Shown: piece after piece, positions 1-51,973 of the stretch
Position numbering within the stretch: position 1 is the stretch's first letter
Layout of the letters: every line of letters begins with the position of its first letter
NCBI GenBank assembly: GCA_017403285.1
Contig: JAFQOI010000010.1
Coordinates: forward strand, 1-51,973
Direction of reading: 5' to 3'
Source of the DNA: a bacterium
Lineage (GTDB): Bacteria > Cyanobacteriota > Vampirovibrionia > Gastranaerophilales > Gastranaerophilaceae
Length of the DNA: 51,973 bases
Notes under the pieces: model-generated
Database searches by the model: none
The model's input: the letters and a program-made list of their open reading frames with translations, nothing else
Told to the model about the DNA's origin: nothing
Position numbers and translations under genes: made by a program

Positions 1-125
1 GCAACCAGATATTTCATTTCTATTTCACTAGCCTCAACATATGCTTCGCAAACTCGCTTCGCTCAAACAGTGCTCGCTTGACGTTGTTTCGGCAAGTGAA
101 CTTACGAAACTTCATATATGGTTGC
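1..125. repeat. Possible small mobile repeat at the left edge
   Basis: This stretch is clearly richer in G and C than the A/T-rich sequence after it. It is bounded by a 7-bp inverted repeat, GCAACCA at 1-7 and TGGTTGC at 119-125. Inside are repeated CGCTTCGCT / CTCGCTTG-like words. No credible gene is seen in it. Because it starts exactly at base 1, the contig may have been broken at a multi-copy repeat. A MITE-like or otherwise dispersed element is an inference; a chance inverted repeat is possible. Confidence 0.35.
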
Positions 126-301
126 AAAAAAATTTATAATTTATATATATAGCATTATTTATGTAATATGTTTTTCTAACTATTTAACAATATTTTTAAT
201 AAAATTTAATCATGCTATTGAAAAGTAATTTTCTTCATATTAAGATATTTGCAAGACTTACCCACCAAACAATTCACAAATAAAAAAAGGAAAAAGATAA
301 A
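126..301 (+). other. rpsO upstream leader region
   Basis: This non-coding, very A/T-rich stretch separates the edge element from rpsO. It ends in a purine-rich Shine-Dalgarno segment (AAAAAAGGAAAAAG) about 9 bases before the rpsO ATG. A promoter is presumably present, but no single -35/-10 pair stands out. No structured leader for S15 could be recognised by eye. Confidence 0.4.
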
Positions 302-577
302 ATGACAATTAATTTAAAAAACAAATCTGCAATCATTGAAAAATATGGAAAAAATGCAAAAGATACAGGAAGCGTTGAAACCCAAATCGCTTTATTAACA
401 GAAAAAATTAAAGAATTAACTGAACATCTTAAAGCAAACACAAAAGACTTCCAAGGCAGACGTGGTCTTTTGATGATGGTAGGAAAAAGAAAAAGACTTC
501 TTTCATACTTAAAAGAAAGAAACCTTGATGATTACAGAAAATTAATTAAAAGTTTAAACATCAGAGAATCAAAATAA
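302..577 (+). CDS. rpsO: 30S ribosomal protein S15
   Basis: S15 is a primary 16S rRNA-binding protein of the small subunit that nucleates assembly of the platform. The 91-residue product has the family's usual length. It shows typical S15 blocks: a T-G-S-V-E-T-Q-I segment near residue 22, an L-x-E-H-L-K helix, and the [18 protein letters not shown] block around residues 53-70 that contacts rRNA. The ATG start has a purine-rich ribosome-binding site just upstream. A strong intrinsic terminator follows the stop directly, so the gene looks monocistronic. The usual downstream neighbour pnp is absent; metK follows instead. Confidence 0.97.
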
Positions 578-580
578 AAA

Positions 581-606
581 AGAACCGCAAAAGCGGTTCT
601 TTTTTT
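581..606 (+). terminator. rpsO intrinsic terminator
   Basis: An 8-bp perfect stem, AGAACCGC paired with GCGGTTCT around an AAAA loop, is followed by a run of T. It starts a few bases after the rpsO stop codon. Confidence 0.92.
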
Positions 607-613
607 GACATTT

Positions 614-641
614 TTGACACACTCTTTTTTAAGAGTAAAAT
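614..641 (+). promoter_or_regulatory. Candidate metK promoter
   Basis: TTGACA at 614-619 and TAAAAT at 636-641 are separated by 16 bases, a good sigma-70-type arrangement. The start of metK lies about 37 bases further on. A second TTGACA at 605-610 sits at the end of the rpsO terminator T-run and is less well spaced. I see no SAM riboswitch fold in the short leader. Confidence 0.5.
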
Positions 642-678
642 TATATAAGAAAACAAAATATCATGAAAGAGAGTTAAA

Positions 679-1950
679 ATGAGTTCAAAAAGATATTTAT
701 TTACTTCTGAATCAGTAACAGAAGGACATCCAGACAAAGTATGTGACCAAATATCAGATGCTATTCTTGATGAATTTTTGACAAAAGATAATAAATCAAG
801 AGTTGCAGCAGAAACATCTGCAACAACTGGTATGGTTCTTGTCGCTGGTGAAATAACATCATCATGCTACGTTGATATTCCACACGTAGTTAGAACAACT
901 ATTGAAAACATTGGCTACACAGGTAAATCTTCAGGCGGATTTGACAGCCACACTTGTGCAGTTCTAACAAGCATAGATGAACAATCTTCTGATATATCTG
1001 GTGGGGTAAATAAAGCATTTGAAACAAGAGACAATAATGCTGATACAGCGACAGCAGAAACTAATGACATTGGCGCTGGCGACCAAGGTATAATGTTTGG
1101 ATTTGCTTGTAATGAAACTCCTGAATTAATGCCATTACCAATAAGCCTCGCTCATAAACTTGCTTATAGATTAGCACAAGTTAGAAAACAAGGTATTGTT
1201 GATTATTTAAGACCAGATGGAAAATCTCAAGTAACAGTTGAATACGAAAATGACAAACCAGTTAGAATTGATACAGTTGTTATCTCAACACAACATGATG
1301 AAAAAATCAATGGAATTTCAGACAATACAAAAATTCAAGAAATAATAAAAAATGACATAATTAAACACGTTATTAGTTATGTGTTTGAAAATGAATCATT
1401 GAAACCCGATAGTTCAACAAAATATTTAATTAACCCTTCTGGTCGTTTTGTAATCGGTGGACCACAAGGAGATGCTGGTTTAACAGGAAGAAAAATTATC
1501 GTTGATACTTATGGTGGCTATTCAAGACATGGTGGCGGTGCTTTTTCTGGAAAAGATCCAACAAAAGTTGACCGTTCTGCTGCTTATGCTGCAAGATATG
1601 TTGCTAAAAATATCGTTGCTGCTGGCTTGGCAGATAAATGTGAAATAGAACTTGCATACGCCATTGGTGTGGCACAACCTGTTTCAATTTTTGTTGAAAC
1701 TTTTGGAACTGGTAAAATTTCTGATGATGAAATTATGAATTTAATCGAAAAGAATTTTGATTTAAGACCAATTTCTATCATTAACAAATTTGATTTAAGA
1801 AATCTACCTGCAAAAAATGGCGGTAAATTCTACCAAAGACTTGCTGCTTACGGACACTTAGGAAGAACTGACTTTGATGTTCCTTGGGAACACTTAGATA
1901 AAGTAGATACCCTAAAAGAACAAGCATCAAGACTTATGGCAAATGTATAA
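679..1950 (+). CDS. metK: S-adenosylmethionine synthetase (methionine adenosyltransferase)
   Basis: This cytosolic enzyme makes S-adenosylmethionine from methionine and ATP, releasing phosphate and pyrophosphate. The 423-residue product shows the family signatures in order: E-G-H-P-D-K near residue 16, the E-T-S-A-T-T-G-M region, the [13 protein letters not shown]-binding hexapeptide region near 133, and the [14 protein letters not shown] stretch followed by the glycine-rich G-G-G-A-F-S-G-K-D loop in the C-terminal third. It is slightly longer than the roughly 385-400 residues usual in the family. The ATG is preceded by GAAAGAGAG. It provides the SAM whose by-product is handled by the mtnN and luxS genes elsewhere in the window. 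Confidence 0.97.
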
Positions 1951-1956
1951 AATAGA

Positions 1957-1983
1957 AAAGAGAGCAGTTTATCTGCTCTCTTT
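1957..1983. terminator. Bidirectional terminator between metK and cca
   Basis: AAAGAGAGCAG (1957-1967) pairs with CTGCTCTCTTT (1973-1983) around a short T/A loop, with T-rich sequence after it on the plus strand. It serves convergent genes. The stop codon of the minus-strand CCA-enzyme gene (1969-1971) lies inside the hairpin loop. Confidence 0.8.
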
Positions 1984-3180
1984 CTTTATAAATTCTATTT
2001 CTTCTTCTTTTGTTTTTAAATTGCCTCTAAGTTTCTCTTTCAAAATACTATCAAATATTTCACTAAACTGTTTTGATGGAATATACCCAAGTTTTATTAA
2101 ATCATTTCCAGTCGTCAAAACTTTTATTCCTCGTAATTCAGTTAAAAATTTAATTAAACTCTTTTCCCCAGTAATTAAATAATAAATAACTAAAGCAATG
2201 TTTTCCTTGTTAGAAAATATCTTGTATATTTTTTCATTATCATTGTCAATAATCAAACTCATCATCTCTCTTACCTGAGAAATGATTTTAGTTTCATCAG
2301 AAGTTAAATTAAGCCTTGGTCCAAAATCAGAATTTATCATAAGTAATAGCAAATAGATACAAGGCATATCAGATTTTTTATACAAATCAAATCGCTCTAT
2401 ATCTTTAAATCTATCAAATTTAACCGAAGTTAATGGTTCTTTTGAAACTAATTTATATGCTTTTAATTTTACCAATTCACTATAAATATTTATTTTTTCA
2501 ATAGAAAAATATTGTTTTAACTCAGATTTTACTCGTTCTAATGGCATTTCAACATCTGGATTTTTCAAATAATAATCCATTAAATTTTGAGTTTGCTCAT
2601 CTATATCGAAATCAAATCTTTCTTTAAATTTTAATGCCCGTATTATTCTTGAAGGATCATCAATAAAACTTTTTTCATGCAAAACTTTAATCTTCTTATC
2701 CAAAATATCTTGATATCCACCATAATAATCAACAAGATTATATTTATTTGTCCCACAAAGAACCATCGCCAATGTGTTTATCGTAAAATCACGTCTTTTA
2801 ACATCTTTTTCTAACAAACATCCAAAATTATGCGCAACTGGCAAAACTCCTGACTTTAAATAAGTTTCTTCTCTTGTTGAGGCAAAATCAATTTCAATTC
2901 CCGAAGAAAAACATACTTTAGCCGTTCTTAATTTTTCTTGTATTTGAATTATTTTACAACAATCTCGCGTCACTAATAATTGTGCAAAATCAATGGCGTC
3001 CCCTTCAACAGATATATCTATATCCTTGATTTTATTGTTCATAATTAAATCACGAACAATCCCACCAATTAAAAATATATTCACTCCGAACTGTTCTGCC
3101 ATTTTTGCAGAATAATTAATTGCATTTTTACTTTCTGATGAAAGCAATTTTTCAAATTGATTTTCAAGCAATAAAAACAT
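1969..3180 (-). CDS. cca: CCA tRNA nucleotidyltransferase / poly(A) polymerase family
   Basis: Members of this class II nucleotidyltransferase family add C, CC, A or CCA to tRNA 3' ends, or A-tails to RNA. The 403-residue product has the G-G-I-V-R-D motif near residue 40 and the metal-binding D-I-D-I-S (D-x-D) near 54. The R-R-D-F-T-I-N motif lies near 130 and D-D-P-S-R-I-I-R-A-L-K-F near 177. The tRNA in this window has no encoded CCA, so a CCA-adding activity is needed. In relatives of Cyanobacteria and some deep lineages CC- and A-addition are split between two proteins, so full CCA activity cannot be claimed from this gene alone. It converges on metK. Confidence 0.85.
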   Translation of the reverse strand: MFLLLENQFEKLLSSESKNAINYSAKMAEQFGVNIFLIGGIVRDLIMNNKIKDIDISVEGDAIDFAQLLVTRDCCKIIQIQEKLRTAKVCFSSGIEIDFASTREETYLKSGVLPVAHNFGCLLEKDVKRRDFTINTLAMVLCGTNKYNLVDYYGGYQDILDKKIKVLHEKSFIDDPSRIIRALKFKERFDFDIDEQTQNLMDYYLKNPDVEMPLERVKSELKQYFSIEKINIYSELVKLKAYKLVSKEPLTSVKFDRFKDIERFDLYKKSDMPCIYLLLLMINSDFGPRLNLTSDETKIISQVREMMSLIIDNDNEKIYKIFSNKENIALVIYYLITGEKSLIKFLTELRGIKVLTTGNDLIKLGYIPSKQFSEIFDSILKEKLRGNLKTKEEEIEFIKKESR

Positions 3181-3197
3181 ATAGAAATTATATCAAA

Positions 3198-4886
3198 CTA
3201 TGCAAAATCTTTAAATACGGCACTTAAATCATCTTTAGCATATTTTAAATAGTTAGTATCAATATTTTGGATAATCTTATTTTCCTTGAAAGTTTGTTTC
3301 AAACCACTTTGTGCTGTTTTTGAAGTATTATCTGATATTTGATTTGCTTGTTGTTCTTTTGCCCTTTTTGCTTCACGTCTTTTGGTAATAAAAATATTAA
3401 ATTTAGAGATACCAACACCTAAAACAATACCAGAATATAAGTAACCAGCAACTTGAGATACTGCTAATTTTACTATTTTTGATTTTGTTGAACTGTCAAC
3501 ACTCTTAAACATATCAGCAAATTTATGAACTTTATCACCAGAAGCAATGTCTTTAACTTTTGGCATTAATACCTCATCAAAAGATTTAACACTTGCTTTT
3601 GAAAGCCAATTAAAAGCATATCCTAACTTACTTTTGCAATTTTCTTTTACAACAGGATTGTTAATAAGTTCTTTACCTCCAATCCCTCTAGCAACAAGTT
3701 TAGATACCAAACCACCAAATATTAACCAGTTAGTAAATCCTAAAGTATCTTTTATAACACTTTCTCTAAGCTCATCTTTATCTCTCGCTGCCATAAATCG
3801 GCTTGAAATAGTTAAACCATACAACAATTTAAATTGATTAATTGACGCAAATTTACTATTAAATTGTGTATTTTGTGCTAAATCAGAAAGTTTACCTATT
3901 GTTTTTATAGCAAAAGCAGAAAAACCAACACCTAAAGCAGTTTTTAATGCTTTGAACCCAGTTGAAGTGTCTGCTTTTTGGTCTTTAACACCAACAAAAC
4001 CATCCTCACCAGTACGTTTTTTCGTTAAATATCTATTTATAGGTTGAACTGACATACATAAAGCAGCACAAGTAGCAAGACCTAAAATAGTACTTACTGT
4101 TTTATTGCTAGAAAGCGCTTTAATAAATTTTGGCATTTCTTCTTTTGTTCTTCCAGCAAAAGAATTTGAAAGTCCAACTGCATTATCAACAAGTTCCCCA
4201 ATACTAGAAGACACACCTTTTGTTGCATCTTTTGCCTTCAACACATAAGAAGCAGAAGCACCTGTATCTTTCGTAATTTGAGCAACTACAAGATTTTTTA
4301 AATCTTTTACTTCTCTTTTTAATGCCCTATCAGCACCAGATGAAGATGCTAATTGTTTTGATTTTTCAGCAAGTTTTACTAAATTTTCAACAACAGTTGT
4401 TGATGCTTCAGAAGAAACTGTCTTCCATTCTGTACCATTTAAACCTTTTATACTACCCAAAAAATCAGCAAAATATTTTTTAGAATTTCCACCAGCATTT
4501 GTCCAAATTGACGACATATTATTAATTGTATCGCCACTTACATACAAGTTTTGCGCTTTTATACCAAATTCTTTATTGAATTTGCCTGAAGTAAGTAAAG
4601 AAGCACCATAACCAATCATACCTACTAAAGCAAAAAGTAACCAACTAGAACCTTCTCTGATACCTGCTTCAATACCAGCTTGAATCCCTCTGTTGCTTGT
4701 TTCAACAGCAGTTCTAGGAATAACCATTGAACACAAATCAACTGCACTAGCACCAATTGCTTGGCTATTATTCAACCATCTTAAACCAGATAAAGCCCCC
4801 ATTCCAGGACCTTTAAAACTTGTGTTATTTTTATTATTATCTGCTTTTTTAGTTATTACGCTCGGTTGATTTACTCTTTGAATCAT
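3198..4886 (-). CDS. Multi-pass membrane protein of unknown function, N-terminal FKG motif (paralogue of 48322-50025)
   Basis: I do not recognise a named family. An in-frame ATG exists at 4922, but the ATG at 4886 is preferred because AAAGGAAAAAG lies just upstream; this gives 562 residues. A polar N-terminus ends in N-T-S-F-K-G-P-G at residues 21-28. There follow an I-P-R-T segment, several hydrophobic stretches (near residues 75-100, 270-290, 390-410 and 480-510), and a C-terminal lysine- and glutamine-rich tail. The protein matches the product at 48322-50025 in the same order. Shared blocks include I-P-R-T, G-L-N/D-G-T-x-W, a V-Q-x-I-N-R segment, R-x-x-x-A-x-D-x-x-E-L-R-E and a C-terminal F-K-D-F. 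Despite the motif there is no classical signal peptide at the start. It lies 17 bases upstream of the CCA-enzyme gene on the same strand, so the two may be co-transcribed. Confidence 0.75.
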   Translation of the reverse strand: MIQRVNQPSVITKKADNNKNNTSFKGPGMGALSGLRWLNNSQAIGASAVDLCSMVIPRTAVETSNRGIQAGIEAGIREGSSWLLFALVGMIGYGASLLTSGKFNKEFGIKAQNLYVSGDTINNMSSIWTNAGGNSKKYFADFLGSIKGLNGTEWKTVSSEASTTVVENLVKLAEKSKQLASSSGADRALKREVKDLKNLVVAQITKDTGASASYVLKAKDATKGVSSSIGELVDNAVGLSNSFAGRTKEEMPKFIKALSSNKTVSTILGLATCAALCMSVQPINRYLTKKRTGEDGFVGVKDQKADTSTGFKALKTALGVGFSAFAIKTIGKLSDLAQNTQFNSKFASINQFKLLYGLTISSRFMAARDKDELRESVIKDTLGFTNWLIFGGLVSKLVARGIGGKELINNPVVKENCKSKLGYAFNWLSKASVKSFDEVLMPKVKDIASGDKVHKFADMFKSVDSSTKSKIVKLAVSQVAGYLYSGIVLGVGISKFNIFITKRREAKRAKEQQANQISDNTSKTAQSGLKQTFKENKIIQNIDTNYLKYAKDDLSAVFKDFA

Positions 4887-5099
4887 GGTTTCTTTTCTTT
4901 TTCCTTTCGGACTAACATTCAAAAAAATAAAAATTTGCTAGTCTTTAACTAAAATTAACATTTCCCTAACAATGAGAATAATTTTAACAAAACAAAAAAG
5001 AACATGTAACAAAAAAAGAGTTTTTCTTTACAAAACAAATATAAACATTAAAGTTAAACAAAAAATAGCCGATTACCCCTATATAGAAAAAGAGGAAAT

Positions 5100-5363
5100 A
5101 TGGACAATCAACCTATAATAAAGAATCCGTTCGGTTTGAATATTGCCCTTCCACAAAAGACAATACAAGAAATACAAAAAGTAGCCGAACAAGAAATTGA
5201 GAATTTGACAGTAAATCCATTTGTCGATTTTTTGGCAGATAATGATGATGTTTTTTCAGGTAAAGTTGCTGAAGAAATAAAGAAATATAATGCGCAATTG
5301 TACACACTGGGTCAAGTTATGCGTGCTGGTCAGCCAATAACAACTTTTAGCGCAGAAATGTAA
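5100..5363 (+). CDS. Small hypothetical protein
   Basis: This is an 87-residue acidic, soluble-looking protein with no recognised domain. The N-terminal part contains I-I-K-N-P-F-G-L-N-I, the middle is predicted helical (Q-E-I-Q-K-V-A-E-Q-E-I-E-N-L), and there is no membrane segment. Support for it being real comes from AAGAGGA before the ATG and a strong terminator just after the stop, which together form a complete single-gene unit between divergent and convergent neighbours. Confidence 0.65.
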   Translation: MDNQPIIKNPFGLNIALPQKTIQEIQKVAEQEIENLTVNPFVDFLADNDDVFSGKVAEEIKKYNAQLYTLGQVMRAGQPITTFSAEM

Positions 5364-5381
5364 TTAGTTAGTTATAATCAA

Positions 5382-5413
5382 AATACTCGCTTATCAAGCG
5401 AGTATTTTTTTAT
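5382..5413 (+). terminator. Terminator after the small gene at 5100
   Basis: AATACTCGCTT (5382-5392) pairs perfectly with AAGCGAGTATT (5396-5406) around an ATC loop and is followed by a T-run. It ends the plus-strand unit. Confidence 0.92.
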
Positions 5414-5437
5414 CTATTTTTATATTTAATTTTTAAC

Positions 5438-5461
5438 AAAAAAAAGGTCGCTCTTGCGACC
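5438..5461 (-). terminator. Orphan minus-strand terminator hairpin
   Basis: On the minus strand GGTCGC-AAGA-GCGACC is followed by eight T residues (plus-strand A-run 5438-5445). It lies about 200 bases beyond the rplT stop and downstream of the strong rplT terminator. It is therefore either a backup terminator or the 3' end of an unannotated small RNA. The plus strand has no T-run after the hairpin. Confidence 0.6.
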
Positions 5462-5609
5462 ACAGTCTTGTTATGGAGAAAAGGAGTGAAGGAAAATAAG
5501 TAATAAAGAATTTGACTATATTATTACAATTCCCACATTGTTATATATATAACGTATATATTTGTTATATATTAATAAATATTAACAATGTCTCTTTTTC
5601 AATAATCAC
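5462..5609 (-). other. Gene-free interval, possible small RNA
   Basis: About 150 bases lie between two minus-strand terminators. The sequence is extremely A/T-rich (several TATATA words) and has no open reading frame worth reporting. A promoter at the right end and the orphan terminator at the left end could define a small RNA, but this is speculative. Confidence 0.2.
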
Positions 5610-5648
5610 AACAAAAAGAGAGGCTCTTAACGAGCCTCTCTTTTTGTT
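5610..5648 (-). terminator. rplT operon terminator
   Basis: A 17-bp perfect stem, AACAAAAAGAGAGGCTC (5610-5626) with its complement at 5632-5648, surrounds a five-base loop. It lies ten bases after the rplT stop. The A and T ends make it potentially bidirectional. Confidence 0.93.
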
Positions 5649-5657
5649 AAAATGAAA

Positions 5658-6008
5658 CTATTTTGCAGATTTAGCAGTTTCAACAACTACTGAAAAAGCT
5701 TCTGGTTCATTAACAGCAAGGTCTGCTAACATTTTTCTGTTAACAGTAACTTCTGACTTTTTAAGAGCATTCATAAATTTAGAATAGCTTAAGCCATATT
5801 GTCTAACTGCAGCATTGATTCTAACAATCCAAAGACGACGCATACTTCTTTTTAGATTACGTCTATCTCTGTATTGATATTTAAGTTTTTTCATTACAGC
5901 AGTATTAGCAACCTTAAATATTCTGCTTCTTGCACCTTTGAAGCCTTTAGCAAGTTTTAATATTTTTTTATGTCTTTTTCTAAGAACATTACCACGTTTA
6001 ATTCTCAT
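5658..6008 (-). CDS. rplT: 50S ribosomal protein L20
   Basis: L20 binds 23S rRNA and is needed early in assembly of the large subunit. The 116-residue product has the standard length. It begins with a basic [15 protein letters not shown] helix and contains the family block [18 protein letters not shown] near residues 63-80. It is the last gene of the conserved infC-rpmI-rplT operon, 27 bases after rpmI. AGAAAGGAA precedes the start. In other bacteria L20 represses this operon; no L20-binding leader could be confirmed by eye. Confidence 0.97.
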
Positions 6009-6035
6009 TTTTCTAATTCCTTTCTTCTAATTCCA

Positions 6036-6245
6036 TTAACCAGAGCACTTCGCATAAGGAAGTTCTTTTAATACTAAGCTTCTGTGTGTAGCAGAAACTT
6101 CTACCATAGAAGAAAGTCTTCTTTTTCTTGAAGAACTTTTGTGTTGAAGTAAGTGTCCTTTACCTGCTTTTCTTCTTAAAATTTTTCCGCCGGCAGTAAC
6201 TTTGTACCTTTTAGCGCCGCTACGGTGTGTTTTCATTTTAGGCAT
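6036..6245 (-). CDS. rpmI: 50S ribosomal protein L35
   Basis: L35 is a small rRNA-binding protein of the large subunit. The start at 6245 gives 69 residues beginning M-P-K-M-K-T-H-R-S-G-A-K-R, the standard L35 N-terminus, and it is preceded by AAAAAAGGAGAAAAAACT. An in-frame ATG at 6296 would add 17 residues that do not belong to the family, so it is rejected. The basic G-K-G-H-L-L-Q-H-K-S-S-S-R-K-R-R stretch is typical. It sits between infC and rplT; the infC-rpmI spacer is unusually long, about 160 bases, and could hold regulation. Confidence 0.96.
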   Translation of the reverse strand: MPKMKTHRSGAKRYKVTAGGKILRRKAGKGHLLQHKSSSRKRRLSSMVEVSATHRSLVLKELPYAKCSG

Positions 6246-6409
6246 AGTTTTTTCTCCTTTTTTTACTTGACTGTAAATAGGCCGAACGTACGACATGCCA
6301 TCCGCATATTCAAACCTTCAGTATTAATTTTAAAACAAACATTTTTTAGTTCAAGAGGCAAACTTTTACTCACCCCTTGTTTTGTTTATCATCAAATTTT
6401 GTTAAAAAC

Positions 6410-6928
6410 TTATGGTGCTAAAATAACCACAACATTTCTTCCATCCATAGATGGTTTTTTCTCTACAGTCATTTTTTCATTTTCAAGGTCAGCAAGGAAT
6501 CTATTTGCCAAGTCAAATGCCAAATGATTATGTTGCATTTCACGACCTCTAAGCATAACAACAATTTTTACCTTGTTTCCTGCAGCAATGAACTTTTTAA
6601 TAGCGTTTATTTTAACATTGTAATCGTGAACATCAATTTTATATCTAACTTTAATTTCTTTTATTTCGACTGTATGTTGCTTTTTCTTAGATTCTTTTGC
6701 GCGTTTTTCAATTTCATATTTATACTTGCCATAATCTAAAATTTTAGCAACTGGCGGTTCTTGATTAGGAGAAACGATTATTAAATCCAAACCCCTTTCT
6801 TCTGCCATCAAAAGAGCCTTTGATGTTGCTATAACGCCATGGTTATTACCTTCATCATCTATAAGTCTAACTTCTTTTGCTCTAATGTTTCTGTTTAACA
6901 ATGCGTTGGGTTGGTTATCTCTACTAAT
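6410..6928 (-). CDS. infC: Translation initiation factor IF-3, ATT start
   Basis: IF-3 binds the 30S subunit, blocks premature 50S joining and proofreads the start codon and initiator tRNA. Family features are N-R-N-I-R-A-K-E-V-R-L-I-D-D-E-G near the start, I-V-S-P-N-Q-E-P-P-V-A-K-I-L-D-Y-G-K-Y, K-E-I-K-V-R-Y and the C-terminal V-V-M-L-R-G-R-E-M block. An ATG lies in frame at 6988. However, a perfect AAGGAGG (6937-6943) lies eight bases before an ATT codon at 6926-6928, giving a 172-residue protein starting M-I-S-R-D-N-Q. An AUU start is the classic, autoregulatory infC start, because IF-3 itself discriminates against it. This start is an inference from the sequence, but a strong one. Confidence 0.92.
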   Translation of the reverse strand: MSRDNQPNALLNRNIRAKEVRLIDDEGNNHGVIATSKALLMAEERGLDLIIVSPNQEPPVAKILDYGKYKYEIEKRAKESKKKQHTVEIKEIKVRYKIDVHDYNVKINAIKKFIAAGNKVKIVVMLRGREMQHNHLAFDLANRFLADLENEKMTVEKKPSMDGRNVVVILAP

Positions 6929-6936
6929 GGTCGTAT

Positions 6937-6943
6937 CCTCCTT
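6937..6943 (-). promoter_or_regulatory. Shine-Dalgarno site that decides the infC ATT start
   Basis: AAGGAGG on the minus strand is eight bases before ATT (6926-6928). The in-frame ATG at 6988 has no comparable site. Confidence 0.8.
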
Positions 6944-7003
6944 GTTTTCTATTGCAATTATTGTATCAGAATAGATTTTAGTTTGCAAATGCCATGTTTA
7001 AAC

Positions 7004-7036
7004 AAGTAAAGAGTAAACTAAATTTACTCTTTACTT
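7004..7036. terminator. Inverted repeat between infC and the LysM/66-residue unit
   Basis: AAGTAAAGAGTAAA (7004-7017) and TTTACTCTTTACTT (7023-7036) form a perfect 14-bp stem with a five-base loop. On the minus strand it follows the 66-residue gene and precedes infC. It could be a terminator or part of the infC leader. The T-run after it is weak (GTTTAAA), so the function is uncertain. Confidence 0.5.
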
Positions 7037-7098
7037 AAACATTAAATTTTATTTTATACCTCACGTGCTTCTGGGACGAACTTAGAATTTCTAGGATT

Positions 7099-7299
7099 TT
7101 ATGTTGGATGTTTCGGCACATTTTTCTCTGCATAGAAATTGTTATAAAAACCTTCTCTATGAGAACGAATTACATCATATCCTTCATCTCCAGGAAGTAG
7201 TGATGAATATACAGCATAATCTGCATAATCCAATTTACCATCTAAAGAAGAAGCCAAATCCATCTGCTCTTGACTTATCAGTAGATTTAAATAAATCAT
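7099..7299 (-). CDS. Small hypothetical protein downstream of a broken LysM gene
   Basis: This reading frame encodes 66 residues with no clear family. The stretch S-L-D-G-K-L-D-Y-A-D-Y faintly resembles an EF-hand or dockerin loop but lacks the full set of acidic ligands. The ATG begins one base after the TAA that ends the upstream LysM frame (TAAAATG), which suggests either translational coupling or a frameshifted remnant of one longer protein. No separate ribosome-binding site is evident. It may be a degraded gene. Confidence 0.4.
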   Translation of the reverse strand: MIYLNLLISQEQMDLASSLDGKLDYADYAVYSSLLPGDEGYDVIRSHREGFYNNFYAEKNVPKHPT

Positions 7300-7300
7300 T

Positions 7301-7468
7301 TTAAGGCAAAACTAATTGATCCCCAGCAAAAATTGTGTTTGCATCTTTTATATTATTTTCTTTTTAAATTTCTGAAACCATACGAAAAACATCTGCATCT
7401 GTCTCACAATTATAATGAGTTTTAGCAATATTCCACAAAGTATCACCACTTGCAATTGAATAATCCAT
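7301..7468 (-). pseudogene. LysM-domain mini-protein with an in-frame TAA
   Basis: LysM domains bind peptidoglycan or chitin N-acetylglucosamine. Translation from ATG 7468, with GAGGA seven bases upstream, gives S-G-D-T-L-W-N-I-A-K (residues 7-16), then V-S-E-I and a TAA at 7364-7366. The same frame continues with K-E-N-N-I-K-D-A-N-T-I-F-A-G-D-Q-L-V-L-P to a second TAA at 7301-7303. Both halves match the LysM consensus across the stop. The simplest reading is a nonsense mutation, for example CAA to TAA. Stop readthrough or an assembly error are alternatives. The good ribosome-binding site suggests recent decay. Confidence 0.7.
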
Positions 7469-7669
7469 AATTAAATCCTCGAACAAATACCTACCCATAT
7501 ATAAAGTGTTTTGTAATTGTCAAATTACTTACTTTTCAAAAATTTTTATGACTAATTTCCAAAACCAGAAGCATACACGGAATATATACTTTTACAATTC
7601 TTAACATGCTTATTAAAAGTTGTAAAATACATGTTGATTTTAAAATGTGTTTTTAATAAACTAAACACA
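7469..7669. other. Intergenic region upstream of the L10 leader
   Basis: This is the divergent spacer between the LysM mini-gene and the rplJ leader. It holds A/T-rich sequence in which promoters for both directions must lie. TTGTAA and TAAAAT words around 7620-7645 are a weak candidate for the rplJ promoter. TGTGTTT (7646-7652) and AAACACA (7663-7669) form a small hairpin at its right end. No gene is seen. Confidence 0.35.
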
Positions 7670-7670
7670 T

Positions 7671-7760
7671 AACCGTAGAAAGTCGGGGCGAAAATAAAGC
7701 AAATGCTTATATTAACGCTTAATAATATACCCGACCGAGGATTAACAAAAGAACATAAGT
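7671..7760 (+). promoter_or_regulatory. Ribosomal protein L10 leader (autoregulatory mRNA element)
   Basis: GTCGGG (7682-7687) pairs with CCCGAC (7730-7735) and is followed at once by CGAGG. The base of the stem is flanked by GGCGAAAA-like purines, and a small internal AAGC-AAAT-GCTT hairpin lies inside. This arrangement before rplJ matches the known L10 leader, where the L10-(L12)4 complex binds and represses its own operon. Identification is by eye from arrangement and position. Confidence 0.75.
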
Positions 7761-7797
7761 CAATTTATGGATTGGTTTTAATAATATTTGTTGATGG

Positions 7798-7823
7798 ATT
7801 TACGGTTTGCCGTAAATTTTTTG
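7798..7823 (+). terminator. Attenuator in the rplJ leader
   Basis: ATTTACGG (7798-7805) pairs with CCGTAAAT (7810-7817) around TTTG and is followed by a T-run. It lies between the L10 leader and rplJ, so it probably works as the premature terminator controlled by the leader. Confidence 0.75.
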
Positions 7824-7868
7824 TTTTTACGGGAAAATAGGTCGATACAAATAAACAAGGAGCTAAAA

Positions 7869-8390
7869 ATGTCAACAAAAGCCTTCAAACAAGAAAAAAT
7901 TGAAGCAATGAAAGAAAATTTTGCAAAGGCTAAAGTTGCAGTAATCACTGAATATAGAGGCTTAACTGTAGAAGAAATTACAAAACTTCGTCGTGCTCTT
8001 CAAAAAGAAAACAGCGATTACATGGTAACAAAAAATACCCTTGCAAAAGTTGCAACAAAAGGAACTCAATTTGAAGTTCTTGCAGATGCATTAAAAGGAC
8101 CTGTTGCAATTGCGTTTGGCTTTGGTGATGAAGTTGCACCTGCAAAAGTTGTAACAAAATTCATTAAAGAATCTAAAAAAGGCGAAATTATCGGTGCCGC
8201 TTTAGATGGAAAACTTTTAGACGCAAAAGAAACAGCAGTTCTTGCAAATCTTCCTTCAAAAGAAGAACTTTATGCAAAAATGCTTGGCAGCATAAATTCA
8301 CCTGCTACAGGTATCGTTGGTGCTGTTAACGCAGTTATGAGCGGTTTAGTTAGAGCAATGGATCAAGTTGCAAAACAAAAATCTGCTTAG
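7869..8390 (+). CDS. rplJ: 50S ribosomal protein L10
   Basis: L10 anchors the L7/L12 dimers of the ribosomal stalk to 23S rRNA. The start at 7869, preceded by AAGGAGC, gives 173 residues beginning M-S-T-K-A-F-K-Q-E-K, of normal family length. An in-frame upstream ATG at 7788 would run through the attenuator and is rejected. The E-Y-R-G-L-T-V-E-E-I-T-K-L-R segment and V-T-K-N-T-L-A-K-V-A are typical. rplL follows after 86 bases. The usual upstream rplK-rplA and downstream rpoB-rpoC are not adjacent here. Confidence 0.97.
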   Translation: MSTKAFKQEKIEAMKENFAKAKVAVITEYRGLTVEEITKLRRALQKENSDYMVTKNTLAKVATKGTQFEVLADALKGPVAIAFGFGDEVAPAKVVTKFIKESKKGEIIGAALDGKLLDAKETAVLANLPSKEELYAKMLGSINSPATGIVGAVNAVMSGLVRAMDQVAKQKSA

Positions 8391-8476
8391 TGAAAAGAAA
8401 TTAAGAAACAAAATTTCGGACAAATAAAGTCCAACAAGTAAAAAGTACAAAACGAAATAATAAAAGGAGAAATAAA

Positions 8477-8848
8477 ATGAGCGTAGAATCTATTTTAGAA
8501 TCAATTGAAAAATTAACATTAATCGAAGCAGCTGAATTAGTAAAAGCAATGGAAGAAAAATTCGGCGTATCTGCCGCTGCTCCTGTAGCTGTTGCTGCAG
8601 TTGCTGCTGCTCCTGCTGAAGCTGCTGCTGAAGAAGCATCAGAAGTTAACGTAATCTTAGCTTCTGCTGGTGCTAACAAAATCGCTGTTCTTAAAGAAGT
8701 TAGAGCAATCACTGGTCTTGGCTTAAAAGAAGCTAAAGATTTAGTTGATGGCGCTCCAAAAGCTCTTAAAGAAGGCGTTAAAAAAGAAGATGCTGAAGCT
8801 ATTAAAAAACAACTTGAAGCTGCAGGCGCTACAGTTGAAATCAAATAG
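8477..8848 (+). CDS. rplL: 50S ribosomal protein L7/L12
   Basis: The stalk protein L7/L12 recruits and stimulates the translational GTPases. The 123-residue product has an N-terminal dimerisation helix (residues 1-30), an Ala/Val/Pro-rich hinge (about 33-55) and a C-terminal globular domain. That domain carries the conserved K-I-A-V-L-K-E-V-R and [11 protein letters not shown] blocks. AAAAGGAGA precedes the ATG. It is the distal gene of the rplJ-rplL operon, which closes with a clear terminator. Confidence 0.98.
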
Positions 8849-8869
8849 TTGGTTTCCAACAAAAAATCA

Positions 8870-8902
8870 AAAGAGAAATCCTTCTTGGATTTCTCTTTTT
8901 TA
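8870..8902 (+). terminator. rplJL terminator
   Basis: AAAGAGAAATCC (8870-8881) pairs with GGATTTCTCTTT after the loop TTCTT and is followed by T residues, 22 bases after rplL. Confidence 0.92.
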
Positions 8903-9025
8903 TTTCAAAAATATACACCTAATTAACTAACTCTTGACTTTTTTAAAAATCATTCTCTTTTGCAATATTATTTTTTATTCTTATACAGAATACTTTATTT
9001 GGTAATAAGTTATCAAGGAGAAGAA

Positions 9026-9496
9026 ATGAAGAAAATCAATCTTTTAATTTTATCATTATTGTGTTTATGCTCATTAACGGCTTTTGCAACGCACGACAAC
9101 TGTTGTAAAAAACAAAATCAAATCCCAAAATGCGAAAAACCATGTCCTCAAAAACATACTAGCCTTTCAGATGAATGTTTTTTATGCACAGATAAAGATA
9201 TGGAAAGTGTTTTTTGCGGGATGAACTTAAGTGATTCACAAATTTGCAATGCTCAAAAAATTCAAGAGAAATATGAGCAAGAAGTTTACAGTCTAGACGA
9301 AAGACTTGATTGCGAAAGAGATAAACTTGAAGAACTTGAAGAAAATTGTGCATCAAACTCAGAAATAAGAAGGCAAAAAAACATTATAAAAGAACTTGAA
9401 AAAACCAAGAAAAAAATATGTAAGTGCTATGAAGACCAATTCAAAGCAATGCTATCTAGTGATCAAGAGCGAATTTTCAATAAAAACAAAAAATAA
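9026..9496 (+). CDS. Cys-rich exported protein, Spy/CpxP-like
   Basis: The start at 9026 is chosen over an upstream in-frame ATG at 8960 because AAGGAGAAGAA precedes it and a signal peptide begins there. The 156-residue product has a lysine-started hydrophobic leader (about 1-22, ending A-F-A). A cysteine-rich segment (C-C, C-x3-C, C-x2-C) follows, then a long helical part with L-S-D-S-Q and a later S-D-Q-E-R-I-F. The two L-S/T-x-x-Q-like helices and spacing resemble the periplasmic Spy/CpxP stress chaperones. The many cysteines are unusual for that family and suggest disulfides or metal binding. It stands alone between two terminators. Confidence 0.65.
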   Translation: MKKINLLILSLLCLCSLTAFATHDNCCKKQNQIPKCEKPCPQKHTSLSDECFLCTDKDMESVFCGMNLSDSQICNAQKIQEKYEQEVYSLDERLDCERDKLEELEENCASNSEIRRQKNIIKELEKTKKKICKCYEDQFKAMLSSDQERIFNKNKK

Positions 9497-9500
9497 TTTT

Positions 9501-9558
9501 AAAAACATCCTGATTTAATACAATACTACAATTTATCTTGGTAAATCAGGATGTTTTT
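9501..9558. terminator. Long-stem bidirectional terminator
   Basis: A 17-bp perfect stem, AAAAACATCCTGATTTA (9501-9517) with its complement at 9542-9558, encloses a 24-base loop. T-runs at both ends allow it to act in either direction, after the Cys-rich gene on the plus strand. Confidence 0.75.
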
Positions 9559-9661
9559 CATAAAATTCTTCTTCACTAATTCTATTAGTCTCAAGCAATT
9601 TACTAGAAAACTTCAATATTAACAAACTTTTTAAAAACTCAAAACCAATACAAAAATCCAT
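9533..9661 (-). CDS. Possible 42-residue small protein overlapping the terminator
   Basis: A minus-strand frame from ATG 9661 to TAA 9533-9535 encodes 42 residues. It has a hydrophobic first half (F-L-K-S-L-L-I-L-K-F) and an acidic tail E-T-N-R-I-S-E-E-E-F-Y-E-K-H-P-D-L. The last codons are part of the long terminator stem and the stop lies in its loop. The tail resembles the short helical ends of SHOCT-type proteins, but this is weak. No clear ribosome-binding site is seen, so it may be chance. Confidence 0.25.
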   Translation of the reverse strand: MDFCIGFEFLKSLLILKFSSKLLETNRISEEEFYEKHPDLPR

Positions 9662-9797
9662 ATCAAAACCATTTCAATGCCATATAGAAATAATACAATT
9701 TTGTCATCCTAAATAATTTAAACAAAGGATTTACTTTCATAAAAAAATCATTAACATGTTAGTACGGCGAGTAGTAAGTAAAGACTAGGAGTATAAA
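9662..9797 (+). other. Leader of the EF-hand gene
   Basis: This non-coding interval ends with CTAGGAG before the EF-hand ATG. No conserved RNA structure is recognised. Confidence 0.3.
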
Positions 9798-10361
9798 ATG
9801 AGCATATTAAATGGTCAAACCCTTTTAGCAGGAGCAATGTCCGGCTTAGCGAATACATATTCAACTTTGATGAGTGAAAGTTCATCAGGTAGCGGTATTT
9901 CAATGGATGATTTATCAAATTTATCAAGCAAACAAATGTTAAATTTAGGCGGAAATTATTCTTTCGTTCAATATTTAACAAGTAATTTTTCTAATATTGA
10001 CCAAGATGGAGATGGAAAAATTACAGGGAACGATTTGCAAAACCTTATGAATACAATGCAATCAAAGGGTTTAACATACAATGAAATTCAATCATTATGT
10101 GCAACCGGAAATGTTAATTCTTCATTATTATCAACTGTTTTGACATATTTCAATAAAATTGACACAAATGGAGATGGCAGAATAACAAGTGAAGAAATTA
10201 CAAGATTTGGAATGGATTGCGACAGACACGAAATCGAAAAAAAATACAAATCATATAAAGCAACAAGTGCGAGTTTGTATTATAACGATGGCGTAGAAGA
10301 CGACACATCAAGTGTGCTTGATTCGTTAAAACCAGACTTAAATAAAACATCTAATTCATAA
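9798..10361 (+). CDS. EF-hand calcium-binding protein
   Basis: The 187-residue product has two canonical EF-hand loops. The first is D-Q-D-G-D-G-K-I-T-G-N-D at residues 68-79 and the second D-T-N-G-D-G-R-I-T-S-E-E at 122-133. Both have acidic ligands at positions 1, 3, 5 and 12, glycine at 6 and a hydrophobic residue at 8, so calcium binding is expected. The N-terminal 50 residues are Ser/Gly-rich. There is no clear classical signal peptide. AGGAG lies eight bases before the ATG and a strong terminator follows. The cellular role is unknown. Confidence 0.8.
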   Translation: MSILNGQTLLAGAMSGLANTYSTLMSESSSGSGISMDDLSNLSSKQMLNLGGNYSFVQYLTSNFSNIDQDGDGKITGNDLQNLMNTMQSKGLTYNEIQSLCATGNVNSSLLSTVLTYFNKIDTNGDGRITSEEITRFGMDCDRHEIEKKYKSYKATSASLYYNDGVEDDTSSVLDSLKPDLNKTSNS

Positions 10362-10387
10362 AAATCAAAATAAATCATATAGCATAC

Positions 10388-10424
10388 CCCCTGAAAACAA
10401 ACATAATATTTTTCAGGGGTTTTT
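10388..10424 (+). terminator. Terminator after the EF-hand gene
   Basis: CCCCTGAAAA (10388-10397) pairs with TTTTCAGGGG (10410-10419) and is followed by T residues. Confidence 0.9.
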
Positions 10425-10520
10425 AATTACGAACTAAACATTTACTCTTGCATCATCTCATCTTCATGAACTTTAATTAAAAAATTTGATATTCTCTCAT
10501 TTAAGTTTATTATTATTAAT

Positions 10521-12518
10521 ATGATAAAACGGCTTTTAACACTGTTATTTATATATATATGTATAAATGTGATGCCATTTGTGGGAAATAATGCAATAAC
10601 TAATTTCCCTTTCTTTGCCGTTGCGTATGCGAATGATACACTAAAAATTAACAGCATTAATTTTGACAATTCAGACTCCATCATATTTTTAGGAACATCT
10701 CTAAAAGAAGAAGTGCAAGATGGAGAATTTAAAATTACAAAAAAAGTTTTATCTGAACCAGACAGAATATTTTTTGATATAGAAAATGCAATTATAACTT
10801 TTCCAAATTCTACATACGAACTAAAAAATAGTAGATTAACAAAACTAAGAATTGCACAAAATACAGTAAATCCGAATGTTGTACGTATAGTAATTTGGAA
10901 CTCTCCAAACTACGACGCATCACAAATTAAAGTATTGAAAATAAAAAATAACATCATAATAAAATTGTCTAGTGAAATACCATTGCAACAATATTTAACA
11001 CAAGTCTACAAAGAAACAAGTACTTCTTCGGTAGATTACTATGAGAAAGCCATTGCAATCCCAGAAGAAACTCCTGCGCCACAAATAGAAGTTTCTGATG
11101 AAATTTTTAACAAAGTACAACAAGCCTTTAAAGATGAAGATAAAGAAATTGTTAGACCGAATATAGAACAAAAACAAGCAAGACTAAAATCCAGATATTT
11201 CTTAGAAGATGTTATCCCAAAAAACGGAAACATACTTTTATCTGGAATTGGAGTTGTTAACGTAGAGAAACCATTTACTTTGTCGGAACCATCAAGAATT
11301 GTTTTTGATTTACCAAATACTATAGTTTTACAAGACTTAAGAGGCAAAGAAATAAAACTATCAGAAACCGAAACAGTCAAAGTCGGTCAATTTGAACCAT
11401 CTAAAGCAAGAATTGTAATAACAACTCAAAATCCCGAATTATATAAGCAAATTTATTCATCAAACCTACAAACAATGCTTATTGCTAACGAAAACAGGAT
11501 ATCCGGTGTAAATCTCACAAATACATTAAGTGAACTTACTTTTTTTAAAGAACAAACTGTAAATCCAACAACTGATTTAATCAACATAACTTTCTCGGAT
11601 CCTATAATTTATTCATTAAAACGAGAAAATAACTATATAGATGTAATCATTTATAACCTTGCAAATTTCAATACAACCTCATTCAATGAATTAGCAATTG
11701 CAAACAAAACAGGTTTTATTGCAAAACAAGTTGGAGGAAACATATATAAGTTATCTTTTCCTGTGGATAATGCAACTTTTGTGGACTGCTATGAAACTTT
11801 AAACGCATCACAACTAAGATTTGTGTTCACAAAAAGACAACTTGCAACAACAAATGAAGAAAAAGTCCGAAAAGAAGGCGAAGTTCGTCCAATTAAAACC
11901 GAAAAAGAGGAAGTAAAAAAGACAAAACCAACAAAATTAAGCAAAAAAGAACAAGCAAGAATAAATAAAGTTAAAAGCAAATTAATAGTAATTGACCCAG
12001 GACACGGTGGCAATGACACAGGAGCGCTTAGAGGAAATATTCTTGAAAAAGATTTAACTCTTTCAATAGCGCTTAAAGTTAAAGAAGAACTCAAAGCAAT
12101 GGGCTTTAAAAATATTGTAATGACAAGAAGTTCAGACAAAACACTTGCATTGGCAGATAGAGTTGATATTTCAAACAATAAAGATGCAGACATATTTGTT
12201 AGCATACATATAAACTCCAGTGTTAAATCCGAAATAAACGGAATAGAAACTCACTACTATAGCGAAAGAGGATATGAAATGGCACAAGCATTACACAAAG
12301 AACTTATGTCAAATATCCCTGCTATGGATAGAGGCTTGTTCAAGTCTAAATTTTATGTTATAAATCACACAGAAGCACCTGCCGTTTTATTAGAATTGGG
12401 CTTTATTTCAAACGAGGAAGAATGTTCGATGTTGACCTCAAGTTCAAGACAGTCCGCTTCTGCTAAAGCAATCGCTGAAGGCATTTATAATTATTTAATG
12501 GAGCAGCAGAAAAAATGA
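10521..12518 (+). CDS. amiC: N-acetylmuramoyl-L-alanine amidase with AMIN domains
   Basis: This periplasmic zinc enzyme cleaves the amide bond between muramic acid and the peptide stem, usually for daughter-cell separation. The 665-residue product has a hydrophobic N-terminal leader (about 1-37, ending near A-Y-A). Repeated AMIN-like segments, about 45-160 and 215-320 and possibly a third, are peptidoglycan-targeting. A Lys/Glu-rich linker near 450-480 follows, then an Amidase_3 domain from about 488. Zinc ligands are H495 in D-P-G-H-G-G, E509 in I-L-E-K-D-L, and the His of S-I-H-I-N; the catalytic Glu lies in L-L-E-L-G-F. Its stop overlaps the start of murI (ATGA), a second peptidoglycan gene. 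The AmiC-type assignment is by architecture. Confidence 0.92.
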   Translation: MIKRLLTLLFIYICINVMPFVGNNAITNFPFFAVAYANDTLKINSINFDNSDSIIFLGTSLKEEVQDGEFKITKKVLSEPDRIFFDIENAIITFPNSTYELKNSRLTKLRIAQNTVNPNVVRIVIWNSPNYDASQIKVLKIKNNIIIKLSSEIPLQQYLTQVYKETSTSSVDYYEKAIAIPEETPAPQIEVSDEIFNKVQQAFKDEDKEIVRPNIEQKQARLKSRYFLEDVIPKNGNILLSGIGVVNVEKPFTLSEPSRIVFDLPNTIVLQDLRGKEIKLSETETVKVGQFEPSKARIVITTQNPELYKQIYSSNLQTMLIANENRISGVNLTNTLSELTFFKEQTVNPTTDLINITFSDPIIYSLKRENNYIDVIIYNLANFNTTSFNELAIANKTGFIAKQVGGNIYKLSFPVDNATFVDCYETLNASQLRFVFTKRQLATTNEEKVRKEGEVRPIKTEKEEVKKTKPTKLSKKEQARINKVKSKLIVIDPGHGGNDTGALRGNILEKDLTLSIALKVKEELKAMGFKNIVMTRSSDKTLALADRVDISNNKDADIFVSIHINSSVKSEINGIETHYYSERGYEMAQALHKELMSNIPAMDRGLFKSKFYVINHTEAPAVLLELGFISNEEECSMLTSSSRQSASAKAIAEGIYNYLMEQQKK

Positions 12519-13306
12519 ACAACAATCCAATAGGGGTATTTGATTCTGGAGTAGGAGGATTAAGCGTATTCTCCGAACTCATAAAACTGCTTCCTAATGA
12601 AAATTATATTTATTTTGGTGATACAAAAAATATGCCTTATGGCAACAAATCAAAAGAAGAACTTATTTCTATTGCAACAAGAATTTTTGATTTTTTTGAA
12701 AGCAAAAATACAAAAGCAGTTGTTATGGCTTGTAACACAACATCAGCAACTGTATATGACATATTAAAAGAAAAATATAACTTTAAAATTTATCCAATTA
12801 CTCAAACAGCATCGAAATATATAGCAGATAAAAATTATTCAAACGTAGGGGTTTTTGCAACAAATGCGACTATAAATTCTCACGCATATCAAAAATCCAT
12901 TAACTCTTATAACAGCAAAATAAACGTTTTTGAAACTGCATGTCCAACTTGGGCTTATATTGTTGAAAATAAATTACAAAACAAACCTGAAAATATAGCA
13001 GAAATAAAAAAAACTCTTGATAAAATGCGTAAGAACAATCCAGAAAAAATAATACTAGGTTGCACACACTACCCGTATTTAATAGAAATTCTTTCAACTT
13101 TTACAGATAAAAACATTTTTGTTGACCCTGCGAAGTGTTTTGCTCAACACATTGCCGAAGATATAAAATATTCAAACCTTGAAAACAAAACAAAAGATTA
13201 TGAACCTAAATTTTATGTAAGTTCCAATCCTGAACAATTTTCAATATCATCAGAATTATTCTTTAAAGTCGCCAAGCCACAACTTATTGATATTTCCTCA
13301 ATCTAA
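12515..13306 (+). CDS. murI: Glutamate racemase
   Basis: MurI converts L- to D-glutamate for the peptidoglycan stem peptide. The 263-residue product has G-V-F-D-S-G-V-G-G-L-S at 7-17. The two catalytic cysteines are C73 in M-A-C-N-T-T-S-A and C184 in L-G-C-T-H-Y-P. The length is standard. It overlaps the preceding amidase gene by four bases, so the two are almost certainly co-transcribed and translationally coupled. Confidence 0.96.
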   Translation: MNNNPIGVFDSGVGGLSVFSELIKLLPNENYIYFGDTKNMPYGNKSKEELISIATRIFDFFESKNTKAVVMACNTTSATVYDILKEKYNFKIYPITQTASKYIADKNYSNVGVFATNATINSHAYQKSINSYNSKINVFETACPTWAYIVENKLQNKPENIAEIKKTLDKMRKNNPEKIILGCTHYPYLIEILSTFTDKNIFVDPAKCFAQHIAEDIKYSNLENKTKDYEPKFYVSSNPEQFSISSELFFKVAKPQLIDISSI

Positions 13307-13407
13307 TATTCCATTGATAATTAAAATTTTTATGTATAAAAAAACATAAATGTTATTATCCAACTAGACGGATTTGATTATCAAAAAAATATTATTAAAT
13401 AGATAAT

Positions 13408-13905
13408 ATGAAAAAGATATTATTTATTTTGTTAAGTTTATTTTTTATTTGTGCACCCTATTCAAAATCTGCAGTTATAGAAGGTTCTATAAGTATGTCA
13501 GATAAAGTTCCAAAAGAATTTTTTGGAGATTGGAAAGTCATTTCAGTTTGTACAAAATCAACAGATAATGAACTCCTAAACTCTAAAAGCGTTGATATAT
13601 GGGTTCTTTCAAGAATTGGCAATAGAATTATGCTTTCAAATCCATTATCTGGAGCAAGGGCAGAAATTACTGCTGACGAAGTAAAAGGGAAAACTGTAAA
13701 ATTTGAAAAAAAATCCATTTATCCAGATGAGTACTCTCTGGAAACTCCTATTTTAACTTTACAAGGTGACAAATTCACAGGAGTTGATAAAATAAGTATT
13801 AAAACATTTCAAAATGGGAAACTTGTTAAAGAAGATTACGTCGAATATCAAGTAAAAGGCACTAAAATATCAGGCGTAGGAATTTCAACAATATTTGGAA
13901 TGTAA
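13408..13905 (+). CDS. Exported protein of unknown function
   Basis: The 165-residue product has a classical signal peptide (M-K-K-I-L-F-I-L-L-S-L-F-F-I-C-A, likely cleaved near A22). The remainder is predicted mostly beta and contains V-P-K-E-F-F-G-D-W-K-V, a lipocalin- or DUF-like opening with a W. There are repeated hydrophobic-polar strands such as S-L-E-T-P-I-L-T-L-Q-G. No family was recognised. It ends 18 bases before trxB on the same strand, so the two are probably co-transcribed, which hints at a periplasmic role but does not prove it. Confidence 0.6.
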   Translation: MKKILFILLSLFFICAPYSKSAVIEGSISMSDKVPKEFFGDWKVISVCTKSTDNELLNSKSVDIWVLSRIGNRIMLSNPLSGARAEITADEVKGKTVKFEKKSIYPDEYSLETPILTLQGDKFTGVDKISIKTFQNGKLVKEDYVEYQVKGTKISGVGISTIFGM

Positions 13906-13923
13906 AATTGAAGGGTGAGGGAA

Positions 13924-14868
13924 ATGAAACAAGAATTAACTTTTGATACTATAATTTTAGGTTCTGGACCTGCAGGTTTTTCTGCAGCAATATATGCAGC
14001 AAGAGGCAACTTAAAAACAGCCATTATTGATATAAACATGTTTGGCGGTCAACCATCAAACTACCTTGAAATAGAAAATTATCCCGGATTTTCATTAATT
14101 GGCGGATTTGAACTTATGGAAAAATTTGAAGAACACTGCGATAAATTCGGCGCAGAAAAATTTCCTATGGTAGAAATTGAAAAAATAACCTTAACAGATA
14201 AAGTAAAATCAATTGAAACCAATGATACCATATTTAAGGCGAACTCTATCATTATTGCAACTGGAGCATCTGCCCAAAAACTTAACATTAAAGGAGAAGA
14301 AGAATTTAAAGGGAGAGGAGTAAGTTACTGCGCAATTTGTGATGGTGCATTCTACAAAGATAAGGTTGTAGCAGTTGTTGGTGGGGGAAACTCTGCCCTT
14401 GAAGAAGCAATTTATTTAACTAAATTTGCTAAAAAAGTTTTTGTTATACATAGACGTGATGAATTTAGAGCAGACAAAATCGTTCAACAAAGAGCAAAAG
14501 AAAATGAAAAAATTGAATTTATTCTAAATACTGTTCCTGTTGAAATCCAAGGCACCAATACAGTTGAACAAATCATTTTAAAAAATACAAAAACTGATGA
14601 ACAATCAACTTTAGTTGTTAATGGAGTATTTCCGTATATAGGATTTTCTCCAAATATATCAATGTTTTCAGGACAATTACAACAAAATGCACAAGGCTTT
14701 ATTGAAACAGATGGAAACATGCAAACTTCAGTTGAAGGAGTATATGCTGCTGGTGATGTAAGAAATACCCCATTAAGACAAGTAATCACAGCCGCTGCTG
14801 ATGGTGCTGTTGCCGCTTGCAATGCAGTTAAATACATTGAACAAATCAAAGAATTAGAAAAAGTTTAA
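13924..14868 (+). CDS. trxB: Thioredoxin reductase (NADPH)
   Basis: This flavoenzyme passes electrons from NADPH through FAD to thioredoxin. The ATG at 13924, preceded by GTGAGGGA, gives 314 residues; a GTG nine bases earlier is the alternative. The FAD motif G-S-G-P-A-G is at 13-18 and the redox-active C-A-I-C at C136/C139 in S-Y-C-A-I-C-D-G. The NADPH motif V-G-G-G-N-S-A-L-E-E-A is near 152 and the C-terminal FAD segment G-V-Y-A-A-G-D-V-R near 275. The middle residues of the active site are A-I rather than the common A-T. Length fits the low-molecular-weight family. Confidence 0.95.
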   Translation: MKQELTFDTIILGSGPAGFSAAIYAARGNLKTAIIDINMFGGQPSNYLEIENYPGFSLIGGFELMEKFEEHCDKFGAEKFPMVEIEKITLTDKVKSIETNDTIFKANSIIIATGASAQKLNIKGEEEFKGRGVSYCAICDGAFYKDKVVAVVGGGNSALEEAIYLTKFAKKVFVIHRRDEFRADKIVQQRAKENEKIEFILNTVPVEIQGTNTVEQIILKNTKTDEQSTLVVNGVFPYIGFSPNISMFSGQLQQNAQGFIETDGNMQTSVEGVYAAGDVRNTPLRQVITAAADGAVAACNAVKYIEQIKELEKV

Positions 14869-14882
14869 AGGAAATTATTTAA

Positions 14883-15098
14883 TTGTATACTCTAAATTTT
14901 ACTGAAATTATTGAATTTAAAAAGGTGATAAAAGAAAAATATGGAGAAACAATCCATATTCATGACACTTGTCCAAATCAATATTTTTCACTTGAAAAAG
15001 CTAATGACAAAATAAAAATATTCATTGAAGAATACTTCAAAAATAAAAATCGGCAAGTAATATTTGATGACAATGGTATAACTTTTTCTATAAAGTAA
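14883..15098 (+). CDS. Small RDAC-like protein
   Basis: The frame starts at TTG 14883 (TTG-TAT-ACT) just after trxB, with AAAGGAAA upstream, and encodes 71 residues. I-H-I-H-D-T-C-P-N-Q-Y-F-S-L at about 24-37 and I-F-D-D-N-G-I-T-F-S at the end resemble the small RDAC family, in which a D-x-C core is followed by a conserved aromatic-Ser segment. Here the core is H-D-T-C. The function of that family is not known to me. It probably belongs to the trxB transcript. Confidence 0.55.
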   Translation: MYTLNFTEIIEFKKVIKEKYGETIHIHDTCPNQYFSLEKANDKIKIFIEEYFKNKNRQVIFDDNGITFSIK

Positions 15099-15131
15099 TA
15101 TTTAACAGTTTCTATGTTCTTTTAGGCTACA

Positions 15132-15164
15132 TACAATTGTGTATTTAAAGCGCACAATTATTTT
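15132..15164 (+). promoter_or_regulatory. Possible operator of the XRE regulator
   Basis: ACAATTGT near 15136 is an 8-bp palindrome, and a related CACAATTA follows near 15154, just before the ATG at 15165. Two similar half-sites next to a regulator gene suggest autoregulation, but this is weak evidence in A/T-rich sequence. Confidence 0.25.
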
Positions 15165-15386
15165 ATGATTTACAATAGCGAAAAGTTAATTAAATTTGGC
15201 AAAAATCTTGCAAAATATAGAAAATTAAAGCATCTTTCTCAAAATGCTTTAGCCGAAATTTTAGATGTTTCTAGAGAGCATTTAGCAAAAGTTGAAACAG
15301 CAAAAAGAGGTATAAGTATTGAACTTCTATTCAAAATTTCTGAAGTTCTTGAAATTGATGAAAAACGTTTTTTTGAGTTTGATTAA
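15165..15386 (+). CDS. XRE-family HTH regulator
   Basis: The 73-residue protein is almost entirely an XRE/Cro helix-turn-helix domain. F-G-K-N-L-A-K-Y-R-K is followed by L-S-Q-N-A-L-A-E-I-L-D-V-S-R-E-H-L-A-K-V-E at about residues 25-45, and then L-L-F-K-I-S-E-V-L-E-I-D. There is no sensor domain. No strong ribosome-binding site is seen; a possible operator lies upstream. The target genes are unknown. It converges on mtnN, whose stop codon is adjacent. Confidence 0.88.
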   Translation: MIYNSEKLIKFGKNLAKYRKLKHLSQNALAEILDVSREHLAKVETAKRGISIELLFKISEVLEIDEKRFFEFD

Positions 15387-16106
15387 TTATAAAATCTCTA
15401 GCAACTTTTCTACTGAACAAGCGGAAATTTCAGCAACTTCTGTTTCAACAAACTCATGATCTGTTGCAGCATTATCATCTGCCAAGTCTGAAATGGCCCT
15501 TATTATAATAAACGGAACTTCATTCTTTGTAGCAGTTTGTGCGATTGCCGCCCCTTCCATTTCAACGACAGCAGCATTAAAAGTATCTCTAATCATTTTT
15601 TTTCTATTATTATCAGAAACAAAAACATCACCAGATGCAACAATTCCCCTATGAACGTTTAATTGAGAAATGGCACCTTTAACTGCTTTTTCATATTTTG
15701 AAATCAGCTCTTCATCTGCTGTAAAAACAGTAGGCTTATCTTTATCAACACCAGTACACATATATCCAAGTGCATAGCCAATTGCTGTAACATCAAAATC
15801 ATGTTGAACAAATTTTGTGCCAACAACAATGTCTCTAACTCTAAGTTCTGGTGCTAGTCCGCCTGCAATACCAGTATTTATTATTATGTCTGGATTATAT
15901 TTATCAATAATATATTGAGCACCAATAGCCGCATTAACCTTGCCAACTCCACATTGAGTCAAAACAACATCATGACCATATAATTTTCCTGTATATATAA
16001 TCATTTTAGAATTATGCGCCGTTTTTAAATCATTAAGTTTTTGTTTTAACTTTTCAACTTCACACGCCATTGCACCTATTATACATACTGTTTTTTTATT
16101 GTTCAT
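15387..16106 (-). CDS. mtnN: 5'-methylthioadenosine/S-adenosylhomocysteine nucleosidase
   Basis: This enzyme removes adenine from S-adenosylhomocysteine (giving S-ribosylhomocysteine, the LuxS substrate) and from methylthioadenosine. The 239-residue product starts with I-I-G-A-M-A-C-E-V. It has N-T-G-I-A-G-G-L-A near 77 and the substrate-binding V-E-M-E-G-A-A-I-A near 182. The catalytic Asp is in R-A-I-S-D. It overlaps the end of luxS by 11 bases, an operon that joins consecutive steps of SAH recycling. Confidence 0.95.
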   Translation of the reverse strand: MNNKKTVCIIGAMACEVEKLKQKLNDLKTAHNSKMIIYTGKLYGHDVVLTQCGVGKVNAAIGAQYIIDKYNPDIIINTGIAGGLAPELRVRDIVVGTKFVQHDFDVTAIGYALGYMCTGVDKDKPTVFTADEELISKYEKAVKGAISQLNVHRGIVASGDVFVSDNNRKKMIRDTFNAAVVEMEGAAIAQTATKNEVPFIIIRAISDLADDNAATDHEFVETEVAEISACSVEKLLEIL

Positions 16107-16563
16107 AAATCATTTTTTCCTCTGTCCAGTCTTTTAATACAGCAATCATATCTTCTGCTATCAATTTAGCACCTTCTAGGTTATGTTCTTTATAATTTCC
16201 ACACTCTTGCTTACTTGTACCTGGGATTTGACCTTCAAAATTTTTTATAAAAATCATACTGTCTTTTATAACGTTAAGTGATTCAATATGGCTAATTTTA
16301 TCTCTTACCAAAAAATAAAAACCCGTTCTACAGCCCATTGGACCAACATATACAATACCATCTGCATATTTAGTATTTCTTGCATAAGTTGCAAACAAAT
16401 GTTCAAATGTATGCATTGCTGCGTTTTCTAAATAATCATTTTCTTCGTTATTAGGTTTTTTCATTCTTATATCATAAGTAACAACATCCCCATCAATTCT
16501 TGAGATATACATACCTTTTTCTAAAACATCATGATTTACCGTAAAACTGGCAATTTTCTTCAT
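16096..16563 (-). CDS. luxS: S-ribosylhomocysteine lyase (LuxS, AI-2 synthesis)
   Basis: LuxS cleaves S-ribosylhomocysteine to homocysteine and DPD, which becomes AI-2. The 155-residue product has the metal-binding H51-T-F-E-H55, with E54 as likely general base. It also has C78 in M-G-C-R-T-G (the catalytic cysteine) and C121 in Q-E-C-G-N-Y (third metal ligand). GAGGGTGG lies just upstream of the ATG. It is the first gene of luxS-mtnN. Whether AI-2 acts as a signal here, or the operon is purely metabolic, cannot be told. Confidence 0.97.
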   Translation of the reverse strand: MKKIASFTVNHDVLEKGMYISRIDGDVVTYDIRMKKPNNEENDYLENAAMHTFEHLFATYARNTKYADGIVYVGPMGCRTGFYFLVRDKISHIESLNVIKDSMIFIKNFEGQIPGTSKQECGNYKEHNLEGAKLIAEDMIAVLKDWTEEKMIYEQ

Positions 16564-16586
16564 TTTCCACCCTCAAATTAACCTAA

Positions 16587-16614
16587 ACAATACTATACAT
16601 TAAATATTGGTCAA
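16587..16614 (-). promoter_or_regulatory. Candidate luxS promoter
   Basis: On the minus strand TTGACC (16614-16609) and TATTGT (16592-16587) are 16 bases apart, about 24 bases before the luxS ATG. Confidence 0.45.
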
Positions 16615-16626
16615 TTTTCAAGTTAA

Positions 16627-16654
16627 TTGAAAGATACAAAAGAATTGGTATAAT
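16627..16654 (+). promoter_or_regulatory. Candidate promoter of the radical SAM gene
   Basis: TTGAAA (16627-16632) and a perfect TATAAT (16649-16654) are separated by 16 bases, 38 bases before the TTG start. It lies back to back with the luxS promoter. Confidence 0.6.
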
Positions 16655-16692
16655 TATTTATGTTAAATTGTATATTGCAGGAATAATTTATA

Positions 16693-17658
16693 TTGACCAG
16701 TGAATATTTAAGTTGTGACATAATTGAATATGGCTTTGATGCACAATATGATGCTATTAATTTATGTTGCAGAATAAGTGGTAATAATTGCAATGAACCA
16801 TTCCATATAATTCCAAACTATAAAGGAGAAAAAATTAATTGGAATGATTTTTTCCAAAAGAAACAAGAAATCAGAAATATTCATCAAAATGGAGAAATTT
16901 TTAAGCCCTGTAATGGTTGTTTATACCTAAGAAAAGAAGCTTGGGATAATTCTAATTATATCCGAACAGTAAATATAAATAACTGGATAAAATGCAACGC
17001 TGATTGCATATACTGCAATCGTTCAAGTTTAAAAAAGCACAAAGAATATAAAATATTGCCAATTTTTAAAGATATTATAAAACACGATTTTTTAAAAGCT
17101 GGTGGACCAATAACAATATCTGGTGGTGAACCTTCTATAATAAGAGAATTTAAACCTCTTTTGGAATTATTTCTAAAAAATAATCTAAATAATATCAAAG
17201 TTTTAACAAATGCCATAAAATACGATAAAACAATTGAAAAAGGACTAAAAAAAGGCAATGTAAACATTCTTGTTTCAACAGATTCTGGCACAAGAGAAAC
17301 ATTCACAAAAATAAAAAGAACAGATAAACATAATCAAGTTTGGAAAAATATAAAAAAATATGCCCAATATGCAAAATATTCAGAACTTGTAAAAACTAAA
17401 TTTATAATAATTCCAGCAATAAATGACAATAAAGAAGAAATTTTAGAATTTATAAAACAAAATTTAAATAGTGGAATTAAATACGCTGAAATTGATATAG
17501 AAATAAGTTGGTTTTACACTCACAAGCAAAATAGGACCCATTTTGACGAAATATATGAACTATATCAATACGCAGTAGAAAAAGCACAAGAAGTCGGAAT
17601 ATTTCTTGAAGCAAAAGATAGAATGGTGTTATTTTTGCAAAATATCGAAAATTCTTAA
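16693..17658 (+). CDS. Radical SAM protein
   Basis: The 321-residue product starts at TTG, with AGGAA upstream. It has C101-x3-C105-x2-C108, the radical SAM 4Fe-4S motif, followed by S-G-G-E-P-S near 134 and a beta-alpha domain, so it should cleave SAM to a 5'-deoxyadenosyl radical. Extra cysteines before it (C-C at 25-26, C32, C73-x2-C76) could bind a further Fe-S cluster. No substrate can be inferred: neighbours are luxS on one side and a SNF2 helicase on the other. The stop codon shares the four-base TTAA with the convergent SNF2 gene. Confidence 0.85.
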   Translation: MTSEYLSCDIIEYGFDAQYDAINLCCRISGNNCNEPFHIIPNYKGEKINWNDFFQKKQEIRNIHQNGEIFKPCNGCLYLRKEAWDNSNYIRTVNINNWIKCNADCIYCNRSSLKKHKEYKILPIFKDIIKHDFLKAGGPITISGGEPSIIREFKPLLELFLKNNLNNIKVLTNAIKYDKTIEKGLKKGNVNILVSTDSGTRETFTKIKRTDKHNQVWKNIKKYAQYAKYSELVKTKFIIIPAINDNKEEILEFIKQNLNSGIKYAEIDIEISWFYTHKQNRTHFDEIYELYQYAVEKAQEVGIFLEAKDRMVLFLQNIENS

Positions 17659-20600
17659 TCAAGAGAGAAGATATCTTGCAAATCGGCATAAGTAAGAGTT
17701 TTACTAATATTTCTATCAACAGAAATGACAGAATCAACGAGATTTCTCTTATCCTGTTTAAGTTTTTGAATTTTTTCTTCAACCGTATTTTTTGTAATTA
17801 AGCGGTAAACAAAAACTTTCTTCGTTTGACCAATACGATATGCTCTATCCGTTGCCTGATCTTCAACAGCAGGATTCCACCATGGGTCATAATGAATTAC
17901 ATAGTCCGCACCTGTCAAATTCAAACCTGTACCACCAGCTTTTAAACTTACCAAGAATATTGGGATTGTTGGATCATTATTAAATCTTTCAACAACTTCT
18001 TGTCTATTTTTCGTTGAACCAGTTAGGTACTCATGCTTGATACCTTCTTTAACAAGCCAAGCTTTAACAATATCAAGCATATCAACAAATTGAGAGAACA
18101 ATAGAATTCTATGCTTTTCTGCAATAATTTCTTCAAGCATTGACTTTAATTGTTCAAATTTACCTGATGTATCAATGCCTTTCTTGTTTTCTTTATCATA
18201 AAGAAGTGGATGACAACAGATTTGACGCAATCTCAACAATGCTGAGAATATAGACATTCTGCTCTTTTCTAAGCCGTTTTCTGCAATAGATTTAAACAAT
18301 TCTTCTTTTGTTGAATCCAATACTTCAAGATAGAAGTCTCTTTGCTCTGGTGTGAGTTCGCAGTATGCAATATTTTCAACTTTATCTGGTAAGTCTTTTG
18401 CAACATCTCGTTTCATACGACGTAAAATAAATGGATAAATTTGTGATTTTAATCGTTTTTCAACAATCTTTTCGCCCCTATCAACAATAGGAGTAACATA
18501 TCTGTAATTAAATTCTGATAAACTTAATAAGAAACCAGGCATAAGGAAATCAAATACAGACCACAATTCTTCAAGTTTATTTTCGATTGGAGTACCAGAC
18601 AACGCTAATTTATGTTGACCATTTAAAGTCTTAATACATTTTGCAGTCATTGATTCTGGATTTTTTATATTTTGAGATTCGTCCAAAATAATATATCTAA
18701 ACTCAAATTTCTTAAGTTTTTCAATATCACGTCTAATCAAAGCATAACTTGTAATAACAATGTCATACTTTGGAATTTCTTTAAAATGCTCTTTACGTTC
18801 AGTTCCACTTAATTTTAAACATTTAAGTCCTGGAATGAATTTTTGGACTTCAGCCTCCCAGTTGAAAACAACAGAAGTAGGACAAACAACAAGGTTTGGT
18901 GCTTTTTTATCTTTTTCTTTTGCTTTTTGAAGTAACGTAAGTGCTTGAAGAGTCTTACCCAAGCCCATATCATCAGCCAATATTCCGTTAAGCCCATATT
19001 TATACAAGAACCATAACCAACTAAAGCCCTTATATTGATATTCTCTTAACTCTGCATTAAGTTCCTTTGGTAATGGAGCATTATCCATTGTAGAGAATGT
19101 TGAAATTTGTTTCCAAAATGCAGAAAAACGTCTACTCATTTTAAGTTTGAAACCTAAATTTTGCATTTCAGATAACAAACCAGCTCTATATGTTTTTACT
19201 ATATACCTATTATCTTCATTCTTGTAAACATCAAATGTGTTAAATGATTTTAATAAAGAGAAAATATCTTGTCCTGGAACTTCAACAAATCCATAACCTT
19301 TGACTCTAAGATATTTATCACCTTCAATTATCAAATCATAAATATCATCAAAAGGAATTTCCTCATCGCCAACTTTTCCATATAAAATTACTTCAAAACT
19401 ATCAGTTGAATCCAAAGAAAAATCAATATCAGCAACCAATTCGAATGGTTTTGCCGATAATTTAAAGAAAGACATATCATCCTTTTCTTCAAATTTCCAA
19501 CCATCACCTGCTTGTTTCAAATAGTAATTATAAAAGTCAATGGCATTTTCTTTTTCAATTGCTAAATTATTTGTCTGCATAGGTGCGAACTTACAAGCTA
19601 AAAGCATTTGATATGAACGCTCTTCATGTGCCAAATTACGTTTAACCCAATACAATAAATCTTCTTTAGGCTTTTTAATGGTTACATAAGGACTTTTCGC
19701 CGCCAATTTAGAATAAGCAACCCTTGTTCCATCATAATCAAATTCAAGTTCTGCCTTTAAAGCACCATCATAATCAAGTCCCATTGTAACAATATTCAAT
19801 GGTGGTTTTTGTTCAAGCGTAAGTTTATCAATCACTTCAGATACTTCACAAGGAATAAGTGCTCTTAATTTAGGAAGTTCTTCGTACAAAAACTTTGCCC
19901 CATCAGCATCCTTAACATCTGTAAATGTTGTTTTTATAAGATTTTGAGGAAGTGAAGACAACACCACATTAATAGGGAATATTTTATTTTTGTATCTACC
20001 CCATTTTAATTGACGTGAAAAATATCTAACTTCTTCAAAAGGTATAATGTCATCTTTATCTGGTCTTTGCCAATACAATGAAAGTAGGACATTTCCAACC
20101 ATTGAGAAATTAACAGACATTGAAAGTTTCCACTCTTGAACACCAAAAACTAATTTATCTTTTGTTTTGCCATCAATTACATCATCTGCTTTAGCCAAAA
20201 GATGGAAAAATCCATCAAACTTAGCGATTGGAATGTCATACCAGCCTGCTTTTTTATCAAGTCTTGAATTTTTCAATAAAAGTTGAAAAATAGCAAGTTC
20301 AACTTTTTGTTGATTATTAAGTTCAAAATTAGCATCTGCTTTTTGTGCAGCAATAACAACTTTTAAAATAGCCTCAATATCTCGAATAACTTTACCCGTA
20401 TTCCTATCCATAACAAGAATAGAGAAAAAATTCTGCCTTCGTTTTGGATTAAAATGGAAAACATATCCTCCTTGAGGGTTTTCACACATAACAGTTTCTG
20501 TATCTGAGAAATCAGGTTTAACTTTAAACCTACGCTCCAAAAACTCCTCATAAGTATGATTTTCAATTGCGTTTAAAGCAACTGCAATTGCGTGTTTGCA

Positions 20601-20831
20601 CCATTTTTCTTTCAACGGACAAGAACAAACAGGCTCAATCCCTGTCTTTTTAAATTTTAATTCTACATCATAAAATGATTTAAAATTACCTTTAACTTTT
20701 GCCTTGACACCTGTTTTCGTTACCTCAACAGAGTCAATTTGCCCTTTTTGGTAATACTCGTAACCCCTACGCCAACTTCCTGGGGTTGAATTTTCTTTTA
20801 AATACTTATAATTTAAATTACAAACAGTCAT
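17655..20831 (-). CDS. SWIM-SNF2 family helicase
   Basis: This DNA-dependent ATPase of the SNF2 family is 1058 residues long. A SWIM zinc finger (C69-x-C71-x6-C78-x-H80) is near the N-terminus and a long middle region of unknown fold follows. The ATPase core has the Walker A block D-D-M-G-L-G-K-T near 622, D-E-S-Q (instead of D-E-A-H) near 716 and L-S-G-T-P-I-E-N. The C-terminal helicase half has S-L-K-A-G-G-T-G-L-N-L and D-R-A-Y-R-I-G-Q-T. Such proteins remodel protein-DNA complexes or act in recombination and transcription recycling; the exact role is unknown. It lies divergent from the helicase-nuclease gene. Confidence 0.93.
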   Translation of the reverse strand: MTVCNLNYKYLKENSTPGSWRRGYEYYQKGQIDSVEVTKTGVKAKVKGNFKSFYDVELKFKKTGIEPVCSCPLKEKWCKHAIAVALNAIENHTYEEFLERRFKVKPDFSDTETVMCENPQGGYVFHFNPKRRQNFFSILVMDRNTGKVIRDIEAILKVVIAAQKADANFELNNQQKVELAIFQLLLKNSRLDKKAGWYDIPIAKFDGFFHLLAKADDVIDGKTKDKLVFGVQEWKLSMSVNFSMVGNVLLSLYWQRPDKDDIIPFEEVRYFSRQLKWGRYKNKIFPINVVLSSLPQNLIKTTFTDVKDADGAKFLYEELPKLRALIPCEVSEVIDKLTLEQKPPLNIVTMGLDYDGALKAELEFDYDGTRVAYSKLAAKSPYVTIKKPKEDLLYWVKRNLAHEERSYQMLLACKFAPMQTNNLAIEKENAIDFYNYYLKQAGDGWKFEEKDDMSFFKLSAKPFELVADIDFSLDSTDSFEVILYGKVGDEEIPFDDIYDLIIEGDKYLRVKGYGFVEVPGQDIFSLLKSFNTFDVYKNEDNRYIVKTYRAGLLSEMQNLGFKLKMSRRFSAFWKQISTFSTMDNAPLPKELNAELREYQYKGFSWLWFLYKYGLNGILADDMGLGKTLQALTLLQKAKEKDKKAPNLVVCPTSVVFNWEAEVQKFIPGLKCLKLSGTERKEHFKEIPKYDIVITSYALIRRDIEKLKKFEFRYIILDESQNIKNPESMTAKCIKTLNGQHKLALSGTPIENKLEELWSVFDFLMPGFLLSLSEFNYRYVTPIVDRGEKIVEKRLKSQIYPFILRRMKRDVAKDLPDKVENIAYCELTPEQRDFYLEVLDSTKEELFKSIAENGLEKSRMSIFSALLRLRQICCHPLLYDKENKKGIDTSGKFEQLKSMLEEIIAEKHRILLFSQFVDMLDIVKAWLVKEGIKHEYLTGSTKNRQEVVERFNNDPTIPIFLVSLKAGGTGLNLTGADYVIHYDPWWNPAVEDQATDRAYRIGQTKKVFVYRLITKNTVEEKIQKLKQDKRNLVDSVISVDRNISKTLTYADLQDIFSLD

Positions 20832-21023
20832 GAAATCTCTTGTAGTTATATCTGCAAAAAAACACAGGATAATATTTCTATTGTTTCGTCCAACTAAATA
20901 TGTACCAAATGTTGAGCAGTAACATCCTAATTAACTGGTATACTACAAGTATAATTATACATTAAAGAAAAAAATTAGCAAGTATTTCGGTTGTATGATA
21001 CTATTATACAAAAGAGAGAGTAT
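20832..21023. other. Divergent control region of two helicase genes
   Basis: This region separates the SNF2 gene (minus) from the helicase-nuclease gene (plus). It has a TATAAT at 20950-20955 but no well-spaced -35. Promoters for both genes must lie here. Confidence 0.3.
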
Positions 21024-24000
21024 ATGTCTGAAAACAAGAATAAACACAAGCCCAATGAGCGCCAACAAGAATGCATTGATTCCATAAATGGGAAGATTAT
21101 GGTACTTGCAGGTCCAGGAACAGGAAAAACCTTCACCGTTACAAAGCGTATTGCTTCAATGCTGAAAAAAGGAATTAAACCTGATACAATTCTTTGTTTA
21201 ACATTTTCAGATGCCGCTGCTAGTGAAATGAAATCAAGGCTTAATAAGGAAGTAGGTATTATCGCTTCTGGAGTTAATATTTATACATACCACTCTTTTT
21301 GTAATGAAATAATCAAAATGTATCCTGATTATTTTGGAATTTCTCAAAATCTTTCCTTAATAAATTCAACTATTGAACGTGAACTTATGGTTGAAGCAAT
21401 TGATGAAGCAAACATCAAAGCTTTTGTTAGTGAAAGAGGGGGGAAATACCAGCATATTGGAACTTTCTCAAAATCAATTTCAAAATTAAAAGGTTTAAGA
21501 ATAAAAAAACAAGATTATCTTGAAAATATAAACACAAATCCTTCTTTAATTCCAAGAATAAATGTTTTAAAAACCGAGATTGAAGAAAAACAAAAAAAGG
21601 GTGATACAAGAATCACTACAAAATTAAACGAGATTTCAAAAATAGAAGAAAAAATTGAAAAAGCAAAAGAGTTATGGACTGTTTTTGAAATTTATACAAG
21701 AAAAATGCTAGAACACGATCTTATCGATTTTGCAGATATGATTAATCTCGTCATAGATAAGTTTGAAGAAGATAGTGCCTTTTTAGATAAAATATCCAAC
21801 AAATACAAATATTTTATGGTAGATGAATATCAAGATACAAATGACTTACAAAATAAAATTTTATTTAATCTTTTAGATGCAAATGAAGAGAAAAATGTAT
21901 TTGTCGTGGGTGATGATGACCAAATCATATACGGTTTTCAAGGCGCCAACAGCGAGAATGTCGATAATTTTTTAAAACGCTATCCAGAAACAAAAGTTAT
22001 TTGCCTTGTTGAAAATAATCGTTCTACTCAATCAATTCTTGATTTAAGTTATAGAGTTGTAACTCAAGATACAACAAGACTCGAAAACAACCCATTATTT
22101 CAATCACACAACATAGAAAAAAAATTAAAAGCAAAAAATCCCAAAATCATTGAAAAAGAACGAAAAATTAAACGTTGGCAATTTGGAGAACTTATCCAAG
22201 AATACAACTATATTGTTGAAGATATTCAAAATCTTATAAATTCATCTAATTGTCCCATTGATGAAGAAACAAATGAAAAAAAACTTTCTGAAATAGCGAT
22301 ATTATCAACAAAAAAGAGCGAACTTAAAGAATTTGAACAACTTTTAAAATCAAAAAATATTAACTGCCAATTAAATGAAGGTATTGATATTTTTAAAATT
22401 CGCTCTGTTATTACTCTATATTTCTATATGAAAGCATTAAACAACAGAATAAATGATTCAGATAAACTATTTGGCTTGCTTCTTACTGAGCCATTTCTTA
22501 TAGACTTAAATGATTATAATAGACTTCAAAAAGAATTTAAAAAACAAAATACTGACCATAATGACTTCATTGCGAATATGAAAAGACCATTTGGCTGGAT
22601 TAATCCTGAAAAAATAAGCGAATTTGTAAGCACATTTGAATACCTACAAAATTACGCTGCAACAAACAACCTACGAAACACTGTAATAGAAATAGTAAAC
22701 AGAACAAAAATTTTAGACTTTTTCTACCATTGTGATGTTAATAAGATAGAAAACATAACAGGATTACAAAAAATAATAAATGAAGCAGATGACCTTATGC
22801 GCCTAAATCCAAGCGCTAATTTAAATGACTTCGTTTCAAGAATTGAATATGCAAGAACAAATAATATAGAAATTACAACTGATAAAAATAATGTTGTACA
22901 AAATGCGGTTCAACTTTTAACATACCACTCATCAAAAGGTCGTGAGTTTGAACATGTATATCTTCCAAACTTAATAGAAAACAATTGGGAGAATTTCTCC
23001 ATGCCTGGAGAATATAAATTAATAACAGAAAAAGTGTTAGAAAATAGCGAAAAAGAACTTCAAAATGATTCTGAATTATTAAAAAAATTGTTCGTTGGAA
23101 TAACAAGAGCAAAATATGCACTTACACTTTCTCACGCTGACAATCAAGACAGAAAGCCAAGAGCAGTAACTAAATATCTTGATTCTGTCAGTGATTTTGA
23201 TTTTGATAAACAAATTTTTGAATATAAAGAAGATGATTATACAACAGAAATTTATAAATCACTTTCAACAGAAACCATCAATCATAGAAAAGTTTTTGAA
23301 AACGAATTAAAAGATAGGGTAAAAAATATAACTCTAAGCCCAACATCTATTAATGCTTATATAAATTGCCCAAGATGCTTTTTTTACTCTAGTATTTTAA
23401 AAATAGATATAACGGACACAGATCGTGATGCTATGAATTTTGGAAGCATTATCCACGACATACTGTATAAATCAGCAAAAAGTGCAATCAACAATAATGG
23501 CTATATTTCTGTTGACGAAGCAAAAGAACTTTTCAATAAAACAATGAGCTATACTATTTTTTCAACAAAAGATAGAAAAGAAACTTATCAAAATCGAGGA
23601 ATGAGCATCCTTGACGGATATTATAAAAAATTCTGCGAATTTCCTTATGTGCTAATTGATAATATCGAAGAAGAATTTAATGGAATAAATGTACAAAATG
23701 AAGTTATAAACGGAAAAATAGACAGAATAGAAAAATTATCTGATGGCACTTATGCACTGTATGACTATAAAACAAGTGCATATACAAGTGCAAAACAAAT
23801 GGGAATAGGAGGAAGAAGAGAAGATTACTATAACCAATTGTGTTGTTACAAATATGCTTGGGAGAAAAAACACCCAAACAAGGTTGTTTCAAAAGCTGGT
23901 ATTATCTACCTAAATGATAATAGGACAGCAGAAATCGAATTAACTTCATCAGATATGAAATATATTGAAGAACTCATACTTAAAACTTATGAAAATATTC

Positions 24001-24092
24001 GCAATTTGAATTTTAACGTAAAAACAGATTTTGATGAAAACGCTTGCAAATTCTGCGCATATAAAGATTTATGCAAACTTGATGTGATTTAA
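21024..24092 (+). CDS. UvrD/PcrA-like helicase fused to a RecB-type nuclease
   Basis: The preferred ATG at 21024, preceded by AAAGAGAGAG, gives 1022 residues; an in-frame TTG at 20991 lacks this. The superfamily 1 motifs are visible: A-G-P-G-T-G-K-T near 34, D-E-Y-Q-D-T, V-V-G-D-D-D-Q-I-I-Y-G-F, and V-G-I-T-R-A-K near 690. From about residue 770 the C-terminus resembles a PD-(D/E)xK RecB/AddB nuclease. It has L-S-P-T-S-I-N-A-Y, C-P-R-C, N-G-K-I-D-R-I, Y-D-Y-K-T-S and a final C-K-F-C-A-Y-K-D-L-C. The four-cysteine arrangement suggests a 4Fe-4S nuclease lid as in AddB. A role in double-strand-break processing or defence against foreign DNA is likely, but unproven. Confidence 0.9.
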   Translation: MSENKNKHKPNERQQECIDSINGKIMVLAGPGTGKTFTVTKRIASMLKKGIKPDTILCLTFSDAAASEMKSRLNKEVGIIASGVNIYTYHSFCNEIIKMYPDYFGISQNLSLINSTIERELMVEAIDEANIKAFVSERGGKYQHIGTFSKSISKLKGLRIKKQDYLENINTNPSLIPRINVLKTEIEEKQKKGDTRITTKLNEISKIEEKIEKAKELWTVFEIYTRKMLEHDLIDFADMINLVIDKFEEDSAFLDKISNKYKYFMVDEYQDTNDLQNKILFNLLDANEEKNVFVVGDDDQIIYGFQGANSENVDNFLKRYPETKVICLVENNRSTQSILDLSYRVVTQDTTRLENNPLFQSHNIEKKLKAKNPKIIEKERKIKRWQFGELIQEYNYIVEDIQNLINSSNCPIDEETNEKKLSEIAILSTKKSELKEFEQLLKSKNINCQLNEGIDIFKIRSVITLYFYMKALNNRINDSDKLFGLLLTEPFLIDLNDYNRLQKEFKKQNTDHNDFIANMKRPFGWINPEKISEFVSTFEYLQNYAATNNLRNTVIEIVNRTKILDFFYHCDVNKIENITGLQKIINEADDLMRLNPSANLNDFVSRIEYARTNNIEITTDKNNVVQNAVQLLTYHSSKGREFEHVYLPNLIENNWENFSMPGEYKLITEKVLENSEKELQNDSELLKKLFVGITRAKYALTLSHADNQDRKPRAVTKYLDSVSDFDFDKQIFEYKEDDYTTEIYKSLSTETINHRKVFENELKDRVKNITLSPTSINAYINCPRCFFYSSILKIDITDTDRDAMNFGSIIHDILYKSAKSAINNNGYISVDEAKELFNKTMSYTIFSTKDRKETYQNRGMSILDGYYKKFCEFPYVLIDNIEEEFNGINVQNEVINGKIDRIEKLSDGTYALYDYKTSAYTSAKQMGIGGRREDYYNQLCCYKYAWEKKHPNKVVSKAGIIYLNDNRTAEIELTSSDMKYIEELILKTYENIRNLNFNVKTDFDENACKFCAYKDLCKLDVI

Positions 24093-24095
24093 TTT

Positions 24096-25928
24096 TTATT
24101 CTTCGCAATAAAAATTCATCTCACATTTTTTGCAATCAAATTCAACTTTATATTCAATACCACTTTCAACTTGTTCAAGAGTCCAAGGGAGTGGTGGAAG
24201 ATTTGAAGGATTTGTTTTTGAACACAAGCCTAACTCATTTCTTAAACAATATCTGCCAATAAAAACTTTTCTTCCCTTAAAGTTATCGCTTGTTTCAAGA
24301 CCTGCTTCTATTTTTTCAACACCGTGACGTCTAAAAAATTCTTCTGTTTTTTTATTTGAAACATTATCAAGATATGTCATTTCTTTTTTATAATATGGAG
24401 TATTATTTTTTAGTACATTACCTTGTTTTATTGGTCTATTTTTTGCTCTTTCAGCACGAAGTTTTATGAACAATTCGTTGCGAAAAGCAATCACATTATC
24501 AATATAAACACCATCTTGAGAGTTAACCTCATCAATTACAAACTCACAATCAATATCTAAATAAAATAACTCTTTTTGAGGATTAACAAGTCTATTACTC
24601 CCTTTTACATAAGACATTTCAATTGTATTATTATCCTCATCAATAGCAATAACTTTATTTTCTTTAAAATTAAGTTTTACTGAAATGACTCTATAATTAA
24701 CAGATTCTTCAACTTCTTTAAATCCTTCTTTATCAATATATCTATAAAGTTTTAAACCTGTTAAATTATCTTTGATAGGCGAAATAAAATACCTTTCATT
24801 TTTTACATCAACTATTTCAACTTTTTGTACTTCTTCATCATTTAATTGGTATCTTAATCTATCACCAATGTTTAATTTTATAGAAGTATCAAGTTCAAAA
24901 GAATTATTATCAAAATCTTTTACGCATCCAACAAAAGAACCAACAAGCGAATGCTTAGAATAATTTTCTTTTTTTCTACCATTCATAAAGAAATCAGTAA
25001 ATCCTTTATTAAAATTCTTATGAAAATCTGGCTCAAAGCCTAAAATTACACGACCAGAAGATGCTCTTTTTACATCTCTTGTTTTCGCAATTATATCAGC
25101 GGTTTGAGAGAACATAGCAGTAGAATTTTTAACGTGCTTCAAATCTTTTTCTCTACCTGCAATTTTGAAAGAATCCACACCGATATCAAACAATCTTGGC
25201 ATATCATTGTTAATGTTTAAAAATCTCAAATTTAACAACCTATCATTTTCTTTAATAACATTGCCATTTTTGTCTTTCAATGTCCAATTATCCATACATC
25301 TTTCAGGACATACTCCGTGATTTGATGCTAAATAGTGTGATTTTTCTGTTGACTTAGTATTTTTCAAACTTTCAACATAAGCGAGATAACAATTACCACT
25401 ATAACCAACGCATAAAAAGCCATAACAAAATGTTTCTATTTCTATATTAGAATTATCCGTTATATCTTTTATTTCTTCAAAAGATAATTCTCTAGGTAAA
25501 ACAATCCTTGTCACGCCGCATTTTTCAAAAAACTGAGCATCTTCTTTTTTGAAACACATAGAGTTTGTAGATAAAATAATTGGAATTGGAGGTAAATCAA
25601 GTTCTAAAATTCCAATATCTTGAATAATTAGCCCATCAACACCCATTTCATAAAACTCATTTATCATATTTTGAGCAGTTTTAATATCTTCATCACTATA
25701 TAGTAGACAATTCAGAGGGATATAAATTTTAGCCCAATATCTATGAGCATATTCAATAAGTTCTCTAATATCATCCATAGCATTTGCTTGTTCATGACGC
25801 AATGAAAATTTGGGAGCACCTATATAAACAGCATCTGCTCCACATCTAATTGCTTCTTTTGAATACAATAAATTTTTTCCTGGAGAAAGAATTTCTATTG
25901 TTTTACATTTTTCTCTTGCCAAAATCAA
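24096..25928 (-). CDS. Peptidase U32 family protein, RlhA/TrhP-type
   Basis: The family, once called collagenase-like, includes enzymes that hydroxylate 23S rRNA C2501 (RlhA) or tRNA wobble uridine (TrhP) using prephenate-derived chemistry. The 610-residue product has L-S-P-G-K-N-L near the start, G-A-D-A-V-Y-I-G near 30, a cysteine cluster (F-C-Y-G-F-L-C-V-G-Y-S-G-N-C, about 168-181; C-P-E-R-C near 204) and a last C-x2-C-x5-C. Its length fits RlhA better than TrhP, but the substrate is uncertain. Its start overlaps the stop of the acyl-CoA synthetase gene by four bases, so the two are co-translated. Confidence 0.8.
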   Translation of the reverse strand: MILAREKCKTIEILSPGKNLLYSKEAIRCGADAVYIGAPKFSLRHEQANAMDDIRELIEYAHRYWAKIYIPLNCLLYSDEDIKTAQNMINEFYEMGVDGLIIQDIGILELDLPPIPIILSTNSMCFKKEDAQFFEKCGVTRIVLPRELSFEEIKDITDNSNIEIETFCYGFLCVGYSGNCYLAYVESLKNTKSTEKSHYLASNHGVCPERCMDNWTLKDKNGNVIKENDRLLNLRFLNINNDMPRLFDIGVDSFKIAGREKDLKHVKNSTAMFSQTADIIAKTRDVKRASSGRVILGFEPDFHKNFNKGFTDFFMNGRKKENYSKHSLVGSFVGCVKDFDNNSFELDTSIKLNIGDRLRYQLNDEEVQKVEIVDVKNERYFISPIKDNLTGLKLYRYIDKEGFKEVEESVNYRVISVKLNFKENKVIAIDEDNNTIEMSYVKGSNRLVNPQKELFYLDIDCEFVIDEVNSQDGVYIDNVIAFRNELFIKLRAERAKNRPIKQGNVLKNNTPYYKKEMTYLDNVSNKKTEEFFRRHGVEKIEAGLETSDNFKGRKVFIGRYCLRNELGLCSKTNPSNLPPLPWTLEQVESGIEYKVEFDCKKCEMNFYCEE

Positions 25929-27757
25929 AACCCTTCGTATAAACTGTCTATTTCTTTTTGATATGTATTTACTATTTTTCTATATTTTACTTTTAATGTA
26001 CCTGTTAGCATACCATTTTCTACAGTAAATTCTTCTTTTAAAAAATGTATTTTTTTTAGTTTTTCGTAATATCTGTATTCATTTTTTCTTTTTATTTTTT
26101 CATTAAGATGTTCAATCAAAAATTCTTTAAATTCCTGATTTTTATTGGAATCAACGTATTTTTTACTATTTTTCTCGCACCATAAATTATACTCATTTTG
26201 ATTTAAAACAACAAGTGCAGTCAAATATGGTTTTCCATGTCCTGTTATAACAATTTGATTTATATATTCAGAATCTTTTGCCTCATTTTCAAGAAGCGGA
26301 GTATAAACATTATAACCATTTGAAAGAACAATAACATCATCATATCTAGATAGAACTATCAAATATCCATCTTCATCAATATAACCAAGGTCGCCAGTAT
26401 TGAGAAAATGACCATCAAGTATGGCCTTTTGCGTTGCTTCAGAATTTTTATAATATTCTCTTAATATCTCAACTCCTTGCAAAGTAATCAAACCAACTTC
26501 ACCCTTTTTAAGTTCCACTCTCGTTTCAGGGTCAATTATTCTGATAGTTGTATTCGAAAAAGGAACCCCAACGGTATAAGGATGCCTTTTCTGGCTTTCT
26601 AAAGTATTACTTACATCTAATCCTGTTGTTTCTGTTAATCCGTAGTGTTGAATATGTTTAATACCCATAATTTGAAGAAAATCTTCTAACGGTTTTGCGA
26701 GGTGAGCACTTCCAACAAATAACACTAATTCATCTTTTAAAAGAGAATTTCTTATTTGTTTGAACACGTTTTTATCTAAAATATTCTTTAAAAAATTTAT
26801 TGGTTTTTCACAGAATAAAAGTTTGCCACGATATATATTTTTTCTTTCAAAATCAAGTATTTTATTTGCTATGAAATATGCAAAATCAAAAGTCTTTTCA
26901 AATAATATTCCTTTCGATTTAACAACAGACATCAATTTGGAGTGCATTGTTTGAACAATTTTAGGTGCACAATGAAGATAATCCGGCTGATATTTATCAA
27001 TAACCATATAAAAATCTTTATACTGAGTGTACATAATGCGACAACCTTCAGTAAAACAAAGAAGATTAAAACTTTTCCCACCAGCACTCGATAATGGAAA
27101 TGTAACAACGAATGTTTTATCTTTCTGGATATTGTTAAAAATTTGTAATTGCTCCGTCACATACACCATTCCTTTATTCGGCAACATTGCACCTTTAGGA
27201 TTTGACGAGGTTCCAGAAGTATAATTTATATACGCAATGTCATCAGGATTTTCTTCCCAATCTGTTTTCAAAAGGGTTTCTTCTGTTAATTCTGATAACA
27301 GATTATACAAACTAATAATTTTAGGATGAGAATAATCTAATTTTTCATTTTTTATGTAAATAACAAATTTAACTTTATCTAAAAACTTTTCATCTTTTTG
27401 CAAAAAATGGTTAATTATATCAGAATTATCAGTAATCAAAGCAACTGATTCACTATTATTAAAAACATAATCAAGTTCCCAAAAATTAATTTCAGATGAC
27501 TTAGAAACGCATACCGCTCCAAGAGTAATAATAGATTGTTCAATAATTAACCATCTTGGAGAATTAACTGCAAACAAACAAACATTATCAAATCTTTCTA
27601 ATTTAAGATTTTGCAATTTTTCTGTTAAAAAACAAACTTCACGAAAAGCTTGTTTGTATGTAATTTGCACAAACTCATTATTATCAACAAATGCAACCTT
27701 GTCTGCATAAACAGAACAAGTTTTTTTCCACATATCAAACAACGAATTATATTTCAT
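25925..27757 (-). CDS. AMP-binding long-chain acyl-CoA synthetase-like protein
   Basis: These enzymes adenylate a carboxylic acid with ATP, usually a fatty acid, then transfer it to CoA. The 610-residue product has Y-T-S-G-T-S-S-N-P-K-G-A near 178, H-Y-G-L-T-E-T-T near 375, L-N-T-G-D-L-G-Y near 455 and the hinge region Y-D-D-V-I-V-L-S-N-G-Y near 480. These are the standard AMP-binding motifs in order. The acid used and the final acceptor cannot be told. The C-terminal lysine is not obvious by eye. It is unusual that this gene overlaps a U32 protein gene. The ATG has only a weak ribosome-binding site. Confidence 0.85.
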   Translation of the reverse strand: MKYNSLFDMWKKTCSVYADKVAFVDNNEFVQITYKQAFREVCFLTEKLQNLKLERFDNVCLFAVNSPRWLIIEQSIITLGAVCVSKSSEINFWELDYVFNNSESVALITDNSDIINHFLQKDEKFLDKVKFVIYIKNEKLDYSHPKIISLYNLLSELTEETLLKTDWEENPDDIAYINYTSGTSSNPKGAMLPNKGMVYVTEQLQIFNNIQKDKTFVVTFPLSSAGGKSFNLLCFTEGCRIMYTQYKDFYMVIDKYQPDYLHCAPKIVQTMHSKLMSVVKSKGILFEKTFDFAYFIANKILDFERKNIYRGKLLFCEKPINFLKNILDKNVFKQIRNSLLKDELVLFVGSAHLAKPLEDFLQIMGIKHIQHYGLTETTGLDVSNTLESQKRHPYTVGVPFSNTTIRIIDPETRVELKKGEVGLITLQGVEILREYYKNSEATQKAILDGHFLNTGDLGYIDEDGYLIVLSRYDDVIVLSNGYNVYTPLLENEAKDSEYINQIVITGHGKPYLTALVVLNQNEYNLWCEKNSKKYVDSNKNQEFKEFLIEHLNEKIKRKNEYRYYEKLKKIHFLKEEFTVENGMLTGTLKVKYRKIVNTYQKEIDSLYEGF

Positions 27758-27938
27758 TTACCAAAAAACCCATATATAGGTATATGATATTATAAAATAA
27801 GTATTATCGCAATAAAACAAGAAAGAAAAACCAATTTATATATTGCTTTTATCTTGTTTAAAAAAGTTAATATAAGTTTTTAAAAAGTCAATTTTGCACC
27901 TCACTTTGTTTTATATAAATCAAGAAAAAGGAGTTGGT
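27758..27938. other. Divergent control region with a weak inverted repeat
   Basis: AAACAAGA (27815-27822) and TCTTGTTT (27852-27859) form an inverted repeat with a 29-base spacer. It lies between the acyl-CoA synthetase gene and the FGG-motif gene. Significance in this composition is low. Confidence 0.25.
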
Positions 27939-28319
27939 ATGGTTCAAAATATTAGTTTTGGCGGAGCACATAGTCGCTATGTAGCGAATAAATTTGTTGA
28001 AAGAGCAACTATGGGAGAATTAGCAGAAACAATTAACCGTGGGATTTCTGATGCAAGTAAAAAAATAGGACAAAAAATTTCAACAGTAGACGGAAAAAGA
28101 ATTACCGGAACAATGTTAAGCAAAATGAACCCACATTTGATAAAAAATGGTCATTTGTCAGATGAAGGTTTTGAAGCATTTGCCCAAATGTGGAAATTAG
28201 ACAACCTAAATTTAGGAACATTTAGAAAAAAAATAGCGGAAATAGCAGCAAAAAATGCATATTCAGAAGGCGGGAAAGGCATTGCCAAGTTAACAATTGA
28301 TCCAAGATACCTAGGATAG
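27939..28319 (+). CDS. Small protein of unknown function with N-terminal ISFGG motif
   Basis: The ATG at 27939 is preferred over an in-frame TTG at 27894 because AAAAAGGAG precedes it. The 126-residue product opens M-V-Q-N-I-S-F-G-G-A, with the F-G-G motif at 7-9 like that of several other proteins here. The rest is mainly helical and Ala/Lys-rich, with no membrane segment and no known domain. A strong palindromic terminator follows. It may belong to the same N-terminal-motif group as the 46-50 kb genes. Confidence 0.65.
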   Translation: MVQNISFGGAHSRYVANKFVERATMGELAETINRGISDASKKIGQKISTVDGKRITGTMLSKMNPHLIKNGHLSDEGFEAFAQMWKLDNLNLGTFRKKIAEIAAKNAYSEGGKGIAKLTIDPRYLG

Positions 28320-28337
28320 TTAAAATCATAAACAACC

Positions 28338-28366
28338 AAAAGCGGTGCAATTGCACCGCTTTTTCA
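28338..28366. terminator. Palindromic bidirectional terminator
   Basis: AAAAGCGGTGCAA (28338-28350) and its exact complement (28351-28363) form a perfect palindrome. A few T residues follow. It separates the convergent small gene and DUF2207 gene. Confidence 0.85.
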
Positions 28367-28370
28367 ATTT

Positions 28371-30206
28371 TTACCAAGAGCCGCCGCCTCCGCCGCCAGA
28401 ACCGCCGCCTGAGAATCCACCTCCACCATGGGAGGAACGACCACCTCTGTATCCAGAACCTGTTGACATGCCAAGGTTTTTTGATGACATAATGGCATTA
28501 TTTACACTATTTCTATATGCTAAAAAAGCATTTCTATCATAGCTTCCACTATACCAACTCGGAACAGATATATTCACCATTTCAGAAATTTTATCCATCC
28601 AAATACCGTCAACGCCAAGCGCATATGCATAAGGAAGAATTTTATGAATATAATCTGGATTTTGTTGCGTTAACATTTCAAGTCTATGTTTTTCCACAGT
28701 TTCTATAAATTTTTTAAATCCGATAATTTCACCTAAAAGTCTTCTTCCTTTTAAGTTTTTCTTTGGCATATTCACTGTACAAATAATTGAAATTATTAAA
28801 CATAAAAATGAAATCAAAGAATCTGTATTAAAGAAAGTTGAAAAAACCCCATAACTTGTTACGAGTATAATTGCTGGAATGCCACCAAAAAGCGATGACC
28901 AAATGGTAAGAAATCCTTTTGCCGAAATTGGAATTTTTGGCGAGAAAACGTGCGAACAAAATATAATTAATGCAATTATTGGGAAAAGCAATATAAAATT
29001 GCATCTTGGTATAAATTCAAGCGAATAATCATTTGAAGCAAACAAAAATGTAGCCAAAATACCAATAGAACAAATTAACGGAACAATAAAATTTTTAAAT
29101 GAAATTGAATTTTGGTCATATATTTTTCTTTTAAACTTATGCAATGATTCTTCAAAAGCAAAAAGCGCCATTTGAAAACTTTGAGAAGTTTCTATTCTAT
29201 ACATTGGAACAGTACCCTCTACTTCATTTAAAAACAACTCTTGAAAAAGCGCCTTAATCATAAAATCTTTTCCGTCATAGTTTTTTAATCTAGTTAAAAA
29301 ATAAAGCCCATTTTGTCCTTCAATTTTTAAATATCCTTTACTTGCAAGGTATAAAATCAAACTACTTGTACAATCTGCGTCGATATTATTTTTATATATT
29401 GCTGCCATTTGAGCACTGTTTATGCCTTTTGGCGGTCTAAAACTAACAACCGGAATAACTGGATCATCTTTACCGTTCAAAAACCAAAATATTACACATA
29501 TAACTGCTAGTAGAACCGATAAAAGTATGCAATATTGCATATTTTTATCAATCCTTTTTTCAAAATAGTTTTCAGGAAGTGCTATTCTTACAGTCAAAGC
29601 TTCTTTTGCAAAAAGTGGACTTAAAGTATATCCTTTAATTTGGTATCCATCTGATTCAAAAAACAATTTTCTTGAAAGTCCTGCTTGTCCGTAGCGTCCC
29701 ATTGAAAAACCAAGAGCATTTTGGTCAAATTTTTTGGGCATACTAATTTTAAAACCAACACGTTTAATATGAGTATCCCATTGTGTGCCAATTAAATTGA
29801 AATAAAATTCATTTTCTTTAATTGCATCAGGGCTTAAAACATAATCATATTGAATCCGATAAGTTTTGCTTCCAGTAATTTTTCTATTTGGATCACCCAT
29901 CTTATATTTTATAGAATTACCAACTATATCTTTAGAAACCAAATCTGTCGCTTTAAAGTTTTTAATTTTTGCGCTGTTTACATATTTTGACCCGTCACTT
30001 CGTCTGACAGTATTTTTAATAGGAATTGTTCTAAAAATCCCATGTGAAGGACTAGTAAAATAAACATCTATTTGCTCGTTAATACGATAAACGTTATCTT
30101 TTGAAACTTGAACATCAATATTGTAATTTTTTATATAAAAATTTTCTGCAAAACTAGGACATGCAAAAAACAAAAAAACAAAAATTACTAATAATATTTT
30201 TTTCAT
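28371..30206 (-). CDS. DUF2207 membrane protein
   Basis: The 611-residue product has a signal peptide (first about 20 residues, ending F-A-E) and an extracytoplasmic beta-rich N-terminal half typical of DUF2207 (R-I-N-E-Q-I-D-V-Y-F, G-I-F-R-T-I-P). Transmembrane helices lie near 225-242 and 365-480, and the end is very Gly/Ser-rich (S-H-G-G-G-G-F-S-G-G-G, final S-W). Such proteins regularly pair with LemA; the function is unknown. It overlaps the stop of LemA by one base (TAATG), so the two are one operon. Confidence 0.88.
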   Translation of the reverse strand: MKKILLVIFVFLFFACPSFAENFYIKNYNIDVQVSKDNVYRINEQIDVYFTSPSHGIFRTIPIKNTVRRSDGSKYVNSAKIKNFKATDLVSKDIVGNSIKYKMGDPNRKITGSKTYRIQYDYVLSPDAIKENEFYFNLIGTQWDTHIKRVGFKISMPKKFDQNALGFSMGRYGQAGLSRKLFFESDGYQIKGYTLSPLFAKEALTVRIALPENYFEKRIDKNMQYCILLSVLLAVICVIFWFLNGKDDPVIPVVSFRPPKGINSAQMAAIYKNNIDADCTSSLILYLASKGYLKIEGQNGLYFLTRLKNYDGKDFMIKALFQELFLNEVEGTVPMYRIETSQSFQMALFAFEESLHKFKRKIYDQNSISFKNFIVPLICSIGILATFLFASNDYSLEFIPRCNFILLFPIIALIIFCSHVFSPKIPISAKGFLTIWSSLFGGIPAIILVTSYGVFSTFFNTDSLISFLCLIISIICTVNMPKKNLKGRRLLGEIIGFKKFIETVEKHRLEMLTQQNPDYIHKILPYAYALGVDGIWMDKISEMVNISVPSWYSGSYDRNAFLAYRNSVNNAIMSSKNLGMSTGSGYRGGRSSHGGGGFSGGGSGGGGGGSW

Positions 30207-30763
30207 TAAAATTCAACCTTTACATTTTTTCTTTCATTATCTTCAATTTCAAAAAGATTTTCTTCTCTAAAATTAAAAAGACTTGCAATTATTACACCTG
30301 GGAAAAGTTGGATTGCAGTATTATATTCTCTAACTGTTCCATTATAATATTTTCTTGATTCTGCAATATCATTTTCGATATTAGTTAATTCTGCCATTAA
30401 ATTAGCAAAATTTTCATTCGCTTTTAAATCTGGATAATTTTCAGCAGTCGCAATTAAATTAGATAAACCAAAGGTTAATTTATTATTTATGTCCATTTTT
30501 TCTTGATTATTCAAACTACCATAATTATGATTTCTTAATTGAGTAACTTTTTCCAAAACCTCATTTTCATGTTGCATATAACCCTTAGTTGTTTCAACAA
30601 GGTTAGGAATTAAATCCCAACGTTTTTTCATATAAACATCCATTGTTGAAAATGCTTCTTTAATATAATTTTTTAAAGTTACAAATCTGTTGTAAAACGG
30701 TACAATAATTGCAAATGGTATTACGCAAAATAATACAAAACAAATAATAAGAATTCTTTCCAT
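30206..30763 (-). CDS. lemA: LemA family protein
   Basis: LemA proteins have an N-terminal membrane helix and a helical extracytoplasmic or cytoplasmic domain; their role is not settled. The 185-residue product has a helix at about 3-24. The family core follows, with Y-N-R-F-V-T-L-K-N-Y-I-K-E-A-F-S-T-M-D and R-W-D-L-I-P-N-L-V-E-T, later A-T-A-E-N-Y-P-D-L-K-A-N-E-N-F and E-N-D-I-A-E-S-R-K-Y-Y-N. It comes directly before the DUF2207 gene, the usual pairing. Confidence 0.94.
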   Translation of the reverse strand: MERILIICFVLFCVIPFAIIVPFYNRFVTLKNYIKEAFSTMDVYMKKRWDLIPNLVETTKGYMQHENEVLEKVTQLRNHNYGSLNNQEKMDINNKLTFGLSNLIATAENYPDLKANENFANLMAELTNIENDIAESRKYYNGTVREYNTAIQLFPGVIIASLFNFREENLFEIEDNERKNVKVEF

Positions 30764-30879
30764 ATTTTATCCTTCCATAAGTACTATCCTCTAAAGTATA
30801 GCAAATTTCAGGAAGAAGAGAATAGATAGTAATAGAAAATCCTTTATACGGCGGACTATCTTTTTTTGAGCAATAAAAA

Positions 30880-30953
30880 TAGCAAGGGAGAGATTCGAAC
30901 TCTCGACCTCACGGGTATGAGCCGTGCGCTCTCACCAACTGAGCTACCTTGCC
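30880..30953 (-). tRNA. tRNA with CAT anticodon, probably elongator tRNA-Met
   Basis: On the minus strand the 74-base sequence folds as a cloverleaf. The acceptor is GGCAAGG with CCTTGCT (first pair G-U), the D-arm GCTC...GAGC, the anticodon stem CACGG/CCGTG around CTCATAC, and the T-arm GAGAG-TTCGAAT-CTCTC. The anticodon is CAT. The anticodon stem lacks the three G-C pairs of an initiator and position 1-72 is paired, so elongator Met is favoured; a lysidine-modified Ile tRNA cannot be excluded. CCA is not encoded. Confidence 0.93.
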
Positions 30954-30970
30954 AAAAGATTACAACCATT

Positions 30971-30998
30971 ATTATACGCTAAAAAAAAAAATACAATA
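30971..30998 (-). promoter_or_regulatory. Candidate tRNA promoter
   Basis: A perfect minus-strand TATAAT (30976-30971) lies 17 bases before the tRNA 5' end. The -35 (TATTGT at 30998-30993) is weak, with 16 bases between. Confidence 0.45.
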
Positions 30999-31059
30999 GT
31001 TTTTTTATATATTTCAAAATATCCTTAATTATTTACCAATAGATTAATGTTTTTTTTGA

Positions 31060-32415
31060 ATGTCGGTTTCAATAATATACATTATGAATATTAATTGCGT
31101 AAACAAATTATTAAAAGCCGTAGACGAAGGTACTTTTTTAAGAAAAGATACTTGGACCATTAATAGGACTTATCATTCTATTGGTTGTGCTTTTTCAAAA
31201 AAATGGGTAGCAGACATTTTACCATCAGAATTATTGGTTAGAAGTATAAAACAATCTGTTGAAGCCATCGCAACATTGTCAGAAGGTGAAATTTTTTATG
31301 AACATTTTCCTGATAACATTCAAACTCCGAATTATGGTGATAATTGGGGACGTTTTGCAAATTATATAGAACTAAATGACAGAGCAATAGCCTACATGTA
31401 CAACAATCGATCTTGTTGTGGAATTTTAGGTTGCATAAAACTTTTACCAGCAATTCCACCGTCTGCAAGAAGTTGGGCGAACTGTTTAATAATTTCTCAA
31501 ATATTTCCAAACATATATGGAGATGGTTATAATAAAGACATTCATGAAGAAAATTCTATATACGGAATAAAACTAAATACGCACTATAGCGAAAATATTG
31601 TATCTTATGGACTAGTTCCCAAAATTACAGCACAAGAACAAATACAAGCATTTAATGACCTTTCTCATTTTAGAGGAATAAAAACAGGTTTTAGAACAGT
31701 ACTTTCTGCAGACCAAATAAAAATTGTGCTTAAAAACGGAAATGAAACAACACTGGATTGGCACAACTCTAATCATACAGAACTATACATAAATGAACAT
31801 GTAAAATTAATAAATCTTGGGTTTGATTGCATTTTTTTTGATTCTGCAAAACACGTTGGCGGATATGAAATGCATCATTATGAAGGAGTTGGAAATATTC
31901 CATCATACGAACAAATGCAATATATTTTGCATGAAATCCGCAAACGAAGCCATAAAGGCAATTTAAGCTTTATTGGCGAAAAATGTTTTGGCGATCATCA
32001 AAGATATCAACAAATGGGACTAAATGCAGGAAGTGATTGCATAACCGGTGATGATTTTTTTGCTGTAAAAGCATTATCTGATGATTTTAAATACAGCAGA
32101 ATATACGCACCAGGGGTAGAAATCGAAAACGACAATTATTATGGTGGAATTACTTACGAACAAAGACTACATAGAATAAATACTGCCTTATTTGCATTTA
32201 CCTATGCAAGCGACAAACTTCCAAGTTTTATGCAAACAAACGATATTTTCCCACTTAGATACGACTCAAATACCCATCATATAATGATGGCAAATCCATC
32301 ATATTCAGAAGATGGAAGCATAGAAAGCCACTGGGAAAATTTATTCGCAAAAGATGATGGAAGATTTTATAACCACAAAGTTGCTGAGTTATTTGCTCAC
32401 GCCCTTTGTTTGTAG
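31060..32415 (+). CDS. Possible glycosidase-like TIM-barrel protein
   Basis: I do not recognise a named family. The 451-residue product (start ATG 31060; ATG 31084 is equally possible and neither has a clear ribosome-binding site) has no signal peptide. L-G-F-D-C-I-F-F-D-S-A-K-H-V-G-G near 265-280, L-S-F-I-G-E-K-C-F-G-D near 305 and a later S-D-C-I-T look like the strand-end acidic residues of alpha-amylase-type (beta/alpha)8 barrels. Catalytic roles for these Asp and Glu residues are only an inference. R-G-I-K-T-G-F-R-T-V-L-S is another conserved-looking block. It is followed after 23 bases by the ferritin-like gene, presumably in one transcript. Confidence 0.5.
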   Translation: MSVSIIYIMNINCVNKLLKAVDEGTFLRKDTWTINRTYHSIGCAFSKKWVADILPSELLVRSIKQSVEAIATLSEGEIFYEHFPDNIQTPNYGDNWGRFANYIELNDRAIAYMYNNRSCCGILGCIKLLPAIPPSARSWANCLIISQIFPNIYGDGYNKDIHEENSIYGIKLNTHYSENIVSYGLVPKITAQEQIQAFNDLSHFRGIKTGFRTVLSADQIKIVLKNGNETTLDWHNSNHTELYINEHVKLINLGFDCIFFDSAKHVGGYEMHHYEGVGNIPSYEQMQYILHEIRKRSHKGNLSFIGEKCFGDHQRYQQMGLNAGSDCITGDDFFAVKALSDDFKYSRIYAPGVEIENDNYYGGITYEQRLHRINTALFAFTYASDKLPSFMQTNDIFPLRYDSNTHHIMMANPSYSEDGSIESHWENLFAKDDGRFYNHKVAELFAHALCL

Positions 32416-32438
32416 ATATCCAAAGAAAGGAATTTTAA

Positions 32439-33746
32439 ATGAACATATTAAAAGAAAAAGGTATACCAATAGATAAACAAATAAAAACGTGGCACGACAT
32501 TGTAAAACGTCCTTATTGCAGAGCCCACGTTGATAACTACACAAGAACAAGACAAATATTATTAAACGGAATTGAAGTTGAAGCTTGGGGATTCAAACAT
32601 CAATTTGTAAGAAAGTGTGATGACGTTGAAGTAAACAAAACACTTGTAAAGATAAGACGTCTTGAAGATATGCAACAAACAACAATGAACTGGCTTTGCC
32701 CAGCAAATCAAACTGTTTTAGACACTACTTTGGGCTATGAACAAGTTGCTGTTGACTTAACCGCTTGGCTTGCCCAAAATGAACCTGATAAATACGTCAA
32801 AGAAACTTATGACTTTGGTTTATTAGAAGACTTTGACCACTTATATAGATATTCACAATTTGCTTATATGATTGAAGAAACCGACCCAAATGAAATTCTT
32901 CATAAAATGACAGATGTATTATTAGCACGCCCAACACAATATCACCACAACTGTAATGCCCTTAGATTAAGAAAGCCTTACGATATTGAAAAAACATCAC
33001 CTCAAACAAAAGTTAATATTCTAACTCTCGTTTCTGCTGAACAACAAACTCACAATTTTTATGCCGAACATGGATTTATGTACGGAAATACCGACCTAAA
33101 ACGTCTATATGCAGAAATTAAAGATGTAGAAGAAGAACACGTAACAATGTATGAATCACTTATAAACCCAAATGAAACAATGTTCGAAAAGTGGCTTATA
33201 CACGAATTTACCGAAGTTTGTAACTACTATAACTGCTATCAAGACGAAACAGACGAAAGAATAAAACTCGTTTGGGAAGAAAATATGCAAATGGAAATTG
33301 GTCATTTGCAAGTTGCGGCAGAAATATTTAAAAAACACGAAAAAAGAGACCCTGAAGAAGTTATAGGAACAGAACTCGTTCTTCCTTGTCATTTTGAAAG
33401 TCAGAAAAAATATGTAACTAAAATCATTGAAGAACAAGTTGATAAAAGACTTGGCACGAATTTTGATTATATGAATATTGAAGAACTCTCTAGTGATTGG
33501 GCAAGTTATAAAGTTCAAGAAATGGTTGGCGAAAAAGGTGCTCCGTCAGAACAAGTTATTCGTTTAAGCATGCAATCTATCGGTCGAGATATTGCATTTG
33601 CAAATAATGATTTACTTGAAAAAGAACCAGAACTTTTAGAACGTGCTCTTCAAGATAAATATGAAGCCCCAAACACTGTACAAGTTGAAGAATATGAAGA
33701 TTTTATAGATATCGATAGAATTGATTTTGTAGAAGAACAAAAGTAA
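32439..33746 (+). CDS. Ferritin-like diiron protein of unknown function
   Basis: The 435-residue product is acidic and helical. Four segments have glutamate and histidine spaced as in ferritin-like diiron proteins: L-E-D-F-D-H near 131, A-E-Q-Q-T-H-N-F near 196, E-E-E-H-V-T-M-Y-E near 225 and M-E-I-G-H-L-Q near 285. The pattern suggests a four-helix di-metal site, but no exact family is recognised. The N- and C-terminal parts are additional and unknown. AAAGAAAGGAA precedes the ATG. It is the second gene after the glycosidase-like gene and ends at a strong terminator. Confidence 0.6.
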   Translation: MNILKEKGIPIDKQIKTWHDIVKRPYCRAHVDNYTRTRQILLNGIEVEAWGFKHQFVRKCDDVEVNKTLVKIRRLEDMQQTTMNWLCPANQTVLDTTLGYEQVAVDLTAWLAQNEPDKYVKETYDFGLLEDFDHLYRYSQFAYMIEETDPNEILHKMTDVLLARPTQYHHNCNALRLRKPYDIEKTSPQTKVNILTLVSAEQQTHNFYAEHGFMYGNTDLKRLYAEIKDVEEEHVTMYESLINPNETMFEKWLIHEFTEVCNYYNCYQDETDERIKLVWEENMQMEIGHLQVAAEIFKKHEKRDPEEVIGTELVLPCHFESQKKYVTKIIEEQVDKRLGTNFDYMNIEELSSDWASYKVQEMVGEKGAPSEQVIRLSMQSIGRDIAFANNDLLEKEPELLERALQDKYEAPNTVQVEEYEDFIDIDRIDFVEEQK

Positions 33747-33751
33747 AAACT

Positions 33752-33778
33752 AGAGGCAGATAATATCTGCCTCTTTAT
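33752..33778. terminator. Terminator between convergent genes
   Basis: AGAGGCAGAT (33752-33761) pairs with ATCTGCCTCT (33765-33774) around a three-base AAT loop. It ends the ferritin-like gene and, on the other strand, the VOC gene. Confidence 0.85.
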
Positions 33779-34162
33779 TTACCACACTACCTTTTCTATA
33801 AGTTCTATTTCATACCCATCAGGATCTTTTACAAAAGCAATAAAAGAACCCTTACCATTTAAATCAAATGGCTCATACAGATATTCATAATTCAATTCAT
33901 TTAATTTATTTGTAAATTTTTCAAGTGAATCAACTCCAAACGCAAAATGACCAAAACCCGTGCCCAAATCATAACCATTTTCTGGCATTTCATCATTATA
34001 AGTTAACTCAATTTGAAAACCGCTTTCTTTATTCTCTAAAAAATAAAGCCAACAATCATCCAATCTCCTTTTTTGAGTTACTTCCATATCTAAAAGTTTT
34101 GTATAAAAATCCAAACTTTTTTCAATATCTTTAACCCTAATCATTGCATGTAATAGTTTCAT
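33779..34162 (-). CDS. gloA: VOC-fold protein, glyoxalase I-like
   Basis: The ATG at 34162 has GGAG upstream and gives 127 residues; an earlier in-frame ATG at 34183 is less likely. The protein opens K-L-L-H-A-M-I-R-V-K-D-I-E-K-S-L-D-F-Y. It contains G-F-Q-I-E-L-T-Y, G-F-G-H-F-A-F-G-V and D-P-D-G-Y-E-I-E-L-I-E, the order of metal-ligand segments (His, Glu, His, Glu) of lactoylglutathione lyase. Glyoxalase I activity on methylglyoxal adducts is plausible. Related VOC enzymes with other substrates share the fold. Confidence 0.88.
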   Translation of the reverse strand: MKLLHAMIRVKDIEKSLDFYTKLLDMEVTQKRRLDDCWLYFLENKESGFQIELTYNDEMPENGYDLGTGFGHFAFGVDSLEKFTNKLNELNYEYLYEPFDLNGKGSFIAFVKDPDGYEIELIEKVVW

Positions 34163-34235
34163 AAAAAATCTCCGTTTTTCCACTTTAAATCATAAAATTT
34201 TGTTCTGACATTATAATATATGTTATTATTTTTAT

Positions 34236-35210
34236 ATGCAAAAAAATAACATTAAAAAACTTTTAATTATAAGAACTGGCGCAATCGGAGATGTTGTACA
34301 CACTACAGCACTTTTTAGAGCAATAAAAAAGTATAATCCTCAAATTATAATTCATTACTTAACATCAGAATTAATTAAACCATTACTTATTGAAGATAGA
34401 GATATTGAAAAGGTTTTAACCATTAATCCTAAATTCAAGATGTTTTCTAGTTATACAAAAGACTTAGCAAACACTCTTAAACAAGAAAAATATGATGCGG
34501 TTATTAACTTACAACCATCTTTAAAAATAAAATATTTAATGTTTTTAGCAAAAATTAAAAAACAAGCAATATACAGAAAAAACTTTAAAATCCACGCTGT
34601 TACAAATTTTTGGAAAACAGGTTTAAAATTTTTCCCTGAACTTAAGGAAGAGAAAGAACTAAAATTATATTTACCCAAAGAATATATAGATTTTGCAAAA
34701 GATAAAACAAAAGAATATAAAAGACCATTCATAATAATAAACGCTGGAGGCGTATTATCAAAAAGGCAAGGGAGAACTTATCCTGTTGCAAAATGGGTCG
34801 AATTAGGAAATAAACTTCAAAAAAAATTTGATGGAACAATTATTTTAAATGGGGCAAAAGAAGATAAAGAAATTCTTTCTCCATTAAACGAGATAAAAAA
34901 CAGTGTTAATTTAATAGGTGAACTTCCTCTTATTAATTCTTGCGCAGTAATAGGCGAAGCAGATTTAATGTTATCAGGGGACTCTGGACCATTACATATT
35001 GCAACAGCCCTAGGAGTCAAATCAATTGGATTGTATGGTGCCATGCCCGAAAAACGTACAGGCTGTTTTTCATCTGGGATAAATATCGTTTCAAAAAAAA
35101 GTTGCGTACCTTGCAATAGAAGAAAATGCAAATATTTAAAAAAATCAAAAAAAATATATGCTCCATGCATGGAAGAAATAACAACAGATGAAATAATAAA
35201 AATGTTATAG
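34236..35210 (+). CDS. Glycosyltransferase family 9 (heptosyltransferase-like)
   Basis: GT9 enzymes add heptose to the inner core of lipopolysaccharide. The 324-residue product has I-R-T-G-A-I-G-D-V-V-H-T near 10-21 and the C-terminal S-G-D-S-G-P-L-H-I-A-T-A-L-G near 247, the family's nucleotide-sugar region. A late cysteine-rich segment with C-x2-C and C-x-Y is present. A TATAAT lies 18 bases before the ATG and no ribosome-binding site is obvious. It is followed after 25 bases by ugd, consistent with surface-glycan synthesis. Specific sugar and acceptor are not known. Confidence 0.87.
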   Translation: MQKNNIKKLLIIRTGAIGDVVHTTALFRAIKKYNPQIIIHYLTSELIKPLLIEDRDIEKVLTINPKFKMFSSYTKDLANTLKQEKYDAVINLQPSLKIKYLMFLAKIKKQAIYRKNFKIHAVTNFWKTGLKFFPELKEEKELKLYLPKEYIDFAKDKTKEYKRPFIIINAGGVLSKRQGRTYPVAKWVELGNKLQKKFDGTIILNGAKEDKEILSPLNEIKNSVNLIGELPLINSCAVIGEADLMLSGDSGPLHIATALGVKSIGLYGAMPEKRTGCFSSGINIVSKKSCVPCNRRKCKYLKKSKKIYAPCMEEITTDEIIKML

Positions 35211-35235
35211 AAAGACAGGTTAAAAAGGTAGAAGT

Positions 35236-36534
35236 ATGAACATATGCGTTATTGGAACAGGTTATGTTGGATTAGTTGCAGGAACTTGTCTTTCTGATGT
35301 TGGAAACAATGTAATTTGCGTTGACAAAGATCAAGAGAAAATAAAATCACTCCAAAATGGAATGATTCCCATTTTTGAACCAGCATTAGAAGAACTTATT
35401 AAAACAAACACAAAAGAGGGAAGACTTTCTTTTTCAACAGATATTGAAATGGCTGTGAAAAAATCAACTGTATGTTTTATCGCAGTCGGAACACCACAAG
35501 CAGCAGACGGGACTTGTGATTTGTCTTATTTTTATTCTGCCGCAGAAGAAATTGCAAAAAGTATGAATGAATATAAGGTTATTGTCAATAAATCCACTGT
35601 CCCTCCAAATAGCGCAGAAAAAATTGCAGAAGTAATCAAAAAACATACAGATATTGAATTTGACATAGTATCAAACCCAGAATTTTTGAAACAAGGAACT
35701 GCGGTTGAAAACTTTTTATCACCAGATAGGGTAATTATTGGCACAAAATCAGACAAAGCACGGGAAATAATGAGAGAAATATATTCTCCATTTATGAGAA
35801 GTGCAGACAGAATGATATTTATGGACACAACCTCGGCTGAAATGACAAAATACGCATCAAATGCTTTTTTAGCAACAAAAATTTCTTTCATAAATGAAAT
35901 ATCTAATATATGTGAAAAACTTGGTGCTGACATAAACATGGTTAGATTAGGAATGACTTCAGATTCAAGAATTGGGAAACAATTTTTATACCCTGGAATT
36001 GGCTATGGTGGAAGTTGCTTCCCAAAAGATGTTAATTCTTTAATATCCATAGCAGAAAAATCGAATTATAATCCGGCAATAATTAAAGCAGTAAAACAAA
36101 CAAATGATAACCAACGAAAGTTATTCTTTGAGAAAATTTCAAACTTTTATAATGGTGACTTAAAAGAAAAAACATTTGCCATATGGGGCTTATCATTTAA
36201 ACCAAAGACGAATGATATGCGAGAAGCTCCATCTGTAACAATCATAAATAAATTACTAGAAAAAGGTGCAACAATAAAGGCATATGACCCCAAAGCAATT
36301 ACTAATGCAAAGTCTATTTTTGGTGAAAAAATTTCTTATGCACAAAATTCTTACGAAGCACTTGAGAATGCTGATGCTATGATTTTATTGACAGAATGGA
36401 ATGAATTTAGATTTCCTGATTTAGACAAAATGAAACAATTGATGAAATCCCCTGTTATTTTTGACGCAAGAAATCAATACAAAAAGGAAACCATTACAAA
36501 TAAAGGATTCAAATATATAAGACAAGGAAATTAA
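35236..36534 (+). CDS. ugd: UDP-glucose 6-dehydrogenase
   Basis: Ugd oxidises UDP-glucose to UDP-glucuronate with two NAD+. The 432-residue product begins with the Rossmann motif G-T-G-Y-V-G-L-V. It has K-S-T-V-P-P near 118 and the catalytic C261 in G-Y-G-G-S-C-F-P-K-D, and ends with an NAD-independent substrate half containing F-K-P-K-T-N-D-M-R. Length is normal. It follows the GT9 gene. The stop overlaps the stop of the convergent HpcH-like gene by four bases (TTAA). Confidence 0.95.
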   Translation: MNICVIGTGYVGLVAGTCLSDVGNNVICVDKDQEKIKSLQNGMIPIFEPALEELIKTNTKEGRLSFSTDIEMAVKKSTVCFIAVGTPQAADGTCDLSYFYSAAEEIAKSMNEYKVIVNKSTVPPNSAEKIAEVIKKHTDIEFDIVSNPEFLKQGTAVENFLSPDRVIIGTKSDKAREIMREIYSPFMRSADRMIFMDTTSAEMTKYASNAFLATKISFINEISNICEKLGADINMVRLGMTSDSRIGKQFLYPGIGYGGSCFPKDVNSLISIAEKSNYNPAIIKAVKQTNDNQRKLFFEKISNFYNGDLKEKTFAIWGLSFKPKTNDMREAPSVTIINKLLEKGATIKAYDPKAITNAKSIFGEKISYAQNSYEALENADAMILLTEWNEFRFPDLDKMKQLMKSPVIFDARNQYKKETITNKGFKYIRQGN

Positions 36535-37262
36535 ACTCTCGCTTTTAAAATTTCTATTCTCTCTTTATCAAGAGAAGTAGAGTTCTTTGACTGAAGAAAA
36601 AGAAGTTCAAAGTCTAGAGCATTTTTAATCGCATTTTCTGAAAAAGATTTTGATTGAGCATTAAAAATTAATTTACGAGTTTCAAATCCATTTAAATATG
36701 GGATTTTTTTCAAAAAAGGTATAGATGCTGGCGAAACTCGACCACCAACATAAAACTCCTTTTGAGCACTTTGAAGTTTTAATGATAAATCTTTTGCATA
36801 ATCAAAAATTTCATTATCATCAACTCTTTCAGAAGAAAAACCCAAAGATGCACAAAAATCGTTTCTTCCAAAAATTATTCCTTTAATATCAGAAAATGAC
36901 TCTTTTAAAATTTCATCAAAATTTTTATATCCAACAATTGTTTCTATGTTCACAAAAATATTGATATCAGAACTATGTTTTCTTACTAATTTAACAAATT
37001 TTTTAATCGCATACGATGATTCAACCAATGGAACTACAATATTTTGTACCCCAATATTAACTGCCCTACAAATACCAATCTCATCTTCTGCACCTGAAGT
37101 TTTTACAGTAAATGGCAATGCAAGTTTATCAGCCACATCTTTTAGCGCACTCAAATCTTCATCTTTTTCGCACTCAGATGACAATTCTACTTTAATACCA
37201 CAAGTACAATAATCGTTTTTTAGCCCTATTAATAATTCAATCAATTCTTGGTTATTTCGCAT
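36531..37262 (-). CDS. HpcH/HpaI-type aldolase-like protein
   Basis: The ATG at 37262 gives 243 residues; a GTG at 37292 would add ten. V-P-L-V-E-S-S-Y near 90, N-I-E-T-I-V-G-Y near 117 and I-I-F-G-R-N-D-F near 140 match the phosphoenolpyruvate/pyruvate barrel of the HpcH/HpaI aldolase and citrate-lyase beta families. The usual Arg and metal-binding Glu are present in these blocks. It is shorter than citrate-lyase proteins, and the substrate is unknown. No clear ribosome-binding site. Confidence 0.75.
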   Translation of the reverse strand: MRNNQELIELLIGLKNDYCTCGIKVELSSECEKDEDLSALKDVADKLALPFTVKTSGAEDEIGICRAVNIGVQNIVVPLVESSYAIKKFVKLVRKHSSDINIFVNIETIVGYKNFDEILKESFSDIKGIIFGRNDFCASLGFSSERVDDNEIFDYAKDLSLKLQSAQKEFYVGGRVSPASIPFLKKIPYLNGFETRKLIFNAQSKSFSENAIKNALDFELLFLQSKNSTSLDKERIEILKARV

Positions 37263-37352
37263 ACACTTATAATATAATAAAAAGGGAAACACGATTATAT
37301 TTAAAATTAAAAATGTAACGTCTATTACAAATAATATAAAGAAAGTTAGAAT

Positions 37353-37964
37353 ATGAAAAAAATAGGCATATTAATTTTATTATTTGCGCTTTACACATTT
37401 CTTGTATGCCATTTTTCAGTCATTACAGAATGGGATAAAAATATAATTATTTTTGTTCAAGAAAAAATGAGTAATTTGCCAGACTGGACAATTAACATAT
37501 CAGGACAAAAATTATATGACGTTATGTTATATATACCAATGATTATAGGTGGAATTTATTTTGCAGTAAAAAAACATTACCTTAATGGAATTATGCTTAT
37601 ATTATCACCATATATTGCATACTGGTTTAACTTGTTTTTCAAAGGATTAATTAACCGTCCAAGACCACCACTAGAACTTCAAATCGGCACACACACAGCC
37701 ACTGCCAGTTATGTTTCAACACATACAATGATGATGATGTGTTTATGGGGACTCATAATTTTTTATATGAATAAATATTGTAAAAATCAAACACTTAAAT
37801 TTTCTGTTAATACATTTTCTGTTGTTTGGATACTTCTTTCTGGTTTTAATAGGATTTGGCTTGGCGTACATCATCCAACAGATGTTATAGGTGCATATAT
37901 TCTTGGTTTAATTTTTATTCTCATTTATGTACGAATGGCAAAATTTGATTTGAACAGTCAATAA
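37353..37964 (+). CDS. PAP2 family membrane phosphatase
   Basis: The 203-residue product has several transmembrane helices. Its motifs match type 2 phosphatidic acid phosphatases: K-G-L-I-N-R-P-R-P near 95-103, a middle motif V-S-T-H-T where the family usually has P-S-G-H, and R-I-W-L-G-V-H-H-P-T-D near 170. These supply the Arg, His and Asp of the vanadium-haloperoxidase-like site. Substrates could be undecaprenyl diphosphate or lipid phosphates. The T instead of G in the middle motif is unusual. Confidence 0.85.
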   Translation: MKKIGILILLFALYTFLVCHFSVITEWDKNIIIFVQEKMSNLPDWTINISGQKLYDVMLYIPMIIGGIYFAVKKHYLNGIMLILSPYIAYWFNLFFKGLINRPRPPLELQIGTHTATASYVSTHTMMMMCLWGLIIFYMNKYCKNQTLKFSVNTFSVVWILLSGFNRIWLGVHHPTDVIGAYILGLIFILIYVRMAKFDLNSQ

Positions 37965-38048
37965 ACATAATAGTTATGCCAATAAAAGTGTACTCAAAAT
38001 TAGTGAATAATGTATAATATTAAATATATTATTTATTGAGGATATGAA

Positions 38049-40658
38049 ATGAAAAAAATACTATTAACCTTTGTTTTTATATTTGTTGGAATGGCTTCTT
38101 TTGGCGCTGATTTTTCAACTCACAAACTTGATAATGGACAAACAATTATCATTCAAGAAGTTCACGACAATCCAATTGTAATAATAGACACTTGGATAAA
38201 AACAGGCTCTATTAATGAAACTGATGAAAACAATGGTGTTGCTCATTTTTTAGAACACTTGTTTTTTAAAGGAACAGCAAAACATCCTGCAAAAGAATTT
38301 GACTCTATTTTAGAAGCAAAAGGTGCTATAACTAATGCAGGTACAAGCAAAGACTTCACTCACTACTACATTTTTATTCCATCAAAAGATTTGGAATTAG
38401 CACTTGATTTACACTCTGATATGCTATTAAATCCTTTAATTCCAAGAAAAGAACTTGAAAAAGAGAGAAAAGTAGTTATAGAAGAAATTGCAAAAAAGAA
38501 CGATAACCCATCTAATATCCTCTACAAAAACATGGTTGATAGTTTCTATAAAGTACATCCATACAAAAGAGAAGTTATAGGAACAAAAGAAGTTATTGAA
38601 ACAATTTCAAGAGAACAAATTTTAGACTTCTACAATAAATGGTACACACCAGAGAATATGACAACTGTAATTGTTGGTGACGTTGACACACAAAAAACTT
38701 TAAATTTATTAAAAAGCAAGTTTAATAAACCTGCTTCTGAAACAAAAAAAGAAAAAATCACATACAAATTAGACAAAAAACCATCCGAACAAATCGAAAT
38801 AAAGCAAGATTTAAAAATTCAAACAGGATACATTCTTGTTGGTTTTAAAGGTTGCCCTGAAATAGATAGCAAAGATTCTTATGCTCTAGATGTTTTATCA
38901 ACAATTTTAGGCGACGGAAGATCATCAAGATTATATAAAAGCCTAAAAGAAGAAAGACAGCTAGTTAACTCTATTGCGACAACTCATTCTTCAATGAGAG
39001 ATGATTCTATTTTTTATATTTCCGCAAACTATACAACAGAAGATATTGAAAGACTAAAAAATGCAATATTTAACGAAATAGAAAAAATCAAAAAAAATGA
39101 TATTCCACTTGATGAACTCAAAAAAGCAAAAAACATAATAGAACGTGAAACATATTATGCAAGAGAATCAGTATCAAATATTGCAAGTGAAATTGGGTAT
39201 ACTGTAACATTAACAAATTCAACAGATTATTATAAAAACTATTTGGAAAATATAAACAAAGTTACAGTCGAAGACTTAAAAAGAGTTGCAAAATCATATC
39301 TAGATAAAAATTCGGCAGTAATTTCTATTACACTGCCATCAAAAGAAGGTAAGCCAAAAAAAGAACCCAAACAACCAAAAGAACATCAAGCAAAAGTAAT
39401 TAGTAAAAATAAAAACACAACAAAATACGAACTTGATAATGGGGCAACACTTGTAATAACCCAAAATACTTCTAATGATATTATTGCACTAGAAATGTCA
39501 ACAAGAGGCGGAAATAATCTTGAAGAATTAGCCGGAACAAGTATTGTCACAGCAAGAACAATGTTAAAAGGAACAAAAAAATACAAAACAAATGAACTTG
39601 CACAACTAATGGAAGAAAACGGAATTAAAATAAACGTTATTCCTTATGGTGATTCATTTGGAGTCAGTATGAAATTTACTAAAAATGACATTGATTTAGC
39701 ACTTGACCTATTTAAACAAGTATCAAAAGAAGCTTCTTTAGAGTCTTTTGACATTATAAAAGTAAAATCCGACATAAAAACAGCCATTAAAAACATGAGA
39801 AACACCCCAGAAAGCATTGCTTTTGACGAATATAAAACTGCAATGTGGGGCAATACCCCATTCGGAAATACAGGAAAAATTCTTGAAAAAACAATAGACA
39901 AAATTGAAAAAGAACATATTGATAAATTTTATAAAAATGCATTTAAAGCACAAAATACAGTTATAACAATAAATGGTAATGTAGACGAACAAAGATTTAT
40001 CAACTATTTTTCAGAATTAATTCAAAACGACCAAACACAAAAAATCCACCTAGAACAATACAAGGATAAATATAAATCATTAACAGCAAATAAGACTATA
40101 AAAGTAGATAAAGATGCTCAAGCGGCTTGGTTATTATTAGGCTGGCAAACAGACGGAAAAACAAATGTCAAAGAATATATTTCATTACAAATTATTGATG
40201 CAATTCTAGGGTCAGGAATGAGCTCAAGAATGTTTACAAATCTAAGAGATGAGCAAAGTCTTGCATATCAAGTTGGTTCTTCTTTTACAGGACATATGAA
40301 TAAGGGTGCATTCACATTGTATATTGCAACTAATCCAGAAAATATTCCAGTCGCAAAAAAAGGAATGCTTGAAGAAATTGAAAAATTCAAAAAAGAATTT
40401 GTAACCAATAAAGAATTAGCAGAAGCAAAAGATAAAATTCTTGGCAATTATGTTCTTTATCAAGAAACAAATATGGACAAATCGCATATTATGAATCATC
40501 TCGAAATAATAGACAAAGGATATATGTACATTGAAGAATACCCAAAACTTATTAATTCAATAACTGTTCAAGATATAATAAAAACAGCAAATAAATATTT
40601 TTCTAGACCATATATTTATACAGTTGTTGGACCACAACAATACATTGAGAAGCAATAA
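38049..40658 (+). CDS. Two-domain M16 family zinc protease
   Basis: The 869-residue product starts with a signal peptide (about 1-20, ending F-G-A). The first M16 unit has the inverted zinc motif H66-F-L-E-H70 and the third ligand near E145-E146 (V-V-I-E-E-I). A second M16-like unit begins near 455 and lacks the H-x-x-E-H motif, as is usual for inactive partner domains. The enzyme is probably periplasmic and degrades peptides. GAGG lies upstream of the ATG, and a TATAAT is at 38013-38018. Confidence 0.92.
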   Translation: MKKILLTFVFIFVGMASFGADFSTHKLDNGQTIIIQEVHDNPIVIIDTWIKTGSINETDENNGVAHFLEHLFFKGTAKHPAKEFDSILEAKGAITNAGTSKDFTHYYIFIPSKDLELALDLHSDMLLNPLIPRKELEKERKVVIEEIAKKNDNPSNILYKNMVDSFYKVHPYKREVIGTKEVIETISREQILDFYNKWYTPENMTTVIVGDVDTQKTLNLLKSKFNKPASETKKEKITYKLDKKPSEQIEIKQDLKIQTGYILVGFKGCPEIDSKDSYALDVLSTILGDGRSSRLYKSLKEERQLVNSIATTHSSMRDDSIFYISANYTTEDIERLKNAIFNEIEKIKKNDIPLDELKKAKNIIERETYYARESVSNIASEIGYTVTLTNSTDYYKNYLENINKVTVEDLKRVAKSYLDKNSAVISITLPSKEGKPKKEPKQPKEHQAKVISKNKNTTKYELDNGATLVITQNTSNDIIALEMSTRGGNNLEELAGTSIVTARTMLKGTKKYKTNELAQLMEENGIKINVIPYGDSFGVSMKFTKNDIDLALDLFKQVSKEASLESFDIIKVKSDIKTAIKNMRNTPESIAFDEYKTAMWGNTPFGNTGKILEKTIDKIEKEHIDKFYKNAFKAQNTVITINGNVDEQRFINYFSELIQNDQTQKIHLEQYKDKYKSLTANKTIKVDKDAQAAWLLLGWQTDGKTNVKEYISLQIIDAILGSGMSSRMFTNLRDEQSLAYQVGSSFTGHMNKGAFTLYIATNPENIPVAKKGMLEEIEKFKKEFVTNKELAEAKDKILGNYVLYQETNMDKSHIMNHLEIIDKGYMYIEEYPKLINSITVQDIIKTANKYFSRPYIYTVVGPQQYIEKQ

Positions 40659-40672
40659 AACAAAGGAAAATC

Positions 40673-41254
40673 ATGAGACAACAAATAATAGAAAATAAAG
40701 AATTCAACATAATATCACGAAGTATCAATAATGCTTGCAAATGTGATGTTATTGAGGTTTGTGAGGATTGCTTTAAAGTAAAATTAAAAAAATCAGTCAA
40801 ATACGAAACGGATGAAAGCGTCGAACTTTTTACTATGACTCCAAATGGACAACTATATTTTGAAACTATAGTTAAAAATGTAGAAGATAATATAGTATCA
40901 GTTTGGTTCCCAATCACATACAAATATTTGCAAAGAAGAGAATTTTCAAGAGTTACAACAGATAAAGAAATAATATTGAATAGAAATGATAAAAGTTTAA
41001 CTGCCAAAATTCTTGATATAAGCGCTGGTGGTTTTAAATTATCTACGCAAGAACAATTAGAACTTCAATGTGAATATCAAACAGAATTTCAAATCGAAAA
41101 CAAAATAATTAAATGTTCCTTTGAACCAATAAGAATAGAAGCGATTCAAAATTATTTTGTATCTTCCGGACGTTTAAAAAATCTTGCTAATTATGACAGA
41201 ATTGCACTTGTTCAGTATTGTTTTAGAAAGCAAATAGAAAACAGCAATAAATAA
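40673..41254 (+). CDS. PilZ domain protein (c-di-GMP receptor)
   Basis: The 193-residue product has Q-R-R-E-F-S-R near residues 84-90, followed by D-I-S-A-G-G-F near 116. These are the R-x3-R and D/N-x-S-x2-G motifs by which PilZ domains bind cyclic di-GMP. The N-terminal half resembles the YcgR/PilZN flanking domain. It lies 14 bases after the M16 gene, with AAAGGAAA upstream, and just before a kinase/HD-GYP pair. A role in c-di-GMP-controlled motility or surface behaviour is likely. The output partner is unknown. Confidence 0.88.
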   Translation: MRQQIIENKEFNIISRSINNACKCDVIEVCEDCFKVKLKKSVKYETDESVELFTMTPNGQLYFETIVKNVEDNIVSVWFPITYKYLQRREFSRVTTDKEIILNRNDKSLTAKILDISAGGFKLSTQEQLELQCEYQTEFQIENKIIKCSFEPIRIEAIQNYFVSSGRLKNLANYDRIALVQYCFRKQIENSNK

Positions 41255-41333
41255 GTGTAAAAAACTTGTAAAAAACCGCAAAATATTGTTAAATATTGTA
41301 TGATAAGTATGATTATTATATGGTGGAATAGCT

Positions 41334-42992
41334 TTGGGCAAGAAAAAATTAAAACGAAAAAAAGCAAAAAAGAATCTTGGGTTTAAAAACTATAAATTTA
41401 ACTCTATTTCTATTGCTGTAAACATCGTAATTATAATAATTATGATGATTATTTTGTCTATAATATATATTTATGCAGACAACAGTTTAAAAGAATTACA
41501 AACAAAAACCATTCACGAATTTATTGTAAAAACACCAGATTTTAAAACAAATATTGACAATAAACGTTATGATTTAATTCTTTCTCACTTAAATCAATCT
41601 CTCCCAGATAACTTAAAAATTGCTTATCTATTAATTACTGACAAAGAAAATCAAAAGCAAATTTATTCTTCAAATCCATACATCCAAACAAAATACATTG
41701 CGGGTATAGATGGAATGCCAAAATTAGCAGTAGAATATACTGAAGCATTCAACAAATCAAAGTATATGAATATAATATTCCCATATGGTGCACACTATGA
41801 AATATGCTTGGCTCTTGACAGGGACATTTCTTATTCAAATATCATATTTGTCAAATCAAACAATCTAAATTACTTCGTTGCCTTTATATTTTTCATTATT
41901 TTGGTATTTTCATTCTTATTATCAAGAAGTATTTCAAAGCCACTTTCAGACGTAAACAAGGTTGTTTCACAAATATCAAAAGGCGATTTATCTGGAAGAC
42001 TTGAAAATACAACATATTACGAAATAAATGAATTAATCGATTCATACAACCAAATGGCTGATACAATGCAGCAAATGTATTCAACACTTGAAAAACAAGT
42101 GCAAGATAGAACTGAAGAATTAAAAAATGCATACAAGGAACTTCAAAGTACTCAAGCAATAATGGTTCACTCTGAAAAAATGAAATCTTTAGGTGAACTT
42201 GTTGCAGGTATTATGCATGAAATTAACAATCCAATTAACTTTATTTATGGAAATATGACCCATTTAAACAATTATTCAAATGACTTAATGGAAATCATAG
42301 AAGCATATTCAAAACACGATGATAATCTCACTCCTGAAAACTTAAAAGAAATAAATGATTTAAAGAATACAATTGATTATGAATTTTTAAAGACAGACTT
42401 GCCTGACTTGATTAAAAGTTGTCGAGAAGGCGCTGATCGTGCAAAAAATATTATTCAAGACTTAAAGAGTTTCTCAAGAATGGAAGAACTTTCTGTTACC
42501 GATATCGATATTCCACACGAAATTGATACCGTTCTCAACATTCTTCATAACAAAATTAAAAACAAAGCTACAATTCATAAAGAATATATGGAAAATATTC
42601 CAAGAATTGAAGCATTTGGTGGTCAGTTAAATCAAGTATTTATGAACATTATTGATAATGCATCTGGTGCAATTAAAGAAACTGGAGACATTTGGATAAG
42701 AATAAATAGTGATAAATCAAAGAAAAATCTAATTATTGAAATAGAAGATAATGGTGTTGGCATGGATGAAGAAACTCAAAGAAAAGTGTTTAATCCATTC
42801 TTTACAACAAAACCAGTAGGACAAGGTACAGGACTTGGAATGTCTATTTCATACAAGATTATAAAAAATCATCAAGGAGACATAAAGGTGGAATCTAAAA
42901 AAGGTCAAGGTTCTAAATTTATCATCAGACTACCGATGACTATTAATATGGAAGAATTAAATACAGAGATACAGAGCAAAGGAAAAATTTAA
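41334..42992 (+). CDS. Membrane sensor histidine kinase with HAMP domain
   Basis: The TTG start has GGTGGA upstream. The 552-residue product has a basic N-terminus, a transmembrane helix near 28-48, an extracytoplasmic sensor segment, a second helix near 182-200, and a HAMP domain. A coiled coil follows, then the H box with H295 in I-M-H-E-I-N-N-P, the N box N-I-I-D-N-A, and G boxes D-N-G-V-G-M and G-Q-G-T-G-L-G-M. It resembles NtrB/RstB-like kinases with the H-E-I-N-N-P type of box. The response regulator follows three bases after its stop, so the two form a pair. Confidence 0.93.
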   Translation: MGKKKLKRKKAKKNLGFKNYKFNSISIAVNIVIIIIMMIILSIIYIYADNSLKELQTKTIHEFIVKTPDFKTNIDNKRYDLILSHLNQSLPDNLKIAYLLITDKENQKQIYSSNPYIQTKYIAGIDGMPKLAVEYTEAFNKSKYMNIIFPYGAHYEICLALDRDISYSNIIFVKSNNLNYFVAFIFFIILVFSFLLSRSISKPLSDVNKVVSQISKGDLSGRLENTTYYEINELIDSYNQMADTMQQMYSTLEKQVQDRTEELKNAYKELQSTQAIMVHSEKMKSLGELVAGIMHEINNPINFIYGNMTHLNNYSNDLMEIIEAYSKHDDNLTPENLKEINDLKNTIDYEFLKTDLPDLIKSCREGADRAKNIIQDLKSFSRMEELSVTDIDIPHEIDTVLNILHNKIKNKATIHKEYMENIPRIEAFGGQLNQVFMNIIDNASGAIKETGDIWIRINSDKSKKNLIIEIEDNGVGMDEETQRKVFNPFFTTKPVGQGTGLGMSISYKIIKNHQGDIKVESKKGQGSKFIIRLPMTINMEELNTEIQSKGKI

Positions 42993-42994
42993 TT

Positions 42995-43990
42995 ATGAAT
43001 ACATACAAGATTTTAATTGTTGATGATGAACCAGATAACCTTGCTCTTTTGTATCGTACATTAAGGGGTCGTTATGAAATAGCAAAATCAACATCACCAC
43101 TTGCCGCATTGGATATGTTAAAATTGGAAAAATTTCACTGCATTTTATCTGACCATAAAATGCCAGAAATGGATGGTGTTGAATTTTTAAAACGTAGTAG
43201 CGAAATTTCACCAGACACAATGAGAATTCTCGTAACTGCTTATTCTGACGCTGGCATACTTATTGATGCGATTAACTACGCCAAAATATACAGATATATT
43301 AAAAAGCCATATAATCCAGAAGAATTATTATTAATCGTTGAAAATGCAATTGACTATTATCAACTAAAAGCAGATAACAAATCGTTAATAAACGATTTAA
43401 AAGAATTATTTGCTGGAACAATAACCGCTATCGTAGAGGCATTAGATTCAAAAGATTCATATACTTTAGGTCGTAGTAGAAGAGTTACTTTTTATGCTGT
43501 TAAGATTGCAAGACAAATGCAACTAGGAAGTACAATGGTAGGTAAAATAGAACTCGCAGGACTTTTACACGATATTGGTATGATTGGTGTTTCTGATGAT
43601 ATTCTTGCGAAAACAGATAAACTTACAGTTGAAGAATATAACGAAATTAAAAAACACGTTAATCACAGTATAAAAATTTTGGATGACATAAAACAATTAA
43701 ATGACGTTGTTGAAATTATTAAATATCACCATGAACATTATGACGGCAATGGATATCCATTCGGTATTGCAGGCGAATCAATTCCAATTGCTTCAAGAAT
43801 AATTGCAGTAGCAGATGCTTTTGATAGTATGATTACTCCAAAAGTATACAGACAATTCATATCTCCAACAGAAGCGCTGGAACATATTAAATCACTATCT
43901 GGCAAACAATTTGACCCAAAAGTTGTTGAAAGTTTTGAACAAATCATGCCTGTTGCAATAAGAGAAATTAAAAAAATGGAAACCCCTTAG
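42995..43990 (+). CDS. Response regulator with HD-GYP domain
   Basis: The 331-residue product has a receiver domain (D10-D11, phospho-acceptor D53 in S-D-H-K-M-P, K near 104) followed by an HD-GYP phosphodiesterase domain. That domain has L-L-H-D-I-G near 188, H-H-E-H-Y-D-G-N-G-Y-P near 244 and a D-A-F-D motif. HD-GYP enzymes hydrolyse cyclic di-GMP. The gene begins just after the kinase gene and is surely its partner, so phosphorylation may regulate c-di-GMP breakdown. The PilZ protein gene 80 bases before the kinase completes a synthesis-independent control set. Confidence 0.93.
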   Translation: MNTYKILIVDDEPDNLALLYRTLRGRYEIAKSTSPLAALDMLKLEKFHCILSDHKMPEMDGVEFLKRSSEISPDTMRILVTAYSDAGILIDAINYAKIYRYIKKPYNPEELLLIVENAIDYYQLKADNKSLINDLKELFAGTITAIVEALDSKDSYTLGRSRRVTFYAVKIARQMQLGSTMVGKIELAGLLHDIGMIGVSDDILAKTDKLTVEEYNEIKKHVNHSIKILDDIKQLNDVVEIIKYHHEHYDGNGYPFGIAGESIPIASRIIAVADAFDSMITPKVYRQFISPTEALEHIKSLSGKQFDPKVVESFEQIMPVAIREIKKMETP

Positions 43991-44046
43991 GTAAAATTTT
44001 GTGCTAATATGAAATAGTTAAACTACATATTAGAGGAAAATTTTAT

Positions 44047-45774
44047 ATGAGAATGTCCAATCTTTTCGTGCAAACATTAAGGGAATTCCCTTCAGATGCC
44101 GAAGTTATGAGCCATAAATTACTAGTGAGAGCAGGTTATATAAGAAAACTTGCTAATGGTATTTATAACTATTTGCCGTTAATGTGGCGAGTACTTAGAA
44201 AAGTTGAAAACATAGTACGCGAAGAAATGGATAAAGCAGGCGCTCAAGAACTTTTGATGCCATTTGTTCAGCCATCAGAACTTTGGCAAGAGTCCGGAAG
44301 ATGGGACGTTTATGGCAAAGAATTAATGAGATTAAAAGACCGACACTCAAGAGAAATGTGTCTTGGACCAACACACGAAGAAGTTATTACCTCAATCGGC
44401 AGAGAAAGTATTCGCTCATATAAACAATTACCTGTAAATTTATATCAAATACAGTCAAAATTTAGAGATGAAATAAGACCAAGATTTGGACTTTTACGTG
44501 GCAGAGAATTTATTATGAAAGACGCATACAGTTTTGATGCGGATGAAAAAGGACTTGATAAATCATATGAAATTATGGCAGAAGCGTATAGAAGAATTTT
44601 TGAACGTTGCGGCCTTGAAACAAAAATGGTACAGTCCGACTCTGGCGCAATCGGAGGAAGTGTTTCACATGAATTTATGGTTCTTGTAAATGAAGAAGCA
44701 GAAAATAACGCTGGAGAAAATGATGTATTTTACTGCACAAAATGTGCGTACAGTGCAAATTCAAACCACGCTGTTTCAGTTTTAACTTCTGTTGAAACAG
44801 ATGGCAAATTCACAAAAGCAGAAATTATAGATACTCCAAATACACATTCAATTGAAGAACTTGCCAACTTTTTAAATATTCCTGCAAGCGTTATTTGTAA
44901 ATCTTTAATATATGTTGTAGACAGCAAATATGTTCTAGCACTCATCAGAGGAGATAAAACTGTTGAAGAAACCAAATTAATGAATGTTTTTGCAGGGAAC
45001 GATATTAGAATTGCAAGAAATGATGAAATAGAAGAAATAATGCAAAACAGTGAACTAAATGCCATTGCAGGATTTATTGGTCCAAAAGGAATAAAAGGTG
45101 TTGAAATTGTAGCAGATGAAACCGTTAAAGACCTCAAAAACTTTGTTGTTGGATGCAATCAAACAGATAAACACCTCGTTGGTGCAAATTGGGGAGTTGA
45201 TATTGAATTACCTATAAAAATAGCAGACATAAGACTTGTTGAAGAAGGTGATAAATGTGTGGATTGTGGTGCTGACTTAAAAGTTACAAGAGGCATTGAA
45301 GTTGGAAACATCTTTAAACTTGGCACAAAATACTCGAAAGCAATGAATGCAACATTCACAGACAAAGATGGTCAAGAAAAACCATTTATTATGGGATGCT
45401 ATGGAATAGGTATTTCAAGAACAGCAGCCGCTGCGGTTGAAAGACATCACGATGAAAATGGTATTATTTGGCCACTTGCAATTGCCCCATATACAGTTAT
45501 TATCGTTCCTGTTAGCGATCAAGATGAAGTTCAAATGAAAACCGCAGAAGAAATTTACAACAAACTTCTTGCATCAAATGTTGAAGTTATTCTTGATGAT
45601 AGATCTGAAAGAGCAGGCGTAAAACTAAAAGACGCAGATTTAATTGGTATTCCATACAGAATTACTATTGGAAAAACAATAAAAGATGGTCTTGTTGAGT
45701 TTAAAACAAGAGCAACAAACGAAACAGAAACTATTTCTCCAGAAGAAGCTATTCAAAAGATTTTGGCGCTATAG
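44047..45774 (+). CDS. proS: Prolyl-tRNA synthetase
   Basis: This class II synthetase charges tRNA-Pro. The 575-residue product has the class II motifs (motif 2 as F-R-D-E-I-R-P-R-F-G-L-L-R-G-R-E-F; motif 3 as M-G-C-Y-G-I-G-I-S-R). The bacterial-type insertion/editing domain lies between about 225 and 390. AGAGGA lies ten bases before the first ATG, which is chosen over the ATG two codons later. Length and the insertion domain fit the bacterial form. Confidence 0.97.
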   Translation: MRMSNLFVQTLREFPSDAEVMSHKLLVRAGYIRKLANGIYNYLPLMWRVLRKVENIVREEMDKAGAQELLMPFVQPSELWQESGRWDVYGKELMRLKDRHSREMCLGPTHEEVITSIGRESIRSYKQLPVNLYQIQSKFRDEIRPRFGLLRGREFIMKDAYSFDADEKGLDKSYEIMAEAYRRIFERCGLETKMVQSDSGAIGGSVSHEFMVLVNEEAENNAGENDVFYCTKCAYSANSNHAVSVLTSVETDGKFTKAEIIDTPNTHSIEELANFLNIPASVICKSLIYVVDSKYVLALIRGDKTVEETKLMNVFAGNDIRIARNDEIEEIMQNSELNAIAGFIGPKGIKGVEIVADETVKDLKNFVVGCNQTDKHLVGANWGVDIELPIKIADIRLVEEGDKCVDCGADLKVTRGIEVGNIFKLGTKYSKAMNATFTDKDGQEKPFIMGCYGIGISRTAAAAVERHHDENGIIWPLAIAPYTVIIVPVSDQDEVQMKTAEEIYNKLLASNVEVILDDRSERAGVKLKDADLIGIPYRITIGKTIKDGLVEFKTRATNETETISPEEAIQKILAL

Positions 45775-45857
45775 AAATATTTCTTAATAATAATTGTTTT
45801 TTTAACAATAAATTATCTTTATGTTTTTTACCTTTAACGAACTAAGGATAAATTATT

Positions 45858-46868
45858 TTGATATCAATAAATCCAATTACAGACATAAAAACATTTAATT
45901 CAGCGAAAGCATCAAATCCCGTATTTAAAGGAGGGGAAGACATTGATGCTTTGTTGGATACTGGAGATAAAGCATTAAATGAAAATAATGTAAAAGATGC
46001 TCTACAAACATATAAAAAAGCATTGTCTTTAGCGCCAAATAATGTTCTTATAAATAAAAAAATTGCAAAAGCATACAGTAGGCTAAAAGATTTTAAATCT
46101 GCCGAAGAAAATTTTAAAATATACGTAAAGAACAACCAAAATGATGCAGATGCGTGGATAGATTTAGGTGAATCCCAAAGACAAAAAGGGGATTACTCTA
46201 ATGCAATGAAAAGTTTTGAAACAGCAAAAAACCTTGATGGACATAATGACGTTGCGAAACGTAGCATTCAAGAAACTCAAAATAATGTATTAAGTATATT
46301 TCAACCACGAAAAGCATATGAAGAAAAACAATCATATGCACAAAATAATCTGCAAACAGCGCTTCAAATGGCAACAGAATATATGACGCCAGAATACATG
46401 AAAAGTTTAGCAGACGTTCAAATAAAATTTGGAGAAACTGCCTCTATGGGCGGAACTCCAAACATCGCTCAATATGAAAATGCAATAAAAACAATAACCG
46501 TTTCAAATACATACAAATATGCCGCTCCAGAAGTTATTGCAGCATACATTGTACATGAAAGCGTACACGCAAAGGATAAAGATCCATATACATCAATAAG
46601 AGAAGAACAAGATGCATATACAATAGCAACTAAATTTTGGATTGAAAATGCGAATGGCATAAAAGATCCAGAAATGGATTATGCTGCTGATTTATATAGA
46701 AAATCACCAGAAACATTAAATAAAAGAGTTGAAGAAATATATGTTTTAAGAGATCCATCCATTGCAAAAACATCTCCAAACCATCCCCCACATAAGAAGA
46801 CATTTTTCAATTTATTCAAAACAAAAGCGGCTAGCCAACCTTTAACATCATATAATGTTATAGCATAA
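45858..46868 (+). CDS. TPR protein with HExxH metalloprotease motif, N-terminal FKGG
   Basis: No named family is recognised. The 336-residue product (TTG start, AAGGA upstream) has a polar N-terminus ending N-P-V-F-K-G-G (F23). Tetratricopeptide repeats follow at about 30-145, and then a domain with H233-E-S-V-H237 plus E249/E250 twelve to thirteen residues later. That arrangement is zincin-like and suggests a metalloprotease. There is no signal peptide. The gene converges with the HNH-like gene, overlapping it by 11 bases. A role in processing the other motif proteins is attractive but only an idea. Confidence 0.65.
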   Translation: MISINPITDIKTFNSAKASNPVFKGGEDIDALLDTGDKALNENNVKDALQTYKKALSLAPNNVLINKKIAKAYSRLKDFKSAEENFKIYVKNNQNDADAWIDLGESQRQKGDYSNAMKSFETAKNLDGHNDVAKRSIQETQNNVLSIFQPRKAYEEKQSYAQNNLQTALQMATEYMTPEYMKSLADVQIKFGETASMGGTPNIAQYENAIKTITVSNTYKYAAPEVIAAYIVHESVHAKDKDPYTSIREEQDAYTIATKFWIENANGIKDPEMDYAADLYRKSPETLNKRVEEIYVLRDPSIAKTSPNHPPHKKTFFNLFKTKAASQPLTSYNVIA

Positions 46869-48006
46869 TGTCATAAATACTTGGAACATGCTCTGGTTTA
46901 ATCATTTCAGCACCAAGTTGTCCTTTTGAAACATGTTCAACCGTATTCGTTGCAAGTGCAACGTAGTTTCTATATTTCTTTTTTTTCAATTTTCCGCTTG
47001 ATATTATCTCATCAACATCGGTAAAATATTGTTTCATATATTTTATTCTGGCATCTTTATTTTCATTTAACCATTGCAAGAATGGTTTGTTACTTTTTTC
47101 AGAATTACAACCAGTGTGCATTGCCATATAATTTGTAATATCATCATGATTTGGTTCTATATTATAAGCAAGAATATGATCTGTATTTGCAACAGAAGAT
47201 GCTAAAAATCTTAATGCAATTTCTTTAGAATCCCATGGCAAGCCTTCTTTGTTTGTACCAGAGTATTTAACAATCCAAGCAGAATTCATATCCATAGAAG
47301 TTGGAAATCTATTAACATACGCTTGCAATTTATTATATTTTTTAGGATTTCTAATTTTTATCTTGCTCATCCTTTCAATCATTATCTTTCTTCTAAAAGG
47401 AGAAGTTGATTTATTTTGTTTGACAATTTTACTTAAACTATCCAACTTATGTAAAAGGACTTCTTTTTCATCATGAGGAAGAGTTTTTGCCAACGCTCTC
47501 ATTTTCTTTATTAAACGCAGTTGAACACTTTGTAAAACAGGTAATTTTTCGGCTCTTAATGCAACAATTAATGTTCTAATGTCTTTAGATGCCCCTGGCT
47601 GTTTTGCTGCGGCACTTATTTCATCATAAACACTTGCTTCAACAGGACGCATATAATCATAATATTGTCCAATATAATCAAGATATTCATCAGGTTGAAG
47701 TTTATCTAAATCAGTTTCAATTTTTTTTAAAAATGCTTTGTTACACATTTTTTTACCGCAAGAAGGACAAGTTATGTCATTAAAAGTTGCGACTTTAAAA
47801 TCACCTGATTTTTCTTGAAGTGCTGTTTTATCACTACCATATGTTCTTTTGGCTTTAGAAGAAAAACTAACCGGATAATAAAAGAGATTGCTTAATTGCT
47901 GATTTTTTAAATTTGCATTATCTACAACTGGCAACCCAGCTTTGCCATTATTTAAATCCCTACCTTTGTTAACATAAGGCGAAAATGATATCGGCTGTAT
48001 TTTCAT
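46858..48006 (-). CDS. HNH-like nuclease with split zinc motif and helical insertion
   Basis: No named family is recognised. The 382-residue product starts M-K-I-Q-P-I-S-F-S-P, and a second V-S-F-S lies at 46-49. C80-x2-C83 is followed by about 190 mostly helical residues. Next come D276-H277-I278, N282, D288-D289, N292, H297-x2-C300-N301 and K304. Apart from the insertion, this is the order C-x2-C ... D-H-I ... N ... C-N-x2-K of HNH endonucleases, with His replacing one cysteine of the second pair. Nuclease activity is inferred. The two N-terminal S-F motifs are reminiscent of the F-K-G-G proteins. There is no signal peptide. Confidence 0.6.
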   Translation of the reverse strand: MKIQPISFSPYVNKGRDLNNGKAGLPVVDNANLKNQQLSNLFYYPVSFSSKAKRTYGSDKTALQEKSGDFKVATFNDITCPSCGKKMCNKAFLKKIETDLDKLQPDEYLDYIGQYYDYMRPVEASVYDEISAAAKQPGASKDIRTLIVALRAEKLPVLQSVQLRLIKKMRALAKTLPHDEKEVLLHKLDSLSKIVKQNKSTSPFRRKIMIERMSKIKIRNPKKYNKLQAYVNRFPTSMDMNSAWIVKYSGTNKEGLPWDSKEIALRFLASSVANTDHILAYNIEPNHDDITNYMAMHTGCNSEKSNKPFLQWLNENKDARIKYMKQYFTDVDEIISSGKLKKKKYRNYVALATNTVEHVSKGQLGAEMIKPEHVPSIYDIML

Positions 48007-48321
48007 GCAATTCTCATTATGACGTCTCTACTAACATGAATATAATAATAAAACCTAAAATACTATTTTTTTGTTAATTTCAATTACAAATTGTAAACTT
48101 GGATTTTTTTAATGCATTTTTTGCGATTTTGATGACAAAAAGTACTTTTTTGCAAATTTTGACATCAAAATATGCGTTTTTTGCATAAAAAATGTGTCAA
48201 ATGTCATTTTTTTATTATCATTTTCTCTAATTATGCAAAATTTAAAAGCAAAAAAAATTGTTTTTGGCTGTTGATTTAATATCATTGCTATATAGGGAAG
48301 TAAGGTAAGGCAAAATATAAA
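48007..48321. promoter_or_regulatory. Intergenic region with three spaced TTTTTTGC repeats
   Basis: TTTTTTGC occurs at 48117-48124, 48146-48153 and 48177-48184, i.e. about 30 bases apart. Related ATTTTGA / CATCAAAA words are interspersed, including TTTTGATGACAAAA and TTTTGACATCAAAA, which are near inverted copies of each other. It lies between the divergent HNH-like and membrane-protein genes. Spacing near three helical turns could place bound protein on one face of the DNA. No gene is seen. Confidence 0.4.
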
Positions 48322-50025
48322 TTGAAAATATCAAAAGCAAACAAATACACTTTACCGAATAAAAGTCAAATAAGAAATGGAATAAGTACAAATCACAAAC
48401 AACCACAAAATTTTAAAGGTGGTGTTGGTGATGCGTTTTTTAATGTTTTAGATAAAAGCTTCAGCATCCTTGATAAAAATGCAATGATACAAGTATCGTT
48501 TGTAGATACAGTTTCAACAAATATACCAAGAACAATTGTAGATTTAAAAACTGGTATTGCTGCTGCTACAGAAACATTTAGACGTGAATTTTCTGGCCTT
48601 TTTGTTAATTGCCTTATGCCCGGATTAGTTGTAAAAGGAATTGCTTCTATATTGCCAAAAAAAGGTGAATTAAGTGGAACAAATATTGTCGATTCTTGGG
48701 CTAATTCAGATTCAATTAACAAATTAAAAACTGTATACGAACAAGCACAAAACTCAGGTGCTACAGATACTACTAAAGAATATGTAAAAAGAGCTTTATC
48801 ATCAATTGAAGGTTTAGATGGCACAAAATGGATTAAATATGCAGACCATGCTTCGTCGCCAGCGTTTACAGACGCTGTTGAAGAAATAACAAAAGCAATA
48901 TCTTCAACAGGAAAAGATAAAAAAACATTATTAAAATCTGCTCAAAAAAAATTAGCAGGATTAACAAAAGCCGAAAGCATATTAAAATTTAATGGAGCAG
49001 CACAATCAAATCTCGAAGAAACAATTCGTGATGTAACAGATTTAGGCTCTAAATTTAATTTAGTAAAAAACAAAACACTAAATGCAATGGGAAAAACAGC
49101 CTCAGATATGAAAAATCCTGAGGTTAGCGGTAAAATTACAGAAGCAATTAATACATACGGAAATAAATTAAGCAGTTTCGTTAACAAAAAAAGTCTTATT
49201 GGTATGGGAATTGTTATTGGTATTGCAGTTAGTGTTCAAGCTATCAATCGAGCAATGACAAGAAAACAATTCAAAGCAGAAGGAGCCCCAATATATAAAG
49301 ACTTTGGAAAAAAAGATACAACCCAAAAAATGAATGAAAAAGAAAGAAAACAATTTTTCTTTAAAAAGCTACTTGCAGGAGCAAGCATGTATGGTTTGGC
49401 GGGTTTGTCAATGATGAAGAAACCATCACTTGGAATGTTCCAATTCTCGGGTATTTTCCCAACACTTGACCAATGTCGCTGGATTGCATCTTCAACATTT
49501 GCAAGTAGAATGTTATGCGCTGAAGATGAAAATGAATTAAGAGAAACCGTAGTAAGAGATATTGCTTCATTTAGCGGCTTATATTTCCTTGGTGACTATG
49601 TGAAAAAAGGAGTTGCGTCTGCAATTGAAGCACTTTCAAAAACAAAATCTGGAGCAAAAATTGTTGGAGAAAATGTTGTATTGTTAAATAGAAAAAAAGA
49701 AGTTGCAAAACCTGCCGTTAAAACTGCTACTTCTATGATTGGCTATAGATTTAAACAATTTGGCAATTGGATTAAAAATACGGATCTTAAGTCTGCTGCA
49801 GAAGTATCGAGTACAAAAGTTCGTAATCTCAGAAATATTTGCAGAGTTGCTGATATTGCATTCTCCATTGTTATGCTTGGTATCTTACTTCCAAAATACA
49901 ATAGAAAAGTTACTGAAAGAAAAGTAGAAGCAGCAAAACAAAAAGAATTGCTTCAACAACAAGCAGCAAGAATGGCTTCTTTTAAAGCTGTTCCTGATAT
50001 ATTTAAAGATTTCGTAAATAATTAA
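48322..50025 (+). CDS. Multi-pass membrane protein of unknown function with N-terminal FKGG (paralogue of 3198-4886)
   Basis: The TTG start, with AAGG upstream, gives 567 residues. The polar N-terminus ends in P-Q-N-F-K-G-G (F31). Shared with the other copy are N-I-P-R-T near 66, G-L-D-G-T-K-W, a hydrophobic V-Q-A-I-N-R block near 300, R-M-L-C-A-E-D-E-N-E-L-R-E near 397-409, a late hydrophobic stretch and a final F-K-D-F. Hydrophobic stretches near 90-115, 290-310, 350-370 and 515-530 suggest membrane insertion. It lies in the cluster with the HNH-like and TPR-protease genes. Confidence 0.75.
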   Translation: MKISKANKYTLPNKSQIRNGISTNHKQPQNFKGGVGDAFFNVLDKSFSILDKNAMIQVSFVDTVSTNIPRTIVDLKTGIAAATETFRREFSGLFVNCLMPGLVVKGIASILPKKGELSGTNIVDSWANSDSINKLKTVYEQAQNSGATDTTKEYVKRALSSIEGLDGTKWIKYADHASSPAFTDAVEEITKAISSTGKDKKTLLKSAQKKLAGLTKAESILKFNGAAQSNLEETIRDVTDLGSKFNLVKNKTLNAMGKTASDMKNPEVSGKITEAINTYGNKLSSFVNKKSLIGMGIVIGIAVSVQAINRAMTRKQFKAEGAPIYKDFGKKDTTQKMNEKERKQFFFKKLLAGASMYGLAGLSMMKKPSLGMFQFSGIFPTLDQCRWIASSTFASRMLCAEDENELRETVVRDIASFSGLYFLGDYVKKGVASAIEALSKTKSGAKIVGENVVLLNRKKEVAKPAVKTATSMIGYRFKQFGNWIKNTDLKSAAEVSSTKVRNLRNICRVADIAFSIVMLGILLPKYNRKVTERKVEAAKQKELLQQQAARMASFKAVPDIFKDFVNN

Positions 50026-50046
50026 CCTTAAAATTTATTTATTACA

Positions 50047-50060
50047 AATTGTTAACAATT
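50047..50060. promoter_or_regulatory. 14-bp palindrome upstream of the glycine-zipper gene
   Basis: AATTGTTAACAATT is a perfect palindrome 67 bases before the ATG at 50128. It may be an operator, but A/T-rich palindromes arise by chance easily here. Confidence 0.25.
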
Positions 50061-50127
50061 ACGCAATTTTGCATTTAAAAAATACTTTATAAACATGTAA
50101 GTATTAGGTCTATTTTTGGGTAGGTTA

Positions 50128-51108
50128 ATGTCAGATAAGTTTATGGTAGAAAAAATTAATGGTGCTAATGGCATTTATACAAATAAATACAATGCTGAAG
50201 CAATAAAACCAATTGAAAATTCCGATGTAAGTATTTTTACATCTTCTAATAATGTATCAACAATGCCAACAGATGTAGAAGTTCTATATCAAGAATTAGC
50301 AGAAATTCAAGAAAAAAATGGCGCAATTCTTGATGGTTGGAACAATTTTAAAGAAACTGTTGGACTTGGAACAAGTGCAAAAAAATGTGAAAAAACAATA
50401 GAAAAATACCAAAAAGGTGAAATTTCATTTGAAGAAGCAGCAAATGAAATAAACAAATTTGATTCAAAACAACAAAGCAGTTTAAATTTATTTTCAAATA
50501 TTGCAACTAGTATTGCAGCAATAGGTACAGTAGCAGGAGTTGTTGCAACAGTAGCAACTGGTGGACTCGCTGCCCCAGTAGCAATCGCAATCGGCGCAGG
50601 TGCTGGTGCACTTACAAAAGCAGGCTTTAAAGCAGCAGATCGTGCATCAAATGATATCAAAGGTGATACAATGGATGGCAAACAACTTGCAAAAGATGCT
50701 CTAGGTGGTGCTGTAACTGGCGGACTTGCATCATTTTCAATGGGTACGGCAGGTACTGCACAAACTTTGGGAGAAGCCGTAGAAGGATGTACTATTACCG
50801 GACTAGAAACAGGTGCTATTTCAGGCGCTTCAAATTATGCTATTGACTGTGCTTTTGATAAAGATAAAGAGTTTGACGCAGGTGAATTTATAAGAACAAC
50901 AGCAGAAAATGCCATCGTTAGCGGTACTGTTGGGGCAATTATGGGAAGTGCTAATTTCAATTTGCATCATTCAAATATTCTTAAATCAGGTTGCAATTTA
51001 AAATCAGTCGAAAAAGGAAATATAAAAATAAATGATGTTGCCGCAAATTCTGTTTGTACTGCCGAATACAAAATTTTAAACGATAAAATTAAAAATATAG
51101 CAGCATAA
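50128..51108 (+). CDS. Glycine-zipper-rich protein of unknown function
   Basis: The ATG at 50128 is chosen over a TTG at 50116. The 326-residue product has a polar, helical N-terminal part, then between about 125 and 290 a long Ala/Gly-rich segment with glycine-zipper spacing (A-T-G-G-L-A-A-P-V-A-I-A-I-G-A-G-A-G-A). D-K-D-K-E-F-D-A-G-E and G-A-I-M-G-S follow. Such segments occur in secreted toxins and membrane-active proteins. It sits at the end of the 46-51 kb cluster, but it lacks the N-terminal F-K-G motif. No known toxin domain is seen at its C-terminus. Confidence 0.65.
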   Translation: MSDKFMVEKINGANGIYTNKYNAEAIKPIENSDVSIFTSSNNVSTMPTDVEVLYQELAEIQEKNGAILDGWNNFKETVGLGTSAKKCEKTIEKYQKGEISFEEAANEINKFDSKQQSSLNLFSNIATSIAAIGTVAGVVATVATGGLAAPVAIAIGAGAGALTKAGFKAADRASNDIKGDTMDGKQLAKDALGGAVTGGLASFSMGTAGTAQTLGEAVEGCTITGLETGAISGASNYAIDCAFDKDKEFDAGEFIRTTAENAIVSGTVGAIMGSANFNLHHSNILKSGCNLKSVEKGNIKINDVAANSVCTAEYKILNDKIKNIAA

Positions 51109-51158
51109 TAATTTAAACAAAGTAATCTAACCCTCCCACAAATTTATATAATATATTT

Positions 51159-51189
51159 AAGCAATGTATATAACACATTGCTTTTTTAT
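51159..51189 (+). terminator. Terminator after the glycine-zipper gene
   Basis: AAGCAATGT (51159-51167) pairs with ACATTGCTT (51175-51183) around ATATAAC and is followed by T residues. Confidence 0.85.
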
Positions 51190-51203
51190 TTTAAAATATA
51201 TTT

Positions 51204-51973
51204 ATGATTAACTTTGATGCATTAACTTTAAAATTATTTGTAGAAGAAAACAAAGATTTCTTTCTTGGTGCAAAATTACAAAAAATTCAGCAACCAAGCA
51301 GATATGAACTTATTTTTTCTTTAAGAAACAACAGAGAAACAAAGAAGCTATATTTAAATTTTAACCCCAACTTTTACCATACCTGTTTTATGGAAGAAGA
51401 AACAGAAAAGCTGCGCAATATTTCAATTCCAAAAACAGCACCAATGTTTTGTATGCTATTGAGAAAATACATTCAGAATGGGACCATTATCAACATTGAA
51501 GTCCCAAAAGGGGAAAGAATTTTAGAATTATACTTTGAATATTTTGACGAAATGAATGAAAAATCTCTCATTTGTCTTGCTATTGAGCTTATGGGGAAAT
51601 ATAGTAATGTGATTTTATATAATTACGATACTAATGTAATTATTGGTTGCGCTCACAATGTAAGTTCTGAAAAAAGTAGAGAGAGAGAACTTTCTGGATT
51701 ATTACCTTATGTTTACCCCAAAAAACAAAATAGAAAAGACTTGTTAAAGGTTAATTTAGACTCTTTCTTAAATGCAATAGACAAAGAAAATATAGAAGAA
51801 TCTATCGGAACAAGATACTATTTTCTTACAATTAATACGGTAAAAGAATTGCGCAAATCAGCATGCTCATTAGAAGAATTATACAAAAATCTTAAAACTT
51901 TTCTTTCACAAAAGAATTTTTCGTATTATGTATCAAATGATTTTTCAAAATATTTTCTTTTTGAGTTCCCAAA
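51204..51973 (+). CDS. rqcH: RqcH/NEMF-like protein, 5' part only
   Basis: The gene runs off the right edge, so 256 codons are seen. RqcH (Rqc2 homologue) binds stalled 50S-peptidyl-tRNA complexes and directs poly-alanine tailing. The N-terminus M-I-N-F-D-A-L-T-L-K-L-F matches the NFACT-N domain. A-P-M-F-C-M-L-L-R-K-Y-I near 88-99, P-K-G-E-R-I-L-E-L near 110 and M-G-K-Y-S-N-V-I-L-Y are typical. The catalytic-domain and coiled-coil parts lie beyond the window. The preceding terminator separates it from the glycine-zipper gene. Confidence 0.9.
   Translation, partial: MINFDALTLKLFVEENKDFFLGAKLQKIQQPSRYELIFSLRNNRETKKLYLNFNPNFYHTCFMEEETEKLRNISIPKTAPMFCMLLRKYIQNGTIINIEVPKGERILELYFEYFDEMNEKSLICLAIELMGKYSNVILYNYDTNVIIGCAHNVSSEKSRERELSGLLPYVYPKKQNRKDLLKVNLDSFLNAIDKENIEESIGTRYYFLTINTVKELRKSACSLEELYKNLKTFLSQKNFSYYVSNDFSKYFLFEFP

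What the first reader, a model, noticed from the sequence alone, without database searches (positions are those of the whole stretch)
45858..50025. Otherwise unrelated proteins share a short N-terminal (N/P)-x-F-K/G-G motif
In this window a polar N-terminus of about 5-30 residues ends with N-T-S-F-K-G-P (gene 3198-4886), N-I-S-F-G-G (27939-28319), N-P-V-F-K-G-G (45858-46868) and P-Q-N-F-K-G-G (48322-50025), and possibly P-I-S-F-S (46858-48006). The downstream domains are unrelated: two membrane proteins, a TPR-zincin, an HNH-like nuclease and a small helical protein. The motif lies before the domain in each case and there is no classical signal peptide. This looks like a sorting, processing or anchoring tag, not yet described as far as I know. 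Three of the five genes are in one 4-kb stretch.
Basis: partly seen in the sequence, partly recalled or inferred. Interest (0 to 1): 0.8.

Follow-up and report, generated by a model that had tools for sequence, protein, structure and literature searches.

The report
Shared N-terminal tag, probably for secretion
In a gut-dwelling bacterial order related to cyanobacteria, dozens of otherwise unlike proteins per genome share a short two-part tag at their beginning, which probably marks them for export through a flagellum-derived secretion machine that has lost its filament.

Summary
The tag has two parts. First comes a start resembling M-[K/N/R]-I-x-x-[I/V]. After a variable polar, disordered linker comes a core resembling [V/I/P/L/T]-[S/T]-F-[K/G/S/R]-[G/A/S]. 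The core is 3.5-fold (window genome) to 26-fold (Ca. Adamsella) over-represented in the first 65 residues. It is not enriched in other orders of the class. Proteins with the core are far more likely to have Ile at position 3 (47% versus 11%, p = 8e-8). Orthologues keep both parts while the linker diverges: core Phe in 25/25 aligned sequences. About 37 such proteins lie in 47% of this genome. The two "membrane proteins" of the finding are paralogues, not unrelated. Best explanation, inferred rather than shown: a type III secretion signal. Own-family genomes keep FlhA, FlhB, FliI and rod genes but have no flagellin (17/17) or FlgH (6/6). N-terminal composition and moderate hydrophobicity of internal membrane segments match published type III substrates. 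Tagged extra copies of alpha-glucan enzymes sit beside untagged housekeeping copies, as in Chlamydia. No secretion was measured, no outer-membrane channel was found, and an intracellular targeting tag remains possible.

The parts
45858..45935 (+). N-terminal tag of the TPR-zincin protein (45858-46868): MISINPITDIKTFNSAKASNPVFKGG; core PVFKG at 45918-45932. TTG start codon.
   Evidence: Read directly. Downstream TPR repeats (Pfam). The zincin domain (VHESVH) is shared with a Sec-signal protein of the same genome.
48322..48420 (+). N-terminal tag of the helical membrane protein 48322-50025: MKISKANKYTLPNKSQIRNGISTNHKQPQNFKG; core QNFKG at 48406-48420. TTG start codon.
   Evidence: Orthologues in 37 of 38 related genomes. 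Core F in 25/25 and G in 22/25 aligned orthologues, Ile3 in 16/25, linker positions mostly not conserved. Residues 1-37 predicted disordered.
47857..48006 (-). N-terminal tag region of the HNH-like protein 46858-48006: MKIQPISFSP... with PISFS (47980-47994) and second core VSFSS in YYPVSFSS (47857-47871).
   Evidence: The second core is kept in orthologues: YYPVAFSA (L050), YYLPVNFTS (L052, L053), YYPVNFTS (L061), SYPLTFGK (L064), YYMPVNFTS (L066). HNH match is weak (E 0.075).
27939..27965 (+). N-terminal tag of a small protein (27939-28319), compact form MVQNISFGG; core ISFGG at 27951-27965.
   Evidence: Read directly; no Pfam family.
4809..4886 (-). N-terminal tag of the membrane protein 3198-4886: MIQRVNQPSVITKKADNNKNNTSFKG; core TSFKG at 4809-4823.
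   Evidence: Paralogue of 48322-50025. The related protein L078 in G002 keeps QSFKG.

Best explanation
The tag is a two-part N-terminal signal for type III (flagellar-type) protein export in Gastranaerophilales. The first residues (MKI/MNI..., acid-poor, N/S/I-rich, disordered) plus a short F-centred core (SFKG/SFGA and similar) are recognised in the cytosol by the export gate or an adaptor. The unfolded protein is then exported through a basal body and rod that no longer carries a hook or filament in this family. Shown here: the motif, its position, its two-part nature, its conservation, and the presence of FlhA, FlhB, FliI and rod genes without flagellin or FlgH. Inferred: that the apparatus is functional and secretes, that the tag is its signal, and which part of the tag contacts what.
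For: (1) N-terminal enrichment and shuffling controls. (2) The core predicts Ile at position 3, 47% vs 11%, p=8e-8, when the core is required to lie at residue 11 or later; N/S/P enriched and E/D/L depleted in residues 2-11. A published analysis of type III effectors reports Ile at position 3, serine-rich polar N-termini with few charged residues, and synthetic MxIISSxS signals that were highly secreted (PMC2668754). (3) Machinery: full-length FlhA in nearly all listed genomes of the family, FlhB in all four tested of this family and order groups, FliI/FlhA/FlhB confirmed by family models though below flagellar equivalog cut-offs, FliE/FliF/FliH next to FlhA in G049, FlgC/FlgG-like rod proteins. 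No flagellin in own genome or 16 further family genomes, while f3, f6, f7 and f46 have it; no FlgH in six family genomes. (4) Membrane segments of tagged proteins are only moderately hydrophobic: none of 37 tagged proteins has a segment at or above 2.0, against 197/938 others, p=2.7e-4, as described for type III membrane substrates (PMC6110835). (5) Tagged extra copies of alpha-glucan enzymes (GlgA-like, two PGMs of which one is a PGM-PGI fusion, a GlgC-like nucleotidyltransferase, an amylase/branching enzyme) beside untagged GlgA and PGMs; Chlamydia exports the same kind of enzymes by type III signals in their first ~20 residues (PMC4829429; PMC9251005). (6) One zincin domain occurs in this genome with a Sec signal, with the tag, and with neither.
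Against: No secretion data. The only secretin lies in a type IV pilus locus and FlgH is absent, so no outer-membrane channel for the system is known. Class-level families f8 and f48 have FlhA without flagellin in the genomes tested, yet show no enrichment of the core in small samples, so the tag does not follow the machinery everywhere. The F-centred core has no known counterpart in type III signals. FliE, an expected early substrate, has no tag. Published T3S tendencies at positions 5, 8 and 9 are not met.
Confidence: 0.5

Rival explanations
1. The tag is a short linear motif for sorting inside the cell: it docks proteins onto a scaffold, an inner-membrane site or a storage body, for instance one where a second set of glucan enzymes works. 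The disordered N-terminus is a flexible tether and F-[KG]-[GA] is the docking residue set.
For: Core plus variable linker is typical of a docking peptide. Several tagged proteins are cytosolic metabolic enzymes. Several tagged proteins are membrane proteins that could sit in the inner membrane. A second core copy lies inside one 958-residue tagged protein, at SIFASFKGATK.
Against: Too many unlike domain types for one metabolic compartment. Membrane segments are weaker than in the genome's other membrane proteins. Ile3 and acid-poor composition at the very start have no obvious role in a tether. No receptor or compartment is known.
Confidence: 0.25
2. The tag is an export signal, but for another route or destination, such as release to the periplasm, a type IV pilus-linked route, or an unknown machine of this order.
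For: The genome lacks an outer-membrane ring for the flagellar-type system and has a type IV pilus locus with a secretin. The tagged LysM protein and the 5'-nucleotidase-type protein have domains usually found outside the cytoplasm.
Against: The tags look like type III N-termini and the flagellar-type gate is kept across the family without flagellin, which needs some other substrate to explain it.
Confidence: 0.15
3. There is no signal: the motif is a by-product of N/S/I/F-rich low-GC coding sequence, of misassigned starts (FKG can be encoded by AAAGGN, which resembles a ribosome-binding site), or of the reader's selection.
For: Loose versions of the motif are only 1.3- to 2-fold enriched in f1 genomes; G049 shows no significant enrichment.
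Against: Shuffle and reversed-motif controls; Ile3 association that cannot come from choosing the core; F kept in 25/25 orthologues with a divergent linker; cores without AAAGGN (FGA, FSG, FTG) are equally common; upstream starts keep M-K-I across orthologues.
Confidence: 0.05

Closest known systems
Type III secretion N-terminal signals (effectors of Salmonella, Pseudomonas syringae, Yersinia; PMC2668754)
   Same: Extreme N-terminal, unstructured, polar and serine/asparagine-rich, few acidic residues, Ile at position 3; carried by unlike domains.
   Different: Here there is a recognisable second element, an F-centred core 5-50 residues in; published type III signals are described as having no classic motif. 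Preferences at positions 5, 8 and 9 were not seen.
Chlamydia trachomatis glycogen enzymes and phosphoglucomutase CT295 with type III signals (PMC4829429, PMC9251005)
   Same: Glycogen synthase and phosphoglucomutase are among the proteins that carry an N-terminal export signal.
   Different: In Chlamydia the housekeeping enzymes themselves gained the signal and secretion was tested in a heterologous host. In Gastranaerophilales separate, extra copies carry the tag and secretion is untested.
Hook- and filament-less flagellar basal bodies (Buchnera, PMC8109811) and secretin-less Myxococcales-type NF-T3SS (PMC3459982)
   Same: Flagellar export gate and basal-body genes kept without a filament; no dedicated secretin.
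   Different: Here a conserved set of likely substrates with a shared tag is proposed; for Buchnera no secreted proteins were recognised according to the cited paper.
WEK(I/M)xxFF motif of Salmonella SPI-2 effectors (own knowledge, not checked in a source)
   Same: A short motif shared by the N-termini of unlike secreted proteins.
   Different: Different sequence, longer signal region and different bacteria; no relationship is claimed.

Membership tests
Type III secretion signal | Located at the N-terminus, in a disordered segment | tested here: met
   Core enriched at residues 4-65; residues 1-37 of 48322-50025 have pLDDT below 50. One protein modelled.
Type III secretion signal | Polar, serine-rich, few charged residues; Ile at position 3 | tested here: met
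   Ile3 47% vs 11%; N 14.4 vs 7.4%, S 10.0 vs 6.7%, E 2.2 vs 5.8%, D 1.7 vs 4.1% in residues 2-11 (tendencies from PMC2668754).
Type III secretion signal | Asn at position 5, Ser/Gly at 8, Ser at 9 | tested here: not met
   No enrichment at these positions. These are tendencies, not requirements, in the source.
Type III secretion signal | Genome encodes a type III export apparatus | tested here: met
   FlhA, FliI, FlhB, rod proteins; FliE/FliF/FliH shown in G049. FliP, FliQ, FliR not searched.
Type III secretion signal | Membrane segments of substrates moderately hydrophobic | tested here: met
   0/37 tagged vs 197/938 other proteins with a 19-residue window at or above 2.0. Tagged list was curated by eye.
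Type III secretion signal | Directs secretion in a type III-dependent way | not testable with these tools
   Needs an experiment.
Type III secretion signal | Dedicated chaperones next to substrates | not tested
   Neighbouring genes were not screened for chaperone folds.
Functional flagellum | Flagellin | tested here: not met
   0 in own genome and 0 in 16 further family genomes, present in f3, f6, f7, f46.
Functional flagellum | L-ring protein FlgH | tested here: not met
   0 of 6 family genomes.
Injectisome (NF-T3SS with secretin) | Own secretin | tested here: not met
   One secretin per family genome, in a locus with a type II/IV pilus-type ATPase and PilC-like protein.
Sec / lipoprotein signal peptide | Hydrophobic core region near the N-terminus | tested here: not met
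   The segments before the core in the listed tagged proteins are polar; hydrophobic ones were filtered out, so this is partly by selection.

The most novel reading that the evidence does not exclude
A two-part N-terminal signal (MxI start plus a downstream SF[KG][GA] core) defines the substrate set, of the order of 80 proteins per genome, of an undescribed filament-less flagellar-type secretion system conserved across gut Gastranaerophilales, which exports among others a parallel set of alpha-glucan enzymes.
Probability: 0.4. Interest if true: 0.88.

Novelty: new variant of a known kind. Interest (0 to 1): 0.72.

Why it matters
Earlier work read the partial flagellar gene sets of most Gastranaerophilales as the remains of lost motility (PMC4040986). 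If the tag is the export signal of that machinery, these common, mostly uncultured gut bacteria have a conserved secretion system with a readable substrate list, and their interactions with hosts or other microbes become testable. Even if the tag acts inside the cell, it is an undescribed sorting motif that groups dozens of mostly unannotated proteins per genome.

Tried and rejected
A PSSM trained by iteration drifted to unspecific F sites and was dropped. A compact DNA pattern for MKIxP[IV]SF gave 21-22 family genomes out of about 130 against few outside, but is too rare to map the tag. The flagellar gate-recognition motif FxxxPhi was considered (own knowledge) and rejected, because the residue four after the core F is often charged or polar. 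The Shine-Dalgarno reading of AAAGGN was rejected because FGA/FSG/FTG cores lack it and M-K-I starts are conserved. Fold search of the 48322 model gave no match with E below 0.001. The genome-contig scan with the GlgA-like alignment found only order members plus one unrelated hit. Literature searches for a Gastranaerophilales N-terminal motif gave nothing (open-licence papers only).
Full report
WHERE IT IS. The window is contig C148 of a 2.23-Mb, 162-contig genome. Related loci with names are 'Candidatus Gastranaerophilales' and 'Candidatus Adamsella avium' (L206 there is the same contig as G033:C3). Family f1 below is the window's family; f2-f7 are other families of the order; f8 and f45-f51 are other families of the class.

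THE OBSERVATION. All five motifs are present at the stated places. The two 'membrane proteins' are paralogues (26% identity over 536 aa), so the set holds four independent families. I read 1.06 Mb of the same genome in pieces and called genes with a simple script. A motif-free k-mer comparison of residues 2-60 with internal stretches already ranked SFG, SF.A, SF.G, ISF, VSF and PF.G among the enriched words. The core [VIPLT][ST]F[GKS][GAS] is found 28 times at residues 4-65 against 8.0 expected from internal density (p=2.8e-6). In the sampled part of G033 it is 14 against 0.5 (p=3.2e-8). Reversed and F-substituted patterns show no enrichment. With a fuller rule (polar pre-segment, M..[IVL] start), 36 of 975 genes are called against 15.2+-3.9 after shuffling; G033 gives 20 against 4.7 and G027 7 against 1.5; outgroup families of the class give 5 against 6.3. 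The G049 sample shows no significant excess, so detection by a regular expression differs between genera or sampled regions.

THE TAG HAS TWO PARTS. When the core is required to start at residue 11 or later, so that the first ten residues are independent of it, proteins with the core have Ile at position 3 in 47% of cases against 11% without (odds ratio 7.3, p=7.8e-8), Ile/Val at position 6 in 42% against 18%, and more N, S, P and I but fewer E, D, L and A in residues 2-11. The outgroup shows no such link. Typical starts are MKIQPISF, MKISNI, MNISAISFGS, MQISAI and MRVSGI. Between start and core lies a polar linker of variable length.

CONSERVATION. The window gene 48322-50025 has relatives in 37 of 38 genomes. 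In the alignment of 27 orthologues and homologues, the core F is identical in 25 of 25 sequences that align there, the G two places later in 22 of 25, Ile3 in 16 of 25, whereas linker columns reach at most about half; core position ranges from residue 22 to 49. The rows without a core at that place had a start picked too late by the script; the stop-to-stop translations show QTFGN and PSFKG there. Orthologues of 46858-48006 keep YYPVAFSA, YYLPVNFTS, YYPVNFTS, SYPLTFGK and YYMPVNFTS. An AlphaFold model of 48322-50025 puts residues 1-37 below pLDDT 50 and starts the helical domain at residue 35; that domain has no convincing match among solved structures.

WHICH PROTEINS CARRY IT. About 37 curated cases lie in the sampled 47% of the genome, which suggests of the order of 80 per genome (extrapolation). 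Of 20 tagged proteins scanned outside the window, 14 have no Pfam match at E 0.01, against 5 of 20 random untagged ones. Recognisable domains include TPR-zincin, LysM, 5'-nucleotidase/metallophosphoesterase, a weak tyrosine phosphatase match, and alpha-glucan enzymes. The latter are striking. The canonical glycogen synthase is untagged (C159, MKILYTTFELAPF), but an extra GlgA-like protein is tagged in G000 (C105, MKISGINSN...ARPLSFRG), G014, Ca. Adamsella and further genomes. Five proteins match phosphoglucomutase domain I: two are tagged (C112:15662 and the C129:17405 PGM-PGI fusion), three are not. A GlgC-like nucleotidyltransferase (C45:26385) and an amylase/branching enzyme (C33:601) are tagged as well. 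Tagged genes lie next to each other more often than expected (8 neighbour pairs against 2.4+-1.5, p=0.0025).

A FILAMENT-LESS EXPORT MACHINE IN THE SAME GENOMES. Own genome: FlhA and FliI at C33, FlhB at C5, FlgC- and FlgG-like rod proteins at C142. G049 shows FliE, FliF, FliH and FlhA in one operon. Family models put FliI, FlhA and FlhB closer to flagellar than to injectisome versions, but below the curated flagellar cut-offs. Flagellin is absent from the own genome and from 16 further f1 genomes but present in f3, f6, f7 and f46 genomes. FlgH is absent in six f1 genomes and present in f3, f6, f7. f1 genomes tested have one FlhB; most other order members tested have two. Full-length FlhA was seen in all but one of the f1 genomes listed. 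Such persistence without a filament asks for another substrate. Soo et al. 2014 noted that most Gastranaerophilales have only a subset of flagellar genes and read it as lost motility (PMC4040986).

MECHANISM. Best-supported reading: the tag is an export signal for this type III machine. For it: agreement with published type III N-terminal tendencies (Ile3, polar, serine-rich, few charges, MxIISSxS; PMC2668754); moderate membrane-segment hydrophobicity (0/37 tagged proteins with a segment at or above 2.0 against 197/938; principle in PMC6110835); the Chlamydia precedent for type III export of glycogen enzymes and phosphoglucomutase (PMC4829429, PMC9251005); and a zincin domain that occurs in this genome with a Sec signal (C146:27325), with the tag (45858) and with neither (C112:43699). 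Against it: no secretion data; no outer-membrane channel (the only secretin lies in a pilus locus); positions 5, 8 and 9 of the published tendencies are not met; f8 and f48 have FlhA without flagellin but no core enrichment in small samples. I put this reading at 0.5. The main rival is a docking motif inside the cell (0.25), then another export route (0.15), then no signal at all (0.05).

LIMITS. Gene starts were chosen by a simple script; several starts are TTG or GTG. The list of 37 tagged proteins was curated by eye, so the domain and hydrophobicity comparisons lean on that choice; the enrichment, shuffle and Ile3 tests do not. Sampled regions of other genomes are 40-380 kb, so absence in outgroups is provisional. 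Literature was searched only in an open-licence library; no description of the motif was found.

Noticed in passing
G000:C110:22481-23944 (L119:2481-3944) and G049:C3:317223-318701 (L146:17223-18701): A soluble protein made of a stand-alone FlhA C-terminal domain behind an unrelated ~140-residue N-terminal part; found in nearly all f1 genomes listed. It could be a substrate receptor or adaptor of the export system.
   Followed up: partly
G000:C129:17405-20353: Tagged fusion of phosphoglucomutase with a phosphoglucose-isomerase-like half (64% identical to the untagged C146:44728 protein).
   Followed up: partly
window 48322-50025 and orthologues L049-L066: Most same-genus orthologues start with GTG or TTG instead of ATG, as if weak starts were kept.
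   Followed up: no
G000:C5:73036-75912: 958-residue tagged membrane protein with two similar halves and a second core-like stretch (SIFASFKGATK) between them.
   Followed up: no
G033:C3, about 504026-505887 (L094): Three tandem small paralogues that begin MLNSINN[ST]SPSFGA and a fourth small gene beginning MRTESLSFGA.
   Followed up: no
window 9798-10361: Small EF-hand protein (two EF-hands) without the tag.
   Followed up: no
window 50128-51108: Protein with a long glycine/alanine-rich hydrophobic middle, next to the tagged genes; no F-core at its N-terminus.
   Followed up: no
G049:C1:434569-437457: Unknown proteins (MGMAASQARYLGLTARKTNVEYEGQQ...) upstream of the FliE/FliF/FliH/FlhA genes, without Pfam or NCBIfam match.
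   Followed up: no
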